A stretch of 64,000 nucleotides of DNA from the NCBI GenBank assembly GCA_020724465.1, contig DYGX01000001.1, positions 62,001 through 126,000 on the forward strand, read 5' to 3'. The translations under genes were made by a program, and so were the position numbers. The notes beneath the pieces were generated by a model that saw nothing but the letters and a program-made list of their open reading frames with translations, ran no database searches and had not been told where the DNA came from. Every line of letters starts with the position of its first letter. Within the stretch, counting starts at the first letter, position 1. Below are positions 1 to 64,000 of the stretch, piece by piece. Source of the stretch: Thermoflexus sp. Its GTDB lineage: Bacteria > Chloroflexota > Anaerolineae > Aggregatilineales > Aggregatilineaceae.

Positions 1-493
1 CGATCTTCACCTCACCCTCGTTTTCACGCAGCAGAACAAGCAGCGGTTCTGCGCCGCAGGCGCGGGCTGCCGCCACATAGGTGAAGGCATTGACCCAGGC
101 GGTGACGGGTGCGCCGCTGCACAATGCGCGCAGGGCAGTTGCCTCGTCCATCCGCTGAACCTCAACTTCGATGTCGGGCGCCAGGTTTAGCGTCTCGCTG
201 ACCGGTTGCAGGGCGTCGGCAACCGCCTGCGCCAGCGCCGACTGCGCGCTCCGCGTCATGCTGCCTGTCGCCGGGCCGGCCAGGCCAATCACCAGGGGGC
301 GCTGCGCGCTGCCCAACAGCGCGGGCGGCTGATCGAGCGTGGGCAGAGGGGTTGAGCGCGGCGTGGGAGTCGGTGGGATCGGCGTCGGCGGACGCGGGGT
401 AGGCGCTGCCGACTGCCCGCCGCTGCAAGACGCCGTCAGCAGTACGAGCGCGATCAGAATGACACCGAGATTCGATGGACGTTGCCGGTTAAT
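1..493 (-). CDS. PhnD-like substrate-binding lipoprotein, partial
   Basis: The gene runs off the left edge of the window; about 164 codons are visible. The N-terminus is a clear lipoprotein signal: a short basic start, a hydrophobic stretch and a lipobox ending LTASC followed by SGG. A Pro/Thr-rich linker comes next. The mature part (LVIGLAGPATGS, then a region ending in SGAPVTAWVNAFTYVAA) resembles the phosphonate-type periplasmic binding proteins (PF12974), so it probably binds a small solute outside the membrane for an ABC importer. No ATG, GTG or TTG lies at the proper place. The best start is an ATT at 493-491, six bases after a GGAGG Shine-Dalgarno; the nearest in-frame alternatives (TTG, GTG upstream) would put extra residues before the signal peptide and have no ribosome site. 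It follows the 569-1978 gene by 75 bp on the same strand, so the two may be co-transcribed. The ligand is unknown. Confidence 0.7.
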   Translation of the reverse strand, partial: MNRQRPSNLGVILIALVLLTASCSGGQSAAPTPRPPTPIPPTPTPRSTPLPTLDQPPALLGSAQRPLVIGLAGPATGSMTRSAQSALAQAVADALQPVSETLNLAPDIEVEVQRMDEATALRALCSGAPVTAWVNAFTYVAAARACGAEPLLVLLRENEGEVKI

Positions 494-568
494 GGTGCAC
501 CTCCCCCTTGCGCCAGCCTGCAACCTGCCAACATGGTATAGCAGGTGAGGCACGGCGGCAAGCGTGCG

Positions 569-1978
569 CTAGTCCTGCCCTGCCACGTCCTCGATGGTCA
601 GTGTGCCATCCGGCGGGATGAGCTGGATGGGCCGGCGGCCGACCTGAGGCTGCGTGACAGCCACATCCTCGTGAATCAGCCCGGCCCAGCATTCTTGCGG
701 GTTGAGCGCGGGGATCAGCCGGGTCATCCGGACGGCACCCCACACCTCAGCACGCTGGCCGGGTAGGAGGTAGTAATAGGTGCGCCCGGTTACCTCATCT
801 ACGACCGCCGTCAGCTCATCTTCGGGTCCGAGCGCCCAGCGCCAGGGGAAGTCGCTGAGCACCGTCTCGCAGTTGATGCCCACCCGCCAGGCTCCCGATT
901 CGCGATAGGCTCCCATGCTCGTCATCAACTGATCGAACTGGTAGACTGTGCCGGGGAACGGGCCGGCGGTGCGAACCGGCGTTGTGCCGTAGTTGTAGAC
1001 GGTGACTTTGAAGACCAGCAAGTCGCCCTGGGACATGGTCAGGGTGGTCAGTTCGGATGTGATTTCCGGCGGCATTGGGATCTTGGCGCCCGGCGTGTCC
1101 TGGTCGGTGTAGTACGACTCGTCGTAAGGAGCAGTGGTGAAAACAACGGTCGCGCCGGTGGTCTGCGGCATGATCTCGACTTTGGGCAGGCCGCCGTCCT
1201 TTAAGGTGATCTGGCTCTCGCGGACGATCCGCTGGCCGACGTCATCCTGCGCTACGGCGAAAACGCGGTACGTCCCATCCGGTGGGGGCTGGAGATTTTG
1301 ATCGACCCCGCCGTCATAGTCAAACTCGTGACTGCCGGCCTCACCCGGCTCGCGCCCCGTTTCACGTTCGGGCAGATAGTAACGCTGGCCCTGCTCGTCT
1401 TCCAGGTACACGCGCAGCGTGGCGGCTTTCTCCAGATAGATATTTACGTTGACGCGGTCGCCGATGCCATCCTGGTTCGGCGTGAAGGTGCTGGGGCTGA
1501 TCTCGAACGCACTGATCACCGGCAGCGCCGTGTCGGCATCGGTAATGGTCAGCGTACCGGTAGCTTCGGCGCGCTCCGTATCTCCGGCTGCGGCGATGGT
1601 CCAGCGGTATTCACCGTTCGGGATCAGGCGCGTTTCGATTGTGCCGGGAATATCCTCGCCGGGGAGCGAATACCCGCCGACAATGCCGCTAAAGGCGACG
1701 CGGTAGTCGCCGGCGATGCGCGGCTCATCCTGGCGAAACACATAGCGTTCGCCCGCTTCGTTCTCCAGATAGATGCTGACCCTGGCAGGCCGCGAGAGCC
1801 GGTAACGGATGTGGGTGATATCGTCCTGTCCGTCGGCGTTGGGCGAGATCAGCGTGCTTTCGAAGGTCGCGTCGCGCAGCAGCGGGAGCGGCGGACGCAG
1901 CACCAGATAGCCCGCGGCTCCGGCCACGAGAACCGCTGCCAGCGCAGCGATAATGATAAGCGCGCGCGATAGCTGCAT
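569..1978 (-). CDS. Membrane-anchored protein with FlgD-like Ig repeats
   Basis: This 469-residue protein starts at the ATG at 1978, which has a strong GAGGAGGAG ribosome site; a longer reading frame upstream is not needed. One N-terminal transmembrane helix (about residues 5-27, rich in Ala, Ile and Val) anchors the rest outside the cell. Two FlgD-type Ig-like modules follow, each opening with a signature of the type SPNADGQDD / TPNQDGIGD and a beta-rich segment with a YRVFAVAQD-like strand. The C-terminal 180 residues contain paired Trp and Cys residues (INCETVL, ECWAGL), a possible disulphide, in a domain I do not recognise. These modules occur in cell-surface and C-terminally sorted proteins, so a structural or envelope role is likely. 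It heads a minus-strand pair with the lipoprotein at 1-493. Confidence 0.7.
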   Translation of the reverse strand: MQLSRALIIIAALAAVLVAGAAGYLVLRPPLPLLRDATFESTLISPNADGQDDITHIRYRLSRPARVSIYLENEAGERYVFRQDEPRIAGDYRVAFSGIVGGYSLPGEDIPGTIETRLIPNGEYRWTIAAAGDTERAEATGTLTITDADTALPVISAFEISPSTFTPNQDGIGDRVNVNIYLEKAATLRVYLEDEQGQRYYLPERETGREPGEAGSHEFDYDGGVDQNLQPPPDGTYRVFAVAQDDVGQRIVRESQITLKDGGLPKVEIMPQTTGATVVFTTAPYDESYYTDQDTPGAKIPMPPEITSELTTLTMSQGDLLVFKVTVYNYGTTPVRTAGPFPGTVYQFDQLMTSMGAYRESGAWRVGINCETVLSDFPWRWALGPEDELTAVVDEVTGRTYYYLLPGQRAEVWGAVRMTRLIPALNPQECWAGLIHEDVAVTQPQVGRRPIQLIPPDGTLTIEDVAGQD

Positions 1979-2104
1979 GGCGTCTCCTCCTCGCAACGGG
2001 CGAATTATGCCATGCCACCCGCGTTCGGGCCACTCAAAATGCGTATCGTCGGGAACACGCGGGGCAGGCGCCCGCAAGGCTGCGTCCGGCGCGCAAGCCC
2101 ACCC

Positions 2105-2133
2105 TTGAAACAGGTGCGAAATAGGGGTAGTAT
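2105..2133 (+). promoter_or_regulatory. Probable promoter of the folC-lon unit
   Basis: TTGAAA at 2105-2110 and TAGTAT at 2128-2133 are separated by 17 bases, a good sigma-70-type arrangement. The -10 element overlaps a tandem 9-bp repeat that begins at 2131. Predicted from spacing and consensus only. Confidence 0.5.
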
Positions 2134-2150
2134 GTGGGATATGTGGGATA
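2131..2150 (+). repeat. Tandem TATGTGGGA repeat over the folC promoter
   Basis: Two perfect copies of TATGTGGGA followed by TA lie on the -10 and start region of the predicted folC promoter, where a repressor operator would be expected. The same unit recurs several times at 10156-10328, mostly in inverted arrangement. A role as a protein-binding site is inference. Confidence 0.6.
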
Positions 2151-2189
2151 ATTCTGCTATTGGCGACTGCATGCAGAAGGGCGCAACCA

Positions 2190-3578
2190 TTGACATCCGA
2201 ACCCCTCCAAACCTATAGTGAGGCGCTTGACTACCTCTACAGCTTCATCAATTGGGAAGTCGAACGACACGTCCGTTATTCACCTGAGGCAATGACATTG
2301 GAGCGCCCGCGAGCGCTCCTGCAGGCGCTGGGTAACCCCCACACGCGCTATCCGATCATTCATATCACCGGCACCAAAGGCAAGGGATCGGTTGGCGCCA
2401 TGTGCGCGGCAGCGCTGCAGGCGTCGGGCCTGAAGACCGCGCTGTACTCGTCGCCGCACTTGCAGGATTTCCGCGAGCGTTTCCGCGTCAACAACGCGTT
2501 GATTGCGCCCGGCGAGTTTGTCGCGGTGCTTAATCAGATGCGTCCGGTGTTGCCGACTATCCCGGATATTACCTGGTTCGAGGTGACTACTGCTCTGGCC
2601 TTTCAGCACTTTGCCGAGCAGGCCGTGGACGTGGCGGTGATCGAGGTTGGGTTGGGGGGCCGGCTGGACGCGACGAACGTTGTGACGCCGGTTGTGTCGG
2701 TCATCACCAGCCTGAGCTATGACCATACCCACTTGCTGGGCGACTCGCTGGCATCGATCGCGCGGGAGAAGGCGGGCATCATCAAGCCGAATGTCCCGGT
2801 CGTCAGCGCACCCCAGCCTGACGAGGCGCTTGAGGTCATCGAGGCAGTCGCCAGGGAGCGGCAGGCGCCGGTCATTCTGGTCGGGCGCGACTGGCTTTAC
2901 ACAGCCCGGCAGACGTCGCAAACCGGCCAGGCCTTCTCGACCGGCCCTGCGGGCGAGCCTCAGATTCCGTACTGGACCGGCCTCGCCGGGGGGCACCAGG
3001 CGCTGAACGGTGCGGTGGCGCTCGCCGTGCTGGCGCAGGTGCGCCGGGCGGGAATCCCGGTCACAGAGAGCGGGATCCGCGAGGGGTTGGCTCAGGTGGA
3101 TTGGCCGGGCCGGTTGGAGCGGGTAGCGGACGCGCCGACCGTGGTGCTGGATGCCGCACACAACGGCGCGTCGGCGCAGTGGCTCAACGCCAGCCTGGAC
3201 ACGCTTTTCCCGCAGCGTCCGCGCGTGCTGGTGTTTGGGGCGTCTGCCGACAAGGACATCCGCGGGATGTTCGAGGCGCTGCTGCCGGGTACCGATCATC
3301 TCATTGCGTCTCAGGCAGTGCATCCCCGCGCTATGGCGCCGGAAGAGATTGAGACGGCCGCGCGCACGGTGGGCTACTCCGGCCCCATCGCGCAGATTGC
3401 CGATGTGGCGTCGGCGTTGAGTTACGCTCAGAGGCTCGCCGGCCCGGGTGGGCTGGTCGTGGTCACCGGATCACTGTTCATTGTCGGCGAGGTCCGGACG
3501 CTCTTTGGGCTGCCGCCGGGGCATACGCGCCGGACCCCACACATCGTACAAGAGGAACAGACCCCTGTTGGCGACTGA
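2190..3578 (+). CDS. folC: Folylpolyglutamate synthase / dihydrofolate synthase
   Basis: A Mur-ligase-type ATP-dependent enzyme that adds glutamate to (dihydro)folate and so retains folates in the cytoplasm. About 462 residues, normal for the family. Visible motifs are the P-loop TGTKGKGS (about residues 60-67), the SYDHTHLLG segment, the KAGIIK metal/substrate loop, and the C-terminal LDAAHN and FGASADKD motifs of the Mur-ligase C domain. The start chosen is the TTG at 2190, with AGAAGG nine bases upstream; an in-frame TTG at 2160 lacks a ribosome site. The stop lies just before lon, so the two genes are very likely one transcript. The upstream promoter carries a tandem repeat that may be an operator. 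The enzyme call is secure; whether it has both DHFS and FPGS activity cannot be told from sequence. Confidence 0.93.
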   Translation: MTSEPLQTYSEALDYLYSFINWEVERHVRYSPEAMTLERPRALLQALGNPHTRYPIIHITGTKGKGSVGAMCAAALQASGLKTALYSSPHLQDFRERFRVNNALIAPGEFVAVLNQMRPVLPTIPDITWFEVTTALAFQHFAEQAVDVAVIEVGLGGRLDATNVVTPVVSVITSLSYDHTHLLGDSLASIAREKAGIIKPNVPVVSAPQPDEALEVIEAVARERQAPVILVGRDWLYTARQTSQTGQAFSTGPAGEPQIPYWTGLAGGHQALNGAVALAVLAQVRRAGIPVTESGIREGLAQVDWPGRLERVADAPTVVLDAAHNGASAQWLNASLDTLFPQRPRVLVFGASADKDIRGMFEALLPGTDHLIASQAVHPRAMAPEEIETAARTVGYSGPIAQIADVASALSYAQRLAGPGGLVVVTGSLFIVGEVRTLFGLPPGHTRRTPHIVQEEQTPVGD

Positions 3579-3582
3579 ACCA

Positions 3583-6015
<2,433 letters not shown>

Positions 6016-6040
6016 GGGGAGCCATGAGCGGGGGGAGATA

Positions 6041-7504
6041 ATGGCAACCGATAGGGCGAAGGCGATACCCTTCCAGGGCGTCCAGCGCGAACAGAAGCTG
6101 GATGAAGAAAGCATCCTGCGCTTGCTGGCGGCCGGGCGCAGCGCAACGGTCGACTGGCTGCCGGGGCGCGCGTCTGTCGGCGACATCGCGGAGACGCTGG
6201 CGAGCATGGCGAACGGGCGCGGCGGGATCTTGCTGTTGGGCGTCACTCCGCGCGCCGATCGCCCGGTGGGCGTGGACGACACGGAGAATGCGGTCAATCG
6301 CGTGCTCGAAGCTGCGCTGTCGATCACCCCGCCGTTGATCATCCCGCTGCCGCAGTTGGTGCACGTCAAAGGCTCGGCCATGGTTGCGGTTGTCATCCCA
6401 CGCGGGATGCCGCACGTCTACGCGCTCGATGGCCGCTATCTGACACGCGACGGCGCGCGGAATGTGCCGCTGCTGCCGCATCGGCTGCGTCGCCTGTTGC
6501 TGGAGCGCGGGGACGTCTCGTTCGAGTCCGAACCGGCGCGTTCGGTCCGCCGTGAAGATCTGGACTGGGAGCAGGTCGAAGCGTATGCCGCCAGCCTGAG
6601 CGGGATGGGGGGCATCTCGGCGGAGCAGGTGCTTGTCAAGCGCGGGTGCGCGGTGTATCGCGACGGCGAACTCATCCCGACCAACGCCGGCGTCTTGTTG
6701 TTCGGCAAAGACCCCCAGCAGTTTATTCGCGGCTCGGACATCACCGCCGCGCGGTTTGCGGGCAAGGAGATGGGGGATGTCTTTACGCGGCAGGACCTCA
6801 CCGGAACACTGCCGCAGCAGATTCGCCGGGCCGAGACCTTTCTGGTTGATAACCTGCGGCGCGGTGTGCAGCTGGGCGCGGAAATGGCGCGCTCTGAGCA
6901 GTTTGAGTATCCCCTGAAAGCCGTCCGCGAGCTTGTCGTCAACGCCGTGGCACACCGCGATTACAGCATTCAGGGTGATGGTATCCGCCTGTACCTGTTC
7001 AGCGACCGGCTGGAGATCACCAGCCCTGGCAACCTTCCCGGCCCGGTAACCGTTGACAACATCGTCGAGGAACGCTTCTCTCGAAACTCCGCCATAGTGC
7101 AGGTCCTGTCCGATATGGGTTTTATCGAGCGGCTTGGGTATGGAGTGGATCGGGTGCTGAGTCTGATGCGCGAGGCCGATCTGCCGGAGCCGCGTTTTGT
7201 CGAGACAGCGGGGGGCTTTCGGGTGACGCTCTACAACAGGCCAACTGAGACCAGCGAAGCGGCGGAACCGGAGCTGTTCGGGGGTGTTTTCCGCGGCGAG
7301 CCTGTGAACCGCCGTCAGGAATACGCGCTTGACTTTCTAATCAATCGCAAGCACGCGCGCATCACGAATAAAGACTTGCAGGAACTATGCCCGGATGTGC
7401 ACCCGGAAACGATCCGGCGAGACTTCGCCGACCTGGTTAGCCGGGGGATTTTGGTGAAAATGGGCGAGAAGCGCGGCTCGTATTACGTGTTGAAGCGTAA
7501 GTGA
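6041..7504 (+). CDS. AlbA_2/Schlafen-like DNA-binding regulator (COG2865 type)
   Basis: 487 residues from an ATG three bases after a GGGGGGAG ribosome site. The N-terminal part (about residues 15-150) matches the AlbA_2 / divergent AAA-4 domain: EES-x-LRLLAAG, a [14 protein letters not shown] core, and the [20 protein letters not shown] strand set. The middle has the RecG-like/HATPase_c_4 signature ([22 protein letters not shown], then [14 protein letters not shown] and [15 protein letters not shown]). The last 70 residues form a winged helix ([31 protein letters not shown]), a likely DNA contact. Families of this build are predicted ATP-binding transcription regulators; no target is known. 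It lies directly behind lon and may be co-transcribed with it. Confidence 0.8.
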
Positions 7505-7598
7505 TCTGCCATCTATTCGTTGGAAATGCGCTGATTACAGGCAGCAGGATATATGGTATCTTTGGACCCTGCGTTATCGGTAGAGAGCAGCAGGAACC

Positions 7599-9251
7599 AT
7601 GCAGGAACGTTCTCGGTGGCCGTGGATGATCTTGATGGTGGTGCTCGGCGTGGCGCTCAGCGGGTGCACGCTGGCGATCAGCGAGACGGCAGAGGTGCCC
7701 AGCCCGACGCCGACGCCATCTGTCACGTCGACACCGACGGCTAGCGCAACCCCGACGACCAGCCCGACCGCGACGCTGACGCCAAGCATCACGCCTACTC
7801 CGACCCTTACACCAACGCCAACCATCACGCCGACGGCGACGAACACACCGCAGCCGACGCCGACTCCCTTCGCCACGACCGCCTATCGCAACGATCAGTG
7901 GGCGTCCGTTGAGGTGCCCGAAACGCTCCGCCGCGGCCTGGACGCATCGTGGTTTGCCTTCCTCAGCGTCAACGAGCGCACCGACTTGACCAACCTGCTT
8001 ACCCCGGTGGCACCCCCGCAGGAAGAAACGCTCTATTTGATCAATCCGGCCACGCGAGAACTGATTGAGATTTTAGATCTGCCCGTCTCTACCGACACGC
8101 GCATATGGTGGGCACCTGACGGACAGAAGGTGCTGTTCTTTCGCGAGCCGGGCGGCCTGTATCTGCTGAACCTGCGCCTGGCGATGATGCTGCGCGTGTT
8201 TGAGATGCCGGGCCTGACGCCACCAGCGCTGACAGTGCTTGAGCCGTCCGGCCTGGCCGACGGACCTGCCGACCTGCTGTCGGCGGCTGCCACAGGAAGC
8301 GGCGAGCACGTTCCCGTTTGGGCGCCGGACAGCTCGCAGTTTGCTATCACGCTGCAAGATCGCTATGACACCGACATCTACGTGGTGTCGAGCGACGGTT
8401 CGACGTTGCGCAACCTTTCGAGCAATGGGGCGTTCGATATGTGGCCGGCCTGGTCGCCGGATGGGCGCCGCCTGGCGTTCGTGTCCGGGCGCGCGGAGTG
8501 CCCAACGTGGGTGCCCGACGAGCCGGGGACGTGTGCGGGAACGGGCGCAGCCCCGCGGCCTGGGGGCAATTTGTTCGTGCTGGACCTGCAGACCGAACGG
8601 GTCACCCAGATCGGCCAGGCCTGGCTTTCCGGGCCGCCAGCCTGGGTGAGCAACCTTCAGATCACGTACGTGACTCACGATACAAGTGTGCCGGGCGGCG
8701 CTTTGCAGATGTGGCTGACCAACATCCAGTCCGGCACGACGCGCCGTATCTCCGCAGACAGCGAGGGTCTGGTGTTTGGCGCTGCATGGGCGCCGGGCGG
8801 CGTTCGCGTGCTGTACCAGACCGCTGCGGAGCCGCGCAGCCTGGTCCTGCGCGATGCAAACGGCGGGTTGATCGCCACCAACGACCAGTACACCTTCTCT
8901 CGCTTTGGCCTGGCTGCGGGGTGGTCTCCGGGTGGGGATCTCGTCGCCATTGCGGGACAGAATGGCCTGTGCCCGTACGGGCTACTGGTCGCTCGCAACG
9001 ATCTGCGGGTTGTTACCGGTCCGCTGGCTAACGCGCGCGCGTGTTCGCCGAGTTATTCGCCCGACGGCCGCTGGCTGGCATTTGCGGGAATCCAACAGCG
9101 GGTGGGATACAGTGATGGACGGCTCGATCTGTACATTGCGCAACCGAACGGTTTCGGCGCAACCAACGTGACCGGGCAGCTTCGCGGAGAGATCCGCCTG
9201 TTGGGGTGGGTAGGGCCTTCGGTACCGGCTGGTGCGCAGAGCGCCAACTGA
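7599..9251 (+). CDS. Lipoprotein with TolB/PD40-type beta-propeller
   Basis: 550 residues. A signal peptide ends in a lipobox (VALSGC near residue 23), followed by a roughly 60-residue low-complexity Thr/Pro linker that would hold the domain away from the membrane. The rest is a beta-propeller with repeated PD40 blades, seen as WAPDGQKVLFF, WAPDSSQFAI, WSPDGRRLAFVSGR, WAPGGVRVLY, WSPGGDLVAIAG and YSPDGRWLAFAG, about seven blades. Two Cys residues in one blade (AECPTW and GTCAGT) may form a disulphide. Such proteins act as extracellular scaffolds or ligand binders; no partner can be named from context. The gene stands 25 bp before degV with the same direction. Confidence 0.8.
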   Translation: MQERSRWPWMILMVVLGVALSGCTLAISETAEVPSPTPTPSVTSTPTASATPTTSPTATLTPSITPTPTLTPTPTITPTATNTPQPTPTPFATTAYRNDQWASVEVPETLRRGLDASWFAFLSVNERTDLTNLLTPVAPPQEETLYLINPATRELIEILDLPVSTDTRIWWAPDGQKVLFFREPGGLYLLNLRLAMMLRVFEMPGLTPPALTVLEPSGLADGPADLLSAAATGSGEHVPVWAPDSSQFAITLQDRYDTDIYVVSSDGSTLRNLSSNGAFDMWPAWSPDGRRLAFVSGRAECPTWVPDEPGTCAGTGAAPRPGGNLFVLDLQTERVTQIGQAWLSGPPAWVSNLQITYVTHDTSVPGGALQMWLTNIQSGTTRRISADSEGLVFGAAWAPGGVRVLYQTAAEPRSLVLRDANGGLIATNDQYTFSRFGLAAGWSPGGDLVAIAGQNGLCPYGLLVARNDLRVVTGPLANARACSPSYSPDGRWLAFAGIQQRVGYSDGRLDLYIAQPNGFGATNVTGQLRGEIRLLGWVGPSVPAGAQSAN

Positions 9252-9275
9252 TGGACAAGCACAAGGAGAAAGGGA

Positions 9276-10130
9276 ATGGCAGCCCGCACAGCACTCATCA
9301 CCGACAGCACCTGCAATCTTCCACCGGAGCTGGCGCGCGAGCGCGGCATTCACGTCGTACCGCTCTATGTCGTCTGGGGCGACCAGAGCCTGCGGGATGG
9401 CGTTGACATTCAGGAGCGCGAGTTCTACGCGCGGCTCCGGGCGTCGAGCGATATTCCCAAGACTTCCCAGGCAACTCCCCAGGACTTTGTGACGGCTTTT
9501 CAGCAGGCGCGAGAGACAGATGGCGCCGACGAAGTGGTGTGCGCGGTTGTCTCGAGCGAGTTGAGCGGGACGTATGCGTCTGCGATGATAGCCCAGTCGA
9601 TGGTCGATTTTCCGGTTCACGTCATTGATACGCGCCAGGTTTCCTGGACGCTCGGCCACGCAGTTCTTTCTGGTGCGGCTGCGCGCGAGCAGGGCGTCAG
9701 CCCGGACGAGATCGCGTCGACGATTCGCGAGACGGCAGCCCGCCAGCAGCTTGTATTCACGATCGACAGCCTGGAGCACCTCAAGCGCGGCGGGCGCATC
9801 AGCAGCAGTAAGCTGTTTTTCGGCTCGGCGCTGAACCTCAAGCCCGTGCTGCTCGTGCGAGACGGTGTGATCGAACCGGCGATTAACGTCCGGACGCGCA
9901 AGCGTGCCCTGGAACATCTGGGTAAAGTGGCTGCACAAGTGGTGGACGGCCGCAGAGTCGTGCGCGTCTCGGTGTTGCACGCCGACGCCGAAGAGGAAGG
10001 CCGCGCCGTTTTCGAACAGGCCTGCGCCCAGTTCCAGCCCGCCGAGTCGTATTTCGCCTACGCCACAACCGTGCTGGGCGTTCATGCCGGGCCGGGCGCC
10101 GTGGGAATTGCCGTAGAGTGGGAAGCCTGA
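9276..10130 (+). CDS. DegV family fatty-acid-binding protein
   Basis: 284 residues, normal length, ATG with an AAGGAGAAAGGG ribosome site. DegV/FakB proteins bind a fatty acid and, where a FakA kinase is present, present it for phosphorylation. Family motifs are all visible: TDSTCNLP at the N-terminus, TSQATP, SSELSGTY with the lipid head-group Ser, DSLEHLKRGGRIS, and the C-terminal HAGPGAVG. No fakA is present in this window, so the phosphorylating partner would have to be elsewhere. The gene ends facing mfd; the 200 bp between them hold large inverted repeats. Confidence 0.9.
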   Translation: MAARTALITDSTCNLPPELARERGIHVVPLYVVWGDQSLRDGVDIQEREFYARLRASSDIPKTSQATPQDFVTAFQQARETDGADEVVCAVVSSELSGTYASAMIAQSMVDFPVHVIDTRQVSWTLGHAVLSGAAAREQGVSPDEIASTIRETAARQQLVFTIDSLEHLKRGGRISSSKLFFGSALNLKPVLLVRDGVIEPAINVRTRKRALEHLGKVAAQVVDGRRVVRVSVLHADAEEEGRAVFEQACAQFQPAESYFAYATTVLGVHAGPGAVGIAVEWEA

Positions 10131-10155
10131 GCGGCAGGGTTTCGCACACTATGCC

Positions 10156-10193
10156 ACACTATCCCACATATGGGGGATAATGTGGGATAGTGT
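10156..10193. repeat. 14-bp perfect inverted repeat (ACACTATCCCACAT)
   Basis: Arms at 10156-10169 and 10180-10193 match perfectly, with a 10-base loop. The arms contain the TGTGGGATA unit also present at 2131-2150 and 10278-10328. A TGTGGATAA (reverse complement TTATCCACA, the DnaA-box consensus) overlaps the right end at 10191-10199. Confidence 0.75.
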
Positions 10194-10277
10194 GGATAAA
10201 TGTGGGATTTGGCGGACTTGCTACCCGTGGCCAAGCGTCAGATAGGCACGGATTGACCAGCAAGAGCGCTCATCCGA

Positions 10278-10328
10278 TATCCCACATATCCCACATCGAG
10301 GTCAAGTACTTGTGGGATATGTGGGATA
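10278..10328. terminator. 18-bp perfect inverted repeat, possible bidirectional terminator
   Basis: Arms TATCCCACATATCCCACA (10278-10295) and its exact complement (10311-10328) enclose a 15-base loop. Each arm is itself two tandem 9-bp units. It lies between the convergent degV and mfd genes, two bases from the mfd stop, so it could end transcription from both sides, although no good T-tract follows on either strand. The repeated unit suggests a protein-binding or genome-wide repeat role as an alternative. Confidence 0.5.
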
Positions 10329-10330
10329 GA

Positions 10331-13300
10331 TCAGGCTGACTGTGCCTGTGCCTGCGTGATTTGTAGCTTTTCCAACACATCGATCAGGTTTGCCTGCCAT
10401 TCCGCTTCGGGCAGGCCGTTGGCGGGCAGCCAGATTCCGGTCCGGCTCACGCGCGTGTTGTGGCCGAGCGTTTCTTGCAGGGCGGCACGGTCGATTGTAG
10501 CAAGGTACGGCAGGCGGATCGCGATCTGCCCGTTTTCAGTCGCCAGGGCGCTGGCGTTGGCACGCTGCGCGAGCAGCTTGACGCGGATTTGGTACAGCAA
10601 CCCCTCGACGGCGCGGGGCAGGGGCCCAAAGCGATCGGCCAGCTCTGCGCGCATTTCCTCGACTCTCTCAAGCGTGTCAATTTCGGCGATGCGCCGGTAA
10701 AGCTGGATGCGCAGGCTCGTGTCTGGCACGTAGTGGACGGGCAAGAACGCCGGCAGCGGCAGGTCGATCGTCACCGTCTGCGCCGCGATCGGCAGGTGCG
10801 GCGCTTCGCCTTCTCCCTTCAGGTGGCGGACGGCCTGCGCCAGAAGCTCCGTGTAGAGATGGAATCCCACTGCGGCGATATGCCCGCTCTGTCGCGTGCC
10901 GAGCAGGTCCCCGGCGCCGCGGATCTCGAGATCGCGCATGGCGATGGAGAACCCCGATCCCAGCTCGGTTTGCTCGCCGATCGTCTCCAGACGGGCGCGC
11001 GCTTCGGGGGTCAGGCGGCTGGTGCGCGGGTGGAAGAAATACGCGTATGCCTGGTTCGCGCCGCGCCCCACGCGTCCGCGAAGCTGGTAAAGCTGCGCCA
11101 GCCCGAACCAGTCCGAGCGATCCACAATCAGCGTGTTGGCGTTGGGAATGTCCAGACCGCTTTCGATGATGGTTGTCGACAGCAGCACGTCGTAATCACC
11201 CCGCGCGAAGGCCGTCATGATGGCTTCGAGCTGGTGTTCGTCCATCTGACCGTGCGCGACGGCGATCGTGGCTTCAGGGACGAGGCGGCGCAGCCGGGCC
11301 GCGACCGTGTCAATGGTTTGCACACGGTTGTGCACGAAATAGACCTGCCCGCGCCGATCCAGCTCCCGCAAGATGGCCTGGCGCACAAGCTGGTCATCGA
11401 AGACGCCGACGTGCGTCACAATCGGCAGCCGCTCCTCGGGCGGTGTCTGGATCATGCTGATGTCGCGGATGCCGGCGAGGCTCATGTAGAGCGTGCGCGG
11501 GATCGGCGTGGCCGTCAGCGTCAGGACGTCTACCTCAGTCCGGAACCGCTTGAGTTGTTCCTTGTGGGTGACCCCAAAACGCTGTTCTTCGTCGATGATC
11601 AGCAGCCCGAGGTCGTGAAACTCAACGTCCGGCTGCAAGAGGCGGTGCGTGCCGATCACGATGTCGACCTGTCCCTGAGCCAGATCGTGGAGAATCTGGC
11701 GCTGCTCGGCTGGCGAGCGAAAGCGGGAAAGCATTTCCACGCGAACCGGAAACGAGATCAGACGCCGCGAGAACGTGTTGAAGTGCTGCTGCGCCAGCAC
11801 GGTCGTGGGGACCAGGATGGCGACTTGCTTGCCGTCCATGACCGCCTTGAACGCCGCGCGCAGAGCGACTTCGGTTTTCCCATATCCCACATCGCCACAG
11901 ATCAGCCGGTCCATCGGCCTGGGTGCTTCCATGTCGGTCTTGACAGCGCGCAGAGCTGCAAGCTGGTCTTCGGTCTCCACGTAGGGAAATGATGCTTCAA
12001 GCTCGGCCTGCCACGGCGTGTCCGGACTGAAGGCATGGCCCTCGATGCTCTCGCGGGCGGCATAGAGCTCGAGCAGCTCGCGCGCGACCTCTTCAACCGC
12101 CCGTTGGGCACTTTCCTTGGCACGCGCCCACTCCTGCGTGCCCAGGCGGTTCAGCGACGGGATCCGGTCATCGGCGCCGACGTAGCGCGAGAGCCGGTCC
12201 GCCTGGTGAATGGGGACATAGAGCAGATCGCTGCCCGCGTATTCGATAATCAGGTATTCGCGCTCGGTCTGGTCGATAACCCGCTTCTGCAACCCGGCAA
12301 AGCGCCCGATGCCATACTCGACATGCACGACATAATCGCCAACTTCCAGGTCGGCAAACGTTGCCTCGGGCGAGATCGCTCGCCTGTGAATATGGCGGCG
12401 CGGCTCCGGGCGCTGCCAGCCGAAAAGCTCCGCATCGGTCAGCAGATGGTAGCGGGAGACACCTGCTTCCAGAGTCCAGCCTTCGCCGAGCGAACCTTCA
12501 ACGAATGTCAGTTCTCCGAGCACGTCGGCGGTCTGGACACGTGTGACCGGGGGGATGTAGCGGTCGTACTCGCCCCACAACTCGGCCAGGCGCTGTGCTT
12601 GCTGGCTGACGACGATAATTCGCTCGCCTGCATCCGTCATTCGGAACAATTCGTCCATGACATAGCGAAGCTGGCCCCCATACCGCTGACCGGGCGCGAA
12701 CACTTCGCCGAGCACCGCGTCATCAGCAACCGGCGCGCTCTCCGGATCAAGGCCCAGGCGCAGCACCGCGCGTGCGGATAGTTCGTCCTGCAGCTCATCC
12801 CAGGTCAAATAGGGCAGCGGATAGTCGGCAGGCAGCTCGCCACTGGCCTGCTTGTCGCGGCGCAGGCTGACCGCCTGCTCTTCGAGGTCCGCCATGCTGT
12901 CCTGGAGCGCGCCCCAGTCGTCGATGACGATCAGCGTATCCTCCGGCAGATAGTCGAGCAGCGTGGCCGGGTGCGTGTGGAAATAGGGCAGGTAGAACTC
13001 CAGATGCGGGAAGGGGACGGCGCTCGCCAGCGGCTCCTGATCGGGCCGCGCCGAGATGACATTTTCTTCCGGATCGGGCTGGGCGGCGAACCAGCTCGCC
13101 AGCCGCTCGGCGGTCGACGGGCCAAAACGCGGCAGGGCTTCGCGCGCCGGCGGGATCGCGATCTGCTCAAGCGGTTCCAGCGATCGCTGCGTGGCGGGGT
13201 CGAAGGTGCGCAGGCTGTCGATCTCGTCGCCAAAGAAGTCGATACGCACCGGATACGCTGCCGAGACAGGGAAGACATCGAGAATGCCGCCGCGCCGGCT

Positions 13301-13876
13301 GAACGTGCCCGGCTCCACCACGATTGAAGTGGGGGCATAGCCGTGCTGGAGCCAGGTGCGCAGCAGGCTGTCCGGCGAGATGCGCGTGCCGACGCGCAGC
13401 AGGCGCGATCCGGCGCGGAACTCGCGCACCGGCAGGGTCTTTTGCATCAGCGCATAGGCCGATGTGACGATCAGCGGTGGCCGGGCGGGCGCTGTGGAGC
13501 GCGTTCCCACCGGCCCGGCCAGCGACGCGAGCGTGGCGAGCCGGCTCTGGATGGCGGCTGCGGTCCAGGGAGCGCGCTCGTAGAAGATCGCTGGCGGCTC
13601 GGCAAACCGGGCGACGTCGCGTTCTGGCAGCCAGACGGGCAGTTGCTCGGCGAGGTTGTAGGTGCGGTCAACCCGACCGGCGATGACCAGCATTGGCCGG
13701 TTGAGGTCCGCCGCCAGCGCCGCGATCACGAAGGGGCGTGCCGCGCGCAATATGCGCTGATCCGGTAGTGCGCGGCCCGCCTGAAGTTCGCGCAGCAGCG
13801 CGTGGTAGGCCGGCGTTTGCTGCAGAAGCTCCAATAGTCCGTTGAGCTGCATGGGCCCTCGGTATTCGTCTCTCAC
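10331..13876 (-). CDS. mfd: Transcription-repair coupling factor
   Basis: An ATP-driven DNA translocase that removes RNA polymerase stalled at lesions and recruits UvrA. 1181 residues, full length. Visible in order: UvrB-like N-terminal module, RNA-polymerase-interacting CarD/Tudor-like domain ([16 protein letters not shown]), RecG-like helicase core with Walker [12 protein letters not shown], the DEEQ box in [21 protein letters not shown], the helicase C region with QLRGRVGR, and the C-terminal TRCF domain. The GTG at 13876 overlaps the pth stop as GTGA, which suggests translational coupling; an ATG at 13852 behind GAGGG is the alternative and would remove eight residues. Third gene of a minus-strand run with the 14577-15320 gene and pth. 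Confidence 0.95.
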
Positions 13877-14556
13877 TCGGACGGCGGGTCTGTGCGCGTG
13901 ATCCGGGAATCGGACTCGGTCTCACTGGCCTGCGCGGCGTTTGGACCACCGTTGTAATGGTTCATGGCGGCGTCGATGCCGTCGCGCAGCCACATCTCGA
14001 TAGCGCTGGCGGCGCGCTCAACCGTGCTGGCGATGAGTCGCTCTTCTGCCGCCGAGAATCGCTGGAGCACATAATCGGCCGGATCCATCCGGTCCGGGGG
14101 GCGCCCGATGCCCACGCGGATGCGCGGGAAGTTCTGCGTTCCCAGTCTTGAGATGATATCACGCATCCCGCCGTGCCCACCCGATCCCCCCTTCGGGCGG
14201 ATGCGCAGGGTGCCTGGGGGTAGATCAAGATCGTCGTAAACCACGAGAATCCGCTCCGGCGCGATGCGGTAATAGGCGGCCAGCCCCTGAACCGCGCTGC
14301 CGCTCAGGTTCATGTAGGTCTGCGGTTTGGCGACAAGCACACGGCGCCCGGCCACGATCCCTTCTGCCACAAACGCTTTCGACCGCTTCTTACCCTCGTA
14401 GCTCAGCCCGTGGACGCGCGCGAAGGCGTCCACACAGCGAAACCCGACGTTATGGCGCGTGTCCTGGTAGGCGCGGCCCGGGTTGCCCAAACCTACCACC
14501 AGGTATCGCTCTCCCGGCTCGACCGTGTGCTGGTTCTGTCGCTTCAACCGAAACAT
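13873..14556 (-). CDS. pth: Peptidyl-tRNA hydrolase
   Basis: Cleaves the ester bond of peptidyl-tRNAs dropped by ribosomes and so recycles tRNA. 227 residues, slightly longer than the roughly 190 usual because of a basic N-terminal extension and a C-terminal tail. Family motifs: LVVGLGNPGRAYQDTRHNVGF with the catalytic His, KPQTYMNLSG, VVYDDLDLP with the active-site Asp, and GGSGGHGGMRDI. The ATG at 14556 has GGAGAG upstream. The stop codon overlaps the GTG of mfd, so the two are translationally linked. It begins 20 bp after the secreted-protein gene upstream, making a three-gene minus-strand unit. Confidence 0.95.
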   Translation of the reverse strand: MFRLKRQNQHTVEPGERYLVVGLGNPGRAYQDTRHNVGFRCVDAFARVHGLSYEGKKRSKAFVAEGIVAGRRVLVAKPQTYMNLSGSAVQGLAAYYRIAPERILVVYDDLDLPPGTLRIRPKGGSGGHGGMRDIISRLGTQNFPRIRVGIGRPPDRMDPADYVLQRFSAAEERLIASTVERAASAIEMWLRDGIDAAMNHYNGGPNAAQASETESDSRITRTDPPSE

Positions 14557-14576
14557 CCGGCGCTCTCCTGCCGGGG

Positions 14577-15320
14577 CTAGTAATCGCTGTCGGGGTAGTC
14601 GCGGGCGGGCCGGCGCCGGCTCAGATGCCGCGCAGCAGAATACAGGCCCAGTACCGCAAAGGCGCCCAGCGCCAGGTAGCCGCCGGTGCAGAAGGCCTGC
14701 CGCACACGGCTGAAGTTGATCCGGCTTCCGCCGGGGCTGCTTTGCAGCAGGCGCGGCTCCCCCGTGTCAGCGGGCTGCACCGGCTCTGCTCCGGTCGCCG
14801 GCTGCGGGTTACTGCTCGGCGGCTGGACGATCGGAGATGTCGGCGACGGGCCGGGCGTCGGCGGCTGTGCGCCGGGCGCGGCAAGCGCAGGGCCGAGAGT
14901 CGGCATGGGTGTCGGCTGGCTGTTCTGGATACGCAGGCCGGAAACTACCGCCTCGCTGAACGTGCCATCGTGCAGGTAAACGCGCAGCCGCAGCTGGTAG
15001 ATGCCGTCCGGCACGGTTGTGGTGTCCCAGGTACCCAGAACGCCGTCCTGCACCTGCTGAGTGACCCGCTCCTGGACTGGATACCACTGTTCGCCGATCT
15101 CGCTGGCGAGATCGTATTCGAGAGTGTAGCCGGCAAACGCGGTGGGGTGCAGGGCGGATCCGGTAATGTTGACCGGCCCAAAGAGCGGCGCGTCGTGCAC
15201 GGGAGAGGAGATGATCGCCAGGGCGGGCGTGTCCTGCCCGTGCACGATGGCCGCCACGCTCAACACTGCCGCGAGGATAGCTGCCAGGATGCCGCCAGAA
15301 AGTCGCCGGATAGCGCGCAT
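14577..15320 (-). CDS. Secreted protein with C-terminal membrane anchor, unknown function
   Basis: 247 residues from the ATG at 15320 (GGAGA upstream). A signal peptide (about residues 1-29, ending before QDTPALAI) is followed by one beta-sandwich domain (about 30-130: ISSPVHDAPLFGPVNITGSA, then WDTTTVPDGIYQLRLRVY), which looks like an Ig/fibronectin-type fold common in surface proteins. A Pro/Gly/Thr-rich linker of about 60 residues leads to a final transmembrane helix (GGYLALGAFAVLGLYSAA) and a basic tail. The topology implies an exported domain held at the membrane. No enzyme motif is seen. It leads the pth-mfd unit, but the functions do not look related. Confidence 0.65.
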   Translation of the reverse strand: MRAIRRLSGGILAAILAAVLSVAAIVHGQDTPALAIISSPVHDAPLFGPVNITGSALHPTAFAGYTLEYDLASEIGEQWYPVQERVTQQVQDGVLGTWDTTTVPDGIYQLRLRVYLHDGTFSEAVVSGLRIQNSQPTPMPTLGPALAAPGAQPPTPGPSPTSPIVQPPSSNPQPATGAEPVQPADTGEPRLLQSSPGGSRINFSRVRQAFCTGGYLALGAFAVLGLYSAARHLSRRRPARDYPDSDY

Positions 15321-15446
15321 CGCCTGTTGGTCTCCATCCAAAGCCGAAAAAGCAATCGAATAAGTCTAGCAAGGCTAGGGGGCGCTGGCAAGGACTTTTG
15401 TGCTGCGCGGCGCAATGGGGCATGGGGCCAAAACTCTGAGCCTGAA

Positions 15447-15475
15447 TTGACAAGGTATGGTGACCGTGCCATAAT
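15447..15475 (+). promoter_or_regulatory. Strong sigma-70-type promoter of the leader RNA
   Basis: A perfect -35 TTGACA (15447-15452) and a CATAAT -10 (15470-15475) with exactly 17 bases between. The start of transcription would be near 15482, about 190 bases before the next full gene. Confidence 0.75.
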
Positions 15476-15548
15476 CTTGATGACCGGCTCGCTGAGGGGT
15501 CGGTGCTTTTTCTACCTTGCCATCTCAAAAAAGAAGGAGGTGGTGTCG

Positions 15549-15605
15549 ATGCATGATAGTAGTATCACGACCGGCGCTGTGACACCCCTCCTTCAGATGA
15601 AGTAG
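15549..15605 (+). CDS. Putative 18-residue leader peptide
   Basis: ATG at 15549 follows an unusually perfect AAGGAGG ribosome site by eight bases. The peptide is MHDSSITTGAVTPLLQMK and stops at TAG 15603-15605. Its second half is encoded by the left arm and loop of the 14-bp hairpin, so ribosomes reading it would open that structure. It has no run of a single amino acid that would point to a classical amino-acid attenuator, although Thr and Ser are frequent. It may be a regulatory leader or a genuine small protein. Confidence 0.5.
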   Translation: MHDSSITTGAVTPLLQMK

Positions 15606-15630
15606 TTGGTGTCACAGCGCCACCATAGAG

Positions 15631-15660
15631 GACCCCAGCCCCGGCTGGGGTCTTCGCTTT
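15631..15660 (+). terminator. Terminator-like hairpin before the AIR-synthase gene
   Basis: Stem GACCCCAGCC / GGCTGGGGTC (10 bp, two-base loop), then TTCGCTTTT. The T-tract is interrupted, so termination may be partial, as expected of an attenuator. It sits 11 bases before the next start codon. Confidence 0.6.
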
Positions 15661-15670
15661 TGAGAGACCG

Positions 15671-16699
15671 ATGATGAATCGACTGCCTGCCGGAAAGCTT
15701 CCAACGCATCTGCTCGACGCGCTGCTGCGCGAACTGCCCCTCGGGGAGCGCGTGCGTGTCGGCCCTGCAGTAGGCGAGGATGCCGCCGTGATCGATATGG
15801 GCACTCGCTATCTGGTCGCGAAGACTGACCCGATCACCTTTGCCACCGACGAAATTGGCTGGTACGCGGTTCAGGTCTGCGCCAACGACATCGCGACGAT
15901 GGGCGCGCAGCCACGCTGGTTTATGGCAACGGTCCTGCTGCCCCATGCCAGCGCCACCGAAGACCTGGCGCGCCAGATTTTGGGACAGATCGGACACGCG
16001 TGCGAGGCGCTGTCGATCGGAGTCGTCGGGGGGCACACTGAGATCACGGTCGGTTTGGAACGCCCGGTGGTGGTGGGGTGCATGCTGGGCGAAGTTGAGA
16101 AGGAGGCGCTGATAACCACCAGTGGCGCGCAGCCGGGCGACGTGCTGCTGCTCACCAAGGGGGCTCCGCTTGAGGCGGCGTCAATCCTGGCACGCGAATG
16201 CGCGGCTGACTTGCGCGATCTCGTCCCGGCAGGGGTGTTGGAGCGGTGCGCGCGCTACCTGCACGATCCGGGCATCAGCGTGGTTCGCGATGCGCGGATC
16301 GCGGTCGAGGTGGGCGGCGTAACCGGTATGCACGATCCCACCGAAGGCGGCGTCCTGGCTGCGCTGTGGGAGATGGCTGTGGCGTGCGGGCATCGCCTGG
16401 AAGTCGACCTGCACGGCAGCGATGGCCCATGGTTGCCGGACGCGCTGGCGATCTGCCATGCCTTAGGGCTGGATCCGGCGGCATCGATTGCGTCGGGCGC
16501 CTTGCTTCTGGCGGTGCGTCCTGAAGCGGCGGAGCGGCTCCGCGAACGCTACAGACAAGAGGGTATCGCGGTGTTTGCACTGGGCCGTGTCTGCGAGGGC
16601 GACACGCTTGTGGTCGACCCGGCCGGCCAGCGACTGCCCTGGCCGCAGCGCGATGAAATCGCCCGTTTCTTTGATGAGTCTCACGCGAATTTGAGGTAA
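15671..16699 (+). CDS. AIR synthase-related (HypE/SelD-like fold) protein
   Basis: 342 residues; two adjacent ATG codons (15671, 15674) after GAGAG. The N-terminal half has the PurM-type ATP site (VGEDAAVIDM, then the VCANDIATMGAQPRWF segment) and the C-terminal half the paired domain (GVTGMHDPTEGGVLAALWEMA). This is the HypE / SelD / ThiL superfamily of ATP-dependent dikinase-like enzymes. It is not classical HypE, because the C-terminal Cys needed for carbamoyl transfer is absent (it ends SHANLR). It is not SelD, because the N-terminal Cys/Sec-Gly motif is missing. The substrate is unknown. An unusual structured leader with its own promoter lies directly upstream and probably controls it. 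Confidence 0.75.
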   Translation: MMNRLPAGKLPTHLLDALLRELPLGERVRVGPAVGEDAAVIDMGTRYLVAKTDPITFATDEIGWYAVQVCANDIATMGAQPRWFMATVLLPHASATEDLARQILGQIGHACEALSIGVVGGHTEITVGLERPVVVGCMLGEVEKEALITTSGAQPGDVLLLTKGAPLEAASILARECAADLRDLVPAGVLERCARYLHDPGISVVRDARIAVEVGGVTGMHDPTEGGVLAALWEMAVACGHRLEVDLHGSDGPWLPDALAICHALGLDPAASIASGALLLAVRPEAAERLRERYRQEGIAVFALGRVCEGDTLVVDPAGQRLPWPQRDEIARFFDESHANLR

Positions 16700-16717
16700 A
16701 TCGGCGCGCGTTTCGCT

Positions 16718-16746
16718 TTGCTCTGCATCTTCCTTAGGGGTACAAT
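16718..16746 (+). promoter_or_regulatory. Possible hppA promoter
   Basis: TTGCTC (16718-16723) and TACAAT (16741-16746) are 17 bases apart. The -35 is a weak match; the -10 is good. It leaves a leader of about 125 bases before hppA, in which I see nothing else recognisable. Confidence 0.35.
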
Positions 16747-16877
16747 TCGGACGGTCACCTCGTTGGCGGCGCGCGCGTTAGTTGCCGCTTCAGGCGGTTG
16801 GCCGTCATCATGCTCACATTGCCACACAAGTTGCTCGATGTCTTGGGCTGCCTTGCCCACTAGGAGGGGTTCGTCAG

Positions 16878-19322
16878 ATGTTTCAGATGGACATCGAAGT
16901 CTTTGAGCAAGTCATGATATTCATCGTACTTGGTACGGCCGGTCTGGCGCTGATTTATGCACTCTGGCTGCGCAATTTCATTATGGCGTCGGACAAAGGA
17001 AACGCCGAAATGCAGCGGATTTGGGGATACATTCGCGATGGGGCGAACGCGTATCTCCGCACCCAGCTTCGGACCGTCAGTATCCTGATCGCCATCCTGA
17101 CCGTGGCGATGTTCCTGAGCGTGTTCGTGGTCAGCCCCACTCCCGAAGCGAACGAGTACTTTAACCACAATGAAGACCGTGCGCGCATTGTGATCGCGAT
17201 CGCGCGCGCGCTGGCGTTTGTGATGGGTTCCTCGTTCTCGGCCATGGTCGGCTTCTTTGGAATGAATATGGCAGTCCAGGGCAACGTCCGCGTCGCCGCG
17301 GCTGCCGAGCGGGGCGGGTATCAGGAAGCGCTGAAGATCGCGTACCGTTCGGGCACGATCACCGGGATGCTCACCGACGGTCTCGGCTTGCTGGGCGGCA
17401 CGCTGATCTTCATCATCTTTGGCAAAGCCTCGCCGGATGTGCTGCTTGGCTTCGGCTTTGGCGGGACGCTGCTGGCGCTGTTCATGCGCGTGGGCGGCGG
17501 TATTTATACCAAAGCGGCCGATGTGGGCGCCGACCTGGTGGGCAAGGTCGAGGCCGGCATGGAAGAAGATGATCCGCGCAACGCCGCGGTGATCGCCGAC
17601 CTGGTGGGCGACAACGTGGGCGACTGCGCCGGGATGGCCGCCGACATTTTCGAGTCGTACGAAGTCACGATCGTCTCCAGCCTGATCCTGGGCCTGGCTC
17701 TGACCGCGATCAACGGCGAGTTGTACTGGATCGTGCTGCCGCTGCTGGTACGCGGGATCGGCGTGGTCAGCTCGATTGTTGGTACGTATGCCGTATCGCT
17801 GTGGCGCGTGGACGATGCAGAAGAAGCGATGTATAAAAGCTACGAAGTCTCGTCCGGCATCACCATCATCTCCACCTTCCTGCTGGCCTGGCTCTATGCC
17901 GGGCAGCTCTCGCTGGCGACGCTGGTGGCAGTTGGTGTCGCGCTCGCCGTGACCTTCAACCCCCTAACATCCTACGCGACCAGCGCCAAGAGCAGCCGCG
18001 TGCGGACCATTGCCGCCTCAACCCGGTTTGGCCCTGCGTCGGTGCTGCTTGAAGGGCTGTCGCTCGGCTATCTGTCGAGCGTGTGGGCGTTGTTCGTGAT
18101 TGTTGCCAGCCTCACAGCGGCGATCCTGGTCTATAGCTTCGAGTTTCCGGATGAGTACAAGCTGCCTGTGGCCGTCATCGGAGTGATTCTGGCCGCAGCG
18201 GCGATCGTGCGCGGCTGGATGCGCAATCATCGGGTCGAAGGGTTCTTCCATGCGCTGTGGATCATGGTGGTGGCGCTCTTCCTGATCAGTATGCACGCGG
18301 TCCCGGAAGTGCATCGCTATAGCTACATCCTGTTCGGCGTGACGCTGATCGGCGTTGGAATGCTGTCGCACACCGGCAACAACGTCAGTATGGACACGTT
18401 CGGCCCCATCTCCGACAATGCGAACGGCATCGGCGAGCTGGCCGGGATGGGTCCGCAGGCACGCCAGATCATGGCCGACCTGGACGCAGCCGGGAACACG
18501 ACGAAGGCCATCACCAAAGGGATCGCGATCGGTTCTGCTGTGATCGCGGCGGTGTCGCTGTTCGGCAGCTACTTCTCGGACATCCAGCGTGTGCTGCCGG
18601 CAGGGCAGACGTTTGAGGAAGTGATCAACCTGGCGGACCCGGTTGTCTTCGTTGGTCTGCTGATCGGTGGCTCGCTCCCGTTGTTGTTCAGCGGCCTGCT
18701 GATCAAGGCTGTGAACCGCGCGGCAAGGATGATCATGGCCGAGGTTCGCCGCCAGCTACGCGACCCGAAGATCGTGGATGGCACCAAGACGCCGGACTAT
18801 GCCAAGGCGGTCCGCATTTCGACGCAGTCGGCGCAGATCGAGCTTGTTCCGCTTGGGCTGATCGCCGTGGTGGCCCCGATTGTCGTTGGGCTGCTGCTCA
18901 AGGAGCAGGCGCTTGGCGGCTTCCTGGCAGGCGTCATCCTGTCTGGGCAGTTGCTGGCGGTGTTCATGTCGAACGCGGGCGGCGCCTGGGACAACGCGAA
19001 GAAGCACGTCGAGGACGGTTTCTTCGGGGGCAAGGGGAGCGAGAATCACAAGGCGTCCGTGGTGGGCGACACGGTCGGCGACCCGCTCAAGGACACTGCC
19101 GGCCCGGCGCTCAACCCGATGATCAAGGTGATGAACCTGGTCGCGCTGATCGTCGCGCCCATCGTCGTGCAGTACGGCGGCTATAGCGCGGGGATCATCG
19201 CCGGCACGGTGATCGGTGTGGCGCTGATCGTCTGGGCGGTGCGCCGCAGCGACCGCCGTATAGAGATGGAAGAGGACGCAGCGACCGAGCGTATCAGCGA
19301 AGCGGTGGTTGCTACGGACTAA
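16878..19322 (+). CDS. hppA: Proton-translocating membrane pyrophosphatase, K+-independent type
   Basis: Hydrolyses pyrophosphate and pumps protons across the membrane. 814 residues with about 16 transmembrane segments; somewhat longer than usual through extra loops. The start is the ATG at 16878 behind AGGAGGGG; upstream in-frame codons lack such a site. The substrate loops are intact: KAADVGADLVGKVEAGMEED, DNVGDCAGMAADIFESYEV, DTFGPISDNANGI and the C-terminal DTVGDPLKDTAGPALNPM. The segment GNTTKAITKG carries Lys and Thr at the two positions that separate K+-independent from K+-dependent enzymes (family knowledge), predicting a K+-independent proton pump. A clear terminator follows, so it is probably a single-gene transcript. 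Confidence 0.95.
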   Translation: MFQMDIEVFEQVMIFIVLGTAGLALIYALWLRNFIMASDKGNAEMQRIWGYIRDGANAYLRTQLRTVSILIAILTVAMFLSVFVVSPTPEANEYFNHNEDRARIVIAIARALAFVMGSSFSAMVGFFGMNMAVQGNVRVAAAAERGGYQEALKIAYRSGTITGMLTDGLGLLGGTLIFIIFGKASPDVLLGFGFGGTLLALFMRVGGGIYTKAADVGADLVGKVEAGMEEDDPRNAAVIADLVGDNVGDCAGMAADIFESYEVTIVSSLILGLALTAINGELYWIVLPLLVRGIGVVSSIVGTYAVSLWRVDDAEEAMYKSYEVSSGITIISTFLLAWLYAGQLSLATLVAVGVALAVTFNPLTSYATSAKSSRVRTIAASTRFGPASVLLEGLSLGYLSSVWALFVIVASLTAAILVYSFEFPDEYKLPVAVIGVILAAAAIVRGWMRNHRVEGFFHALWIMVVALFLISMHAVPEVHRYSYILFGVTLIGVGMLSHTGNNVSMDTFGPISDNANGIGELAGMGPQARQIMADLDAAGNTTKAITKGIAIGSAVIAAVSLFGSYFSDIQRVLPAGQTFEEVINLADPVVFVGLLIGGSLPLLFSGLLIKAVNRAARMIMAEVRRQLRDPKIVDGTKTPDYAKAVRISTQSAQIELVPLGLIAVVAPIVVGLLLKEQALGGFLAGVILSGQLLAVFMSNAGGAWDNAKKHVEDGFFGGKGSENHKASVVGDTVGDPLKDTAGPALNPMIKVMNLVALIVAPIVVQYGGYSAGIIAGTVIGVALIVWAVRRSDRRIEMEEDAATERISEAVVATD

Positions 19323-19347
19323 ACGCCCCTATTGGTGTGCAAATGGA

Positions 19348-19383
19348 CGCGGCTCCCTGGTGCAGGGAGTCGCGTTTTGTTTC
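19348..19383 (+). terminator. Rho-independent terminator after hppA
   Basis: An 11-bp stem (19348-19358 with 19364-19374, one G-U pair) with a five-base loop is followed by TTTTGTTT. Confidence 0.85.
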
Positions 19384-19420
19384 CGCTCCACAGTAGAATC
19401 AGGGAAGAGAGGAGCGTCCT

Positions 19421-20449
19421 ATGGCAACCGCTTACACAACGGATTCACGTTTCGCCCGGCATACCCTGCCAAACCATCCTGAGCACGCCGGTCGATTGCA
19501 CGCGATCGCGCAAGCCGTGACCGAGAGCGGGTTGCTTGAACGCCTTGTCTGGGTAGAGCCTCGCCAGGCCGAACAGGACGATCTATTGGCGGTTCATTCG
19601 GCTGCGTATCTGGCGCGCCTGGAAGCGACACGAGGCCACTCGCTGGTCATGCTGGATGCCGACACATATGCCACAGGCGAGTCGTACGACACCGCTTGCC
19701 TGGCGGCTGGCGCGGTGCTGGCGATCACGGATGTGGTGCTCGGTGGGGATGCCACGAACGGGCTGGCCGCCGTGCGTCCGCCGGGACACCACGCGACGCC
19801 CAACCGCGCGATGGGCTTCTGTTTGCTGAACAACGTGGCGGTAGCTGCTCGCTATGCGCAGCGCCAGCATGGGGTTGAGCGGGTGGTGATCGTCGATTTT
19901 GATGTGCATCACGGAAACGGCACGCAGGATGCTTTCTACGGCACACCGTCCGTGCTGTACATTTCGACGCACCAATCCCCGCTGTACCCCGGCACAGGCG
20001 CTGCGAATGAGGTTGGGGAAGGGTCCGGCGTCGGGTTCACTGTGAACATCCCCCTGCCGCCGGGCGTGGGTGATGCGGGGTATGGCGCGGCGTTTGAGCA
20101 CATCGTGATTCCTGCGCTGAGGCGTTTTCGGCCCGAGGTGATCTTTGTCTCCGCCGGATTTGACGCGCACTGGGCTGACCCGCTGGCACAGATGGCGCTG
20201 TCTCTTTCCGGCTACGACAGCATTGTGCGCAGGCTGGTTGAACAGGCTGCCGAACTCTGCCAGGGGCGGTTGGTGGCCGTGCTGGAGGGTGGCTATCATC
20301 TGGACGCGCTGGCATATGGATGGGCCAACACCATCCGCGCTTTTCTGGGCGACGAGGGCTGCGACGATCCGCTCGGCCCGGCTCGCGCCGCAGAGCGCGA
20401 TATCGACGCGGTTCTCCGCCGCATCCAGGCCATACACCATCTTCCTTAA
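19421..20449 (+). CDS. Histone-deacetylase family (class II-like) amidohydrolase
   Basis: 342-residue zinc enzyme of the arginase/deacetylase fold, ATG preceded by GAGAGGAG. Motifs: HPEHAGRL near the N-terminus, AAVRPPGHHA with the catalytic His pair, GFCLLNNVAVAA, the zinc ligands in VDFDVHHGNGTQDAF, and SAGFDAHWADPLA with the third zinc Asp, then LEGGYHLDAL. In bacteria such enzymes deacetylate lysine side chains, polyamines or small acetyl-amides; the substrate here is unknown. It stands alone between the hppA terminator and the promoter of the next gene. Confidence 0.9.
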   Translation: MATAYTTDSRFARHTLPNHPEHAGRLHAIAQAVTESGLLERLVWVEPRQAEQDDLLAVHSAAYLARLEATRGHSLVMLDADTYATGESYDTACLAAGAVLAITDVVLGGDATNGLAAVRPPGHHATPNRAMGFCLLNNVAVAARYAQRQHGVERVVIVDFDVHHGNGTQDAFYGTPSVLYISTHQSPLYPGTGAANEVGEGSGVGFTVNIPLPPGVGDAGYGAAFEHIVIPALRRFRPEVIFVSAGFDAHWADPLAQMALSLSGYDSIVRRLVEQAAELCQGRLVAVLEGGYHLDALAYGWANTIRAFLGDEGCDDPLGPARAAERDIDAVLRRIQAIHHLP

Positions 20450-20466
20450 TGCAATCTTTACCCAGG

Positions 20467-20495
20467 TTGCGCTTTTGGCACGCGCATAGCATAAT
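20467..20495 (+). promoter_or_regulatory. Probable promoter of the acidic TPR gene
   Basis: TTGCGC (20467-20472), 17 bases, CATAAT (20490-20495). It lies about 37 bases before the start codon of the next gene. Confidence 0.5.
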
Positions 20496-20531
20496 GAAAA
20501 CAGGCTTAAGCAAAACCGGCCAGCTTGAGAG

Positions 20532-23500
20532 ATGGGTGTTACTATGGCTGAGATGATCACGCTTCGCGCGTACCTGAACGAGCTGGAGTCGATGCTGGAG
20601 AATGAGTCGCCGACGGAGGTCCTCAGCCACTGCCGGTACATCTTGCAGCATTATCCCCAGAACGTCGCCACCTATCGTTTGCTGGGAAAAGCGCTTCTTC
20701 GCAAGGGGCACACCGAGGGGCTGCGCGAGCATTTTGAGCAGGCGGCTGACATCTTCCAGCGTGTGCTGTCGGTCATCCCCGATGACCTTGTTGCCCATCT
20801 GGCGCTCAGCGAGATCCGCGAGCAGGAAGGCGCGCTTGACGCGGCCATCTGGCACATGGAGCGCGCGCGGGACCAGATGCCCGGCAATGCAATGCTGCGC
20901 GACGCGCTGCGCAAGCTCTATACGAGAAAGTCCGGGCTGGAAAGCACGGGCACCGGCAAGCTCCAACTTTCGCGGGGGGCGCTGGCCCGCCAGTATGCCG
21001 ACAGCCAGCTTTACGATCAGGCGATTCTCGAACTGCGTGATGCCCTGCAAGCCTCGCCCTCGCGCGTCGATCTCCAGGTTCTGCTGGCGACGCTGTTGTG
21101 GGATACGCAGCGCACGCTTGAGGCGGGCGAACTGGCACTGGAAATTCTCAAACAGCTTCCCAACTGCCTGCAGGCCAACGCGTTGATGGCCCGCTTTTGG
21201 CTGGCGCACAGCCGGCCCGCCGATGCCCAGCCGTTCCTCAATCGCGTCGAGGCGGTCGATCCGTATGCGGCGGTAGGGATTTTGCGCCCCGGACAGGATG
21301 TGCCGGACTCCAACGTGCTGACCCGGCTTGACTACACCGCACGGGCGGCGGCGGCGCTGTCCCAGGAAACGCCGGAGTGGGTTCAGGAATTGAGCGATCT
21401 GGGTGAAGAGCGCAGCGCCTTCATCTCGTTCGCTGGCCAGGCGGGGGCTGGCCCCGCGCAGCCGCCCGATCGCGTTGATCTTGCCGCGGTTTTTGCGGAC
21501 GAACCGGAACCGGCGCAGCCCCCGGAGTGGGTACGCGAGATGCTTGAGGCAGATCGCGACGCGGGGCCGGAATGGATGCAGGGAAGCCATGCGGCAGCAG
21601 AACAGGCCGCCGACATTCCTACTCAGGATACGTGGGAGGGCGGCACTGCCGCGCCGGATGAGGAGGAAGCTGACCTGGCGGACGAGCCTCTGCCGGAGGA
21701 TGAAATACCTGCCTGGTTCGCCAGCGTGCCCGAAACGGAGCCGCAGGCCGAAGATGAGACCGTCCCCGACTGGTTCGCTCAGGCGCCAGCTGAGGATCAG
21801 GCAGCGGATCGTCCCTCTGAAGCTGAAGCGCCGGGCGCGATGACGGAGTTCCTGGCGGCGATTGAGCAGGCGCGGGATACGCCGTATGAACCAGAGGTCG
21901 AAGAGGAGCCGGCTGGCGCCCTGGACTGGCTGGGAGAGTTGGAAGAACTGGAGACATCGGAGCCGGTGTCCGAGATAAGCGCAGCCGGGGCCACCGCGCC
22001 AGAGCACGAGAGCTGGGCGCCAGAGGACGCCGTCGCCGAGCTGGGCGCCGCGTCCGCACAACCCGAACCGGCGGATGAGTTTACCTGGGAGGCTGAGGAG
22101 GCGGAGGCGGACCTGACGCCGCGGGACTGGCTGGAGTTCGCCGCCCCGACGCCGGAAACCGCGCCTTGGGCGGCAGATGCTGCGCCCGAAGATGGGATCG
22201 CAGATATCGACAGCCTGTTGCGCGCGCTGGATGCTACGGAGGCGTCCGGGCAGCCGGATGAATCCGCGAGCGGGTGGCCGGCGGAAGATCACGTTGAGAC
22301 AGCCGCTTCTGTTCCAGATGTGGTATCCGAAGCTGCTGGCGCTCCGCAGCCCGACGACTGGCTGGCGATGTTCGCGACCGGCGATGAGGAAGAGTTCGAG
22401 CAGGCGCCGGACGCCGCTGAGCCGGGCGAGCTGGTCAAGATGGGCCAGCCGGCGGAAGAAGAGCCGTCGCCGGAAGACTGGTCATCGGCTTCATTCGAAT
22501 GGATGGACAGCCTGCCCGACGTAGAGACGCCCGCTGGTGCTCAGGGGATGCCGGGCCTGGATTTCGCGGCGCAGGATGAGGAAAGCGTCGACGGCTGGCG
22601 CGACGAAGGCGTTCAGGCCGAAGCCGAGGCGGCTCTGGTCGATGAGCGCCCGCAGGAAGAAGCGGAGGTCGAACTGCCGGAGAGCACTCCGCCCGCCGAG
22701 GTCGACGTGATCACCGCCGGCAGTGACACGCAAGGGGTAGCAAAGGACGACCAGCTTCGCGCTGAGACGCTGGCCTGGGATGCGGGCGACGTGTGGGCCG
22801 AAGAGCCTGAAGAGACGGAACCAGCCGCAGCCGAGACGCCTGGATTCGCCCTGCCCGATGCTGAAGCGGCACTGCCCGAAGATGATTTGATGGCGATCTT
22901 TGGCGCGCCGGTTGATGTGCCGGCGTTTGATTTCGACGCTGAACTGGCCGCGCGGGAGCTTGACGAAGCCGCGGAGTGGTCGGCGCTGGTGGATGAGCCG
23001 GATCAAAGCGTCGCAGCTCTGGAGGAGCCGCCAGCGCAGGGGATGGGCGATGCTGCGGAACCGCCTCTGTATGCCGGGGCAGGGCCGGACGAGGTTGGTG
23101 CGCTGGCGTGGGACGCGGCGCCCGAAGAGGGAGAGATTGGCCAACCCGAGGTGCCCTTTGCCGTGGATGAAAGCCCGACTGGCGAATCAGCGGGGCAAGC
23201 CGGTGAGGACGTTCCGGCCACCAGCGGCCTGGCGCGTGCGGTTGAGGAAGCCCAGCAGTCGCAGTCACCGGACTGGATGGCAGACTTGGGGGTTCCTCCC
23301 GCGCCTGATAACGTCGTAGGCGACCTCTTTGATGAAGCCTATGACCCGTTTGAGGGTGGCGATCCGGCTGGTGTTCCGAAATATGAATCTGCGGGCCACA
23401 CCGGGGTGCTTCAGCCGGACGAAGAGCCGGACTGGATGCGCGCCTTCTCTGGGGAGCCGGCACTGGACGAGGCAGACGAGAGCGAAGCGGTGGAGCCGCT

Positions 23501-24101
23501 TGATTTCGCCGCCGTGGACCTGGTCGATGAGGCGCCGGAAGACGTGTTGGCGCCGTTTGATCTATCCCCGGAAGCTGCCGAAGCACCCGCTGCTGAGACC
23601 AGGCCGCCCGCACCGGAGTTTGATGTGGTTGACTGGGACATGCCTGGCGACGAACTGATTCTGGGCGCCGAGCCGGAACCTCGCGCCGATCAGGAAGCGG
23701 AGATGCCGGACTGGTTGAGCGCCATTACCCAGGCAGCAGCCGATGACGTGGCCGATCTGGGGCTGGATGATCAGGAGTTGTTCGCGCCCCCAGAAGCGGC
23801 ATCCGAACCGGAATGGCTGCGCGAAGCCGATGCGTTCGCGGAAGACGAAGGGTGGGCTGCGACGCCTGAAGCACCATCCACGGACCAGCTTGCACGGGCC
23901 ATCGATCTGCCGGATACTAGGAGCGCTTCGCCTGCGGAGCCGGTCGAAGAGGACGAGTTCGACCCGACATTCTCGTTCGCCGACCGCCAGCCTACCTGGC
24001 TCAGGCGGGGCGAGGGCCAAACCGGGCGCGAGCAGAGCAAAGATCCATCCGAGGGACACCCACCGCGTCCCTGGCTGGACGATCCGTTTGATGACAACTG
24101 A
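20532..24101 (+). CDS. TPR protein with long acidic, Trp-motif-rich tail
   Basis: 1189 residues; ATG at 20532, or a second ATG at 20544. The first 240 or so residues are tetratricopeptide-type helices (for example DIFQRVLSVIPDDLVAHLALSEI and YDQAILELRDALQASPSRVDLQVLLATLLW), a protein-binding platform. The remaining 900 are highly acidic and low in complexity, probably disordered, but punctuated by about fifteen short motifs of the form [P/D]-[D/E]-W-[L/M/V/F], such as PEWVREML, PDWFAQAP, DDWLAMFA, PDWMADLG, PDWMRAFS and PDWLSAIT. No signal peptide or membrane segment, so it is cytoplasmic. The regular Trp motifs in an acidic tail suggest repeated docking sites for one partner. I recognise no characterised homologue. 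It is followed after 77 bp by a second protein with the same motif style. Confidence 0.75.
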   Translation: MGVTMAEMITLRAYLNELESMLENESPTEVLSHCRYILQHYPQNVATYRLLGKALLRKGHTEGLREHFEQAADIFQRVLSVIPDDLVAHLALSEIREQEGALDAAIWHMERARDQMPGNAMLRDALRKLYTRKSGLESTGTGKLQLSRGALARQYADSQLYDQAILELRDALQASPSRVDLQVLLATLLWDTQRTLEAGELALEILKQLPNCLQANALMARFWLAHSRPADAQPFLNRVEAVDPYAAVGILRPGQDVPDSNVLTRLDYTARAAAALSQETPEWVQELSDLGEERSAFISFAGQAGAGPAQPPDRVDLAAVFADEPEPAQPPEWVREMLEADRDAGPEWMQGSHAAAEQAADIPTQDTWEGGTAAPDEEEADLADEPLPEDEIPAWFASVPETEPQAEDETVPDWFAQAPAEDQAADRPSEAEAPGAMTEFLAAIEQARDTPYEPEVEEEPAGALDWLGELEELETSEPVSEISAAGATAPEHESWAPEDAVAELGAASAQPEPADEFTWEAEEAEADLTPRDWLEFAAPTPETAPWAADAAPEDGIADIDSLLRALDATEASGQPDESASGWPAEDHVETAASVPDVVSEAAGAPQPDDWLAMFATGDEEEFEQAPDAAEPGELVKMGQPAEEEPSPEDWSSASFEWMDSLPDVETPAGAQGMPGLDFAAQDEESVDGWRDEGVQAEAEAALVDERPQEEAEVELPESTPPAEVDVITAGSDTQGVAKDDQLRAETLAWDAGDVWAEEPEETEPAAAETPGFALPDAEAALPEDDLMAIFGAPVDVPAFDFDAELAARELDEAAEWSALVDEPDQSVAALEEPPAQGMGDAAEPPLYAGAGPDEVGALAWDAAPEEGEIGQPEVPFAVDESPTGESAGQAGEDVPATSGLARAVEEAQQSQSPDWMADLGVPPAPDNVVGDLFDEAYDPFEGGDPAGVPKYESAGHTGVLQPDEEPDWMRAFSGEPALDEADESEAVEPLDFAAVDLVDEAPEDVLAPFDLSPEAAEAPAAETRPPAPEFDVVDWDMPGDELILGAEPEPRADQEAEMPDWLSAITQAAADDVADLGLDDQELFAPPEAASEPEWLREADAFAEDEGWAATPEAPSTDQLARAIDLPDTRSASPAEPVEEDEFDPTFSFADRQPTWLRRGEGQTGREQSKDPSEGHPPRPWLDDPFDDN

Positions 24102-24178
24102 GCTGGGCGCGCGAGGCGCATCCGTTCGGCTGCCGCAAAGCTGTCTGGCACGCAGCAGCATGTGAGGAGGATAGGGTG

Positions 24179-26518
24179 ATGGCACCGGCCCCCGATGAGT
24201 ATCCCGATTTTGATAGCATGACACCTGAGGAGCAGATGGCCTGGCTGGAGAGCCTGGCTCGCCGGCAGGGGGCAAACGCCGAGGAGTTCTTGACGGCGGC
24301 GGATCAGGATATCCCGATTCCCGAAGATGTCGAGATCGATGAGCCGGGTTATGTCCCCTATTCCGAACGCGAGGCCGGGCAGGTGCCGTCGACGGCTGAG
24401 GAGCCTGAAGCGCCCACTCCCGCCGAGGAGACAGCAGCCGAGCCGGAAGAAGTGGCTGAGCCATTCGCTGCCCTGGATGATGCCGAATTCCAGGCCAGAG
24501 CCTTTGAGGTCGCAGCCGAAATGAACGACCAGGAGGAGCCATCGGCGGCAGGCATTGCCGATCTGGAAGCGGCCGACGAGGTGCTCGAGGGCGCTGAACT
24601 CGCCGACCCGATGACGTGGTTGGGTAGCTTGGCGGCTCAGCCGGATGACGCGGCGCTGCTGGCCGATCTGGAGCGCGCGGGGCGCGAGGAAGACCTTGTC
24701 GCGGACTGGTCCGAGCTGGAGCGGACGTTTGACGAGCCGGCTGCTCAGAGCGAATTGAGCGCGGCGCTTGATTTTGCAGCCTCTGAGGAGTTCGATCTGG
24801 ATGACATCCTGGGGTTGGCGGAGGCTGGCTCACCAGAAGAGGAAGCCGGCACCCTGGAACAGGAAGACTCCGCCGGCTGGCTAGAGGGCCGCGTCGTTCG
24901 AGCCGGATCGGAGGAGGGGCAGGCGCCGGCAGAAGCGGCTGTCGCACCCGGCGGCTCGGACGAGGAGACGGCTCATGAGCTTGAGAGCGAACAACCCGAG
25001 GTGTACCAGGCTCGGATGGAGGCAGCCGAGATTGAAGAGGACATCCTCGGTGGCGCCGATCCGATGACCTGGCTTGAGACGCTCGCGCGGCGTCAGGGAG
25101 CCAGCCCGGAAGAACTGACCACCGAAGCCGATCTTGAGATCCCTGAGCTGCCGGAGGATACGGTCGTCGACGAGCCGGGCTATACGGAATACTCGCCCTT
25201 TGGCATCTTGCCACCACATCGGGACGAGGCGATCACCGAAGCGGTGGGGCGTCAGACAGATGCGGGACAGGCCGCGCCAGAGGAACTGGAAGCCTTGGGG
25301 GATTCTCTTAGCTGGCTACAGGAATTTACCGAGGAACCGCCCGCCGATCTGCGCGAGTGGCTGACCGTCGAGGACAGTTTTGTTGAAGCCGATCTGGATG
25401 CGGAAAGTGTGATAGAGGGCGTCGGGCAGCCATCTGCGGGCGAAACCGATGCGCTGGCGGGCATGACCGACGAGGAGATCGAACAGGCACTGCTGCGCGG
25501 CGAGCTGACTCCCGAGCAAGAGCTGGCGTGGCTCAAGCGCAGCACGCCAGATCGGGCAGGCGCGCCCGAAGGAGGCGAGGCCGCCCCGGCTGTGCCCGCG
25601 GACCTGCCCGACTGGCTCCAGCAGATGCGCGATGAGGCCATTGCTGCAACCGAATTCTCGCCGACCGACTCCGAACTCCCCGACTGGCTTGAGGAGCCGG
25701 TTGAGGAGGCCGCCGACGCCACGGACGATGCTGAGGCTCTGTGGGACGCAGCCGGTGCGGTTTCCGAAGAACTTGAACTGAGCGAGGCTGAGGTTAGCGA
25801 ATCGGATCTCGCTGCGTTCCTGGCCGGCGAGATCGCCCCTGAGGAAGTCGATGAGCTGGCCGAGGCTTTGGATGAGGAATTCGAGCGGCGCCTTCGCGGC
25901 GACGAATCGGAGCCGGAGTGGTATGCCGAAGCTGTGAGCGAGCGGGCCGCGCCTGAGCCGTCGCTCGCGGAGGCGGAGCCGATCGAGATGCCGGACTGGC
26001 TGGTGGAGCCTGATGAAGACGCTGCGGCGGAAAGCGAGCTTCCGGCGTGGCTGGCCGAGACAGAAGATGAATCGCCTGCATCGGTGGCTCCAGCGCCTGA
26101 ATGGCTGGAAGAGTTGCGGGTCGAGGAGTCCAATCTGACCTGGTTAGCGGAGGAAGACCGCACCGTGCCGCCTGAGGTGAGCGCAGGCGCCCCGGCGCGT
26201 CAGGCGACGATCCCCGAAGGCGAGTTGTTCGAATCATACCGGCATCGTCTGGAAGAAGCACCCGACGATCACGCGACGCGGCTGGCTCTGGCGCGCACGC
26301 TGCGCGCCCACGGCCAGATCACGCCCAGCCTGGATCACTACGAAACGCTGGTAGAAGGCGCGCACCTGCTCGAAGACGTTTCCAACGATCTGAGCGCGCT
26401 GGTGGACGAGCAGCCCGAACAGCCGCGCCTGCGCCGTTTGTTGGGCGATGCCCTGATGCGGCGGGGAAGGTTGCAGGAGGCGCTCGATGCCTACCGCGCT
26501 GCACTGGAGCGCCTGTAG
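24179..26518 (+). CDS. Acidic Trp-motif protein with internal repeats and C-terminal TPR
   Basis: 779 residues; the ATG at 24179 is eight bases after GAGGAGG. It is strongly acidic. A module of about 50 residues occurs near residues 14-63 (EQMAWLESLARRQGA, then IPIPEDVEIDEPGYVPY) and again near 293-340 (DPMTWLETLARRQGA, then IPELPEDTVVDEPGYTEY), with a degenerate copy near 145 (DPMTWLGSLAAQ). The second half carries motifs like those of the neighbouring protein: PDWLQQMR, PDWLEEPV, PDWLVEPD, PAWLAETE, PEWLEELR. The last 100 residues form two or three TPR units (ATRLALARTLRAHGQITPSLDHYETL, RLLGDALMRRGRLQEALDAY). Domain order is the mirror image of the upstream protein (TPR at the end instead of the start), so the two may act as a pair. 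Function unknown. Confidence 0.72.
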   Translation: MAPAPDEYPDFDSMTPEEQMAWLESLARRQGANAEEFLTAADQDIPIPEDVEIDEPGYVPYSEREAGQVPSTAEEPEAPTPAEETAAEPEEVAEPFAALDDAEFQARAFEVAAEMNDQEEPSAAGIADLEAADEVLEGAELADPMTWLGSLAAQPDDAALLADLERAGREEDLVADWSELERTFDEPAAQSELSAALDFAASEEFDLDDILGLAEAGSPEEEAGTLEQEDSAGWLEGRVVRAGSEEGQAPAEAAVAPGGSDEETAHELESEQPEVYQARMEAAEIEEDILGGADPMTWLETLARRQGASPEELTTEADLEIPELPEDTVVDEPGYTEYSPFGILPPHRDEAITEAVGRQTDAGQAAPEELEALGDSLSWLQEFTEEPPADLREWLTVEDSFVEADLDAESVIEGVGQPSAGETDALAGMTDEEIEQALLRGELTPEQELAWLKRSTPDRAGAPEGGEAAPAVPADLPDWLQQMRDEAIAATEFSPTDSELPDWLEEPVEEAADATDDAEALWDAAGAVSEELELSEAEVSESDLAAFLAGEIAPEEVDELAEALDEEFERRLRGDESEPEWYAEAVSERAAPEPSLAEAEPIEMPDWLVEPDEDAAAESELPAWLAETEDESPASVAPAPEWLEELRVEESNLTWLAEEDRTVPPEVSAGAPARQATIPEGELFESYRHRLEEAPDDHATRLALARTLRAHGQITPSLDHYETLVEGAHLLEDVSNDLSALVDEQPEQPRLRRLLGDALMRRGRLQEALDAYRAALERL

Positions 26519-26542
26519 GCACAGCAACGAAACGTTTTGCGC

Positions 26543-26548
26543 TATAAT
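26543..26548 (+). promoter_or_regulatory. -10 box before ndk
   Basis: A perfect TATAAT, but no recognisable -35 at 16-18 bases upstream. It would give a leader of about 75 bases for ndk. Confidence 0.4.
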
Positions 26549-26628
26549 CCACCGGAGTGGAGGTCGGGCTGGGCCATCACCCAGCCCGAATGCTGTCTGG
26601 ATTTGCCCGAACTCAGTGAGGAGGACTC

Positions 26629-27084
26629 GTGGAACGGACACTTATCATCGTCAAGCCCGACGGCGTGCAGCGCGGGCTGACTGGCGAGATCGTTCGCCGT
26701 TTCGAGGCGCGCGGCCTGCGCATCATCGGGATGAAGTTCATGATTCCCAGCCGCGAATTGGCCGCCAAGCACTACGCCCTGCACGAGGGCAAGTCTTTCT
26801 ACCCGGGGCTGCTGGACTACATCACGTCTGGGCCGGTTCTGGTGATGGCCCTGGAAGGGCCGGGCGCGATCGAAGCGGCGCGCAAAACAATCGGCAAGAC
26901 CAACCCGATCGAGGCGGAAGCTGGCACCATCCGGGGCGATCTTGGTATGACGATTGGGCGCAACCTGGTGCACGGCTCGGACGGCCCAGAAAGCGCGGCA
27001 AAAGAACTGGCGCTGTGGTTCGAGCCGCACGAGCTGGTAAGCTGGCAGCGCGACACCGATCGGTGGATTCTGGAAGACAACTAA
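26629..27084 (+). CDS. ndk: Nucleoside diphosphate kinase
   Basis: Transfers the terminal phosphate of ATP to other nucleoside diphosphates through a phosphohistidine. 151 residues, normal length, GTG start after GAGGA. Family motifs: TLIIVKPDGVQRGL at the N-terminus, the YYALHEGKSFYPGL-like loop, PVLVMALEGPGAI, the TNPIEAEAGTIRGD nucleotide loop and NLVHGSDGPESA with the catalytic His. A strong hairpin terminator follows directly. Confidence 0.96.
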   Translation: MERTLIIVKPDGVQRGLTGEIVRRFEARGLRIIGMKFMIPSRELAAKHYALHEGKSFYPGLLDYITSGPVLVMALEGPGAIEAARKTIGKTNPIEAEAGTIRGDLGMTIGRNLVHGSDGPESAAKELALWFEPHELVSWQRDTDRWILEDN

Positions 27085-27109
27085 CGCGGTGTTCAGCCCG
27101 CGACCTCAT

Positions 27110-27148
27110 CCACACGCGAGGCCCCGCTGGCTCTCGCGTGTGGTTCTT
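27110..27148 (+). terminator. Rho-independent terminator after ndk
   Basis: An 11-bp perfect stem (CCACACGCGAG at 27110-27120 with 27133-27143) and TTCTTT behind it. Confidence 0.75.
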
Positions 27149-27173
27149 TACCCCGAAATGGGGCGGCCTGTTG

Positions 27174-27521
27174 CTACTGAATTCGGACCATAACCGGGGC
27201 TTCGCGCCACAACCCTTCCAGATCGTAGTAACTGCGCTTTTCCGGCAAGAAGGCATGGACAACCACATCGCCGTAGTCCATCAGGACCCAGCCATTGGTT
27301 GCGTTACCCTCGATGCGCCAGGGGCTGATCTGGTGGCGATCCTTGAGTTCTTGGCCGATGTGCTCAATGATCGCTTTGAGTTGGCGGTCGCTGTTTCCGC
27401 TTAAGATGACGAAAAAATCGGTGACGGGCGATATGTGCCGCATGTCCATCAAGACGACGCTTTCGCCCTTTTTGTCAGACGCCAGATCGACGATGGTGCG
27501 GGCCAGATCAACCGGTTCCAG
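27174..27521 (-). CDS. rsfS: Ribosomal silencing factor RsfS, apparent CTG start
   Basis: RsfS binds ribosomal protein L14 (uL14) and blocks joining of the subunits when nutrients are low. Starting at the first ATG gives only 92 residues and cuts into the domain. The open frame extends upstream through MEPVDLARTIVDLASDKKGES-like sequence, exactly the missing family N-terminus. The only sensible start there is CTG at 27521-27519, seven bases after a perfect AAGGAGG. This gives 115 residues, the normal length. The core (VVLMDMRHISPVTDFFVILSGNS and WVLMDYGDVVVHAFLPEKRSYYDLEGLW) is typical. No in-frame ATG, GTG or TTG exists between the upstream stop and this CTG. It is oriented toward ndk. Confidence 0.88.
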   Translation of the reverse strand: MEPVDLARTIVDLASDKKGESVVLMDMRHISPVTDFFVILSGNSDRQLKAIIEHIGQELKDRHQISPWRIEGNATNGWVLMDYGDVVVHAFLPEKRSYYDLEGLWREAPVMVRIQ

Positions 27522-27591
27522 TTTGGTGCCTCCTTCAACGCATATCCGTTGTTGGTTATTTTAGCATGACTTCCGGCGGCTGTCAGGCGGG

Positions 27592-28185
27592 CTAATCCCC
27601 ACCGGCCAGGGCGATCCGTTTCAGCTCCGTGTACTGCGCGCCATTTGGCTTCAGTTCGCTGCGCATCAGGCTGACGCTTGTGACCTGCCAGGCTCGCGCG
27701 GTGAGCTGCTGGATGCGCGCAACTTCGGCGCCGAGCGCCGCCGCCTGAGAGACGGACGCCTCACGCCGCACGCGACCGAGTGTCAGATGCGGCCGGAAGG
27801 GGCGGTCTTCGGTCGGGTATCCAAGCGGCGCAATGTGCGCCTCGACGGCATCGCGCAGGGCGTGCAGGGCTTCCAGCTCGCCGGAAAGCCCGACCCACAC
27901 CACGCGAGGGCGTCGCACACTGGGGAAGCAGCCAAGATCCGCCAGCGCCAGTTCGAACGCCGGATGGCCGCTGGCTGCGGCGGCCAGTGCCTCTTCCAGC
28001 TCCGTGCGCTGTGTAGACGGGGCGTCGCCCAGGAACTTGAGCGTGAGATGAATGCTGTGCGGATCGACCCACCGGACGACACCGTGAGGGGTTTCGGCAC
28101 GCAGGATCCGCTGGAAATCTGCCAGGCCCTCCAGGATCGATTCGGGCAGGAGGGTTGCGACAAACAACCGCCACGTTTCTGCCAC
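27592..28185 (-). CDS. thpR: RNA 2',3'-cyclic phosphodiesterase (2H family)
   Basis: 197 residues from the GTG at 28185 (GGGAG upstream); an in-frame ATG farther up would add an unconserved tail. Two HxTx motifs, IHLTLKFLG and PHLTLGRVR, form the catalytic pair of 2H phosphoesterases, and WRLFVATLLPE is the usual N-terminal strand. The enzyme opens 2',3'-cyclic phosphates on RNA ends, and older names call it 2'-5' RNA ligase. It is 70 bp upstream of rsfS on the same strand and may be co-transcribed, linking two RNA/ribosome functions. Confidence 0.9.
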   Translation of the reverse strand: MAETWRLFVATLLPESILEGLADFQRILRAETPHGVVRWVDPHSIHLTLKFLGDAPSTQRTELEEALAAAASGHPAFELALADLGCFPSVRRPRVVWVGLSGELEALHALRDAVEAHIAPLGYPTEDRPFRPHLTLGRVRREASVSQAAALGAEVARIQQLTARAWQVTSVSLMRSELKPNGAQYTELKRIALAGGD

Positions 28186-28282
28186 CGCCTGCTCCCTTCC
28201 ATTGACTGGTGCCGCACTGCGCGCCAGTATAGCGCGTCTCGATTGCGCTCGCATCTCTCGTGGTGAAGGGACTTCAGGCCGA

Positions 28283-28312
28283 TTGTTCGTGCAGGAAGTG
28301 TTGTTGTACAAT
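28283..28312 (+). promoter_or_regulatory. Possible promoter of the membrane TPR gene
   Basis: TTGTTC (28283-28288), 18 bases, TACAAT (28307-28312), about 40 bases before the start codon. Confidence 0.4.
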
Positions 28313-28350
28313 GACCTCGTGCATGGAAAGCTCTGTCAGGTTGGGGGGCC

Positions 28351-30708
28351 ATGGCTCAAGATCAATCCAAGCGCCTGCTGCGACAAGGCATCACTGCGGC
28401 CAAGGAAGGGCGGGGGACTGAGGCGCTCGACTTGCTGCGCCAGGCTGTGCGTCTCGATCCATCGAGCGAGACAGCCTGGCTGTGGCTGAGCAGCGTGGCA
28501 CCCAATGACCGCGAGCGGGTCTTCTGCCTCAAACAGGTGTTGGCGATCAACCCCCATAATGAGTTCGCCATGAAGGGATTGATCGCATTGGGATATGAGC
28601 CGCAGCGGGCCGCCGAGCCTGCGCCCGGCTCGACGGTCCCCGTGCTGTCGGACGAAAAGTACGCCCGGCTTCAGCCTTTGCTCGATGAGGTTCTGGCCAT
28701 GGCCGGGACCCAACCGACGGCTTCTGAAGCTAACGTGTGGGTTCGCAAGACTCGCCGCCGCTATGGAGAGAGCACGGCGGAGCGGCTCCGGCAGGTGACT
28801 TATGCCGCGCTCATTTTGGTCGTGGTCGGGGTAACCGCCAGCGCTGCTCTGCTGGCTCAGTCTTTCGGCGTTTTCGGTGCAGGCAATTCAAGCGATAGCG
28901 TGGTGTACCGGCCGGTGCTCACCCCCACGCCCACGCCAACCTGGACTCCAACGCCCGGCTTTGGTCCCTCGCCGACTCCGTTTCCGAACCGGTTGAGCGT
29001 GGGGGCGACGGCGGTGCCCGTTGGTTTTGGCCCGGCAGGGAGCATCTACGGCATCGCGACGCCTACGCCGATTTACCCCGCTTTTGACTCGAGTGTGGAG
29101 CGGCGCATCAAGCCAGCAATCGACCTCTACTCTATTGGCCGCTACACCGAGGCACGCGCCGAGTTTGAAGCAGCTCAGGCATCTTACGCGCCGCAGTGCT
29201 ATCCTGCGCTGGTGTACTACCACGCCATGAGCTATGCCCGGCAGGGCGGCACCGCCAACCTGAGTGCAGCCGCGCGTCTTCTCGAAGATGGGCTGGCCTA
29301 CACCCCGCCAGAAGGCCGTTATCGTGGCGAAGGGTACGACTCCTGCCCGGACGCCCCGCTGCTGCATGCCGGGTTGGCCGAAGTCCGGCTAATGCAGGGA
29401 CGCGCCAGCCAGGCCTATTCGGCCAGCCAGAAGGCGCTTGAAGGCGACCCCGGCCTGGTTAGCGCCAGCCTGGTCAAAGCGGAGGTTGAGCAGTCGCAGG
29501 GAGATGTGGAAGCGGCGATCCAGACTCTGGAAGAGGCCCTCGCCCGGCACCCGCGCGACACGCGCCTGCTGATCCGTCTGGGCGAAATCGAATTGGAGCA
29601 GGGCCGCGCCAACGCCGCGCTGGAATACGCCGGAAAGGCGCTCTATGTCGATCCGCTGCTGCTGCCCGCCTTGCGGCTGCAGACTGCCGCCTATCTGGCG
29701 CTGGCGTCCGGTCCGGATGGCATATCGGACACGGCGCGCATGGAGTATTATGGGCTGGCGGCGCACAGCGCCGAGACGCTTCTGCTGTACTATCCGGGCC
29801 ACGCCGAAGGTTATCTGCTGCTGGCCGAAGCGCGGATGGGTGAGGGCAAGCTGGAACTGGCCGAGATGGCACTGGACCGGCTGCTGGCGGTTGAGGATGA
29901 AGATTTCCGGCAAGTATACGCAGATGTTACCCGCCGGGCCTATCAGTTGCGCGGCGAACTGTATTTCCGGCAGGGCCGCTACGAGCTTGCCGAGCGCGAT
30001 CTGCGGCTTGTCAGCCAGATGGCGCCCAGCTCACCACCGGTTGAGGTCGCCGATCGTCTGCTGGCGTTGGATCTCGGCGCGCGCATGTACGACGATGCCA
30101 GCCGGCAGATCGGGTTCCTGGCCGGCCGCTCGGGCGCTGCGTCCTCTGAATACCGGCTGACGCAGGCAAAGCTGTGGGTTGAGTACTGCGGCTATTCGGC
30201 GCTGGACGACCTCGGATGCGATTACGCCCGCGCGCTGAATCTGCTCGGCGATGCTTTCATCGAGCAACTGCCGGCAGCCAGCCAGGCCGAGGCGTATTCG
30301 CTGCGGGCGCAGGCGAAGTACTGGACGGAGAAGCAGCGCGATTTGCCAGCGGAGGCGAGCCGGGCCAACTATGAGTCCGCGCTAGAAGATCTCGATCAGG
30401 CCCGCGCTCGTCGCAGCGCGCCGATCGATCACTACTACCGTGGTCTGGTCTTGCTTGAGCTAGGGGAACTGAACCAGGCGCTGGCGGAGCTGCTGTGGGT
30501 GCGCTACTGGCACGACGTGTATGCCTATCCGTTCTTGCCAGACGATTTTGATGCGCAGGTTTCGGCGCTGGAGACTCGGGCGACCGAGGCGCTCGCGCTG
30601 GTTGCTCAGGGTGCGGGGGGGCGAACGCCGGCAACGCGCCAAGCCGCGCCGGCGCCCAGCCCGACGCCGACGCCGCTCCCGCCTGAGGATCGCCCGCAAC
30701 TGCCCTAG
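28351..30708 (+). CDS. Membrane-anchored TPR protein
   Basis: 785 residues; ATG after GGGGGG. A cytoplasmic N-terminal TPR-like pair (GRGTEALDLLRQAVRLDPSSETAWLWLS) precedes a single transmembrane helix (about residues 150-172), then a short Thr/Pro linker (TPTPTWTPTPG) and a large extracytoplasmic part with about ten TPR units, for instance YTEARAEFEAAQASY, DVEAAIQTLEEALARHPRDTRLLIRLGEIELEQGRANAALEYAGKAL. The protein ends in another Pro/Thr-rich tail. Family knowledge says only that TPRs bind proteins; an envelope assembly role is possible. Its N-terminal WLWLSSV helix is typical of related Chloroflexota TPR proteins (impression, not checked). Confidence 0.75.
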   Translation: MAQDQSKRLLRQGITAAKEGRGTEALDLLRQAVRLDPSSETAWLWLSSVAPNDRERVFCLKQVLAINPHNEFAMKGLIALGYEPQRAAEPAPGSTVPVLSDEKYARLQPLLDEVLAMAGTQPTASEANVWVRKTRRRYGESTAERLRQVTYAALILVVVGVTASAALLAQSFGVFGAGNSSDSVVYRPVLTPTPTPTWTPTPGFGPSPTPFPNRLSVGATAVPVGFGPAGSIYGIATPTPIYPAFDSSVERRIKPAIDLYSIGRYTEARAEFEAAQASYAPQCYPALVYYHAMSYARQGGTANLSAAARLLEDGLAYTPPEGRYRGEGYDSCPDAPLLHAGLAEVRLMQGRASQAYSASQKALEGDPGLVSASLVKAEVEQSQGDVEAAIQTLEEALARHPRDTRLLIRLGEIELEQGRANAALEYAGKALYVDPLLLPALRLQTAAYLALASGPDGISDTARMEYYGLAAHSAETLLLYYPGHAEGYLLLAEARMGEGKLELAEMALDRLLAVEDEDFRQVYADVTRRAYQLRGELYFRQGRYELAERDLRLVSQMAPSSPPVEVADRLLALDLGARMYDDASRQIGFLAGRSGAASSEYRLTQAKLWVEYCGYSALDDLGCDYARALNLLGDAFIEQLPAASQAEAYSLRAQAKYWTEKQRDLPAEASRANYESALEDLDQARARRSAPIDHYYRGLVLLELGELNQALAELLWVRYWHDVYAYPFLPDDFDAQVSALETRATEALALVAQGAGGRTPATRQAAPAPSPTPTPLPPEDRPQLP

Positions 30709-30774
30709 CGTGGCGAACCGTTTGACACTGACACGCGGAGAACGGACATCTCTCGCGTTAGACACGGGGAAGGT

Positions 30775-31569
30775 CTACACGGGCGGCCACGGATAGCTTG
30801 GGCCGCGGCTTGATGGGCTTGGGAAAACCCGTGTCGACAGCAGCCTTTCGATGCGGCGGACCAGCGCACTGACTTCGCTATTTGTCAGCCAGCGCTGCAT
30901 CAGTTCGGTCCACGGCGCGCCTTGGCAGAGGATCGTGTTCAGCAAGTTTTCCATCGCCTCCAGCAGCGGGTTGGGGATCGGCTGCCGTTCAAACTCCCAG
31001 ATGACGGTGCGCAGCTTGGCCGTGCTGTGGAACGTCAGCCCGTGGTCGATGCCCCATAGCTTCCCGCGCGCGTCCAGCAGCAGGTGGCTCCCCTTGCGAT
31101 CCGCGTTATTGACCACCGCGTCGAAGGCCGCGAACATGCGGAGTTGATCGGCAAAGGTGTCGTCGAGGGTGAAGTAATTGACCGCGGGATCGTGCTCGAT
31201 GAAAAGCTGCACCGATCCGAGGCCGTGCGGGCCATCGCGCAGGACCGTCGCGGGGACAAGCTGCCAGCCCAGTGTCTGGGAAACGTGGTAGGACAGCACT
31301 TCACGGTAGCAGAGAGTGCCATCGGGAAAGTCCCACAGGGTGCGCTCGCCTCGCTGAGGCTTGTAGACGGCCACCAGGGTTGCCTGGTCTCCGGCAACCG
31401 TGACCAGCGAGGCATAGTTGGATCCCCAGCGCATAATGCCATGTTCGCTCGTGATCTCTCCGGTGGCCAGGATTCGCTCGGCCAGGGGCAGATCGATCGC
31501 GCCTCCGGCTGCATTCAGGCGGTCATCGGCGTTTGGCGGAACGGAGAAGGCATTCGGCGGGGTCGTCAT
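30775..31569 (-). CDS. SCO1664 family protein (PI3/4-kinase-like fold)
   Basis: 264 residues. The pattern LVAVYKPQRGERTLWDFPDGTLCYREVLSYHVSQTLGW followed by FAAFDAVVNNADRKGSHLLLD and WGIDHGLTFH matches the SCO1664 family (TIGR03843), which resembles phosphatidylinositol 3/4-kinases: the lysine strand, a catalytic loop with NNADRKGSH and a metal-binding IDHG. It is therefore a likely phosphotransferase of unknown substrate. It overlaps the DUF3090 gene by four bases (start inside the previous stop) and is third in a trio with the histidine phosphatase, the same trio known from Actinobacteria. Confidence 0.85.
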   Translation of the reverse strand: MTTPPNAFSVPPNADDRLNAAGGAIDLPLAERILATGEITSEHGIMRWGSNYASLVTVAGDQATLVAVYKPQRGERTLWDFPDGTLCYREVLSYHVSQTLGWQLVPATVLRDGPHGLGSVQLFIEHDPAVNYFTLDDTFADQLRMFAAFDAVVNNADRKGSHLLLDARGKLWGIDHGLTFHSTAKLRTVIWEFERQPIPNPLLEAMENLLNTILCQGAPWTELMQRWLTNSEVSALVRRIERLLSTRVFPSPSSRGPSYPWPPV

Positions 31570-32072
31570 GTCCAGTAGTTGATCAGGTGTCCGTTGCTCT
31601 TCGGGTCGGCCCGCCCCTGTTTGACGACTTCGAGCGCGTACTGGCTCAGAGCGCGCATTTGCGCGCGGGTGCCCCAGAACCGGACAACCTGAGGCGGTTC
31701 CGGCTCCATGTCCTGGTCTTCGTCAATCAGCACCAGTTCCTGGGCGACAACCACGATCATATCGCGTGCTTCGTCGTGGCCCAGGCCCATCTGCGCGACG
31801 CGGAACAGTGGTTCCAGCGGGTCTCGCAATGACATATCCCACTGCGAGAGATTGATCTCCCCCTCGGCGCTTTCGGGGAATCTGCGTGCCAGATCATCCA
31901 GCAACTCGCGCAGTGCTTCCGATAGCGCGCGCGCCTGTTCTTTTTCCAGAATGAGCGAGACGATTTGATCGCCTTTGCCCGCCTGCAGATGAAAGATGCG
32001 TCTGCCTTTCGGGCCGACGGTTCCCACGGTGATAAAGTCGACCGGGTCAAGTTCGATTTCGCCGTTTGGCAT
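31566..32072 (-). CDS. DUF3090 family protein
   Basis: 168 residues. Typical features are VDFITVGTVGPKGRRIFHLQAGKGDQIVSLILEKEQA at the N-terminus and RFWGTRAQMRALSQYALEVVKQGR near the C-terminus, as in the DUF3090 family (TIGR03847). Acidic middle (DEDQDMEPEPPQ). Function is unknown, but the gene is nearly always next to the SCO1664-family gene and the MSMEG_4193-type phosphatase, and here it is translationally coupled to the former. Confidence 0.85.
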   Translation of the reverse strand: MPNGEIELDPVDFITVGTVGPKGRRIFHLQAGKGDQIVSLILEKEQARALSEALRELLDDLARRFPESAEGEINLSQWDMSLRDPLEPLFRVAQMGLGHDEARDMIVVVAQELVLIDEDQDMEPEPPQVVRFWGTRAQMRALSQYALEVVKQGRADPKSNGHLINYWT

Positions 32073-32171
32073 GGCGTGTCTGACCTTTCACGAGTGCAGG
32101 TGTTTCTCGGCACGCTAGTGTTGATTCTACGAGTTCGCCAGCGGTGTGACAACCCGCTCAGCGAGCGGCTC

Positions 32172-32846
32172 TCATCGCTGCCCCAACAGCCCCGCGAGGA
32201 TCCGCCGCCACCAGGGATGCGGTGCGCGCGCAGGGGGGCGGTCCGGCAGGAAGCTGGTGTCGTTCAGGCGGACGATGATCGGACGGCTGTGCGCCAGCCA
32301 TAAAATGCTCAGCGAGGCCGGCGAGATCTCAACGCGCTGGAATGCGTCCAGCGGCGCGCCCAGATAGTACGTTACCACCAGCTTGATGATATCGCTGTGC
32401 GAGACAACGGCGATGCGCTGCCCGGCGTGGCGCCCTACCAGCCGCTCAATCGCGTCCACAGCCCGGACTTGCGCCTGGCGGAACGTCTCGCCGTTGGGGA
32501 ACTGGACGCGGCTTGGATAAAGCTGGACAGCCTGCCAGAGCGCCTGGCGCTGGAGCTTCTTGAGCCTGGCGCCTTCCCAGTCCCCGAAGCGCACCTCGCC
32601 TAGCTCCGCCAGCGGCTGAACGCTGAGCGCGGGATAGTGCGCGGCGATAGCCTCGGCGGTTTCCATGGTGCGTTCTAGCGGGCTGGCGTAGATCGCGGAC
32701 AGGCGTGCTCGTGCCAGATGCGCGCCGAGAGCGGCTGCCTGCGTGCGCCCGTCTGAACTCAAATGTACGCCGGGGGTCCACCCCGCCAGCCGGCCGGTTT
32801 TCACCCAGTCGTTGATCGCATGACGGATCAAAAAGACTTCGGTCAT
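32172..32846 (-). CDS. Histidine phosphatase, MSMEG_4193 family
   Basis: 224 residues from the ATG at 32846 (AAGGACGA upstream); a longer frame exists but is unconserved. The phosphohistidine motif is FLIRHAINDW (RHA instead of the common RHG) and the second His is in VVSHSDIIK; the YASPLERTMETAE and GEVRFGDWEG loops are also present. The variant RHA-N and trio context match the MSMEG_4193 group (TIGR03848). It dephosphorylates an unknown substrate; the neighbouring kinase-like SCO1664 protein hints at a phosphorylation/dephosphorylation pair. First gene of the three. Confidence 0.87.
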   Translation of the reverse strand: MTEVFLIRHAINDWVKTGRLAGWTPGVHLSSDGRTQAAALGAHLARARLSAIYASPLERTMETAEAIAAHYPALSVQPLAELGEVRFGDWEGARLKKLQRQALWQAVQLYPSRVQFPNGETFRQAQVRAVDAIERLVGRHAGQRIAVVSHSDIIKLVVTYYLGAPLDAFQRVEISPASLSILWLAHSRPIIVRLNDTSFLPDRPPARAPHPWWRRILAGLLGQR

Positions 32847-32927
32847 GATCGTGAAATCGTCCTTATGTGTGCCCAAGAGCCGCCGGGTGCGGCGGAGAGA
32901 AGCGCGGCGTGGCCAGGAAGCATGTGG

Positions 32928-32980
32928 TTTTATATAGTTTTTATAGCAAATTTCAGGTATCTCGTCTAATTTATATAAAA
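32928..32980. promoter_or_regulatory. AT-rich divergent intergenic region with 9-bp dyad
   Basis: TTTTATATA (32928-32936) and TATATAAAA (32972-32980) form an inverted repeat in an unusually AT-rich island between the divergent phosphatase and kinase genes. It probably holds promoters for both directions; I cannot fix -35 elements. Confidence 0.4.
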
Positions 32981-33010
32981 GCAGCGGTGCCATTACGGGG
33001 CGGCGGATTC

Positions 33011-34057
33011 ATGGATGTGCTTCAGCAGCTCGGCCTTCACACATGGAGCGAAGCGTCGAGTGAAGGTGTGTTGGTAACTGACATATCGGATTCCATCCAT
33101 CTGATGAATCCGCGCCTGAAGCAGTTGCTCGAGCTCGATCACACCCCAATCACCATTTCCAATCTCCTCGCTGCAACCCATGCGCTCGCCCCGGAGCTGG
33201 CGACCGTTCTCGAAACCGACCCTGCGATACGCGAGCCGCGCTGGGGCAACCTGCTGATCTTGGGCGCCGAGACCCGGCGGCTTCGGTGGGAACAGGTGCC
33301 GCTCTTCGAGCAGTCTGAGTACGCCGGTACGTGCACCATATTCCGCGATATCACGCAACAGACGGCGCGCGATGTGTCTCGACAGGCATTCCTGGCAATG
33401 ATTTCGCACGATCTGCGCACACCCCTGAGCGCGATCCTCGGCTTCTCGGAAATGCTGCGCGATAACCGGGACATGCTGTCGCCTCAGGTGCAGTCCGAAC
33501 TTCTGGATAGCATTGTTCGCAATGCCAGCGATCTCAATCGCTACACGCAGATCGCGCTCGACGTTCTGTATCTGGAGTCCAACGTTGAGACATTTGAGCT
33601 TGAGGCGGTGGCGCTGGATCGCTTCGTGCGCCAGTGGCTGGCCGACGCAGTACACCGTTTTCCGCCGGAGCGCATCGACTTTCAGAACGGCACAGCAGCC
33701 GCGATGCCAGCGCGTATTTCACCGGCTGCACTGCATCGTATCCTGCACATTCTGATGGAATTCGCTCTGGCGGAAAGCCCGACAGGCTACCCCGTTCAAC
33801 TTTCCCTGACGTTTAACCACGCTTGGGCGCACATTCGTATCCGGCACAAAGCGCCCAACCTGTCTCATGACGAGGTGGCTACACTGTTTGAGCAGTTCCA
33901 CGTCCGTGACCTCAGCGAGCACACGCGCCCCAAGCTCCATCGCCTTCAGCTTTATGTGGCGAACTTACTCGCGGAACGGCAACACGGCCTGCTGACCTTG
34001 CGCGAAGAGCGCGACGCTGCCATTCAGTTCGATCTGGCACTGCCGCTGGATGCCTAG
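33011..34057 (+). CDS. PAS-domain histidine kinase homologue with degenerate ATPase domain
   Basis: 348 residues from the ATG at 33011. An N-terminal PAS-like sensor (about residues 10-120, SSEGVLVTDISDSIHLMNPRLKQLLEL) and a good HisKA dimerisation helix with the H-box FLAMISHDLRTPLSAILGFSEML follow. The region that should be HATPase_c (about 230-345) is short and lacks the usual N-box Asn, the DxGxG G1 box and the G2 loop; in their place are HILMEFALAES and HKAPNLSHDEVATLFEQFH. It has no transmembrane segment. It may be phosphorylated in trans or act as a scaffold. No response regulator is adjacent. Confidence 0.7.
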   Translation: MDVLQQLGLHTWSEASSEGVLVTDISDSIHLMNPRLKQLLELDHTPITISNLLAATHALAPELATVLETDPAIREPRWGNLLILGAETRRLRWEQVPLFEQSEYAGTCTIFRDITQQTARDVSRQAFLAMISHDLRTPLSAILGFSEMLRDNRDMLSPQVQSELLDSIVRNASDLNRYTQIALDVLYLESNVETFELEAVALDRFVRQWLADAVHRFPPERIDFQNGTAAAMPARISPAALHRILHILMEFALAESPTGYPVQLSLTFNHAWAHIRIRHKAPNLSHDEVATLFEQFHVRDLSEHTRPKLHRLQLYVANLLAERQHGLLTLREERDAAIQFDLALPLDA

Positions 34058-34110
34058 CCGAACTGTTTTGGTTTCTGCTCTACGGTGCTGCGTCACCAGT
34101 CACTCCGGGC

Positions 34111-34139
34111 TTGACAGGCGCCCGGTCTGCCAGTAAGGT
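34111..34139 (+). promoter_or_regulatory. Probable promoter of the 34221 gene
   Basis: Perfect TTGACA (34111-34116), 17 bases, TAAGGT (34134-34139). The implied start of transcription near 34146 argues against the ATG at 34146 and for the ATG at 34221. Confidence 0.5.
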
Positions 34140-34220
34140 TTCCGTATGTCGATTAAGCGCCTTCTGCTGCGGCGGAGTAGGGCGCTCCATTTGCGCTGCG
34201 AAATGTGTGGAGCAAGCTAC

Positions 34221-34664
34221 ATGGGTCGCGTCTTGAACACGAACAGCACGGGCAAAGTCCGCAATCAGATGATGCGGACTGCTGCAGAATTGTTGCGTCA
34301 TTTAAGCCAGAAGCCCACGATTGATGATGAGGCGCGCGATATGACCGCGCTGTTGGTGTACTGCCTGCGTTCCATCGACGAGGGGATCGAAGCGTCTGCG
34401 GCGGTGTGGGAAAACCGGGATTACTGGTTGAAAGCGGAGCAACTTCGCCAGCGTTGGAGCTGGACGTCCAGCGCAATCGCGCGGCTGGAACACGTCATTC
34501 GGACGGATAGCTGGGAGATGCTGCCGGCGATTCTAGCCGATCTGTTCGAGCATTTTGCGGATATCCGCGTCACCAAGCTGACACGCTCGCCCGATGCCTG
34601 GCTTGGGGCGTACGATCGTCTGGTGGACGAGCTGGCACAGCCGCCACGCCGGGACGCGCAGTGA
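34221..34664 (+). CDS. Conserved-looking hypothetical, alpha-helical
   Basis: 147 residues if the ATG at 34221 (GGAG eight bases upstream) is used; an in-frame ATG at 34146 would add 25 basic residues but sits on the predicted transcription start. The sequence is all-helical and soluble (RTAAELLRHLSQKP, DMTALLVYCLRSIDEGIEAS, AIARLEHVIRTDSWEMLPAILADLFEHF). I recall similar short proteins from other Chloroflexota but know no function. It ends convergent with the LCP gene, ten bases away. Confidence 0.6.
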   Translation: MGRVLNTNSTGKVRNQMMRTAAELLRHLSQKPTIDDEARDMTALLVYCLRSIDEGIEASAAVWENRDYWLKAEQLRQRWSWTSSAIARLEHVIRTDSWEMLPAILADLFEHFADIRVTKLTRSPDAWLGAYDRLVDELAQPPRRDAQ

Positions 34665-34673
34665 TCCGGGCGC

Positions 34674-35621
34674 CTAGTCAAATCGCTCGGCGATCCAGGG
34701 GCGCAGCGCGTCGTAATTTGGGACCCAGTAGCCCGCTGCCATGCCGATCAGGTCTTCGCGGTTCAGCACGCGTGCGTCACGCCCCGACCAGCCCAGGATA
34801 AGCGCGGGGCCGGCTTCCAGCATGTCCCACATGCTCAGGTCGGTGTCCACGCGTCTTTGCACGATGTACAGCGCGCGCGGCCAGTTCACGACCTGGCGCG
34901 GCGACATGAGCTTGCGGATCAGGGCATCGACTACCTGCTGCTGCCGGCCGGCACGTTGATAATCGTCGTCCTGATGGCGTGTGCGGGCATACTGCAGCGC
35001 ACGCTCTCCATCCATGGTCTGCCGGCCCGGCTCGAATTCAATCTGGATCGTGCCGCCGTCGCGCGTCGGGAACTCGTAGTCCACGATCCGCTTAGGCACG
35101 TCGATGGTAACGCCGCCGACCGCGTCGATCAGCTCGACAAACGCATCGAAATCTAGTCGCACGTAGCGGTCGATCTCCACGCCGAAGCTCTCGCCCAGGC
35201 TTGCTTTGACCAGCGCGGGGCCGCTGTACGGGGTTTCGAGTTCGGCAAGCCGGTTGATGGTGTTGATGGGCTGCTCACCATAACCGGGAACGCGAATGTA
35301 CACATCGCGCGGGATCGACAACAGGCTGACATCGAGCGTACCGGGCGTGATGTTGAGGATCATCACGCTGTCCGTGCGCGCGGCCCAGTCCCCGCCCTGG
35401 CGGGCGTCGAGGCCCAGGATGACAACGTCCAGCGGTTTTGGAGGGACGACAAAGTAGATCAGCAGCACCGTTCCCAGGCATGCAAGCGGAATGAAGAGCA
35501 GGAACAAGCAGCTTAGCGCCAGACAGCCTCGCCGCCGCTTGACGGCGGGCGGCGGGAAGAAAGGGTAAGCTGCGGGGGCCGGGGGCGGACCGCCCGGCGG
35601 CTGTCGATAGGTTTGTGTCAC
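34674..35621 (-). CDS. LytR-CpsA-Psr (LCP) family protein
   Basis: 315 residues from the GTG at 35621; the ribosome site (GGAGGA) is rather far, so the start is uncertain. A cytoplasmic Pro-rich N-terminus and one transmembrane helix (LALSCLFLLFIPLACLGTVLLIYFVV) place the LCP domain outside. Motifs: VVILGLDAR, RTDSVMILNI, LLSIPRDVYIRVPGYG, INTINRLAEL, VDVVGGVTIDVP-like segment and the RTRHQDDDYQRAGRQQQV block with the catalytic Arg residues. LCP enzymes attach polymers to peptidoglycan, consistent with a cell wall in this organism. It is divergent from the CPBP gene. Confidence 0.9.
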   Translation of the reverse strand: MTQTYRQPPGGPPPAPAAYPFFPPPAVKRRRGCLALSCLFLLFIPLACLGTVLLIYFVVPPKPLDVVILGLDARQGGDWAARTDSVMILNITPGTLDVSLLSIPRDVYIRVPGYGEQPINTINRLAELETPYSGPALVKASLGESFGVEIDRYVRLDFDAFVELIDAVGGVTIDVPKRIVDYEFPTRDGGTIQIEFEPGRQTMDGERALQYARTRHQDDDYQRAGRQQQVVDALIRKLMSPRQVVNWPRALYIVQRRVDTDLSMWDMLEAGPALILGWSGRDARVLNREDLIGMAAGYWVPNYDALRPWIAERFD

Positions 35622-35722
35622 GGCGGTCGCTGATCCTCCATCTGGCTTGGCGCGCCCGATTTTGCCGCACAGGGGCCCGGCTGGCAAGTCGGGCGCAAGT
35701 GGCCCGCGGTGGTGGCGCTCCG

Positions 35723-35728
35723 TATAAT
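35723..35728 (+). promoter_or_regulatory. -10 box before the CPBP gene
   Basis: A perfect TATAAT about 50 bases before the TTG start. No clear -35 is seen. Confidence 0.4.
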
Positions 35729-35778
35729 CTGGGCAGCGCGGTGTCGGGCCGCGTTCGTGCCAAAAAGGAAGTCGCGCG

Positions 35779-36981
35779 TTGGATATCGAAGTCCTGTTCT
35801 CGACTGTGGTCACGATTCTGGTTCTCGGCAGCATCGTGGTCGCGGCCAACTATGCCGACCTGCGACGCGACCCGCGCCTGCGCCAATGGGTTTTGGGGGT
35901 GCTGTTGGTCCTCAACATCCTGCTGGTGATGTGGTATGGTCTGCTGCCGCTGGCAGCCGGCGAGGCGGATGTCAGCCAGGCCGAGACGCTGGGCAGCTTT
36001 GCGCTGGCGCTTGTCTTCGGGGGGATGGCAACTGCTTTTCTGTCGGAAGGGGTGCGCGCCCGGCTGGCTGGCTGGTCGCTGCTGCGGCGCGGCCCGGCGC
36101 CTGCTGGGCCACCCCCTGCGGCAGCGCGCTTTCCCGAACCGCAGCCGGGCGAGCCGCTATTCCCGCAAATGCTGAACTATTACACGACCGCCACCGTGCG
36201 CGAAGCCGGTTCGGTAGAAGACGCGGGCGCTCATCCGGCGGCATGGGATGCAGGCGCGCGCGGCTTTGATCCGCGCTCAATGGTGCACGCGGTCGCGCTG
36301 GTGTTTTGCATCTATCTGCTGGGGACACAGTTCATTACCTTTGTGCTTGGTGGCGGCCTCGAGGGCGTTGCGGAAGGGTTTGCTGAGGGCTTGACCGCCT
36401 GGGACCTCATCCTCAACGGGCTGCCGCTGGTCATCATCCCCGTGCTAGGCGTCGGGCTTGGCATGCGGCGCAACTTCCGGCAGGCGCTGGTCCGCCTGGG
36501 GCTGCGGCAAATGACGCTGCGCGAGCTGGGCATTGCTGCCGGAATGACGGTCGCGCTGCTCCTTTTGGTCTCCGTCGTCGGTTCGACCTGGCAGCTACTT
36601 GTCCCGCCCGAAACATTTGAGGAGCAGACTCGCGCGTCGGAAGCCCTGGCCGAGAGCGTAACGACGATCTGGCTGGCTCTGGTGCTGGCGGCCTCAGCCG
36701 CTATCTCCGAGGAGATCGCATTTCGCGGGGCGCTACAGCCCGTGTTTGGTTTCTGGCCGACGGCGATCATTTTCGCTTTGACTCACATGCAGTATGCGCT
36801 GACGCCCGCCACGCTGATTATTCTGGGTGTAGCAATGGCCTTTGGCTGGATTCGGGTCCGCTACAGCACGACCGTGGCGATCGTAACGCACTTTCTGTAT
36901 AACTTCATTCCACTGGCGGCCAACGTGGCGATTGGAACTGAGGCCCTGCGCTGGCTTCAAAGTCTGGGGTTGTTCCGATGA
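35779..36981 (+). CDS. CPBP family intramembrane metalloprotease
   Basis: 400 residues with a TTG start behind AAGGAAG. Multi-pass membrane protein: two or three helices at the N-terminus, a soluble Pro-rich stretch (about 100-160), then about six more helices. The CPBP (Abi/Rce1-like) active-site motifs are present: SEEIAFRGALQP (EExxxR), FALTHMQYAL (FxxxH) and THFLYNF (HxxxN). Members cleave prenylated or membrane substrates or confer protection against peptides; the substrate here is unknown. Its last codons overlap the start of the esterase gene (ATGA), so the two are translated together. Confidence 0.88.
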   Translation: MDIEVLFSTVVTILVLGSIVVAANYADLRRDPRLRQWVLGVLLVLNILLVMWYGLLPLAAGEADVSQAETLGSFALALVFGGMATAFLSEGVRARLAGWSLLRRGPAPAGPPPAAARFPEPQPGEPLFPQMLNYYTTATVREAGSVEDAGAHPAAWDAGARGFDPRSMVHAVALVFCIYLLGTQFITFVLGGGLEGVAEGFAEGLTAWDLILNGLPLVIIPVLGVGLGMRRNFRQALVRLGLRQMTLRELGIAAGMTVALLLLVSVVGSTWQLLVPPETFEEQTRASEALAESVTTIWLALVLAASAAISEEIAFRGALQPVFGFWPTAIIFALTHMQYALTPATLIILGVAMAFGWIRVRYSTTVAIVTHFLYNFIPLAANVAIGTEALRWLQSLGLFR

Positions 36982-37835
36982 CGTCTCATGATCCTGGGTT
37001 GAAAGAAGGCGTGGTTGGCGAGCTGGTCATCGAGAGCCGGGCCGTGCGTCGGGCGCTGTCCGTGCGTGTCATCACGCCGCCCGGCTTTGCCCACGATCTG
37101 GCGACGCCTCTCCCTGTACTCTATTTCCTGCACCCGTGGGGGCTCAGCCCGCGCTACCTGATCGATAAGCTGCACATGCCGCGCCATCTGTGGGACGGCG
37201 TCGCGCGGGGTACGCTGCCGCCCTTTGTGATCGCGCTGCCTGAAGGCGGCAAGAGCTTCTACGTCAACGCTGCGGATCCGCCTGGCCACGACTGGTCGGA
37301 CGTGATTCGCCAGCGGCCCGACTTCTTCGCGCACGCGCTGGAGCAGTATGGCCGCTACGGCGACTATCTGCTGGACGAAGTGATGCCGGCTGTCGAAGAG
37401 CGGTATGGGGTGCGGCGCGACCGGGCCGGGCGTGCCATCGGCGGCATCTCGATGGGTGGCGCTGCCGCGGCATACCACGCCTTTCGCGCGCCTGAGGCGT
37501 TCTGCGCCGTTGGGATCCACAGCCCGGCGCTGTTCAAGGGTCCGCCGGAGCAGGGCGGTCCGCCGTGGATCTTCGGCGTGACGCGCGAGAGCTTTGCGCG
37601 TTACAATCCGGCCGATCTGGCTCGTGAGCTGCGCCGCGAGAGTCAGCCGCGCATCTGGCTTGACTGCGGTGACCGCGATCCACTGCTCGAGAACACGCAG
37701 CACCTGCACGATGTGCTGAGTGCGCGGGGCATTGAGCATGAATATCAGATCTGCCCCGGCGGGCATGATAAGACGTACTGGGAACCACGCATGCCTGCGT
37801 ACCTGGCCTTCTATGCGCGGGAGTGGACGCGCTAG
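36978..37835 (+). CDS. Alpha/beta-hydrolase, esterase D-like
   Basis: 285 residues; start overlaps the CPBP stop. The fold signature includes LPVLYFLHPWG (oxyanion strand), the nucleophile elbow IGGISMGGAAA (catalytic Ser), the acid in LDCGDRDPLLE and the catalytic His in CPGGHDKTYWEPRM. This arrangement fits the putative esterase family that contains S-formylglutathione hydrolase and antigen 85 relatives. No signal peptide, so cytoplasmic. The substrate cannot be inferred. Confidence 0.85.
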   Translation: MTSHDPGLKEGVVGELVIESRAVRRALSVRVITPPGFAHDLATPLPVLYFLHPWGLSPRYLIDKLHMPRHLWDGVARGTLPPFVIALPEGGKSFYVNAADPPGHDWSDVIRQRPDFFAHALEQYGRYGDYLLDEVMPAVEERYGVRRDRAGRAIGGISMGGAAAAYHAFRAPEAFCAVGIHSPALFKGPPEQGGPPWIFGVTRESFARYNPADLARELRRESQPRIWLDCGDRDPLLENTQHLHDVLSARGIEHEYQICPGGHDKTYWEPRMPAYLAFYAREWTR

Positions 37836-37871
37836 ATCGCGGTCGTGCGGTCTGACACTTGCCTGGCAGGC

Positions 37872-38450
37872 TTACATCTGGCGGCCCGGCACGATGTGAT
37901 GGGCACGGCAGCGGGCCTCATAGGCTTCGGCAGCGCCAACCAGGATGATGGGGTCGTCGTAGTGTGCCGGCTCGCCATTCACCAGACGTTGGGTGCGGGT
38001 CGCCTCTTCGCCGCACACCATGCAGATGGCGTGCAGCTTTTGCACCTCGTCGGCGCGGCAGAGCAGGGCGGGCATGGGGCCGAACGGCTCGCCACGAAAA
38101 TCCATGTCCAGGCCCGCGAGGATCACACGCATACCGTTGTCCGCCAGGCGCTCGGCGACCGTAACGATCTGCTCGTCGAAAAACTGCACTTCATCGATGG
38201 CAACTACGGACGTCTCCGGCTTGACGTGCTCGAGGATCTCGAGCGCGTGATCGACGGGGATCGCTTCGAAATCCAACCCGTTGTGCGACGCGACGCGGTT
38301 CGCGCCATAGCGCGTGTCGATTTTGGGCGTGAATACCTGCACCGTCCGGCGGGCGATACAGGCGCGGCGCACCCGCCGGATCAGCTCTTCGGTCTTGCCG
38401 CTGAACATGCTGCCACAAATGACTTCCACGTGGCCCGCGTGCTGTGCCAT
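37872..38450 (-). CDS. tdk: Thymidine kinase
   Basis: Type II thymidine kinase for pyrimidine salvage, 192 residues. Walker [15 protein letters not shown], the [11 protein letters not shown] Walker B with catalytic Glu, and the lasso/zinc region with [13 protein letters not shown] and [10 protein letters not shown]. Only some zinc Cys positions are occupied (one CxxC half is missing: the first site reads MVCGEEA), a modest variation. ATG with AGAGGAAG upstream. It faces the CPBP-esterase pair and is followed upstream by the rpmE terminator. Confidence 0.94.
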
Positions 38451-38479
38451 TTCTCTTCCTCTGCTGTGCTAGCGTTCAC

Positions 38480-38519
38480 CAAAGAAAAGGGCAGGTGTCT
38501 ATGATTATCACACCTGCCC
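38480..38519 (-). terminator. Rho-independent terminator of the rplU-rpmA-rpmE group
   Basis: On the minus strand a 10-bp stem GGGCAGGTGT / ACACCTGCCC with an 11-base loop is followed by TTTTCTTT. It lies 30 bp after the rpmE stop. Confidence 0.88.
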
Positions 38520-38548
38520 CTGATTGCGATCAAATTCCCGATGCGCGG

Positions 38549-39016
38549 CTAGACCTCTTCAGTTTCGGGGATCTGATAGCCCCGCTGGCGCAGCAGGCGC
38601 TTTGTGTCCGCCAGGACCTTGCGCCCAATGCCCGGAATGGCGAGGATCGCGCTGTCGCCGCCCTCTTCAAAGCGGGCCAGCAGATCGCCCACGACCTCGA
38701 TGCCATTCTCGACCAGGATGTTGGTATAGCGTTTGTCCAGGCCAAGCTCTGCGATTGGAACGTCGGGCGAGGTGCGGGCTGCTTCGCGCGCCTCGATCTC
38801 GGCTGTATATTGATCGCGAGCGCGCAGGCGTGCCATGAAGCGATCCACCTGGCCCTCGGTGTCCACGATGCGCTGTTCGCCAGTATAGAACGGATGGCAG
38901 GCCGAACACACATCGGTGCGGATCTCCGGCACGGTGGAGCCTACCGTCCAGGTATTGCCGCAGGCGCAGATGACCACTGCCTCGGGATACCACTGCGGAT
39001 GGATGTTTTCTCGCAT
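38549..39016 (-). CDS. rpmE: Ribosomal protein L31 fused to an RNAP alpha-CTD-like domain
   Basis: 155 residues, twice the usual 66-90. Residues 1-75 are a normal zinc-ribbon L31 (MRENIHPQWYPEAVVICACGNTW, then VCSACHPFYTGEQ) with all four Cys. A charged helical linker follows. The last 65 residues (PIAELGLDKRYTNILVENGIEVVGDLL, then ILAIPGIGRKVLADTKRLLRQRGY) align closely with the RNA polymerase alpha-subunit C-terminal helix-hairpin-helix domain. The start is the ATG at 39016; the frame extends upstream but without conservation. Last gene of an rplU-rpmA-rpmE run, probably one transcript ending at the terminator. The L31 call is secure; the role of the extra domain (DNA, RNA or polymerase contact) is unknown. 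Confidence 0.9.
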   Translation of the reverse strand: MRENIHPQWYPEAVVICACGNTWTVGSTVPEIRTDVCSACHPFYTGEQRIVDTEGQVDRFMARLRARDQYTAEIEAREAARTSPDVPIAELGLDKRYTNILVENGIEVVGDLLARFEEGGDSAILAIPGIGRKVLADTKRLLRQRGYQIPETEEV

Positions 39017-39097
39017 GATGTTATCTCTCAACCTTTCCGGCCACGGGTCCCGCACAGGCGGGGGATGCGTGGCGGTCTGCGTGGCTGATATCAGGAG

Positions 39098-39388
39098 TTA
39101 GGCGCCGGATGCGTCCGCGCCTGTGCTTTGCGGCAGCTCCGGATACACGCTGATCCGCTTGCGATTGCGCCCGAACTTCTCGAAGACGACATAACCTTCG
39201 GCGGTCGCGAAAATCGTGTAATCGCGCCCAAGGTCGACGTTCTTGCCAGGGTGGAACTGCGTGCCGCGCTGGCGGACAATGATGTTGCCCGGAACCACAT
39301 ACTCACCGCCGAAGCGCTTGACACCCAGGCGCTTGCTTTGACTGTCGCGGCCGTTCTTGGTCGAACCGCCACCCTTTTTGTGCGCCAT
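39098..39388 (-). CDS. rpmA: 50S ribosomal protein L27
   Basis: 96 residues. The N-terminus [19 protein letters not shown] and core [28 protein letters not shown] are textbook L27. No cleavable N-terminal extension of the Firmicutes kind is present. The ATG follows GGAGATCGATC. It is 26 bp after rplU, the usual gene order. Confidence 0.97.
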
Positions 39389-39414
39389 GATCGATCTCCT
39401 CTAAACTACCTGTC

Positions 39415-39729
39415 CTAGCTCTCAATGCTGTCAATGCGCAGCCGGGTGAAGTACTGGCGATGACCCCGACGCCGGCGGTAGCGCTCTTTCGGCTTGTACT
39501 TCCACACAAACACCTTGCGATCACGGCCTTGCATGATCACAGTGGCCTTGACCGACGCGCCATCAACCACCGGCTGTCCGATACGTGCCTGGCCGTCGTC
39601 CGGCACGAGGAGCAGGACGTCATTCAGTTCGATGCTCTCGCCTTCCTCGTACGGAAGCCGCTCGACGTCGATCGCCTGACCCGGTTCGGCGCGGTACTGG
39701 CGCCCCCCGGTCCGAATGACTGCATACAT
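39415..39729 (-). CDS. rplU: 50S ribosomal protein L21
   Basis: 104 residues from the ATG at 39729 behind GGAGACG. MYAVIRTGGRQYRAEPGQ at the N-terminus and FVWKYKPKERYRRRRGHRQYFTRLRI at the C-terminus are diagnostic. It leads the rplU-rpmA-rpmE group and has a strong promoter with a structured leader of about 115 bases. Confidence 0.97.
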   Translation of the reverse strand: MYAVIRTGGRQYRAEPGQAIDVERLPYEEGESIELNDVLLLVPDDGQARIGQPVVDGASVKATVIMQGRDRKVFVWKYKPKERYRRRRGHRQYFTRLRIDSIES

Positions 39730-39847
39730 GGAATTCGTCTCCAATCTTCGCTTACCACCGGCTGGTAACAGCCCGATTCGAGGACGCCCCAGCGGGGAAA
39801 ATTGGCCTGACGTGCCGGGGGCGCCGCAGTTCCGGCTGCCGGCACGA
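39730..39847 (-). promoter_or_regulatory. Structured 5' leader of rplU
   Basis: The transcript from the promoter below would have about 115 untranslated bases. Near its 5' end GTGCCGG (39839-39845) pairs with CCGGCAC (39812-39818), a 7-bp stem. Ribosomal-protein leaders often bind their own product, so autoregulation by L21 is possible but not shown. Confidence 0.4.
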
Positions 39848-39853
39848 AATGGT

Positions 39854-39882
39854 ATTATAGCGGCCGCATGGGGCAGCGTCAA
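39854..39882 (-). promoter_or_regulatory. Strong promoter of rplU
   Basis: On the minus strand TTGACG (39882-39877), 17 bases and TATAAT (39859-39854): the best promoter match in the window. Confidence 0.8.
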
Positions 39883-39920
39883 TGGCGCGTCGCGGCAGGC
39901 GGAGCCGCGCCGGCCTGGTG

Positions 39921-39949
39921 TTGGCGTCATCCCATGCGTAGTGTATTCT
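39921..39949 (+). promoter_or_regulatory. Probable promoter of the M1-type peptidase gene
   Basis: TTGGCG (39921-39926), 17 bases, TATTCT (39944-39949), about 28 bases before the start codon, divergent from rplU. Confidence 0.45.
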
Positions 39950-39976
39950 TACCCCGGCGGAAGCTCGAGGTAGTCT

Positions 39977-41554
39977 ATGCGTGCCCATCGTTTGGCCTTG
40001 TTTCTGTGTCTTCTGGTTTTGATGCTTCTGGCCGGCAGCGCCTGCGAGCCGGAGCCACTGTCGCTGCAAACGCCGGTTCAAGTCTCGGCGACGCCAGGGC
40101 GTGATCTGGCGCTGGAGCTGCCCATCCCCTCACGGGAGCCTGCCACGCCTGTTCCCGACGTCACGCCGACACCGCAGCCGACGGAGAGCGGACCTGCCGC
40201 CGCTCCGCCGGAGATCAGCTACCGGTTGAGCGCGGAACTGGACTGGCTCGAGCGCACGGTAGCCGTCGATCAGCAGGTGGATCTGCGCAACACGACGGGG
40301 GCGCCGCTGCGAGAAGTTGTCTTCACGCTGGATATGAATGGCAACGAAGAGACGTTTCGCCTGGAGCGCGTCCTGACCGGCGCGGGCCTGCGCCTGGACA
40401 ACTATACCATCGAGGGGACACAGCTCACCGTGCGGCTGCCGCAGCCGCTTTTGCCCGGTGGGTTGCTCTCGCTGCGGCTTGTGTTCGACCTGGCGGTGCC
40501 CCGGATTCGCGCCGGGTATCGCTACGGGCATATGGGATATCTTGGCTACAGCGATCGCCAGGTGAACCTGGGAAACTGGTTCCCGCTTGTCGCTCATTAC
40601 CATCCGGTCCGGGGGTGGATCTGCCCGCAGCCGCACACCATCGGCGAGCAGTCGGTGCGGCCTGTGGCGGATTTCGATGTAACACTACGCGTGGTCAACG
40701 CGCCTGAGACACTCAAGGCGGCGGCGCCGGGATGGGTCACCGAAGAAGCCAACGGCTGGCGCTTTGTGCTGCCGCGGGCGCGCGAATTCACGGTGTCCGT
40801 TTCCGACCGCTTCGAGATGCTCTCGACCAGCACGGCCTCAGGCGCTGTGGTTGAGCTGTATTATTTCCCGGATTCAGATCGCGGTCTGGCAGCGCCGCGA
40901 CACGCCCTCGTTACAGCAGCCCAGGCGCTCGCCCTGTTTGAGCAGAGATTTGCCCTGCCATATGTGCACGGGCGCCTGATCGTGGTGGAAGGCGACTTCC
41001 CGGACGGTATGGAGTTCAGCGGTTTGGTATTCGTCAGCGGGGATTGGTTTCGCGCGTGGTTGGGGATCCCCAATGACTGGCTGACGTTGATCACCGCGCA
41101 TGAGGTTTCGCACCAGTGGTGGTATTCGGCGGTTGGCAACGACCAGGGCGCCGACCCCTATCTGGACGAAGCTCTGGCAATTTACAGCGAGCTGCTTTTC
41201 TTCGAGCGCTACTATCCGGAGCACGTCAACTGGTGGTGGAATTTCCGCGTGGGGGCGTACAGCCCGTCCGGCTTTGTCGATGCGCCTGTGTACGATTTCC
41301 ACTCGCCCCGCCCATACATCAACGCAGTCTACCTGCAGGGCGCGCGGATGTTGCAGGCGCTGCGCGACGACCTCGGCGACGCGGCGTTTTTTGCGTGGTT
41401 GCAGCGTTACGCCGCGCAGATGGACGGTCAGGTTGCGACGCCCGACGACTTCTGGGGCGCGCTAAGCAGCGATGAATACGCGGCGACGTTTGCGACGCGC
41501 ACCCGGTTCCTGCGCAACGTGCACGTGCTGGCGCGCTCTGCCGATCTCCCTTGA
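39977..41554 (+). CDS. Lipoprotein M1-family (gluzincin) metallopeptidase
   Basis: 525 residues. Signal peptide with lipobox LLAGSAC (Cys near residue 23), then a Pro/Thr linker. An N-terminal beta-sandwich (about 75-250: YRLSAELDWLERTVAVDQQVDLRN) is followed by the catalytic domain with ITAHEVSHQWWYSAVG (HExxH zinc site) and the third zinc ligand Glu in YLDEALAIYSE 18 residues later. The exopeptidase GxMEN motif appears as DGMEFSG, with Phe instead of Asn, so aminopeptidase action may be altered. Only a short helical C-terminal part remains compared with full-length M1 enzymes. It probably trims peptides outside the membrane. ATG after GAGGTAG. Confidence 0.85.
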   Translation: MRAHRLALFLCLLVLMLLAGSACEPEPLSLQTPVQVSATPGRDLALELPIPSREPATPVPDVTPTPQPTESGPAAAPPEISYRLSAELDWLERTVAVDQQVDLRNTTGAPLREVVFTLDMNGNEETFRLERVLTGAGLRLDNYTIEGTQLTVRLPQPLLPGGLLSLRLVFDLAVPRIRAGYRYGHMGYLGYSDRQVNLGNWFPLVAHYHPVRGWICPQPHTIGEQSVRPVADFDVTLRVVNAPETLKAAAPGWVTEEANGWRFVLPRAREFTVSVSDRFEMLSTSTASGAVVELYYFPDSDRGLAAPRHALVTAAQALALFEQRFALPYVHGRLIVVEGDFPDGMEFSGLVFVSGDWFRAWLGIPNDWLTLITAHEVSHQWWYSAVGNDQGADPYLDEALAIYSELLFFERYYPEHVNWWWNFRVGAYSPSGFVDAPVYDFHSPRPYINAVYLQGARMLQALRDDLGDAAFFAWLQRYAAQMDGQVATPDDFWGALSSDEYAATFATRTRFLRNVHVLARSADLP

Positions 41555-41676
41555 GATCGGGGCAGGGCGCTCGCGGCACGTTTGCCCGGCTTTTGCAAAA
41601 GGCTTGTTTGGACTAGGATTCAGGCGTGCTTGAGTGCTCCTGCGGGGCACGGTGTTGATAGTCCTTAGGTGCGTCT

Positions 41677-43212
41677 ATGCTCGCTTCGGTTACCTCGTGT
41701 GCTATTGTCGGCCTGGAAGGCGAACCGATCCAGGTCGAGGTGGATTTCAACCCGTATGGAATGCCGGCGTTCACGGTCGTTGGCCTGCCTGATGCAGCCG
41801 TCCAGGAAAGCCGCGAGCGCGTCCGGGCTGCGATCCGCAACAGCGGGATGCAGTTTCCGAACAAACGCTATACCGTCAATCTGGCCCCTGCCGATCTGCG
41901 CAAAGAGGGTCCGGCATATGACCTGCCGATGGCGTTGGGCGTTCTGGCCGCAACCGATCAGGTTCCGCTTGAGAGCCTGGTCGGTGCGATGTTTATCGGC
42001 GAGCTGTCACTCGATGGCACGGTGCGCCACGTCAGCGGGATTCTGCCGCTGACATTGCGCGCCGCCGAAGAGGGATTCGAGCGCGTCTATGTCCCGGAGG
42101 AAGACGCTCCCCAGGCGGCGCTGGTGCCGGAAATTGAGATCATCCCCGTCCGTTCCTTGGGGCAGTTGGTCGAGCACCTTTACGGGCTGCAGCCCATTCC
42201 GCCCTTCGTGCGCAGCGACATTGATTTGAGTCTGCCGCTAAGCCTGGACGGGTTGACGGATTTCGCCGATATCAAGGGCCAGGAACACGCCAAGCGGGCG
42301 CTCGAAGTGGCGGCAGCAGGCAGGCACAACGTGCTGATGACCGGGCCGCCCGGCGCCGGAAAGACCCTGCTGGCGCGCGCAATTCCGGGGATTCTCCCAA
42401 CCATGTCGCTCGACGAGGCGCTGGAAGTAACGCGCATTTACTCCGTGGCCGATCTGCTTCCGCACGACAAACCCTTGATGCGCATCCGGCCCTACCGCGC
42501 GCCGCACCACACGGTCAGCGAGGCCGGGCTGGTCGGTGGCGGTTCCTGGCCCCGGCCGGGCGAAATCTCCCTCGCACACAGGGGAGTCCTTTTTCTGGAC
42601 GAGCTATTGGAGTTCGGCACGCACACGCTGGAAGTGCTGCGCCAGCCGCTTGAGGACAAGATTGTGACCATCAGCCGGGCGCGCGTCGCCCTGTCGTTCC
42701 CCGCCAACTTCATGCTGGTCGGCGCGATGAACCCGTGCCCTTGTGGGTACTTTGGTGACCCGGTCAAACCCTGCACCTGCACACCCAACATGATCGCGCG
42801 CTATCAAAACCGGCTGTCCGGCCCGCTGCTCGACCGGATTGATATTTATGTGGACGTGCCGCGCGTTGAATACGATAAGCTGATGGGCGACCAGCAGGGC
42901 GAGTCTTCGGCAGCCGTGCGCGAGCGTGTAGAGCAGGCGTGGGAGCGCCAACGGCGGCGCTTTGAAGACACGCCGGGTTTGTTCGCCAATTCGGATATGC
43001 GGGTGGGGGAGATTCAAAAGTTCTGCGTGCTGACGCCGAAAGCGCGGGAGGTTCTCGAACTATCCGTCCGGCGGATGCAGTTGAGCGCGCGCGCCTATCA
43101 CCGGGTGCTGAAGCTGAGCCGGACGATTGCCGATCTAGCCGACAGCGAGCGTATCGAAGTGCAGCACGTCGCAGAGGCGATCCAGTACCGCCTCAAGCAA
43201 CCGGTGATGTGA
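41677..43212 (+). CDS. comM: YifB/ComM-type Mg chelatase-like AAA+ ATPase
   Basis: 511 residues, full length. N-terminal Lon-protease-like domain (SCAIVGLEGEPIQVEVDFNPYGMPAFTVVGLPDAAV), AAA+ core with Walker A TGPPGAGKTLLAR and Walker B GVLFLDELLEF, a Cys-rich loop (MNPCPCGYFGDPVKPCTCT) and the C-terminal helical part SRTIADLADSERIEVQHVAEAIQYR. In transformable bacteria ComM is a branch-migration helicase that promotes uptake of long heterologous DNA; comEC is also present in this window. A truncated second copy of its C-terminus lies 700 bp downstream. Confidence 0.94.
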   Translation: MLASVTSCAIVGLEGEPIQVEVDFNPYGMPAFTVVGLPDAAVQESRERVRAAIRNSGMQFPNKRYTVNLAPADLRKEGPAYDLPMALGVLAATDQVPLESLVGAMFIGELSLDGTVRHVSGILPLTLRAAEEGFERVYVPEEDAPQAALVPEIEIIPVRSLGQLVEHLYGLQPIPPFVRSDIDLSLPLSLDGLTDFADIKGQEHAKRALEVAAAGRHNVLMTGPPGAGKTLLARAIPGILPTMSLDEALEVTRIYSVADLLPHDKPLMRIRPYRAPHHTVSEAGLVGGGSWPRPGEISLAHRGVLFLDELLEFGTHTLEVLRQPLEDKIVTISRARVALSFPANFMLVGAMNPCPCGYFGDPVKPCTCTPNMIARYQNRLSGPLLDRIDIYVDVPRVEYDKLMGDQQGESSAAVRERVEQAWERQRRRFEDTPGLFANSDMRVGEIQKFCVLTPKAREVLELSVRRMQLSARAYHRVLKLSRTIADLADSERIEVQHVAEAIQYRLKQPVM

Positions 43213-43295
43213 GCGGCTGGCTTGCTTTCCACGCTCGGCCCTGTAAAATCACATCATTAGTTTGATTTGAAACAATCATATGCGACGGATAGACA

Positions 43296-43808
43296 ATGTC
43301 CGAACAAATCGCGCTTCCGTCACCCGAGGTGAAGGGCAGCATAGCCCCGCTCCCCTATCCACCGGGTTGGGTTGACCGAGCAATCGGCTTTTTCGTTCCA
43401 GCCTATGGATCGGTTATCCTTTCGCCGCGCGACAGCGGCACCGGGGCAGTGATCCAAATCGCCAGCATGCTACCCGCACCCCTGTTGGCTATCGTCTATT
43501 TTCTCTGGCCGTTGCTAGGTATCCATCGCCTGCTGGAGGCGGAGAAAGTACGCCTCGTGGATGCGAACCAGACTCTACTGGAAGATGTGTTTCAGAGAAT
43601 AGAAACGTGCGCAAGAACCGAGCAGTTGGACGATATTGAACGATTGAGCCAGCTCATGGCATCTTTACAGCCGAAAGACCGGATACTCAAGCAGATTTCG
43701 ACGTGGCCGTGGCAGCCTGAAGCACTGCGCAGTGTGATTGCCACCGTCCTTCTGCCTATCCTCAGCTGGCTGGCGCAGCAGGTCCTGCAACGGTTTTTGC
43801 CTACCTGA
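43296..43808 (+). CDS. Small membrane protein, unknown
   Basis: 170 residues. One or two hydrophobic segments near the middle (ASMLPAPLLAIVYFLWPLLGIHRLL) and another at the C-terminus (SVIATVLLPILSWLAQQVL) flank an acidic amphipathic helix (LLEDVFQRIETCARTEQLDDIERLSQLMA). The region is visibly less GC-rich than its neighbours. It lies between comM and the comM remnant, so it may have arrived with the event that made the duplication. I recognise no family. Confidence 0.5.
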   Translation: MSEQIALPSPEVKGSIAPLPYPPGWVDRAIGFFVPAYGSVILSPRDSGTGAVIQIASMLPAPLLAIVYFLWPLLGIHRLLEAEKVRLVDANQTLLEDVFQRIETCARTEQLDDIERLSQLMASLQPKDRILKQISTWPWQPEALRSVIATVLLPILSWLAQQVLQRFLPT

Positions 43809-43914
43809 GCGTTGGCCATTACAGTTCCTCACTTCTCGACGTGCTAAGGCACGCGGATATGTAAGGAAGTGTGGGATTGACTTGAGAGCGAATACTCGAC
43901 GGAATAATGTAGTA

Positions 43915-44400
43915 TGTGATTACCCGCACCCGTGCGGATTTTGTGGGGATCCGGTGCGCGGATGTACCTGCCCCTCGGCAGTCGTGCGGCGCTACCAGCA
44001 GCGGCTCTCTGGCCCGCTGCTCGACCGAATCGACATTTTTGTTGAGGTGCCGCGTGTAGAATACGATAAGCTGACCAACGACCGCCGGGGCGAGCCGTCC
44101 GCGACGGTGCGCGAGCGGGTGGAAGCAGCGCGCGAGCGCCAGCGGGTCCGCTTCCGCGACGAGCCAAGGTTGCAGTCGAACGCCGACATGGGACCGAGCG
44201 CTCTCCGGCGTTTCTGCGAGCCGGACCCGGCGGGTAAGCAACTGCTGAACACCACACTGCGCCAGATACAGCTCAGCGCATGGGTCTATCACCGGATCCT
44301 GAAGCTGAGCCGGACCATCGCAGATCTGGCCGGGAGCGACACCATTCAGGTTTCACACATCGCCGAAGCAATCCAATACTGGCCGCGCAGGGCGGTCTAG
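43915..44400 (+). pseudogene. Truncated second comM (C-terminal third)
   Basis: From 43915 the frame reads CDYPHPCGFCGDPVRGCTC and then follows comM to its end (QRLSGPLLDRIDIFVEVPRVEYDKL, LSRTIADLAGSDTIQVSHIAEAIQYW). By eye about 60 percent of residues are the same over some 160 positions. The Lon-like domain and the Walker motifs are missing, and no start codon with a ribosome site lies near the beginning, so I call it a remnant. The divergence shows it is not a fresh duplication. Its stop is nine bases before the next gene. Confidence 0.75.
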
Positions 44401-44408
44401 CCCGGCAT

Positions 44409-46704
44409 ATGGCTGCGGAGCGACACCCCACACCGGCATATCGAGGGCTGTTGGGGCGCGCGTCGATCTATGCGCTGGGGATGTACGCCCTGCTTATTGG
44501 CGGGACGTTCAGCGGCGTGACGATCGTGCGTGTGCAGCGTGCGAGCCTCGGCCTGCTCGCTGTTGCAGTCGCGTTCTGGCTGGTAGTGTTGTGGCGTGCG
44601 CCCGCGCGCACGACGCCCGGGTCCCCGTTCCTGGGGCTGATGGCCCTTTGGGGGGTGGTGCTCGCGGTTTCCGGCATTGGCGCGCCGTCCGGGCGCTCGC
44701 TGATCGCGCTGTGGTATATTGCTCTCTATACGGCGATCTGGATTGTGTTGAGCGACCTGCGCCAGCGCGGCGTGCCTGCGTCCGCATTCTCCGATTTGCT
44801 CGTCATCGCCGCGCTGCCGCTCATATTCTGGGCGTTTGCACAGGTGCTGCCCTGGTACTGGCGCTGGTTTGCGCTGCGGGAGATGGCCGTGCCGTTTTAT
44901 CCGGCGCGGCCCGTCGCCACGCTGGGGAATCCGAATCTCTTAGGCTCGATGCTGGCGCTGATGCTGCCGTTTGGCCTGGTGCGCGGCCTGCGCCAGGGGG
45001 CGCGTTGGGGTAGCGCGGTAATGGCAATCTGGCTGCTGGCAGTGGCAACCGCACTCTACATGACGTACTCGCGCGGTGCGTGGCTGGCTGCCGGCGCAGC
45101 CGTGGCGTGCCTGGGCGTTCTGCTGACCGGCGAGCAGGCGCGGGCGCATCGGGTCGCATCGGTGGCTCGCCGCGCTCGGCGTGATGGGCGCTGTCGTCAT
45201 TGTCAGCGCGGGGCTCATGATCGCTCTGACGTGGCAGGCGTTCGCCAGCCCTCAGCGCGAGGCCAGTACCCGTCTGCAGTTTTTTGCGGTCGCGCTCGAA
45301 CGCTTTGCGGCCAATCCGCTGCACGGGACCGGGCTATATACCTTTGGGCGCGAGCTGTCCAGGCATCTATCGATCCCGCCCGGGCAGCCGCACGCCCATG
45401 CTCACAATCTGGCGTTGACCGTGGCTGCCGAACTCGGCCTGCCGGGCGTGATCGCGCTTGGTGTCACTGCCGCGTGGGTGGCGCGGGAGATTGCCCGCAA
45501 TCTGCGCGTGGCCCGCACACCGGCAGAGCGCGATCTTACCGCGGCCACGGGGGCGGCGCTGGTCGGAGTCGCCGTGCACACACTGGTCGATGTGACCTTG
45601 CTGGTGCCCGCGATAGTCCTGGCTGTTCTGGTGGCGCTGGCGGCTGGAATCGCGCCGGACGCCGGCAAAGAGACGCCGCTTTGGCGTCGCGGGCTGCGGT
45701 GTGGGATCACTGTGCTGTGGGGCGGGCTGCTGCTGACCGGCTGGACGTGGTCGGCGGTCTATGGCGTCTATGTGCACGGCGAGCAGCTTGTCGCTGCGGG
45801 CGATTACCGCGAAGCGGTCGATGTCCTGGGCGTCGCGGCTCGCCGGGCGCCATGGAACACGCTACTACAAGCCGAATACGCGTACGCGGCAGGATTGGCG
45901 GTAGGGCAGGGGGATCGGGCTGCGGCGGAGATAGCGGTCGACGCCTATCACGCGGCGCTGGTGCGGGAGCCGGATCAGGCGTTGTGGTGGGCGAATCTGG
46001 CTGCGGTTGAGTGGGGGCAGGGTCATGCAGATGCCGCGGTGACCGCCATGCGGCGAGCTGTCGCAGCGGCGCCGGACGCGGCCGAGCTGTGGCTAAACCT
46101 GGGGCGCTTCTACGAAGACGTGCACCAGCGCGAGGGAGCCTGGCGGGCATACCGACGCGCGTTGCAGCTTGCTCCGCGAATCGCTTTGTCAGACTTCTGG
46201 CGCGAGACCCCGTTGAGACGCGCTGCCGTCTATACTTCAGCCCCGCGCCGGCTGCCGCAGGACGCTGCCCGGCGGCTGTGGCTGGCGGGCGACGAGCAGC
46301 GAGCCAGTGCCCTGCTTCGCACTCACCTCACATCCGATCCGGCCCAGCCGCGCCCGCTGATCGAACTGGCCCGGCTGGCGCTCTGGACAGGTGAGGTTGA
46401 GCGGGCGACGCGCTATCTCGACGCTGCCGCGCTGCTGGGGCAGTTGGAAGCTGATGCTGCCTGGATTGCGTTGCTGCGGGCGGACATCGCTGCGCAGCAG
46501 GGCGACGCGGCACAGGCGGAAGTTCTGCGATCCTGGGCACGTGCGCTGGCCAGCCCGGATTCCAGCGGCTATCGCCTGCTGTATGGCATGGACATCGCGC
46601 ATTACCAGTTTCTCAGCCTGACAGTTCCAGGCAAGCTCTTGCCGCAGCTTGTGGTGTTGGGGCCGGATCCGGCGCTTGTGCGTGCTGTGGCGGCAGCGCG
46701 CTGA
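44409..46704 (+). pseudogene. O-antigen ligase-like membrane protein with TPR tail, frameshifted
   Basis: The N-terminal frame (44409 to about 45160) encodes some seven hydrophobic helices and the GNPNLLGSMLALMLPFGL and TYSRGAWLA segments of the O-antigen ligase (Wzy/WaaL) family. Translation then fails, but the continuation is found one frame over from about 45163: WLAALGVMGAVVIVSAGL, the family GTGLYTFG and HAHAHNLALTVAAELGLPGVIAL motifs, more helices, and a C-terminal region with TPR units (YREAVDVLGVAARRAPWNTLL, WLNLGRFYEDVHQREGAWRAYRRAL). The break coincides with a repeated CGCATCGG, period ten bases (45145 and 45155); removing ten bases restores one frame of about 760 codons. Either a true mutation, phase variation, or an assembly error. 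Confidence 0.75.
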
Positions 46705-46707
46705 GCC

Positions 46708-47313
46708 TTATTCCGACGAGAGCAGTTGCTCGACGGCGGCGAGGTCATGCGGAGTGTTGATGTTTCTGAAGGACCGCCCGTCGGTGTCGTATGCCGCGTA
46801 CTCAGCCTCGTCCACGAACAGCGTGCGGACCGTGTCGAAGAAGGCCCGGATCTGAAGCTGCCCCTCGGCCAGGCGGCGGGCCATCGACTCGCGGCATGTG
46901 GCAGCGTACAGCGCGTGCAGCCCCTGAGGAACCCCGGATACACGCGGGACGATCGCATCGTGGCTGCCCGGCTGTTCCGCCGCGCGCGTCACAAGATAGC
47001 GCAGCAGATCCGGGTTGAGCAACGGCATGTCGCAGCCGACGACGAGCGTATAGGGCGTGCCGGATACCGCCAACGCTGAATACACACCCCCCAGCGAGCC
47101 AGCGCCCGGAAACACATCCCCGTAAAGAGGCAGGTCCAGATAGCGGTATGGTTCCGGGTTGTTGGTGACAATGAAGGTGGCCGTCTGGCCGAGGTCGCGC
47201 ACGCGCCGGATGACGTGCTCGATCAGCGGCTCGCCCAGCAGCGGCACAAACGCTTTGTCCGTACCCATGCGGGAGCTTTTCCCGCCCGAGAGGATGGCGA
47301 CTGAAAAACGCAT
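46708..47313 (-). CDS. mobA: Molybdenum cofactor guanylyltransferase
   Basis: 201 residues from the ATG at 47313. It attaches GMP to molybdopterin, making the bis-MGD precursor. Nucleotidyltransferase signature VAILSGGKSSRMGTDKAFVPLLGEPL, then PGAGSLGGVYSAL, LVVGCDMPLLNPDLLRYL and the C-terminal FRNINTPHDLAAVEQLL. Length and motifs are normal. No other molybdenum gene is nearby. It is convergent with the frameshifted gene, three bases apart, and divergent from lipA. Confidence 0.92.
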   Translation of the reverse strand: MRFSVAILSGGKSSRMGTDKAFVPLLGEPLIEHVIRRVRDLGQTATFIVTNNPEPYRYLDLPLYGDVFPGAGSLGGVYSALAVSGTPYTLVVGCDMPLLNPDLLRYLVTRAAEQPGSHDAIVPRVSGVPQGLHALYAATCRESMARRLAEGQLQIRAFFDTVRTLFVDEAEYAAYDTDGRSFRNINTPHDLAAVEQLLSSE

Positions 47314-47399
47314 GGCCGGTCCACACATCGTTCCATGAGGTGATCAGAGTATACCGCGTTTGCGCTCCCGCGCCGATGGCTGAGGACCGCGTGTGCGGT

Positions 47400-47405
47400 T
47401 ATAAT
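47400..47405 (+). promoter_or_regulatory. -10 box before lipA
   Basis: A perfect TATAAT, 43 bases before the GTG start; the -35 is not convincing. Confidence 0.45.
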
Positions 47406-47447
47406 CTGCCTGAGCCAATCGCACTGAGCTGATACACGGAGAGAATC

Positions 47448-48404
47448 GTGACGGACACCCTCGAACGCAACGACCTCGCGGCGATAGCCGCGGATGAGAT
47501 TCCCGTGCGTCCTCGGCGCCGGCCTGAATGGATCAAGGTGCGGGCGCCGAGCGGCGACACGTATGAGATGGTGCGCGGGTTGATGCGCAGCAAGCAGCTT
47601 CACACTGTGTGCGAAGAGGCGATGTGCCCCAATATCGGTGAATGTTGGGGCAAGGGCACGGCGACCTTCTTGATGATGGGCGACACCTGCACGCGCTCCT
47701 GCCGCTTCTGCGACATCAAGACCGGTCGCCCGGCGCCGCTCGACTGGCAGGAACCCAACCGGATCGCGCAGTCGGTCAAGGCCATGAACCTGCGCCACGT
47801 CGTGATCACCAGCGTCAACCGCGACGAGCGCCCTGATGGAGGGGCGCCGATCTTCGCGATGGTCATCCACCGCATTCGCCAGGTGCATCCAGGCTGTAGC
47901 ATTGAGGTGCTGATCCCCGATTTCAAGGGCAAGCGCGAGGCCTTGAAGATCGTCATGGACGCGCAGCCGGAGATTCTCAATCACAACGTCGAGACGGTCC
48001 GCCGCCTGTTCCGCACCGTCCAGCCTCAGGATCGTTACGAATGGGCCGAGGCCACGCTGCGCAACGCCAAAGAACTCGATCCCTTGGTGCTGACCAAGAG
48101 CGGCATCATGGTCGGGCTGGGCGAGACGTTCGATGAAGTGGTCGAGACGATGACAGACCTGGCTAGCTGGGGCGTGGACATCCTGACCATCGGCCAGTAT
48201 CTACAGCCCAGCAAGAAGCACATGCCGATCGACCGTTACTACACCCCTGAGGAGTTCCAGGAACTCAAGCGCATTGGGCTGGAAGAGCTGGGCTTCAAGT
48301 GGGTGGAATCGGGGCCGCTGGTGCGCAGCAGCTACCGGGCGGAGCAGCAGGTCCGCGCGCTGTCGCAGCTAAACTACATCCACCTGCGGGATACGGCGCA
48401 GTAA
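47448..48404 (+). CDS. lipA: Lipoyl synthase
   Basis: Radical SAM enzyme that inserts two sulfur atoms into protein-bound octanoyl groups. 318 residues, GTG start with GGAGAGAATC upstream. Both iron-sulfur clusters can be seen: the auxiliary site [12 protein letters not shown] and the radical SAM site [10 protein letters not shown]. Further motifs are [41 protein letters not shown] and the conserved C-terminal VRSSYRAEQ with the Arg-Ser-Ser-Tyr. A strong terminator follows. No lipB is next to it. Confidence 0.97.
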
Positions 48405-48430
48405 GACATCTCCAGAGTGGCTGGAATCAG

Positions 48431-48471
48431 AAAACCGCTCCGATCAGAAAACCGCCGGAGCGGTTTTCTTT
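48431..48471 (+). terminator. Rho-independent terminator after lipA
   Basis: A 12-bp perfect stem AAAACCGCTCCG / CGGAGCGGTTTT (48431-48442 with 48456-48467) followed by CTTTC. The A-stretch before it lets it work on both strands. Confidence 0.88.
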
Positions 48472-48599
48472 CTGCAAGTGGGTTTCGTGTAGTCATTACA
48501 CAACTTCAACAAGCACACACCCCCACAAAAGAAAAACTCCAGAGATATTAACACTATCCTTACAATACACTCTTCAGCCCAGGCACCGGGAGCCAAACA

Positions 48600-49784
48600 T
48601 CACGACTCGATGATCTTATCATCGATCAACTGCTGCTGCACCCGCTGCCCACGCGGATCAAACGCAAAAAACGGCGCGTGCATCTGAAACTCCATATCCT
48701 GCATCGCACGCCCAGCACGGTTCTTCTCAACCGTGAAAACCACCCAATCACGATACTGCCGCGCCTGATAGGGATTGAACGCCACGTGTTCTTTCGACAG
48801 AATGTGATACTTGTTATTCATAATAATCGCGATATCGCACTCATAGTCCAGCGCCGAGCTGCCGCGCAGGTGAAACAAATGCAACCGGTTCGCCCGCAGC
48901 CCCTCGCGATCCGCCGCCACAATTGCCCACACCGGCACCCCAAGCGCCAGCGCCATATCCTTCAGGCCCTCGACTATAATCGTGACCTTCTCCGCCTCGT
49001 CCGTAGCGCGCTCAGGGTGGATCGCCACCTTCTGCAAATAGTCCACAAAGACCGTAACATTCCCACCAGTCGCGTCGCAAAGGCGACCGGTCATCTCCCG
49101 AATCGCGCGCAGAGTCGTCACCGCCGGGCTAGCCTTCACCAGAATCAAACGGTCCGCATAGCGATTCATCCGCGCCAGTGCCATCGCGGTCCTGGCATTC
49201 TCACGTAGAATCGTCTGAAGCGACCCGCCACCATCCAGACCACCGCGCAGCGTGCTCTTAGCCCGTTCCGCGATGATAATGTCGTACAGATCCTTGAGGC
49301 GAATCCCTTGCTTCAGATCGACTTCCGGCGGGTTGATGCTCTCCAGACAGAGCAGGCGGTTCATCAGATGCGTTTCAGTGTGCTCATACGAGAGGTAAAA
49401 CGCGAACTGGCCCGGCCGCATGGCGATATTGCGCGCGATCTGCAGCGTCGCGATTGTCTTGCCGATTCCCTGCGCTCCCCCCAACAGCACAAGCTCGGTC
49501 TTGCGCAGCCCTCCGCCAATCATCCCATCCAACGGATCGAAGCCGGTCGGGAGCGGCACATACTCTGTCAGATCGCCGCGCACAACCATGTCGTTCGCCT
49601 CGTTCATCACCTGGGCGAGCGTACGCGGCATATGAGCCATACTCCGATTCGGACGCCCGCGTGGCGTCCGGCGTCGAAGCTCCGCCTGCTGCGCATCGTC
49701 CGAACCGCCCGCATCCGGCAAATTGGGCGTAGACGGCGTCGCAGGCTTATCCGCCATGTCATCGTGGAACCGTCGAGTCGACAT
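48600..49784 (-). CDS. DnaB-type RecA-fold ATPase without the DnaB N-terminal domain
   Basis: 394 residues. After a Pro- and Arg-rich tail of about 60 residues the protein carries the DnaB helicase C-terminal core: LPTGFDPLDGMIGGGLRKTELVLLGG, Walker A GAQGIGKTIATLQ, YLSYEHTETHLMNRLL, Walker B TVFVDYLQKV and LRGSSALDYECDIAIIM, ending in FTVEKNRAGRA with the arginine. The N-terminal primase-binding domain of replicative DnaB is absent, so this is probably an accessory or plasmid/phage-derived relative and not the main helicase. It lies just right of the composition switch. Confidence 0.8.
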   Translation of the reverse strand: MSTRRFHDDMADKPATPSTPNLPDAGGSDDAQQAELRRRTPRGRPNRSMAHMPRTLAQVMNEANDMVVRGDLTEYVPLPTGFDPLDGMIGGGLRKTELVLLGGAQGIGKTIATLQIARNIAMRPGQFAFYLSYEHTETHLMNRLLCLESINPPEVDLKQGIRLKDLYDIIIAERAKSTLRGGLDGGGSLQTILRENARTAMALARMNRYADRLILVKASPAVTTLRAIREMTGRLCDATGGNVTVFVDYLQKVAIHPERATDEAEKVTIIVEGLKDMALALGVPVWAIVAADREGLRANRLHLFHLRGSSALDYECDIAIIMNNKYHILSKEHVAFNPYQARQYRDWVVFTVEKNRAGRAMQDMEFQMHAPFFAFDPRGQRVQQQLIDDKIIES

Positions 49785-49971
49785 ACCCAGACACCCCTTA
49801 CAACCAGAAATTCTGCGTGAATTCTACTGTTTCCTTAAGAACCGTGCAATCTGCACACGCCGGCACGCTCTAACGTCAGAACGACCAAAACCAAAACTGC
49901 CATTCTAGAAGCCACATCTGTTGTGATATACTCCGGACAAGAAACAACACGCCCAGAACAAAGGCTGACAG

Positions 49972-52125
49972 ATGGAACGCGTCGACACCGAACCAGACGT
50001 CCAGGACAGCATCGATTTACGTGATCCGGCACTGTACATCAACCGCGAGTTGAGCATGCTGGACTTCAACTACCGCGTGCTGGAAGAAGCTCTCGACCCA
50101 GGCGTGCCACTTCTGGAACGGGTAAAGTTCCTGGCGATCTTCGCCAACAACCTCGACGAGTTCTTCATGATCCGCGTGTCCGGCCTGCGCGAGCAAGTTG
50201 CCGCTGGAGTGATCGAAACACCACCCGACGGCCTGACACCTGCCCAGCAGCTCGCTGCCATCCACAAGCGCCTGGTGCCAATGCTCGAGCGGCAGTACAC
50301 ATGCCTTCGCGACGAGATCATCCCAGAGCTAGAAAAGCACAACATTTTCATCAGCGCCTACAGCAGCCTCCCAGAAGACCGCCAGGAAGCCCTACAGCAG
50401 TACTTCGACCACGAAATTTTCCCGGTTCTGACCCCGCTGGCAGTCGACCCAGGGCGGCCATTTCCACACATCTCCAACCTCAGCCTGAACCTGGCCGTTC
50501 TGCTACGCAACAACACCGGTCAGCAGCGGTTTGCACGGGTCAAAGTTCCTCAGCCGCTGCCCCGGTTTGTCCCCGTACACGACATCATGCAGCGATATGC
50601 GGGCAAGCGCGGCGGAAAGCGCAAAGTCTTCGTCCTGCTCGAGGAGATCATCTCCGCCAACCTGGAACGGCTGTTTCCCGGCATGGAGATCCTGGAGTCC
50701 TATCCCTTCCGCGTCACGCGCAACGCCGACATGGAGATCGAGGAAGACGAGGCCTCGGATCTGCTGGAGACCATCGAGGCAGGGGTACGCCAGCGTCGGT
50801 TCGGGCGGGTCGTCCGGCTCGAAGTCCAGGAGGACATGCCGCAGTTCTTGCTCGATCTGCTAAAGGGCTATCTGAACATCGACCGCTCGGACGTGTACCG
50901 CGTGGACGGACCGCTCGGCCTGAGCCAGTTGTTTGAGCTGGCCGAGCTTGACGCGCCTCATCTGAAATACGCGCCCTTCGTCCCGCGCCGCCCAGCCGAA
51001 CTCACGCCCGGCAAGGATATTTTTTCTGTGCTGCGCGAGCGCGACGTGCTGCTGCATCACCCCTACGACTCCTTCCTGCCCGTCATCGAGTTCATCCGCA
51101 CCGCCGCGCACGACCCGAAAGTGCTGGCGATCAAGACGACGCTCTACCGCGTGGGAAACAACGCCCCGATCGTCCAGGCGCTGCTCGAAGCGCAGGAAAA
51201 CGGGAAGCAGGTCGCGGTGCTGGTCGAACTTAAGGCACGCTTCGACGAGGAGAACAACATCGTCTGGGCGCGCAAGCTGGAAGCGCAGGGTGTGCACGTT
51301 GTCTACGGCTTGCTGGGATTGAAGACACACTGCAAGGTTGCTCTGGTCGTCCGGCGCGAAGATGATGGACTGCGCCGCTACGTTCACCTGAGCACCGGCA
51401 ACTACAACGCCACAACCGCGCGCATCTACACCGATCTCGGACTTCTCACCAGCCGGCCCGATCTCGGCGCCGACGCAACCGAGATCTTCAACCGCCTGAC
51501 CGGCTATGCGCCCGCCGCGCGCTATCACAAGCTGATGGTAGCGCCAGAGTATCTGCGCGAACAGCTCGACGCCCTGATTGTGCGCGAGATCGAACACGCC
51601 CAACAGGGGCGCCCGGCACGGCTGATTTTCAAGATGAACGCCCTGGTCGACAGCCGCTTTATTCGGCGCCTGTACGAAGCCTCGCGCGCCGGGGTCAAGA
51701 TCGACTTGCTGGTGCGAGGAATCTGCTGCCTGCGGCCGGGGCTACCCGGAGTCAGCGAGAACATTCGAGTCACCAGTGTGGTAGGCCGCTTTCTGGAGCA
51801 CAGCCGGATCTACTACTTCGAAAACAACGGGCAGCCTGAGATCTACATGGGCAGCGCGGACCTGATGCCGCGCAACCTCGACCGACGCGTTGAGACAATT
51901 TTCCCGGTGGAAGACGAAGACATCAAGCGGCGCATAACGGATGAGATCCTGGCGATCGAGATGGCCGACAACCTCAAGGCGCGCGAATTGCAGCCAGACG
52001 GCACCTACCGGCGCCTTAAACCGCGAGACGGCGAGCCGGGGATCAGTTGTCAGGCATGGCTGCTGGAGCAAAGCGGTCCACGGCTCAGCGCTGTGTCCGC
52101 ACCTCTAACAAGTGCCCATCGGTGA
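49972..52125 (+). CDS. ppk1: Polyphosphate kinase 1
   Basis: Makes polyphosphate from ATP. 717 residues, full length. N-terminal domain with YINRELSMLDFNYRVLEEA and FLAIFANNLDEFFMIRV; catalytic region with HHPYDSFLPVIEF, ALLEAQENGKQVAVLVELKARFDEENNI and YVHLSTGNYNATTARIYTDLGLLT, whose His is the phosphohistidine; later HSRIYYFENNG with the second active-site His and MGSADLMPRNLDRRVE. A possible -10 TATACT is seen about 40 bases upstream. Its 3' end overlaps the convergent comEC by 41 bases. Confidence 0.97.
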   Translation: MERVDTEPDVQDSIDLRDPALYINRELSMLDFNYRVLEEALDPGVPLLERVKFLAIFANNLDEFFMIRVSGLREQVAAGVIETPPDGLTPAQQLAAIHKRLVPMLERQYTCLRDEIIPELEKHNIFISAYSSLPEDRQEALQQYFDHEIFPVLTPLAVDPGRPFPHISNLSLNLAVLLRNNTGQQRFARVKVPQPLPRFVPVHDIMQRYAGKRGGKRKVFVLLEEIISANLERLFPGMEILESYPFRVTRNADMEIEEDEASDLLETIEAGVRQRRFGRVVRLEVQEDMPQFLLDLLKGYLNIDRSDVYRVDGPLGLSQLFELAELDAPHLKYAPFVPRRPAELTPGKDIFSVLRERDVLLHHPYDSFLPVIEFIRTAAHDPKVLAIKTTLYRVGNNAPIVQALLEAQENGKQVAVLVELKARFDEENNIVWARKLEAQGVHVVYGLLGLKTHCKVALVVRREDDGLRRYVHLSTGNYNATTARIYTDLGLLTSRPDLGADATEIFNRLTGYAPAARYHKLMVAPEYLREQLDALIVREIEHAQQGRPARLIFKMNALVDSRFIRRLYEASRAGVKIDLLVRGICCLRPGLPGVSENIRVTSVVGRFLEHSRIYYFENNGQPEIYMGSADLMPRNLDRRVETIFPVEDEDIKRRITDEILAIEMADNLKARELQPDGTYRRLKPRDGEPGISCQAWLLEQSGPRLSAVSAPLTSAHR

Positions 52126-54445
52126 TCATCTCGATCGTTCCGTGCTGATCCGTCCGGTACAGACGCGGCTGCCCAACTACCTCTAACCGCTCAAGCACGC
52201 TCGGATGGGGAAGCGGGCTGCGCTGTCCCGCGTCAACCGCCGCGACGACAACCTGCGGTTCCACCGCCGCCAGGAAGCGCGGTGTGTTGGCGCGGTCGCT
52301 GCCCCCACCCGGCAAGAATAACACCGTGCTGCCCACATACCACCCTGCATCCAGCAGCGCAATTTCGTCGCGGCCCGCCAGCCCAAACCCAAGCAAGAAA
52401 CGCGCGTCACCATAGGTCACACGCAGCGCGGGCACCCGCACCGGCGGCTGATCGACGCCGGACTCGCGCGGCGCGAGCACCTCGATCCGCACCCCGTCAG
52501 AGGTCTCGATCACATGACCCGCCGCCAGCCGCGTTACCGGCGACCGGTCGGCAAGCGCGTCAAGCAGTACCGAATACGCCGCCTGGTCCCCAACGGCGAC
52601 AGCCTGCAGCACAACCTGTGCCGCGTAGCGCTCGAATACAGCAGGAAGCGCCGCAATTCTGGCTGCATCCGGCTCCGTCAAGATCACCGCATCCAGATCA
52701 CGATCGTAGAAGGGCAAGGCGCGTCCAAGAGCAGCCTGGAGCCGGCTTGCATTCGGCCCGCCATCGATCAAGAACTGGCTGCCACGCGGCGTGACAACCA
52801 GCACTGCTCCGCTGTTGCCCACATCGAGAAACCACACATGCAGACGCCCATCTGGCCGGCCTGCCGCCACTGCCCAGACCAGCAACACCACAACCGCCGC
52901 CGCCCCGGCCAGAGAATAAGCCGGAACCCGGCGCACAATCCGATCGCGCCACGCACGCCGATCGTCCGGATGCATCAGCCGCACGACCGCTACGGTCACC
53001 AGCACGGCATACACCACCCAGGCCGCACTGGCCGACAGCCGAAAATCGAACGAGGCCCATTCAAACCGCGCCAGGCTTTCGACTACGAACAGCGTGTATG
53101 TCAGCGGCAGCCAGACCACCCAGGCCAGGACTTCACCGAGCGAAACCGCGAGCAGCCCCGCCAGCAGCGCCACCCAACCCGCCACCATGATGTACGGCTG
53201 GACGGAGACAATCAGCAGATTCGCCAACAGCGATGCAGCCGAGAAGCGCCCGAAGTACAGCAGAATAAGGGGCGTCGTAGCCATCTGCGCCGCCAGGCTG
53301 ACCACCAGCGGCTCCGACAACCACTGCACCGCCCGTGCTGCTGTCTGCGCCGGCAGGAGCCGCGCCAGAAGCCACGCCAGCACGCGCGTGAAGTCCTCGG
53401 TGAACAGCACCAGGCCCGCTGTAGCGGCCACACTGAGCTGGAACCCGATATCCCACAGCACATCGGGATCGTAGAGGGACATGATCCACACCGCGAAGGC
53501 CAGCGTCGTCAGGCCGTACGCCCGGCGGCGCAGGCGGGCCGCCATCAGAGCGGCGACGCCCGCAATCGCGGCACGGACAACCGATGCATCACCGCCAGCC
53601 AGCACCGCATAAGCCACCACGCCAATCCCCGCCGCCCAGGCAGCCCGCTTCTTGCCCAAGACCGGATCCAGCAAACCCATCAAGACACGCAGCAGAATCG
53701 CGATATTGGCCCCAGAGATCGCGATCACGTGAGCCGCGCCGGTCCGGTTGAACGCTTCGCGAACATCCGCCGGAATCTCGCTTTCGTCACCCAGCAAGAT
53801 CCCGGCCAACAGCGGAGCCTGCGGGCTGGGCAGCAACCGCCGGATCGTCTGCACCGAGCGTTCGCGCAGCGCATAGACCACGGCCAACCACGGTCGCCCG
53901 ACATCACGTCCGACGATATCAACCGAATCGGCTCGCAGCAGGGCATAGATCCCGCGCCGCGCGAGATAGTCGCGATATGAGAAGTCATCGAAATTCGGGG
54001 GAAGCTGTAGCGCGCCGATCGCCCGCACCCGATCGCCATACGAATACGGGCTGTGACGCGGCGCCTGCACCAGAACCAACCCGGAGACCGGCGTCACCAC
54101 GCCGCCGACTTCAACCTGCACGGCACGCACGCGCAGGTTCACGTGAAAATCTCGCACGTCTGGCGGCGCATCAATCACACCGGTCAGGGCGACGTGGTCA
54201 TACCCCACATAGTGCGCCACATGATCGCGGGGCAGGGGGCGCCGGGTGAAGGCAAAGCGTGCGGCTCCAAACGCGAACAACACAAGGCAAACAAGAACAA
54301 GTCGATCCCGTCGACTCGGCCATAAGACGCCGGCTGCCGAGATCCCCACTGCGCCCAAAAGCAGCCAGACGCCAGGAGCGGCACCCAACCGGGAGGCTAC
54401 GAATACACCTGCTACCCACGCCGCGACCAGATAAAGCAGGGTCAT
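52085..54445 (-). CDS. comEC: ComEC/Rec2 DNA-uptake channel with degenerate nuclease domain
   Basis: 786 residues. N-terminal helices and the OB-like DUF4131 region lead into the competence domain (SYRDYLARRGIYALLRAD, LLAGILLGDESEIPADVREAFNRTGAAHVIAISGANIAIL), then many transmembrane segments and a C-terminal metallo-beta-lactamase-like domain. In active members that domain reads DVGQGDA and has an HxHxDH-like THPDADH motif; here these are DVGNSGAV and VILTEPDAARIAAL, so the metal-binding His and Asp are gone while LIDGGPN survives. The channel may still import single-stranded DNA, with strand degradation done elsewhere or lost. It overlaps ppk1 tail to tail. Confidence 0.9.
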   Translation of the reverse strand: MTLLYLVAAWVAGVFVASRLGAAPGVWLLLGAVGISAAGVLWPSRRDRLVLVCLVLFAFGAARFAFTRRPLPRDHVAHYVGYDHVALTGVIDAPPDVRDFHVNLRVRAVQVEVGGVVTPVSGLVLVQAPRHSPYSYGDRVRAIGALQLPPNFDDFSYRDYLARRGIYALLRADSVDIVGRDVGRPWLAVVYALRERSVQTIRRLLPSPQAPLLAGILLGDESEIPADVREAFNRTGAAHVIAISGANIAILLRVLMGLLDPVLGKKRAAWAAGIGVVAYAVLAGGDASVVRAAIAGVAALMAARLRRRAYGLTTLAFAVWIMSLYDPDVLWDIGFQLSVAATAGLVLFTEDFTRVLAWLLARLLPAQTAARAVQWLSEPLVVSLAAQMATTPLILLYFGRFSAASLLANLLIVSVQPYIMVAGWVALLAGLLAVSLGEVLAWVVWLPLTYTLFVVESLARFEWASFDFRLSASAAWVVYAVLVTVAVVRLMHPDDRRAWRDRIVRRVPAYSLAGAAAVVVLLVWAVAAGRPDGRLHVWFLDVGNSGAVLVVTPRGSQFLIDGGPNASRLQAALGRALPFYDRDLDAVILTEPDAARIAALPAVFERYAAQVVLQAVAVGDQAAYSVLLDALADRSPVTRLAAGHVIETSDGVRIEVLAPRESGVDQPPVRVPALRVTYGDARFLLGFGLAGRDEIALLDAGWYVGSTVLFLPGGGSDRANTPRFLAAVEPQVVVAAVDAGQRSPLPHPSVLERLEVVGQPRLYRTDQHGTIEMITDGHLLEVRTQR

Positions 54446-54637
54446 TGTGCGCGCTCACACCAGACGCCAGGATCACCGTGCCCAGCTCCAATTGTAGTGA
54501 TCGCACAAAAACGCGCACCTGCCAGCGGCTAGACGAGAGATTGTGAAGTGCTTTGGCGAAGCATCCTTCCCTCACCCCGCGACGCGCTCGCGAGCGAGAG
54601 AACTTGACTGCTCTCGCACAAGCGCTTCCCACACGCG

Positions 54638-55378
54638 CTAGCAGGTCTGCTTCGTGTTCTTCCAGCCGTAAATGATCTGAAGCACTGTCTCAATCGCGGC
54701 TTCGAGGGGCAACCCGGTGGTGTCCACGTACACGGCGTCGGGCGCGCGCAACAGAGGAGCGATCTCGCGCTGCGAGTCGATCGCGTCACGCTCGGCCAGC
54801 CCCCGGCGGATAGCATCCAGGTCGGCTGGTTCCCCGGCGCTGATACGCTGCGCATAGCGCCGTCTGGCGCGCTCGTCCAGGCTGGCGTCCAGGTAGATTT
54901 TGAGATCGGCATCCGGCAACACCACCGTGCCGATGTCACGTCCGGCGACGATCACACGCCCGCGCGCCGCGACCCGGCGCTGCGCACCCAGCAACGCTGC
55001 GCGCACACCCGGCGTCGCAGCGGTCACCGACACATGCGCATCCACCGCAGGAGAATGAATGTAGGGGGTAATGTCACGGCCATCAGCCAGAAGGGTATAC
55101 TGCCGCCCATCGTTACCCAGATCGGGTGTCATATCCAGCCGGACACTGCGCGCCAGGTTTGCCAGCGCATCCGGATCATCGAACGGCACGTTGCGCTCTA
55201 GCGCCAGAAAGGTCACCGCCCGATAAAACGCCCCGGTATCGACGAAGAGATAACCGAGGCGCTGCGCTATGGCAAAAGACACCGCGCTCTTGCCTGACCC
55301 GGCAGGCCCGTCAATCGCGATTGTGCTTGGCAAGGCTGCCTGATGCTCCACTTGATATGTACCGGCGAGGTCCAACAC
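54638..55378 (-). CDS. cmk: Cytidylate kinase
   Basis: 246 residues with a GTG start. Phosphorylates CMP and dCMP. P-loop IAIDGPAGSGKSAVSFAIAQRLGYLFVDTGAFYRAVT, the CMP-binding insert, GRVIVAGRDIGTVVLPDADLKIYLDAS and the LID segment ERARRRYAQR. Length is normal apart from about 15 extra N-terminal residues. The ribosome site is weak, and a TATAGT lies close upstream, so the message may be nearly leaderless. A 7-bp hairpin (54594-54600 with 54611-54617) lies after the stop, without a T-run. Confidence 0.93.
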   Translation of the reverse strand: MLDLAGTYQVEHQAALPSTIAIDGPAGSGKSAVSFAIAQRLGYLFVDTGAFYRAVTFLALERNVPFDDPDALANLARSVRLDMTPDLGNDGRQYTLLADGRDITPYIHSPAVDAHVSVTAATPGVRAALLGAQRRVAARGRVIVAGRDIGTVVLPDADLKIYLDASLDERARRRYAQRISAGEPADLDAIRRGLAERDAIDSQREIAPLLRAPDAVYVDTTGLPLEAAIETVLQIIYGWKNTKQTC

Positions 55379-55501
55379 GCCCTAACTATACCGCAATCCC
55401 CCGGCCTCGTGAACCCTGGATCGAAACGGGGCAGGTTGCGAGAGCGCCAGCCGTACCGTACAATGTCAGCACGAAGTCAGGCACATCACCCGGAGCATGG
55501 G

Positions 55502-57847
55502 ATGGCTGCGCGAATTCGTTTGCTTATGCACCTGCTGCTGGTCGCTTGTATGCTCAGTCTGGCGCTGATGGGGCAGGGCGCCAGGGCTGCCCCGCCTGCA
55601 CAGGGCGAGCCGCTGTTGCTGGGCTACGGGCAGACGGTTGAGGGCGCGATCTCGCCTGAGGCGCCGGTCCAGCTCTACGCCTTTGATGCCCAAGCCAACG
55701 ACGTGGTCACCATCAGTATGATCGCAACTGGGGGCGAGTTGGATCCCTTCATCGCCCTCACCGACACGCAACAGGTGCAGCTTGCGACCGACGACAACAG
55801 CGGCGGCGCGCTCGACGCCCGCCTTGCTTTCGTCATCCCCCGCGCTGGCCGCTATTTGATCCGCGCAACGCACGCCGGCGGCATCGCGCCCGCCATAGGG
55901 GGAACATACACCCTCAGCCTAAACGCCGCGAATGTGGATGGCTCTCCGGCGGTGGACCGCACTCCGCTGCCGGAGCCAACGCCAACCCCCGCTCCGACCC
56001 TGACCCCTGCGACGCCCGACACGTCCACCCGCGTGCTGCGCCTGCTGCCCGTCACGCCGGGCATTCCGGTCCAGGGCAGCCTGACCCGGCAGACCGCATT
56101 TCTGCTCTACTGGTTCGACGGCGCATCTGGCGACCAGATCACCGCGACGGCGACCGGGTTCGACGGCTTTGCGCCATTGGTGGTGCTCTACGATAACAGC
56201 CTGGCAGAGATCGCACGCAGCCAGCCGGGTGAGCCGCTCATAGCCGCACTGGTCCGGGATGGCGTGCATCTGCTGGGCATCTCTCTGCCGGAAGCCGGCA
56301 GCGCGGGCGGGACCTTCACCCTCGACCTGGTCAGCAGTTCGGATCAGGCCGAGCCTGCCAGCGAAGCGGAGCCAACGCCCATTCTGCCGGAGGAATTTCG
56401 CCCTCTGCCCCTCATCCAGCCGGGGGAGACGATCGAGGGCACGATCGATCACCAGCGGTTTATGGATATCTATACCTTCCTGGGCAAGGCCGGACAGGAG
56501 ATCGTTGTCGAAATGACGAGCCTCAACCCAGGCGAGATCAACGGCCTCGATCCTTTCCTGCTGTTGCTGGACGATGGCCGCATCCCGCTGGCCGAGCACG
56601 ATGACATCGTGGACGGCGTCGAACGTGATGCGCGGCTCGAGTTCACACTGCCACGCACGGCCTACTACGCCATCGTTGCCACCCGTTACGACCGGGAAGC
56701 CGGAACATCGGCCGGGCCGTACCAGCTCACCCTGACGCTGGCGGGCGAAAGCGAGTCCGTTGCAGGCTCCGGGACACCGCGCCTGATCGCAGAGCCGCTT
56801 GAGCCGAACACCCCAATTCAAGCCACCTTTGACGGCACACCCGACGTCTACCGCTTTGACGCGCGCGCCGGCGAGCTGATCGATCTGTCCGTGACGGCTG
56901 ACGACGGCGTTGACCCGGTGCTGATTCTGGCTACTGACACACTATCCGAAGTCGTGTCCAGCGGGACCGGGGCGCTCACCGGGCTGCGCACCCCCGCAGC
57001 AGGCACATACTATCTGGTGGTGGCGACCCGGTTCGGACCGGTCGGCCCCACCGGTGGGTACATCGTGGTACTGAGCCAGATCGGGAACGGCCCGCCACCG
57101 ACCGCCGGAGAGCCGACCGATGAAGGGCCCGCCACGCTCACCCTAGGCCAGACCACCAGCGGCATCATCGACGACGAGACGCCGAGCCGCCTCTACACCT
57201 TCACCGGCGCGGCCGGCGAGCGTGTGCGGCTGACCTTGCGCGCTGCACCCGGCTCCAGCCTCGATCCGTACCTCGAACTGCGCGACGCGACAGGAGCCGT
57301 CGTGGACGCAAATGACGACATCGACCCCGGTGTGATCCGAGACTCGCAGATCACGGCCACGCTGCCCACCGACGGCGAGTACCAGATTCTGGTGTCGCGC
57401 TATGTCGGGCCGGACACAGAGATCACACAGGGCGCGTACGAGCTGGTCATTGAGTCGGCTACGGAAGCCGAAACGTCGGCGGCGAGCATCAACCGGACCG
57501 TCACCCCTCTGAGCTATGGGCAGACTCAGGTAGGGGAGATCACCGACGAGCAGTACATCGTTTTCTATGTGTTCTCCGGCACAGCGGGTGATGTTGTGAC
57601 GATTGAGATCGATCAGCTCAGCGGGAACCTGGATGCCGTACTGCACCTCTACCAGGCGGTGGGCGATAGCTGGCGAGAAATCGCCTACAACGACGACAGC
57701 CCGATTGGCGGCACCTACGACCCGCTGTTGAGCGACGTTGGTCTCCCGGCTGACGGGCTGTACCTGATCGCAGTAAGCCGCTACGGCCTGGACAAAGAGA
57801 CGGGTATGGTAGGGACGTTCAGCATCACGCTGACGCGGCAGCAGTAA
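55502..57847 (+). CDS. Secreted protein with about six PPC domains
   Basis: 781 residues from the ATG at 55502 (GGAG six bases upstream). Signal peptide about residues 1-28 (LLMHLLLVACMLSLALMGQGARA). The rest is a string of pre-peptidase C-terminal (PPC) type beta-sandwich domains: each begins with a phrase like GYGQTVEGAISPEAPVQLYAFDA, LGQTTSGIIDDETPSRLYTFTG or YGQTQVGEITDEQYIVFYVFSG, and includes LDPFLLLLDD- and DDD-like calcium-style loops. A Pro/Thr linker (PEPTPTPAPTLTP) follows the first. PPC domains usually hang on secreted proteases; here no catalytic domain is present, so it may be a surface adhesin or binder. Followed by a related gene. Confidence 0.8.
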   Translation: MAARIRLLMHLLLVACMLSLALMGQGARAAPPAQGEPLLLGYGQTVEGAISPEAPVQLYAFDAQANDVVTISMIATGGELDPFIALTDTQQVQLATDDNSGGALDARLAFVIPRAGRYLIRATHAGGIAPAIGGTYTLSLNAANVDGSPAVDRTPLPEPTPTPAPTLTPATPDTSTRVLRLLPVTPGIPVQGSLTRQTAFLLYWFDGASGDQITATATGFDGFAPLVVLYDNSLAEIARSQPGEPLIAALVRDGVHLLGISLPEAGSAGGTFTLDLVSSSDQAEPASEAEPTPILPEEFRPLPLIQPGETIEGTIDHQRFMDIYTFLGKAGQEIVVEMTSLNPGEINGLDPFLLLLDDGRIPLAEHDDIVDGVERDARLEFTLPRTAYYAIVATRYDREAGTSAGPYQLTLTLAGESESVAGSGTPRLIAEPLEPNTPIQATFDGTPDVYRFDARAGELIDLSVTADDGVDPVLILATDTLSEVVSSGTGALTGLRTPAAGTYYLVVATRFGPVGPTGGYIVVLSQIGNGPPPTAGEPTDEGPATLTLGQTTSGIIDDETPSRLYTFTGAAGERVRLTLRAAPGSSLDPYLELRDATGAVVDANDDIDPGVIRDSQITATLPTDGEYQILVSRYVGPDTEITQGAYELVIESATEAETSAASINRTVTPLSYGQTQVGEITDEQYIVFYVFSGTAGDVVTIEIDQLSGNLDAVLHLYQAVGDSWREIAYNDDSPIGGTYDPLLSDVGLPADGLYLIAVSRYGLDKETGMVGTFSITLTRQQ

Positions 57848-57876
57848 ACCGGCGCGGGCGTGCCCGCGCTGCCACC

Positions 57877-59352
57877 ATGACGAACAAAACCGACCGCGCA
57901 CTGGGCCTCTTCGTGCTGGCGCTGGCCGTTGCCTCCGCCGGCTTATTCGATCCCGCGCCGGTTCAGGCAGGCGTGCCCCGGCAGACCAGCCCGCAATCGC
58001 TCGTCCCGAACCAGCCCGTGACAGGCACAATCGACGATCTGGCCTTCCGGCAGGTCTACACCTTCATCGCCGACGCCCCCGACCAGATCACCCTCAGCAT
58101 GACGCGCCAGAGCGGCGATCTGGATCCCTACCTGGTGCTCACGACGGAGCAGGGCGCGATCCTGGCTGCAAGCGACGACGGCGGGACCGGTGCCAATGCG
58201 CTTATCCCGGCGCTGACATTGCCCGGCCCCGGGCGCTACTTCGTCATCGCGACCCGCTTCGGGCAAGAACTGGGCAGCACAAGCGGCGCCTACAGCCTGC
58301 TCGTCCAACATGTCGATTACGGGACCACCCGCGCCACCGCTCTGCGCTACGGTCAGAGTGTGCTCGGGCAGATCACGCGCGGCAACCCGGTTGCCTTCTA
58401 CTTCGTGCGAGCGCAGCGGGGCGAGGTCATCACGATCACCATGCGCCGCGTGTCCGGCGATCTTGATCCGCATCTGGACTTCGCCACGGCAGACGGGCAG
58501 ATCTTGATCTCCAACGACGACGATCCGCTGGCCGAAGGCACGCTCAACGCGAGCATCCGCGATTTCACCATACTCAGAAGCGACGTGTATTTGATCCAAG
58601 CCACCGGATACAGCGGAACTGAGGGTAGTTTCACCCTCACCGTTACCCAAGTGCCACCCGAGGAACTGGGAAAGACGCTGGAAGACGCGCTCCTGATCGA
58701 CTACGGCATGACAGTCCGCAATACAACCTCAGAAGACACACCCGTGCGCTACTTCCGCTTTTTCGCTACCGAAGGTGACATCCTGGCTATCACGGCCACG
58801 TCCAGCGCTGCATCGCTCACCGTTACCCTTCTGGATAGCACAGCCGCTGAGCTAGCCCGCGCGAGTGCCGAACGCGCCGGCGCCCCGGCGCGAATCGCTG
58901 CCTTCGCTACACCAGCAGAGGGCATGTACTACCTGGCCGTCTCCGCAGCCCAGAGCGCAACCGGTGAATTCGAACTACAGCTCTCAGGGCGCGCCGGGCA
59001 GGGCGCGGGCCGGGCGCTCGAAATCGTCTACGACTCCACCGTTAGCGGCCTGATTACGGACGAGCACACCGCCGATGAGTACGTCTTTCTCGGCAGCGCC
59101 GGAGATGTTGTGCGGGTGACGATGGAGCGCGCCTCTGGCGACCTGGACGCGCTGGTGACGATCTACGATCGCGACCGCAAGCAGATCGCATTTGACGACG
59201 ACGGGGCAGGGAACAAGGACGCGCGCATCGACGCCTTTACCTTGCCCTACGATGGCGTGTACATCCTGGGCGCCTCACGCTACCGGCGCGAGCAGGGCCA
59301 GACCACAGGCGCGTACATTTTGCGTCTTGAGCGAATCGACGCGGGGGAGTAA
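57877..59352 (+). CDS. Secreted protein with four PPC domains
   Basis: 491 residues. Signal peptide (about 1-31, LFVLALAVASAGLFDPAPVQA) and four PPC-like repeats starting NQPVTGTIDDLAFRQVYTFIA, YGQSVLGQITRGNPVAFYFVR, YGMTVRNTTSEDTPVRYFRFF and YDSTVSGLITDEHTADEYVFLG. Each has the LDPYLVL-like strand and acidic loop DDGGTGAN / DDDPLAEG / DDDGAGNKDA. It is a paralogue of the preceding gene, 29 bp away. The start has no Shine-Dalgarno, and an 8-bp GC hairpin (57852-57869) fills the gap, so translation may depend on the upstream gene. Confidence 0.8.
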   Translation: MTNKTDRALGLFVLALAVASAGLFDPAPVQAGVPRQTSPQSLVPNQPVTGTIDDLAFRQVYTFIADAPDQITLSMTRQSGDLDPYLVLTTEQGAILAASDDGGTGANALIPALTLPGPGRYFVIATRFGQELGSTSGAYSLLVQHVDYGTTRATALRYGQSVLGQITRGNPVAFYFVRAQRGEVITITMRRVSGDLDPHLDFATADGQILISNDDDPLAEGTLNASIRDFTILRSDVYLIQATGYSGTEGSFTLTVTQVPPEELGKTLEDALLIDYGMTVRNTTSEDTPVRYFRFFATEGDILAITATSSAASLTVTLLDSTAAELARASAERAGAPARIAAFATPAEGMYYLAVSAAQSATGEFELQLSGRAGQGAGRALEIVYDSTVSGLITDEHTADEYVFLGSAGDVVRVTMERASGDLDALVTIYDRDRKQIAFDDDGAGNKDARIDAFTLPYDGVYILGASRYRREQGQTTGAYILRLERIDAGE

Positions 59353-59390
59353 CATCTATCACCGTTTCGCACGGCCCGGAAGGAGACCGA

Positions 59391-60818
59391 GTGACCAACC
59401 ACGTGATGGATCGCGCCACCCCCCGAACCGACCCGGTCGATCTTGAAGAACGCGTTCCGTTCTGGCGCACGCTGTTCTATTCGCTGGGCAACGCGGCAGG
59501 GCTGCTCACCTACAGCACGTTCAACACCTTCATCCAATACTTTTACACCACGGTGGTCGGCCTGCCGCCGGAATGGGTGGGGCGCGGCTGGTTTGCGTTT
59601 GGCTTCTGGAACGCGATCAACGATCCTGTGGCGGGCTGGCTGTCCGACCGGACCAGCACGCGCTGGGGACGGCGGCGGTTCTTCATCGGACTGCTCGCGA
59701 TCCCGGTGGCGATCGCCTTTGCCCTGGTCTGGCTGCCCCCGTTCGACCGCCAGAACCCCACGGCGCTGCTGGTCTACTTCCTGGCGATCATCAGTCTATA
59801 CGACCTGCTGCAGACGATCATCACGCTCAACCAGGACGCCCTGTTTCCGGAGATGTACCAGTCGACGGGCGATCGCGCCGCCGGGGCCAGCATCCGCCAA
59901 CTGATCGGCTTTCTGGCCGGCAACGGTCTGGCGGTCGCCTTGACGCCGATCATCTACCAGCATCTGGGGTGGGGAGCGCTGGGCGTATTGTGGGGCATCA
60001 CCGCCGCCGGGCTGCACCTCCTGTCGCTCGTCGGCATCAAAGAGAACCCCGCGTTTGCGCAGAAGAACCCGCCATCGCTGCGCGAACAGCTTCGCGTCGT
60101 GACAACCAACCGCACGTTTCTGATCGTGCTGTCGATCAATTTCATGACGCGCTTTATCCTGGCGGTGCTCGTTGCCGTCATGCCGTTCTTTGCCACGTAT
60201 GTCTTGCAGATCGAAGGGCAGCAGCTCACGCAGCTTCTGCTGGTGCTTTTTGCGGGGGCGGGCGTGTCGCTCTTGATCTGGCAGCGCATCATCCGACGGG
60301 TGGGATCGCGCGCCGCCATGATTCTCTCGATGACCAGCACGGCCATCCTGGCAATTCCGTTGATCTTCGTTTCCAGCCTGACTACAGCGGCGATCGTACT
60401 CGGCGTGCTGGGGCTGGCTGTGGGAGGCGCGGTCCTCGGCCCGGATATGCTGTTCGCCGAGGTGATCGACGAGGATTACGTCCGCACCGGGCGGCGCCGC
60501 GAGGGGATGTACCGCGGGATTCTGGGCTTCATCTTCCGCTTTCCGCCGGCGGTCGCCGGGCTGATCCTGGGCGAAGGGCTGGCGCTCACCGGTTTCGATG
60601 CGGATCTCCCAGCCAATGCCCAACCCGAAGCGGTCATCACGGCAATCCGGGTCTTCGCGGCGGCGCTGCCCATGATCGCCGTCGTCGCCGGGATCGCGCT
60701 GCTGTTTGCCTATCCACTCTACGGCAGCTATCTGGCCGACATCCAGCAGCGCGCCGCTGCGCTCCGGCGCAGCGCGAACGATGCCTTCGCGCGCAACTCT
60801 GCTTCCGCGCTGGATTAG
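59391..60818 (+). CDS. GPH-type MFS sugar/cation symporter
   Basis: 475 residues, 12 predicted membrane helices, GTG start after AAGGAGA. The loop between helices 2 and 3, DPVAGWLSDRTSTRWGRRRFFI, is the hallmark of the glycoside-pentoside-hexuronide:cation symporter family (MFS_2), and GFWNAINDP and the mid-protein DALFPEMYQSTGDRAAGASIRQ fit as well. Members import sugars with protons or sodium; some relatives transport lipids or other solutes, so the substrate is open. It follows the PPC gene closely (38 bp) and may share its transcript. Confidence 0.85.
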   Translation: MTNHVMDRATPRTDPVDLEERVPFWRTLFYSLGNAAGLLTYSTFNTFIQYFYTTVVGLPPEWVGRGWFAFGFWNAINDPVAGWLSDRTSTRWGRRRFFIGLLAIPVAIAFALVWLPPFDRQNPTALLVYFLAIISLYDLLQTIITLNQDALFPEMYQSTGDRAAGASIRQLIGFLAGNGLAVALTPIIYQHLGWGALGVLWGITAAGLHLLSLVGIKENPAFAQKNPPSLREQLRVVTTNRTFLIVLSINFMTRFILAVLVAVMPFFATYVLQIEGQQLTQLLLVLFAGAGVSLLIWQRIIRRVGSRAAMILSMTSTAILAIPLIFVSSLTTAAIVLGVLGLAVGGAVLGPDMLFAEVIDEDYVRTGRRREGMYRGILGFIFRFPPAVAGLILGEGLALTGFDADLPANAQPEAVITAIRVFAAALPMIAVVAGIALLFAYPLYGSYLADIQQRAAALRRSANDAFARNSASALD

Positions 60819-60885
60819 CCGGGGAACGAAAAGAGCCGGGCACGACATGCTCCCAGCTCCGCGATGCACACCACTGCTGGAACCC

Positions 60886-61182
60886 CTACGGCGACTCGTC
60901 CGGCTCGTACTCGTCCCGCACCGCCGGGGTAGGGATCTCGGAGCGCACGACATCCTCGTAGTAGACGTCGTTCTTGGACTTGCGCACATCCCGCGGGGCC
61001 TCGGGCACGACGATCATCAGCACGATGTAGATGATCAGACCGGGTCCGCCCAGGAACATCAGCGCCACAAAGGCGAGGCGCACGAGCGTCGGATCGACTT
61101 CGAGATACTCGGCAATCCCGCCGCAGACACCGGCGAGCATGCGTTCATTGGTCGAGCGATACAGGCGTTTGTGTGTGGTCAC
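60886..61182 (-). CDS. PspC domain membrane protein
   Basis: 98 residues from the GTG at 61182 (GGAG seven bases upstream). The PspC domain is plain: KRLYRSTNERMLAGVCGGIAEYLEVDPTLVRLAFVALMFLGGPGLIIYIVLMIVVPE, one soluble turn and one membrane helix. The acidic tail of about 35 residues faces the cytoplasm. PspC proteins sense or answer envelope stress; no pspA or regulator is adjacent. Confidence 0.88.
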   Translation of the reverse strand: MTTHKRLYRSTNERMLAGVCGGIAEYLEVDPTLVRLAFVALMFLGGPGLIIYIVLMIVVPEAPRDVRKSKNDVYYEDVVRSEIPTPAVRDEYEPDESP

Positions 61183-61246
61183 GGCTATTCTCCGTCCGGC
61201 TGCGAATTCCATCTATCCCCTAATACGCAGCGCGCCGCACAGAGTT

Positions 61247-61912
61247 TCACTGCCGCACCGTTTCCGGCTGCGGCTGGGGCGTGACGTGCAGGTGTGCCAT
61301 GCTCTCCGCACGCGCCTTGAGGGTTTGCAGTTGCTCCCGCACTGCAAGGAAGTACACCTTTTCTTCACCCAGGTTGTACAGCCACCCCAGCGCCCCATAG
61401 GTATAGGCGCGGCGGCGGACCAGCAGGCGGGTGCTACCGTCGGGGCGCCGCTCGAGCAAGAACAGCGTGGTCACGTCCTGCGCGATGCCGAACAGGCGGC
61501 GCAGGCTAAACCCACCGTAGAGCAGCTTGCGGTTGGGTTCAAGCTCCATGATGTGATAGCCGCCGTCCATCTCGTCCCCCACCGCGGGCGGGTCGAGGTC
61601 CTGCCGGATGAATGTCACACTGGGGATGCCCCAGTTGGTTATCACATCCAGCCCGTAATAGCCGCTGCGCTCGCGTCCCATCTGCGCGATCCACGGCCAG
61701 ACGGCTTCCGGCGGCGCATCGATATCGATCGCGTTGGTGAACTGCAAGTTCGGTTTGGGAATGATATCGTCGCCCGGCAGGCGCCGCTGTGATTCGCCCA
61801 GGCGCGTGCCCCATTTGAGGATCTGCGGGCGCAGAAACAGGAAATAGATCAGCACCCAGGTGCCGTACAGGCCCGCCAGCGGTATTCCCGGTTTGCTTTT
61901 CTGCACGCTCAT
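61247..61912 (-). CDS. SRPBCC (polyketide-cyclase-like) family protein
   Basis: 221 residues; ATG at 61912 with GGGAG just upstream. A short hydrophobic N-terminus (LAGLYGTWVLIYFLFL) anchors it in the membrane. The domain has the SRPBCC START-like pattern: TNAIDIDAPPEAVWPWIAQMGRERSGYYGLDVI and a late strand YHIMELEPNRKLLYGG, then SLRRLFGIAQDVTTLFLLERR and a long C-terminal helix. Such folds hold hydrophobic ligands. Ligand unknown. Upstream of the PspC gene by 64 bp, same strand. Confidence 0.75.
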   Translation of the reverse strand: MSVQKSKPGIPLAGLYGTWVLIYFLFLRPQILKWGTRLGESQRRLPGDDIIPKPNLQFTNAIDIDAPPEAVWPWIAQMGRERSGYYGLDVITNWGIPSVTFIRQDLDPPAVGDEMDGGYHIMELEPNRKLLYGGFSLRRLFGIAQDVTTLFLLERRPDGSTRLLVRRRAYTYGALGWLYNLGEEKVYFLAVREQLQTLKARAESMAHLHVTPQPQPETVRQ

Positions 61913-62017
61913 CGTCACTCCCTGCAGGGTGAATGATCACGCCGCGAACTATACCGCCCTGGCAGGAGCAGCGCAACCGGCCGCGCTTGGTGAAATGGTC
62001 GATTCCCACGATTTCAC

Positions 62018-62046
62018 CTGACATTTTATAGACAGTAATCTATAAT
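62018..62046 (+). promoter_or_regulatory. Strong promoter of the sulfurtransferase gene
   Basis: CTGACA (62018-62023), 17 bases, TATAAT (62041-62046), giving a leader of about 65 bases. Confidence 0.7.
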
Positions 62047-62116
62047 ATTCGTGAGTATCAGGAAGTAGACTTCCAGGGAGCGATGACTGGCAACAAGGCC
62101 CCAACGGGAGGCATAC

Positions 62117-62977
62117 ATGACGGACATTTCGCAGCGTGGCTATGTACATCCTGAGGTGTTGGTTTCGACCCAATGGGTTGAGGATCACCTCAATGACCCG
62201 CAGATCCGCATCATTGAGTCCAACGAGGACCCGCTATTGTATGCATCGGGGCACATCCCCGGCGCGGTCGAGGTTGACTGGGCGAAGGACCTCAACAATC
62301 CACTGCGACGGGATTACCTCGACCAGCGCGAGTTTGAGCAGTTGATGTCACGTCTGGGCGTGACACCGGAGACAACACTGGTCTTCTACGGAGATAAGAA
62401 CAATTGGTGGGCCACCTATGCGTTCTGGGTGTTCCAGCTTTTCGGGCACGAGCGCGCGCGCGTTATGGATGGCGGGCGCGGCAAATGGCAGGCGGAAGGC
62501 CGCCCCATGACTCAGGAAGTGCCGCAATATCCGCCAACAACCTACAAGGCGCGCCCGCGTGACGACCGGCATATCCGCGCCTTTCGCGACCAGGTGTACC
62601 AGCATGTCCAGGCGAGTCTGCCCCTGGTTGACGTGCGCAGCCCCGAAGAGTACTCGGGTCAGCGCCTGCATATGCCCGACTATCCCAACGAAGGGGCGCT
62701 GCGTGGGGGGCACATCCCCGGCGCCGTCAACGTCCCGTGGAGCAGGGCGGTCAACCCGGATGGCACGTTCAAATCGGCGGACGAGCTGCGCCGCATCTAC
62801 GAAGAAGAACAGCGGCTCTCGCCTGACAACGAGATCATCACCTACTGCCGCATCGGTGAGCGCAGCAGCCACACCTGGTTCGTTCTGAAGTATCTCCTGG
62901 GCTACCCGCGTGTGCGCAATTATGACGGAAGTTGGACCGAATGGGGCAACCTGGTCAACGTCCCCATCGAACGCTGA
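62117..62977 (+). CDS. Thiosulfate sulfurtransferase, CysA2-like (two rhodanese domains)
   Basis: 286 residues; ATG after GGGAGG. Two rhodanese domains: an inactive N-terminal one ([24 protein letters not shown]) and a catalytic C-terminal one with [14 protein letters not shown] and the active-site loop [17 protein letters not shown], in which Cys takes up the sulfane sulfur. The loop CRIGERSS is that of actinobacterial CysA2-type thiosulfate sulfurtransferases. The SufE gene 28 bp downstream is likely co-transcribed, so sulfur might be passed to cluster assembly. Confidence 0.9.
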
Positions 62978-63005
62978 GTCCGGCGCCCCAAGATCGCGAG
63001 AAGGT

Positions 63006-63452
63006 ATGAGGAACTATCCGCAAGCGTTGAATGACCTGCTGGACGACTTCGACTTTGTAACCACCCGTAATGAGCGTGTCGAGCTGCTGCTCGATATCGC
63101 GAGCCGGTTCGAGCCGGTTCCCGCGCGGATCGCCACGCGGCCATACCCCGAGGAACACCGCGTGCCGTTTTGCGAATCAGACGCTTATGTCTGGTCAGAG
63201 CCGCGCGATGATGGCACCCTGAAATTCTACTTCGCGGTCGAGAACCCGCAGGGTCTATCCGCCCAGGCGATGGCGGTCATTCTCGACGAGACGCTATCCG
63301 GCGCGCCGCTGGAGCAAGTAGCCAGCGTCTCGCCCGACATCGTGCTGAAAATCTTCGGCAACGAGATCTCGATGGGCAAGGGGCAGGGTCTGATGGCGAT
63401 GGTTACGGCGGTTCAGAACGCGGCGCGGCAGGCCCTGGCCGAACGCCAGTAA
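63006..63452 (+). CDS. sufE: SufE-like sulfur acceptor
   Basis: 148 residues from the ATG at 63006 (AGAAGG directly upstream; spacing is tight). SufE takes persulfide sulfur from a cysteine desulfurase and hands it to the Fe-S scaffold. The acceptor Cys is in VPFCESDAYVWSEP, a variant of the usual CQSxVW loop, followed by the GLSAQAMAVILDETLSG-like helix and the C-terminal AMVTAVQNAARQAL. No sufS or sufBCD is in the window; the sulfurtransferase in front could be the donor. Confidence 0.88.
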   Translation: MRNYPQALNDLLDDFDFVTTRNERVELLLDIASRFEPVPARIATRPYPEEHRVPFCESDAYVWSEPRDDGTLKFYFAVENPQGLSAQAMAVILDETLSGAPLEQVASVSPDIVLKIFGNEISMGKGQGLMAMVTAVQNAARQALAERQ

Positions 63453-63487
63453 GCCGCCGGCGCATTCTACTGCGGGCGGGGCCGCTC

Positions 63488-64000
63488 TCAGAACCGGTCG
63501 CGCATGGTGCTGTGATAGCCGGTCAGCTCCGCGTAGCCATAGCCTGTCGCGCCGCCAGAAACGCGCACCGCCCCTTCCCAATAGACAATGCCCTCGCGCA
63601 GCTCTTGATCGGCCAGCAGCGGCTCGATATGTAGCGTGAGCGGCGCGCCGCCCCCTGGCGCGACCGTGATCCGCCATTCCGCCGGGTACATTGCGCCGGA
63701 GTGCGGGCTGGTCCACCACCGCAGCGGCTCAATCGTGATCTCGGATGCGCTGAGCGGCACCGTCCGGCCGTCCGCTTCGATCAGCAGACCGCCGAAGGCT
63801 GGTTCGATCCCGCCATCCACCAGGCGGATCTGCCCGACCATCAATTCGCGGTTGCCGTCCAGGTGCAGCCCGAACCAGTCCCACCCCTGTGCATCCGGGC
63901 CGAGCGCGCTCGTGCCGAATTCGTGATCCATCCAGCTTGTACCGGTCACGCTGAACTGCTCCGCGCCGATCGAAATGACGCCGGACGTCGCCAGGCGGCT
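63488..64000 (-). CDS. CrtC/AttH-like lipocalin-type protein, partial
   Basis: The reading frame continues past the right edge; about 170 C-terminal codons are visible. SWMDHEFGTSALGPDAQGWDWFGLHLDGNRELMVGQIR and the later EPLRWWTSPHSGAMYPAEWRI match the twin-lipocalin family that includes carotenoid 1,2-hydratase (CrtC) and AttH. The conserved W-x-D-H-E-x-G motif is in this half. Some members act on carotenoids, others have unknown substrates; without the first domain I cannot choose. Confidence 0.8.
   Translation of the reverse strand, partial: SRLATSGVISIGAEQFSVTGTSWMDHEFGTSALGPDAQGWDWFGLHLDGNRELMVGQIRLVDGGIEPAFGGLLIEADGRTVPLSASEITIEPLRWWTSPHSGAMYPAEWRITVAPGGGAPLTLHIEPLLADQELREGIVYWEGAVRVSGGATGYGYAELTGYHSTMRDRF

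Follow-up and report, generated by a model that had tools for sequence, protein, structure and literature searches.

Introduction

In mRNAs of the hok type, the nascent RNA hides its Shine-Dalgarno sequence (SD) in a transient pairing that is displaced by a later arm. SR1 and SgrS, which are dual-function small RNAs or small mRNAs, combine a stand-alone promoter and terminator with one short open reading frame (ORF), and in the RepY/RepZ leader of IncI plasmids, translation of a leader ORF opens a stem and a pseudoknot. Motif classes have been defined for RNAs with upstream ORFs (uORF), including ilvB-II and fthC, and for RNAs with small ORFs (sORF) (PMC11109978). The Chloroflexi-1 motif (RF01698), a candidate structured RNA described from Chloroflexus aggregans, is represented in Rfam (PMC2864571). 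Few RNAs have been described so far from the Chloroflexota, and the element reported here adds a small gene that is missing from Rfam.

We analyzed this element in a 64,000-nucleotide stretch of Thermoflexus sp. DNA (the window), where the original prediction had proposed an attenuator, coupled to translation of a short leader ORF, that governs expression of the downstream gene. Our analysis bears out one part of this proposal, a short ORF, conserved and translated, that is coupled to competing pairings; control of a downstream gene is not borne out. The element is apparently a widespread, undescribed small RNA gene of the Chloroflexota. It constitutes a new family, and the kinds of RNA that it resembles, structured small mRNAs and dual-function RNAs, are already known.

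Results

Architecture of the element

The promoter, strong SD, 18-codon ORF, pairing A, hairpin B and terminator were each found where the original prediction had placed them, all on the + strand. The promoter, TTGACA-17-CATAAT (15447-15475; TTGACA at 15447-15452, CATAAT at 15470-15475), has a TG ahead of its -10 and agrees with the consensus at 11 of 12 positions. Between it and the SD, near the start of the RNA, lies a terminator-like 5' hairpin (15483-15504) with CTTTTT behind it (to 15510). This combination (15483-15510) is genus-limited, occurring in G000 and G001 only, and other members have different 5' hairpins; overall, the 5' leaders of homologues fold better than mononucleotide shuffles (mean z -1.7). 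A conserved GCCATC/GCTATC motif (15519-15524) precedes the SD. GCCAT is invariant in the family alignment A1 and GC-AT is strongly conserved among 99 sequences, a conservation for which neither A nor B accounts.

The SD, AAGGAGG (15534-15540), is followed by a bulged U and the spacer GGTGTC, and together they make up the 5' strand of pairing A (15534-15547). The spacer is conserved despite being merely the distance between SD and start codon. The ORF (15549-15605) encodes MHDSSITTGAVTPLLQMK in 18 codons and terminates, with TAG, at the base of the 3' arm of B. The 5' arm of B (15573-15586) contributes its last six nucleotides (15581-15586) to the 3' strand of A as well, and the CCTCCTT in the loop of B (15587-15593) pairs with the SD as part of A or, possibly, of a pseudoknot. 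The 3' arm of B (15608-15621) forms 14 perfect pairs with 15573-15586. An intrinsic terminator follows (15628-15661), consisting of a hairpin (15628-15655) with a 12-bp stem and a T tail. Compared with dinucleotide shuffles, the region has a far more stable fold (z -6.2, 0/200). Outside the element lies a gene related to AIR synthase (15671-16699, PF00586/PF02769; hereafter AIR), which is its neighbour in some genomes of the family only.

Distribution across the Chloroflexota

Among 61 genomes searched at the DNA level, strong matches to the block came from 16 of the 18 that belong to the window's family; their alignment contains an invariant SD and spacer (AAGGAGGTGGTGT), the ORF, hairpin B and a terminator of variable sequence. 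The first covariance model (R1) reached beyond the family to two homologues elsewhere in the order, each lying ahead of AIR, and gave no matches when applied to sequence upstream of AIR or hppA in the order's other families. Further covariance searching recovered the block widely among relatives: the R2 model matched 220 of 396 Anaerolineae genomes, nearly always in single copy. Across the phylum, R2 matched 58 of 400 genomes and R3 matched 69 of 400, some of them in families outside the Anaerolineae. Matches in other Chloroflexota families are weaker than those in the Anaerolineae, and most outside families, which were absent from R3 training, score higher with R3 than with R2. In the window's own order the element was found in 19 of 154 genomes; it is rare outside the family and missing or undetected in most.

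At the gathering cut-off, Rfam 15 matched only tRNAs in the flanks of the window element and 20 homologue loci, and relaxed thresholds yielded only chance-level matches. No description of the element was found in the open-access literature on Chloroflexota RNAs. In family f83 (L166:501-595, 948-1192), the element lies tail-to-tail with a 23S rRNA gene, about 350 nt from its 3' end; the copies in G582 and G759 are each located some 500 nt from the end of a contig.

A predicted stand-alone transcription unit

Among 155 homologues, 141 have a best promoter match of 10-11 out of 12 positions, compared with 1 in shuffles, and TTGACA is exact in 136. A terminator-like hairpin stands behind B in 146 of 154 homologues compared with 3 in shuffles under a stricter scan, a looser scan having given 79/155 in shuffles. 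The element is intergenic in 37 loci of the class, where the nearest downstream ORFs are often convergent; examples on the opposite strand, named by eye, are phosphofructokinase-, rhodanese- and HNH-like. In common with the sORF class (PMC11109978), its start and stop codons are conserved and its placement is not one that would control a single main ORF. In common with dual-function small RNAs, it has its own promoter, its own terminator and an ORF whose translation is inferred from the conservation of its frame.

Two competing pairings

Pairing A joins AAGGAGG-[U]-GGUGUC to GACACC-CCUCCUU (15534-15547 with 15581-15593) in 13 pairs with one bulged U. In the window A and B overlap by about 6 nt, and they are therefore competing pairings. 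The original prediction that the two folds exclude each other holds strictly for the overlapping part of A only; the outer part, in which the SD pairs with the loop of B, might form alongside B, giving an H-type pseudoknot.

Compensatory changes were found in both stems among relatives. In an alignment of 99 copies, which was fitted to B, double changes occur at 14 of 14 pairs of B (226 cells compared with 58 in shuffles), with a covariation score of 0.481 (0.195 when shuffled); these counts lean towards B because the members were found by models trained on it. A is in none of the models, and neither it nor the ORF frame, promoter and terminator were modelled as such in the searches. For the inner six pairs of A across the same 99 copies, pairing holds in 92% of cells and double changes occur in 54 cells compared with 24 in shuffles. 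A set of 18 sequences shows changes on both sides at nine pairs of B and three of A. The arms of G038 have a different sequence but still form 13 of the 14 pairs of B and all 13 of A. Pairing with the genome's own partner outperforms partners swapped between genomes (z -14.5 for A and -30 for B), in shuffle tests that are weakened by the relatedness of the sequences. Conservation of the stems and the short ORF in relatives, on which the original prediction had staked itself, is thus strong.

A conserved reading frame with a variable peptide

The ORF has 18-19 codons in every family genome that carries the block and 14-23 codons in 154 of 155 homologues, in which the other reading frames stop early (median 4 codons). 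The distance from the start codon to the arm of B is 29, 32, 35, 38 or 41, and that from the arm to the stop codon is 13, 16, 19, 22 or 25 (95/99). Lengths on either side of the arm thus vary in multiples of three, which shows that the frame is under selection. The stop codon lies at most 2 nt from the 3' arm of B in 145 of 155 homologues.

An alternative reading is a small mRNA in which the conserved peptide of 14-21 residues is what matters and the folds merely tune its dose. The strictly kept frame is consistent with this explanation, as are the weak purifying selection on the peptide (dN/dS-like ratio 0.45) and the recurrent residues, with D, S and S close to the N terminus and a terminal R or K (a frequent pattern being MDxSSxx-SAVASP/L-xxR/K). 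However, the core residues fall on paired RNA and the peptides differ widely between families. In addition, serine codons are almost all AGU or AGC, which suggests a preference at the RNA level. We regard a peptide-centred function as the less probable account, though one to be taken seriously.

The loop follows its own Shine-Dalgarno sequence

Between the SD and the 16S tail there is a match of 9-13 nt in 144 of 155 homologues, so that pairing A would compete directly with the ribosome. The tail, GGATCACCTCCTT, was identical in all nine genomes whose 16S end was found; the 16S gene was not found in the window's own assembly. The CCTCCTT loop had been described in the original prediction as a copy of the anti-Shine-Dalgarno core of 16S rRNA, a description that comparison with relatives does not favour: the loop is not invariant, and its changes track the element's own SD. 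It reads ACCCCTT in G012 and is also altered in G153, each remaining complementary to its own SD, and in G038 the SD GAGGAGG is paired with the loop CCUCCUC. Pairing with the element's own SD accounts for the loop sequence better than copying of 16S rRNA does.

These substitutions also bear on the idea of a trans-acting small RNA, whose loop would mimic the 16S 3' end (AUCACCUCC/CCUCCUU) and bind the SDs of other mRNAs, with the ORF being secondary. Such a role would suit the stand-alone setting, the strong promoter and the terminator, and a stretch of at least 8 nt that is the same as in the 16S tail occurs in the arm and loop of 68 of 155 homologues compared with 0 in shuffles. However, the core of A swaps A-U for G-C together with its own SD though the sampled 16S tails are identical, and the 16S-like stretch is absent in several members from other classes. 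Because loop and arm follow their own SD where the SD changes, a role in cis is favoured over the targeting of other mRNAs, which we consider unlikely.

Relationship to the downstream genes

A translation-coupled attenuator, in which the progress of the ribosome over the ORF decides passage beyond the terminator into AIR, was the interpretation offered by the original prediction. As in trp-type leaders, a short translated leader ORF stands ahead of a terminator, and in 12 genomes, from three families, AIR starts about 10-70 nt behind the terminator. In the window, it begins about 10 nt behind the T tail and a promoter scan revealed no other promoter in between; AIR would thus need read-through or be poorly expressed, and in this genome it may be reached by read-through of the terminator. 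The encoded protein scores below the model cut-offs for HypE, SelD, ThiL and PurM and belongs to an unassigned subfamily.

Several observations nevertheless speak against attenuation. In 18 genomes, whether AIR-bearing or AIR-less, no upstream partner for the 5' arm of the terminator outdid shuffled controls (ranks 10-100 of 100 shuffles, the arm being improperly located in G007 and G038), which leaves no conserved antiterminator. AIR follows the block in ten family genomes and is absent behind six of 16 family copies, all six of which retain the block with its terminator and have hppA directly behind it. In the class the next gene is often convergent. The family and class loci have no co-directional downstream gene of consistent function, and many homologues have no co-directional gene at that place at all. 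No regulatory codon run was found among 155 homologue peptides. The hypothesis of an AIR leader was rejected on the persistence of the block in AIR-less genomes and the lack of an antiterminator, and we hold attenuation of AIR to be very improbable.

On an hppA tree, some forks of which are weak, the AIR-less genomes are scattered and do not form one group, which suggests that AIR was lost several separate times while the block persisted. Behind the six copies without AIR, the start of hppA is about 240-390 nt away from the block, beyond the terminator; a promoter-like sequence was seen by eye ahead of hppA in G012, and a scan of the window (16700-16877) detected no sigma-70-like promoter before hppA. 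Control of hppA by the element is not favoured.

Finally, a type I toxin-like mRNA with its SD hidden in the nascent RNA would share the metastable SD-blocking pairing that a later hairpin replaces, as in hok-type mRNAs, but this identity is improbable in the extreme, since the homologue peptides are by inspection short, polar and not membrane-spanning, and the element is single copy in most genomes.

Predicted states of the Shine-Dalgarno sequence

The computed energies are -19.6 kcal/mol for the SD with the 16S tail, -23.5 kcal/mol for A and -27.9 kcal/mol for B. The SD core pairs with the ORF segment with a mean probability of 0.78 in an RNA that extends only to the stop codon; at full length the value falls to 0.08 because B takes the arm. 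From these calculations, A is likely to be short-lived and to prevent initiation up to the point at which B is made. In full-length folds without pseudoknots, the SD is mostly paired, chiefly to upstream sequence (132/155), and an upstream anti-SD serving as a third arm was found in 23 of 155 homologues with 11 expected, little better than shuffles. In most Anaerolineae, an H-type pseudoknot between the SD and the loop of B could form; it would gain more than 9 kcal/mol over B alone in 121 of 155 homologues, before any loop penalty, and is impossible in the members of other families that were examined (L161, L164 and L169). With a ribosome parked on the stop codon, simple constrained folding did not shift the state of the SD, and A was not re-formed.

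Discussion

Both pairings, the frame, the position of the stop codon, the promoter, the terminator, the single copy and the stand-alone setting, established here by computation, describe an element that is probably a free-standing small RNA gene with a translated ORF, whose SD would be held by A in the nascent RNA until B forms. The folding order and the timing of translation, which we infer, would be as follows. Transcription from the element's own promoter would give an RNA of roughly 180 nt that ends at its own terminator and contains an ORF of 14-21 codons behind a very strong SD. As the RNA emerges, the SD and spacer would first pair with the arm inside the ORF, hiding the SD in A. Once the last arm is made, just ahead of the terminator, hairpin B would capture the shared arm from A, and the SD would then be free of A or weakly held, either by the loop of B in a pseudoknot or by upstream pyrimidines. 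A ribosome reading the ORF would open B and halt at the foot of its 3' arm, so that the fold would both report translation of the ORF and be reset by it.

Single-copy RNAs that are kept in hundreds of species across the families of a phylum usually have a basic role. A more speculative and less likely reading is that of a vertically inherited, single-copy Chloroflexota RNA that senses the translation apparatus, either free 30S subunits or the speed of initiation. Its internal copy of the 16S tail would compete with the ribosome for its own SD, and no adjacent gene would be regulated. With the ORF, the SD and both competing folds contained in a single compact stand-alone gene, the element can be tested with simple reporters. 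The locus also carries a caution: a leader-like layout beside a gene need not mean regulation of that gene.

Among known systems, the Chloroflexi-1 RNA (RF01698) is a structured-RNA candidate from the same phylum, and no Rfam model matches the element. In the RepY/RepZ leader, too, translating a short ORF opens a stem and possibly a pseudoknot, but the element lacks a downstream rep gene and its pseudoknot would hide the ORF's own SD. Leader-peptide attenuators of the trp/ilv type share with the element a short ORF with a strong SD, stems that have one segment in common and a terminator behind them. In contrast to these attenuators, the element has no antiterminator, consistent downstream gene or regulatory codon run, and its stop codon abuts the second stem. 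The hok-type mRNAs resemble it in the transient hiding of the SD in nascent RNA until a later arm displaces the pairing, whereas the element encodes a polar peptide and is kept in single copy across many families. Like SR1 and SgrS, it has its own promoter and terminator and one short ORF within a structured RNA; unlike them, its SD is one strand of the switch and the frame of its ORF passes through the hairpin.

Follow-up and report, generated by a model that had tools for sequence, protein, structure and literature searches.

Two adjacent genes upstream of ndk as likely halves of one scaffold-like Chloroflexota protein with repeated tryptophan motifs

The window analysed here comprises 64,000 nucleotides of a Thermoflexus sp. 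genome (contig DYGX01000001.1, positions 62,001 to 126,000 of the forward strand). It contains two neighbouring genes on the plus strand, P1 (20532..24101, 1189 aa) and P2 (24176..26518), which were delimited by open reading frames, translations and orthologues, for P1 by orthologue alignments and synteny. P2 has 780 aa if read from a GTG at 24176 and 779 aa from an ATG at 24179. Because orthologues start with MAEM... (P1) and M[VA]P... (P2; e.g. MVPPP...), the true starts are likely ATG 20544 for P1 and ATG 24179 for P2, the latter being more probable than the GTG; it is preceded by AGGAGG. Downstream of P2 lies the conserved neighbour ndk, encoding nucleoside diphosphate kinase (26629..27084, plus strand; Pfam NDK, 3.3e-53; adjacency). 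The gene upstream of P1 encodes a histone-deacetylase fold (19421..20449, plus strand; Pfam Hist_deacetyl, 9e-102) and is, by synteny, a frequent upstream neighbour within the class. P1 and P2 are present in one copy each in the genome and neither matches the locus of the other, so that a within-genome duplication was rejected as the source of the pair. A second TPR protein of the window, unrelated to the pair (785 aa; 28351-30708), has its TPR at the N-terminus, followed by a probable membrane segment and a stretch rich in Pro and Thr; most relatives of the family keep its gene close to ndk.

P1 begins with a TPR domain of about six helix pairs (residues 9-251; 20556..21284, plus strand), and P2 ends with a TPR domain of three repeats (residues 680-779; 26216..26515, plus strand). 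This arrangement, N-terminal in one gene and C-terminal in the other, had been proposed in the first-pass annotation and was borne out by Pfam TPR matches together with AlphaFold2 models, built with orthologue alignments. P1 scored 48.9 bits against Pfam TPR_19 (cut-off 25), and the pLDDT of its domain was mostly 82-93 in blocks, with about 70 at residues 131-150. The C-terminus of P2 stayed under every single TPR cut-off (28.6 vs 32.7), yet it was modelled as three repeats with a pLDDT of 92-98, and the same domain ends the single-gene form described below. Judged by a repeat match and a modelled array of helical hairpins, both proteins count as TPR repeat proteins (Pfam TPR clan). Apart from TPR models, no curated Pfam or NCBIfam model exceeded its cut-off for P1 or P2 and no named family spans the whole protein. 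Foldseek returned generic TPR proteins and designed repeats only, the N-terminal TPR domain of P1 matching consensus TPRs, OGT and MamA. What P1 has in common with MamA and generic bacterial TPR scaffolds is just the TPR fold of this N-terminal domain, and MamA is devoid of a long acidic motif-bearing chain.

The remainder of both proteins is very acidic (net charge -224 for P1 and -173 for P2) and mostly disordered, as had been suspected, with a pLDDT below 50 in 787 of 1189 residues of P1 and 375 of 779 residues of P2. The tail of P1 (21378..24074, plus strand) carries 15 W-[LMVF] motifs, from W283 to W1181, and shows little conservation beyond the motif islands; the chain of P2 (24242..26146, plus strand) has 13 such sites, from W23 to W656 (numbered from the GTG). 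Residue shuffles led us to expect 4.3 and 2.7 sites, and the observed counts were reached in 0 of 2000 shuffles. The first-pass annotation had reported about 15 and 12 motifs of the form [PD][DE]W[LMVF]. The abundance of Trp sites holds, but its total of about 27 matches only the looser W-[LMVF] pattern, because the strict form occurs 9 times in P1 and 4 times in P2 (0.26 and 0.13 expected). AlphaFold2 placed 17 of the 28 motifs inside short helices, at moderate confidence only. For 13 of the 28, the Trp falls within the first three helix residues, and the Pro-Asp pair would therefore serve as a helix cap.

P2 additionally harbours a module of 50 residues, two or three times as first described: copy 1 (24212..24364, plus strand; MTPEEQMAWLESLARRQGA...DEPGYVPYS) and copy 2 (25049..25195, plus strand; GGADPMTWLETLARRQGA...DEPGYTEYS) are full, and a third copy (24602..24649, plus strand; ADPMTWLGSLAAQPDD) is degenerate. 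Orthologues have two to three copies. The module reads DPMxWLESLAxRQGAxxEELTTAADxDIPxxPEDxVIDEPGYVPY; in an alignment of 17 copies, W, L, E, L, A, G, T, A, D and D-E-P-G-Y are invariant. In copy 1 the WLESLAR half is predicted as a helix (pLDDT ~80), and no Pfam entry was found for the module. Further downstream, P2 contains a conserved helical hairpin (25466..25558, plus strand; TDEEIEQALLRGELTPEQELAWLKR) with invariant and near-invariant columns and a pLDDT of ~72-91.

The motif follows a clear grammar. From 1135 sites in homologues, collected as W-[LMVFI], we derived the consensus [ED][ED][LIV]-P-D-W-L-[RK]-x-[LMI], with Pro at -2 in 60 % of the sites, Asp at -1 in 50 %, Leu at +1 in 76 % and Met at +1 in 11 %, a 4-8 fold enrichment of Arg/Lys at +2, and Leu at +4. 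The number of motifs tracks the length of the linker (r 0.82, ~53 aa per motif). In 48 of the 54 linkers, the motifs were spaced more regularly than by chance, in line with the even spread noted at first; this ratio serves as support and not as a formal test, since homologues share ancestry and the significance is overstated.

Most other sampled Chloroflexota for which the full length could be read have a single gene encoding TPR, acidic linker and TPR, directly upstream of ndk, and within the class, leaving aside the window's order, the usual arrangement is a single gene that includes the C-terminal TPR and immediately precedes ndk. The cultured Anaerolinea thermolimosa IMO-1 (L154) is one of those with a single gene. 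A profile built on the TPR domain of P1 (E 1e-15) found a single-copy match in 163 of 298 genomes of the class and, across the phylum, a match in 149 of 400 genomes, nearly always once. On a tree of 91 N-terminal TPR sequences, the 16 split forms constitute one clade (support 98) nested among single-gene forms, and the split maps to a single change that is confined to the window's order. Because the split forms are one clade with one change and are ringed by single-gene forms, the pair arose through one gene fission in this order. A fusion was rejected, as the split clade lies amid single-gene forms and the outgroup consists of them as well, and so were P1 and P2 as independent chance neighbours, since most relatives hold both domains in one chain. 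Sequence comparison thus makes P1 and P2 the N- and C-terminal halves of one uncharacterised, scaffold-like Chloroflexota protein with folded TPR ends and a long acidic disordered chain between them. One TPR domain is N-terminal and the other C-terminal because they are the two ends of this parent protein.

Within the GTDB family of the window, the order P1-P2-ndk is kept wherever the contig reaches both ends, including two genomes with moved upstream genes; within this family the pair thus does stay together beside ndk, as had been put forward for checking. Among all loci, ndk is adjacent and on the same strand in 36 of 59, the rest including many truncated contigs. One member of the window's order (G229, L110:9077-10468) has only a short N-half of 463 aa with ndk overlapping, and seems to have lost the P2 half.

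Across the homologues, the linker ranges from 86 to 1887 residues and the number of motifs from 0 to 52. Close homologues lacking the motifs had been named beforehand as a refutation; motif-free homologues were found only at a distance: all close ones have the motifs, and the remote members L097, L134, L184 and L185 have short linkers with zero motifs. The Trp motif is therefore dispensable for the core function. Six homologues outside the class (L177, L178, L179, L182, L190, L195) have linkers with 11-31 PF[ST][LFW] motifs in the setting EPELTPFSLEELGLSPEEI and at most two W-[LMVFI] sites each. Shuffled linkers of L177, L179, L182 and L195 contained on average 0.1-0.2 PF[ST][LFW] motifs, and no linker of the class has three or more. 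In these tiled linkers, a repeat of the form PFSLxxLGL replaces the Trp motifs. What both lineages conserve is therefore a design of two TPR domains joined by an acidic linker that is tiled with a repeated short motif. In four of the PFSLxxLGL linkers, a domain resembling Sigma70 region 1.1 also exceeded the Pfam cut-off (L179:9510-14837, L195:9532-14847, L182:4955-9559, L177:5335-9846). In one Anaerolineae homologue (L156:9992-13387), a helix-hairpin-helix domain (PF12836, E 3.6e-16) is inserted in the linker, immediately ahead of the C-terminal TPR.

A genome-wide search at the DNA level for P-[DE]-W-[LF] gave 87 matches vs 69 for the reversed control, and on inspection dense clusters were seen at only two places, this locus and one other (G000:C28), so that common coding of PDWL throughout the genome was rejected. 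The second cluster belongs to an unrelated protein of 1065 aa with two predicted membrane segments and no Pfam match (L176:3999-7196 = G000:C28:36998-40192). Its acidic N-terminal tail of ~770 aa, predicted to be cytoplasmic by the positive-inside rule, carries 13 W-[LMVFI] sites, and the protein has 7 strict copies of the motif. The protein was matched in 37 of 41 relatives, and nine of ten that were examined have 5-12 strict motifs, the tenth being a fragment without motifs. The gene sits two genes upstream of a MutL-family (PF13941) gene. A further candidate, a Roadblock protein carrying the motif at C27:60853, was rejected, as the motif is out of frame. The occurrence of one motif grammar in two acidic chains that are unrelated to each other would point to a shared receptor; the motif common to both families could also in part be a lineage-wide style of disordered chain.

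We lean towards a multivalent docking scaffold built as TPR, motif-bearing acidic linker and TPR, of which P1 and P2 are the halves and whose motifs serve a shared receptor. The linker would display many copies of acidic-[LI]-P-D-W-L-[RK]-x-L. In each copy, Pro-Asp would cap a short amphipathic helix, with Trp, Leu and the +4 Leu as its sticky face, and the copies would act together as multivalent docking sites. The TPR ends may bind other partners or each other, and the motif on the cytoplasmic tail of the two-transmembrane protein could bring both proteins to the same receptor. Direct support comes from the one-gene origin and the single fission, from the statistics, constraint and helix prediction of the motifs, from their sharing with the membrane protein and from their replacement outside the class; that the motifs bind something, that a common receptor exists and that the function is assembly is what we infer. 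The first-pass annotation had likewise suggested multivalent docking sites on an acidic scaffold. This is the best-supported reading of motifs that are retained, regular, recurring and often at a helix start, while it was missed that the two genes are one split protein. Multivalent scaffolds of this kind are known: Trp motifs of GW182 bind Argonaute, and DPW motifs of epsin bind AP2. Here as there, many evenly spaced Trp or aromatic motifs lie in a disordered chain on a folded domain; in sequence and hosts, these proteins are unrelated to the Chloroflexota protein.

The comparison of the window with a sister species bears on whether the motifs matter at all. The TPR ends are much more conserved than the linker (0.025 vs 0.241 substitutions per codon), which, together with the wide range of linker length and motif number, would suit a linker that is an entropic spacer or acidic bristle, with the two TPR domains as the functional parts and Trp helices that only keep the chain soluble or compact. 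We regard this as unlikely. Amino-acid change at motif codons was 0.119, half the 0.241 of the remaining tail, at nearly equal silent change (0.156 vs 0.167), and all 28 tail Trp were retained (circular-shift test, 0.004). Moreover, the same motif recurs in the unrelated membrane protein, and in other lineages the linker is not plain acidic chain but carries tiled copies of a different precise motif.

The motifs might instead be bound by the TPR domains of the family itself, within one chain or from copy to copy, much as the TPRs of kinesin light chain bind tryptophan-acidic peptides; the protein, and likewise its two split halves, would then self-associate into a network or condensate. A phase-separating scaffold would combine a multivalent motif with a receptor and droplet formation, and of these the motif counts and spacing show the multivalency. 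A tryptophan-acidic motif of the kinesin type is a Trp with acidic residues on both sides. The 1135 sites have acidic residues before the Trp, but at +1 Leu (76 %) or Met (11 %), not an acidic residue as in the kinesin ligand. Trp-acidic motifs are known to be recognised by the concave surface of TPR domains (PMC6224480). Each of the two split halves has a TPR as well as the motif, which could have held them together after the fission. The motif-free members, however, retain both TPR domains, and the N- and C-terminal TPR domains are themselves slightly acidic (net charge -5 and -7), which also disfavours simple charge attraction between acidic tail and TPR. We thus give self-association the same low probability as the spacer. 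The parallel to kinesin light chain and its cargoes SKIP and calsyntenin is a likeness in kind, namely TPR plus short Trp motifs in acidic disordered chain. In the kinesin system, a separate cargo bears the motif and the TPR is its proven reader, whereas here motif and TPR are on one chain; in contrast to the kinesin cargo, the Chloroflexota protein has dozens of motifs, with Leu after Trp.

A third possibility, somewhat less probable still than the spacer or self-association, is an effector or platform of a small GTPase system regulated by Roadblock/LC7. In nine loci outside the class (L177, L179, L180, L181, L182, L187, L190, L191, L195), and more weakly in L186 and L188, the homologue and ndk are separated by a Roadblock/LC7 gene; one of these Roadblock/LC7 genes matched PF03259 with E 2.4e-15. 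Among the regulators of Ras-like GTPases are Roadblock proteins such as MglB (PMC4316618), and MglA is partnered by TPR proteins in Myxococcus (SgmX) and Bdellovibrio (Bd2492) (PMC7519303, PMC3983030). SgmX and Bd2492 are likewise TPR proteins of bacteria that are connected with a Roadblock/Ras-like GTPase module. For the protein described here, however, the link is gene order alone and exists only outside the window's class, and no motif-tiled acidic linker is described for SgmX or Bd2492 in the literature consulted. Against such a platform, there is no adjacent GTPase gene, neither the window nor any of the class loci examined has a Roadblock gene between homologue and ndk, and the Roadblock genes of the window's genome lie elsewhere. 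We take the possible GTPase connection of the TPR-linker-TPR protein as a lead only. Nucleic-acid mimicry by the acidic chains, through which they would bind RNA polymerase or another enzyme acting on nucleic acid, is very improbable, as the Sigma70 region 1.1-like and helix-hairpin-helix domains which would fit this idea are limited to a few relatives and absent from P1 and P2.

The multivalent docking scaffold can be extended, tentatively and with considerable doubt, to a Chloroflexota assembly hub. Its docking motifs would be specific to the lineage, PDWLxxL for Anaerolineae and PFSLxxLGL for another, and would co-evolve with one receptor, the membrane protein would be recruited by the same code, and Roadblock/GTPase control might be involved. 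In the literature searched, no paper joins Chloroflexi, TPR and ndk, papers on Chloroflexi, TPR and disorder were unrelated by title and abstract, and none of those found describes a TPR-linker-TPR motif protein. Long disordered chains that bear short docking motifs by the dozen are a familiar feature of eukaryotes and have seldom been described for bacteria. Here, evolution provides natural experiments in the form of one gene fission, a wholesale motif swap between lineages and motif-free relatives. With a single copy in many Chloroflexota, a clear grammar, these natural experiments and a motif common to a membrane protein, the putative receptor is therefore searchable by peptide pull-down and co-evolution.
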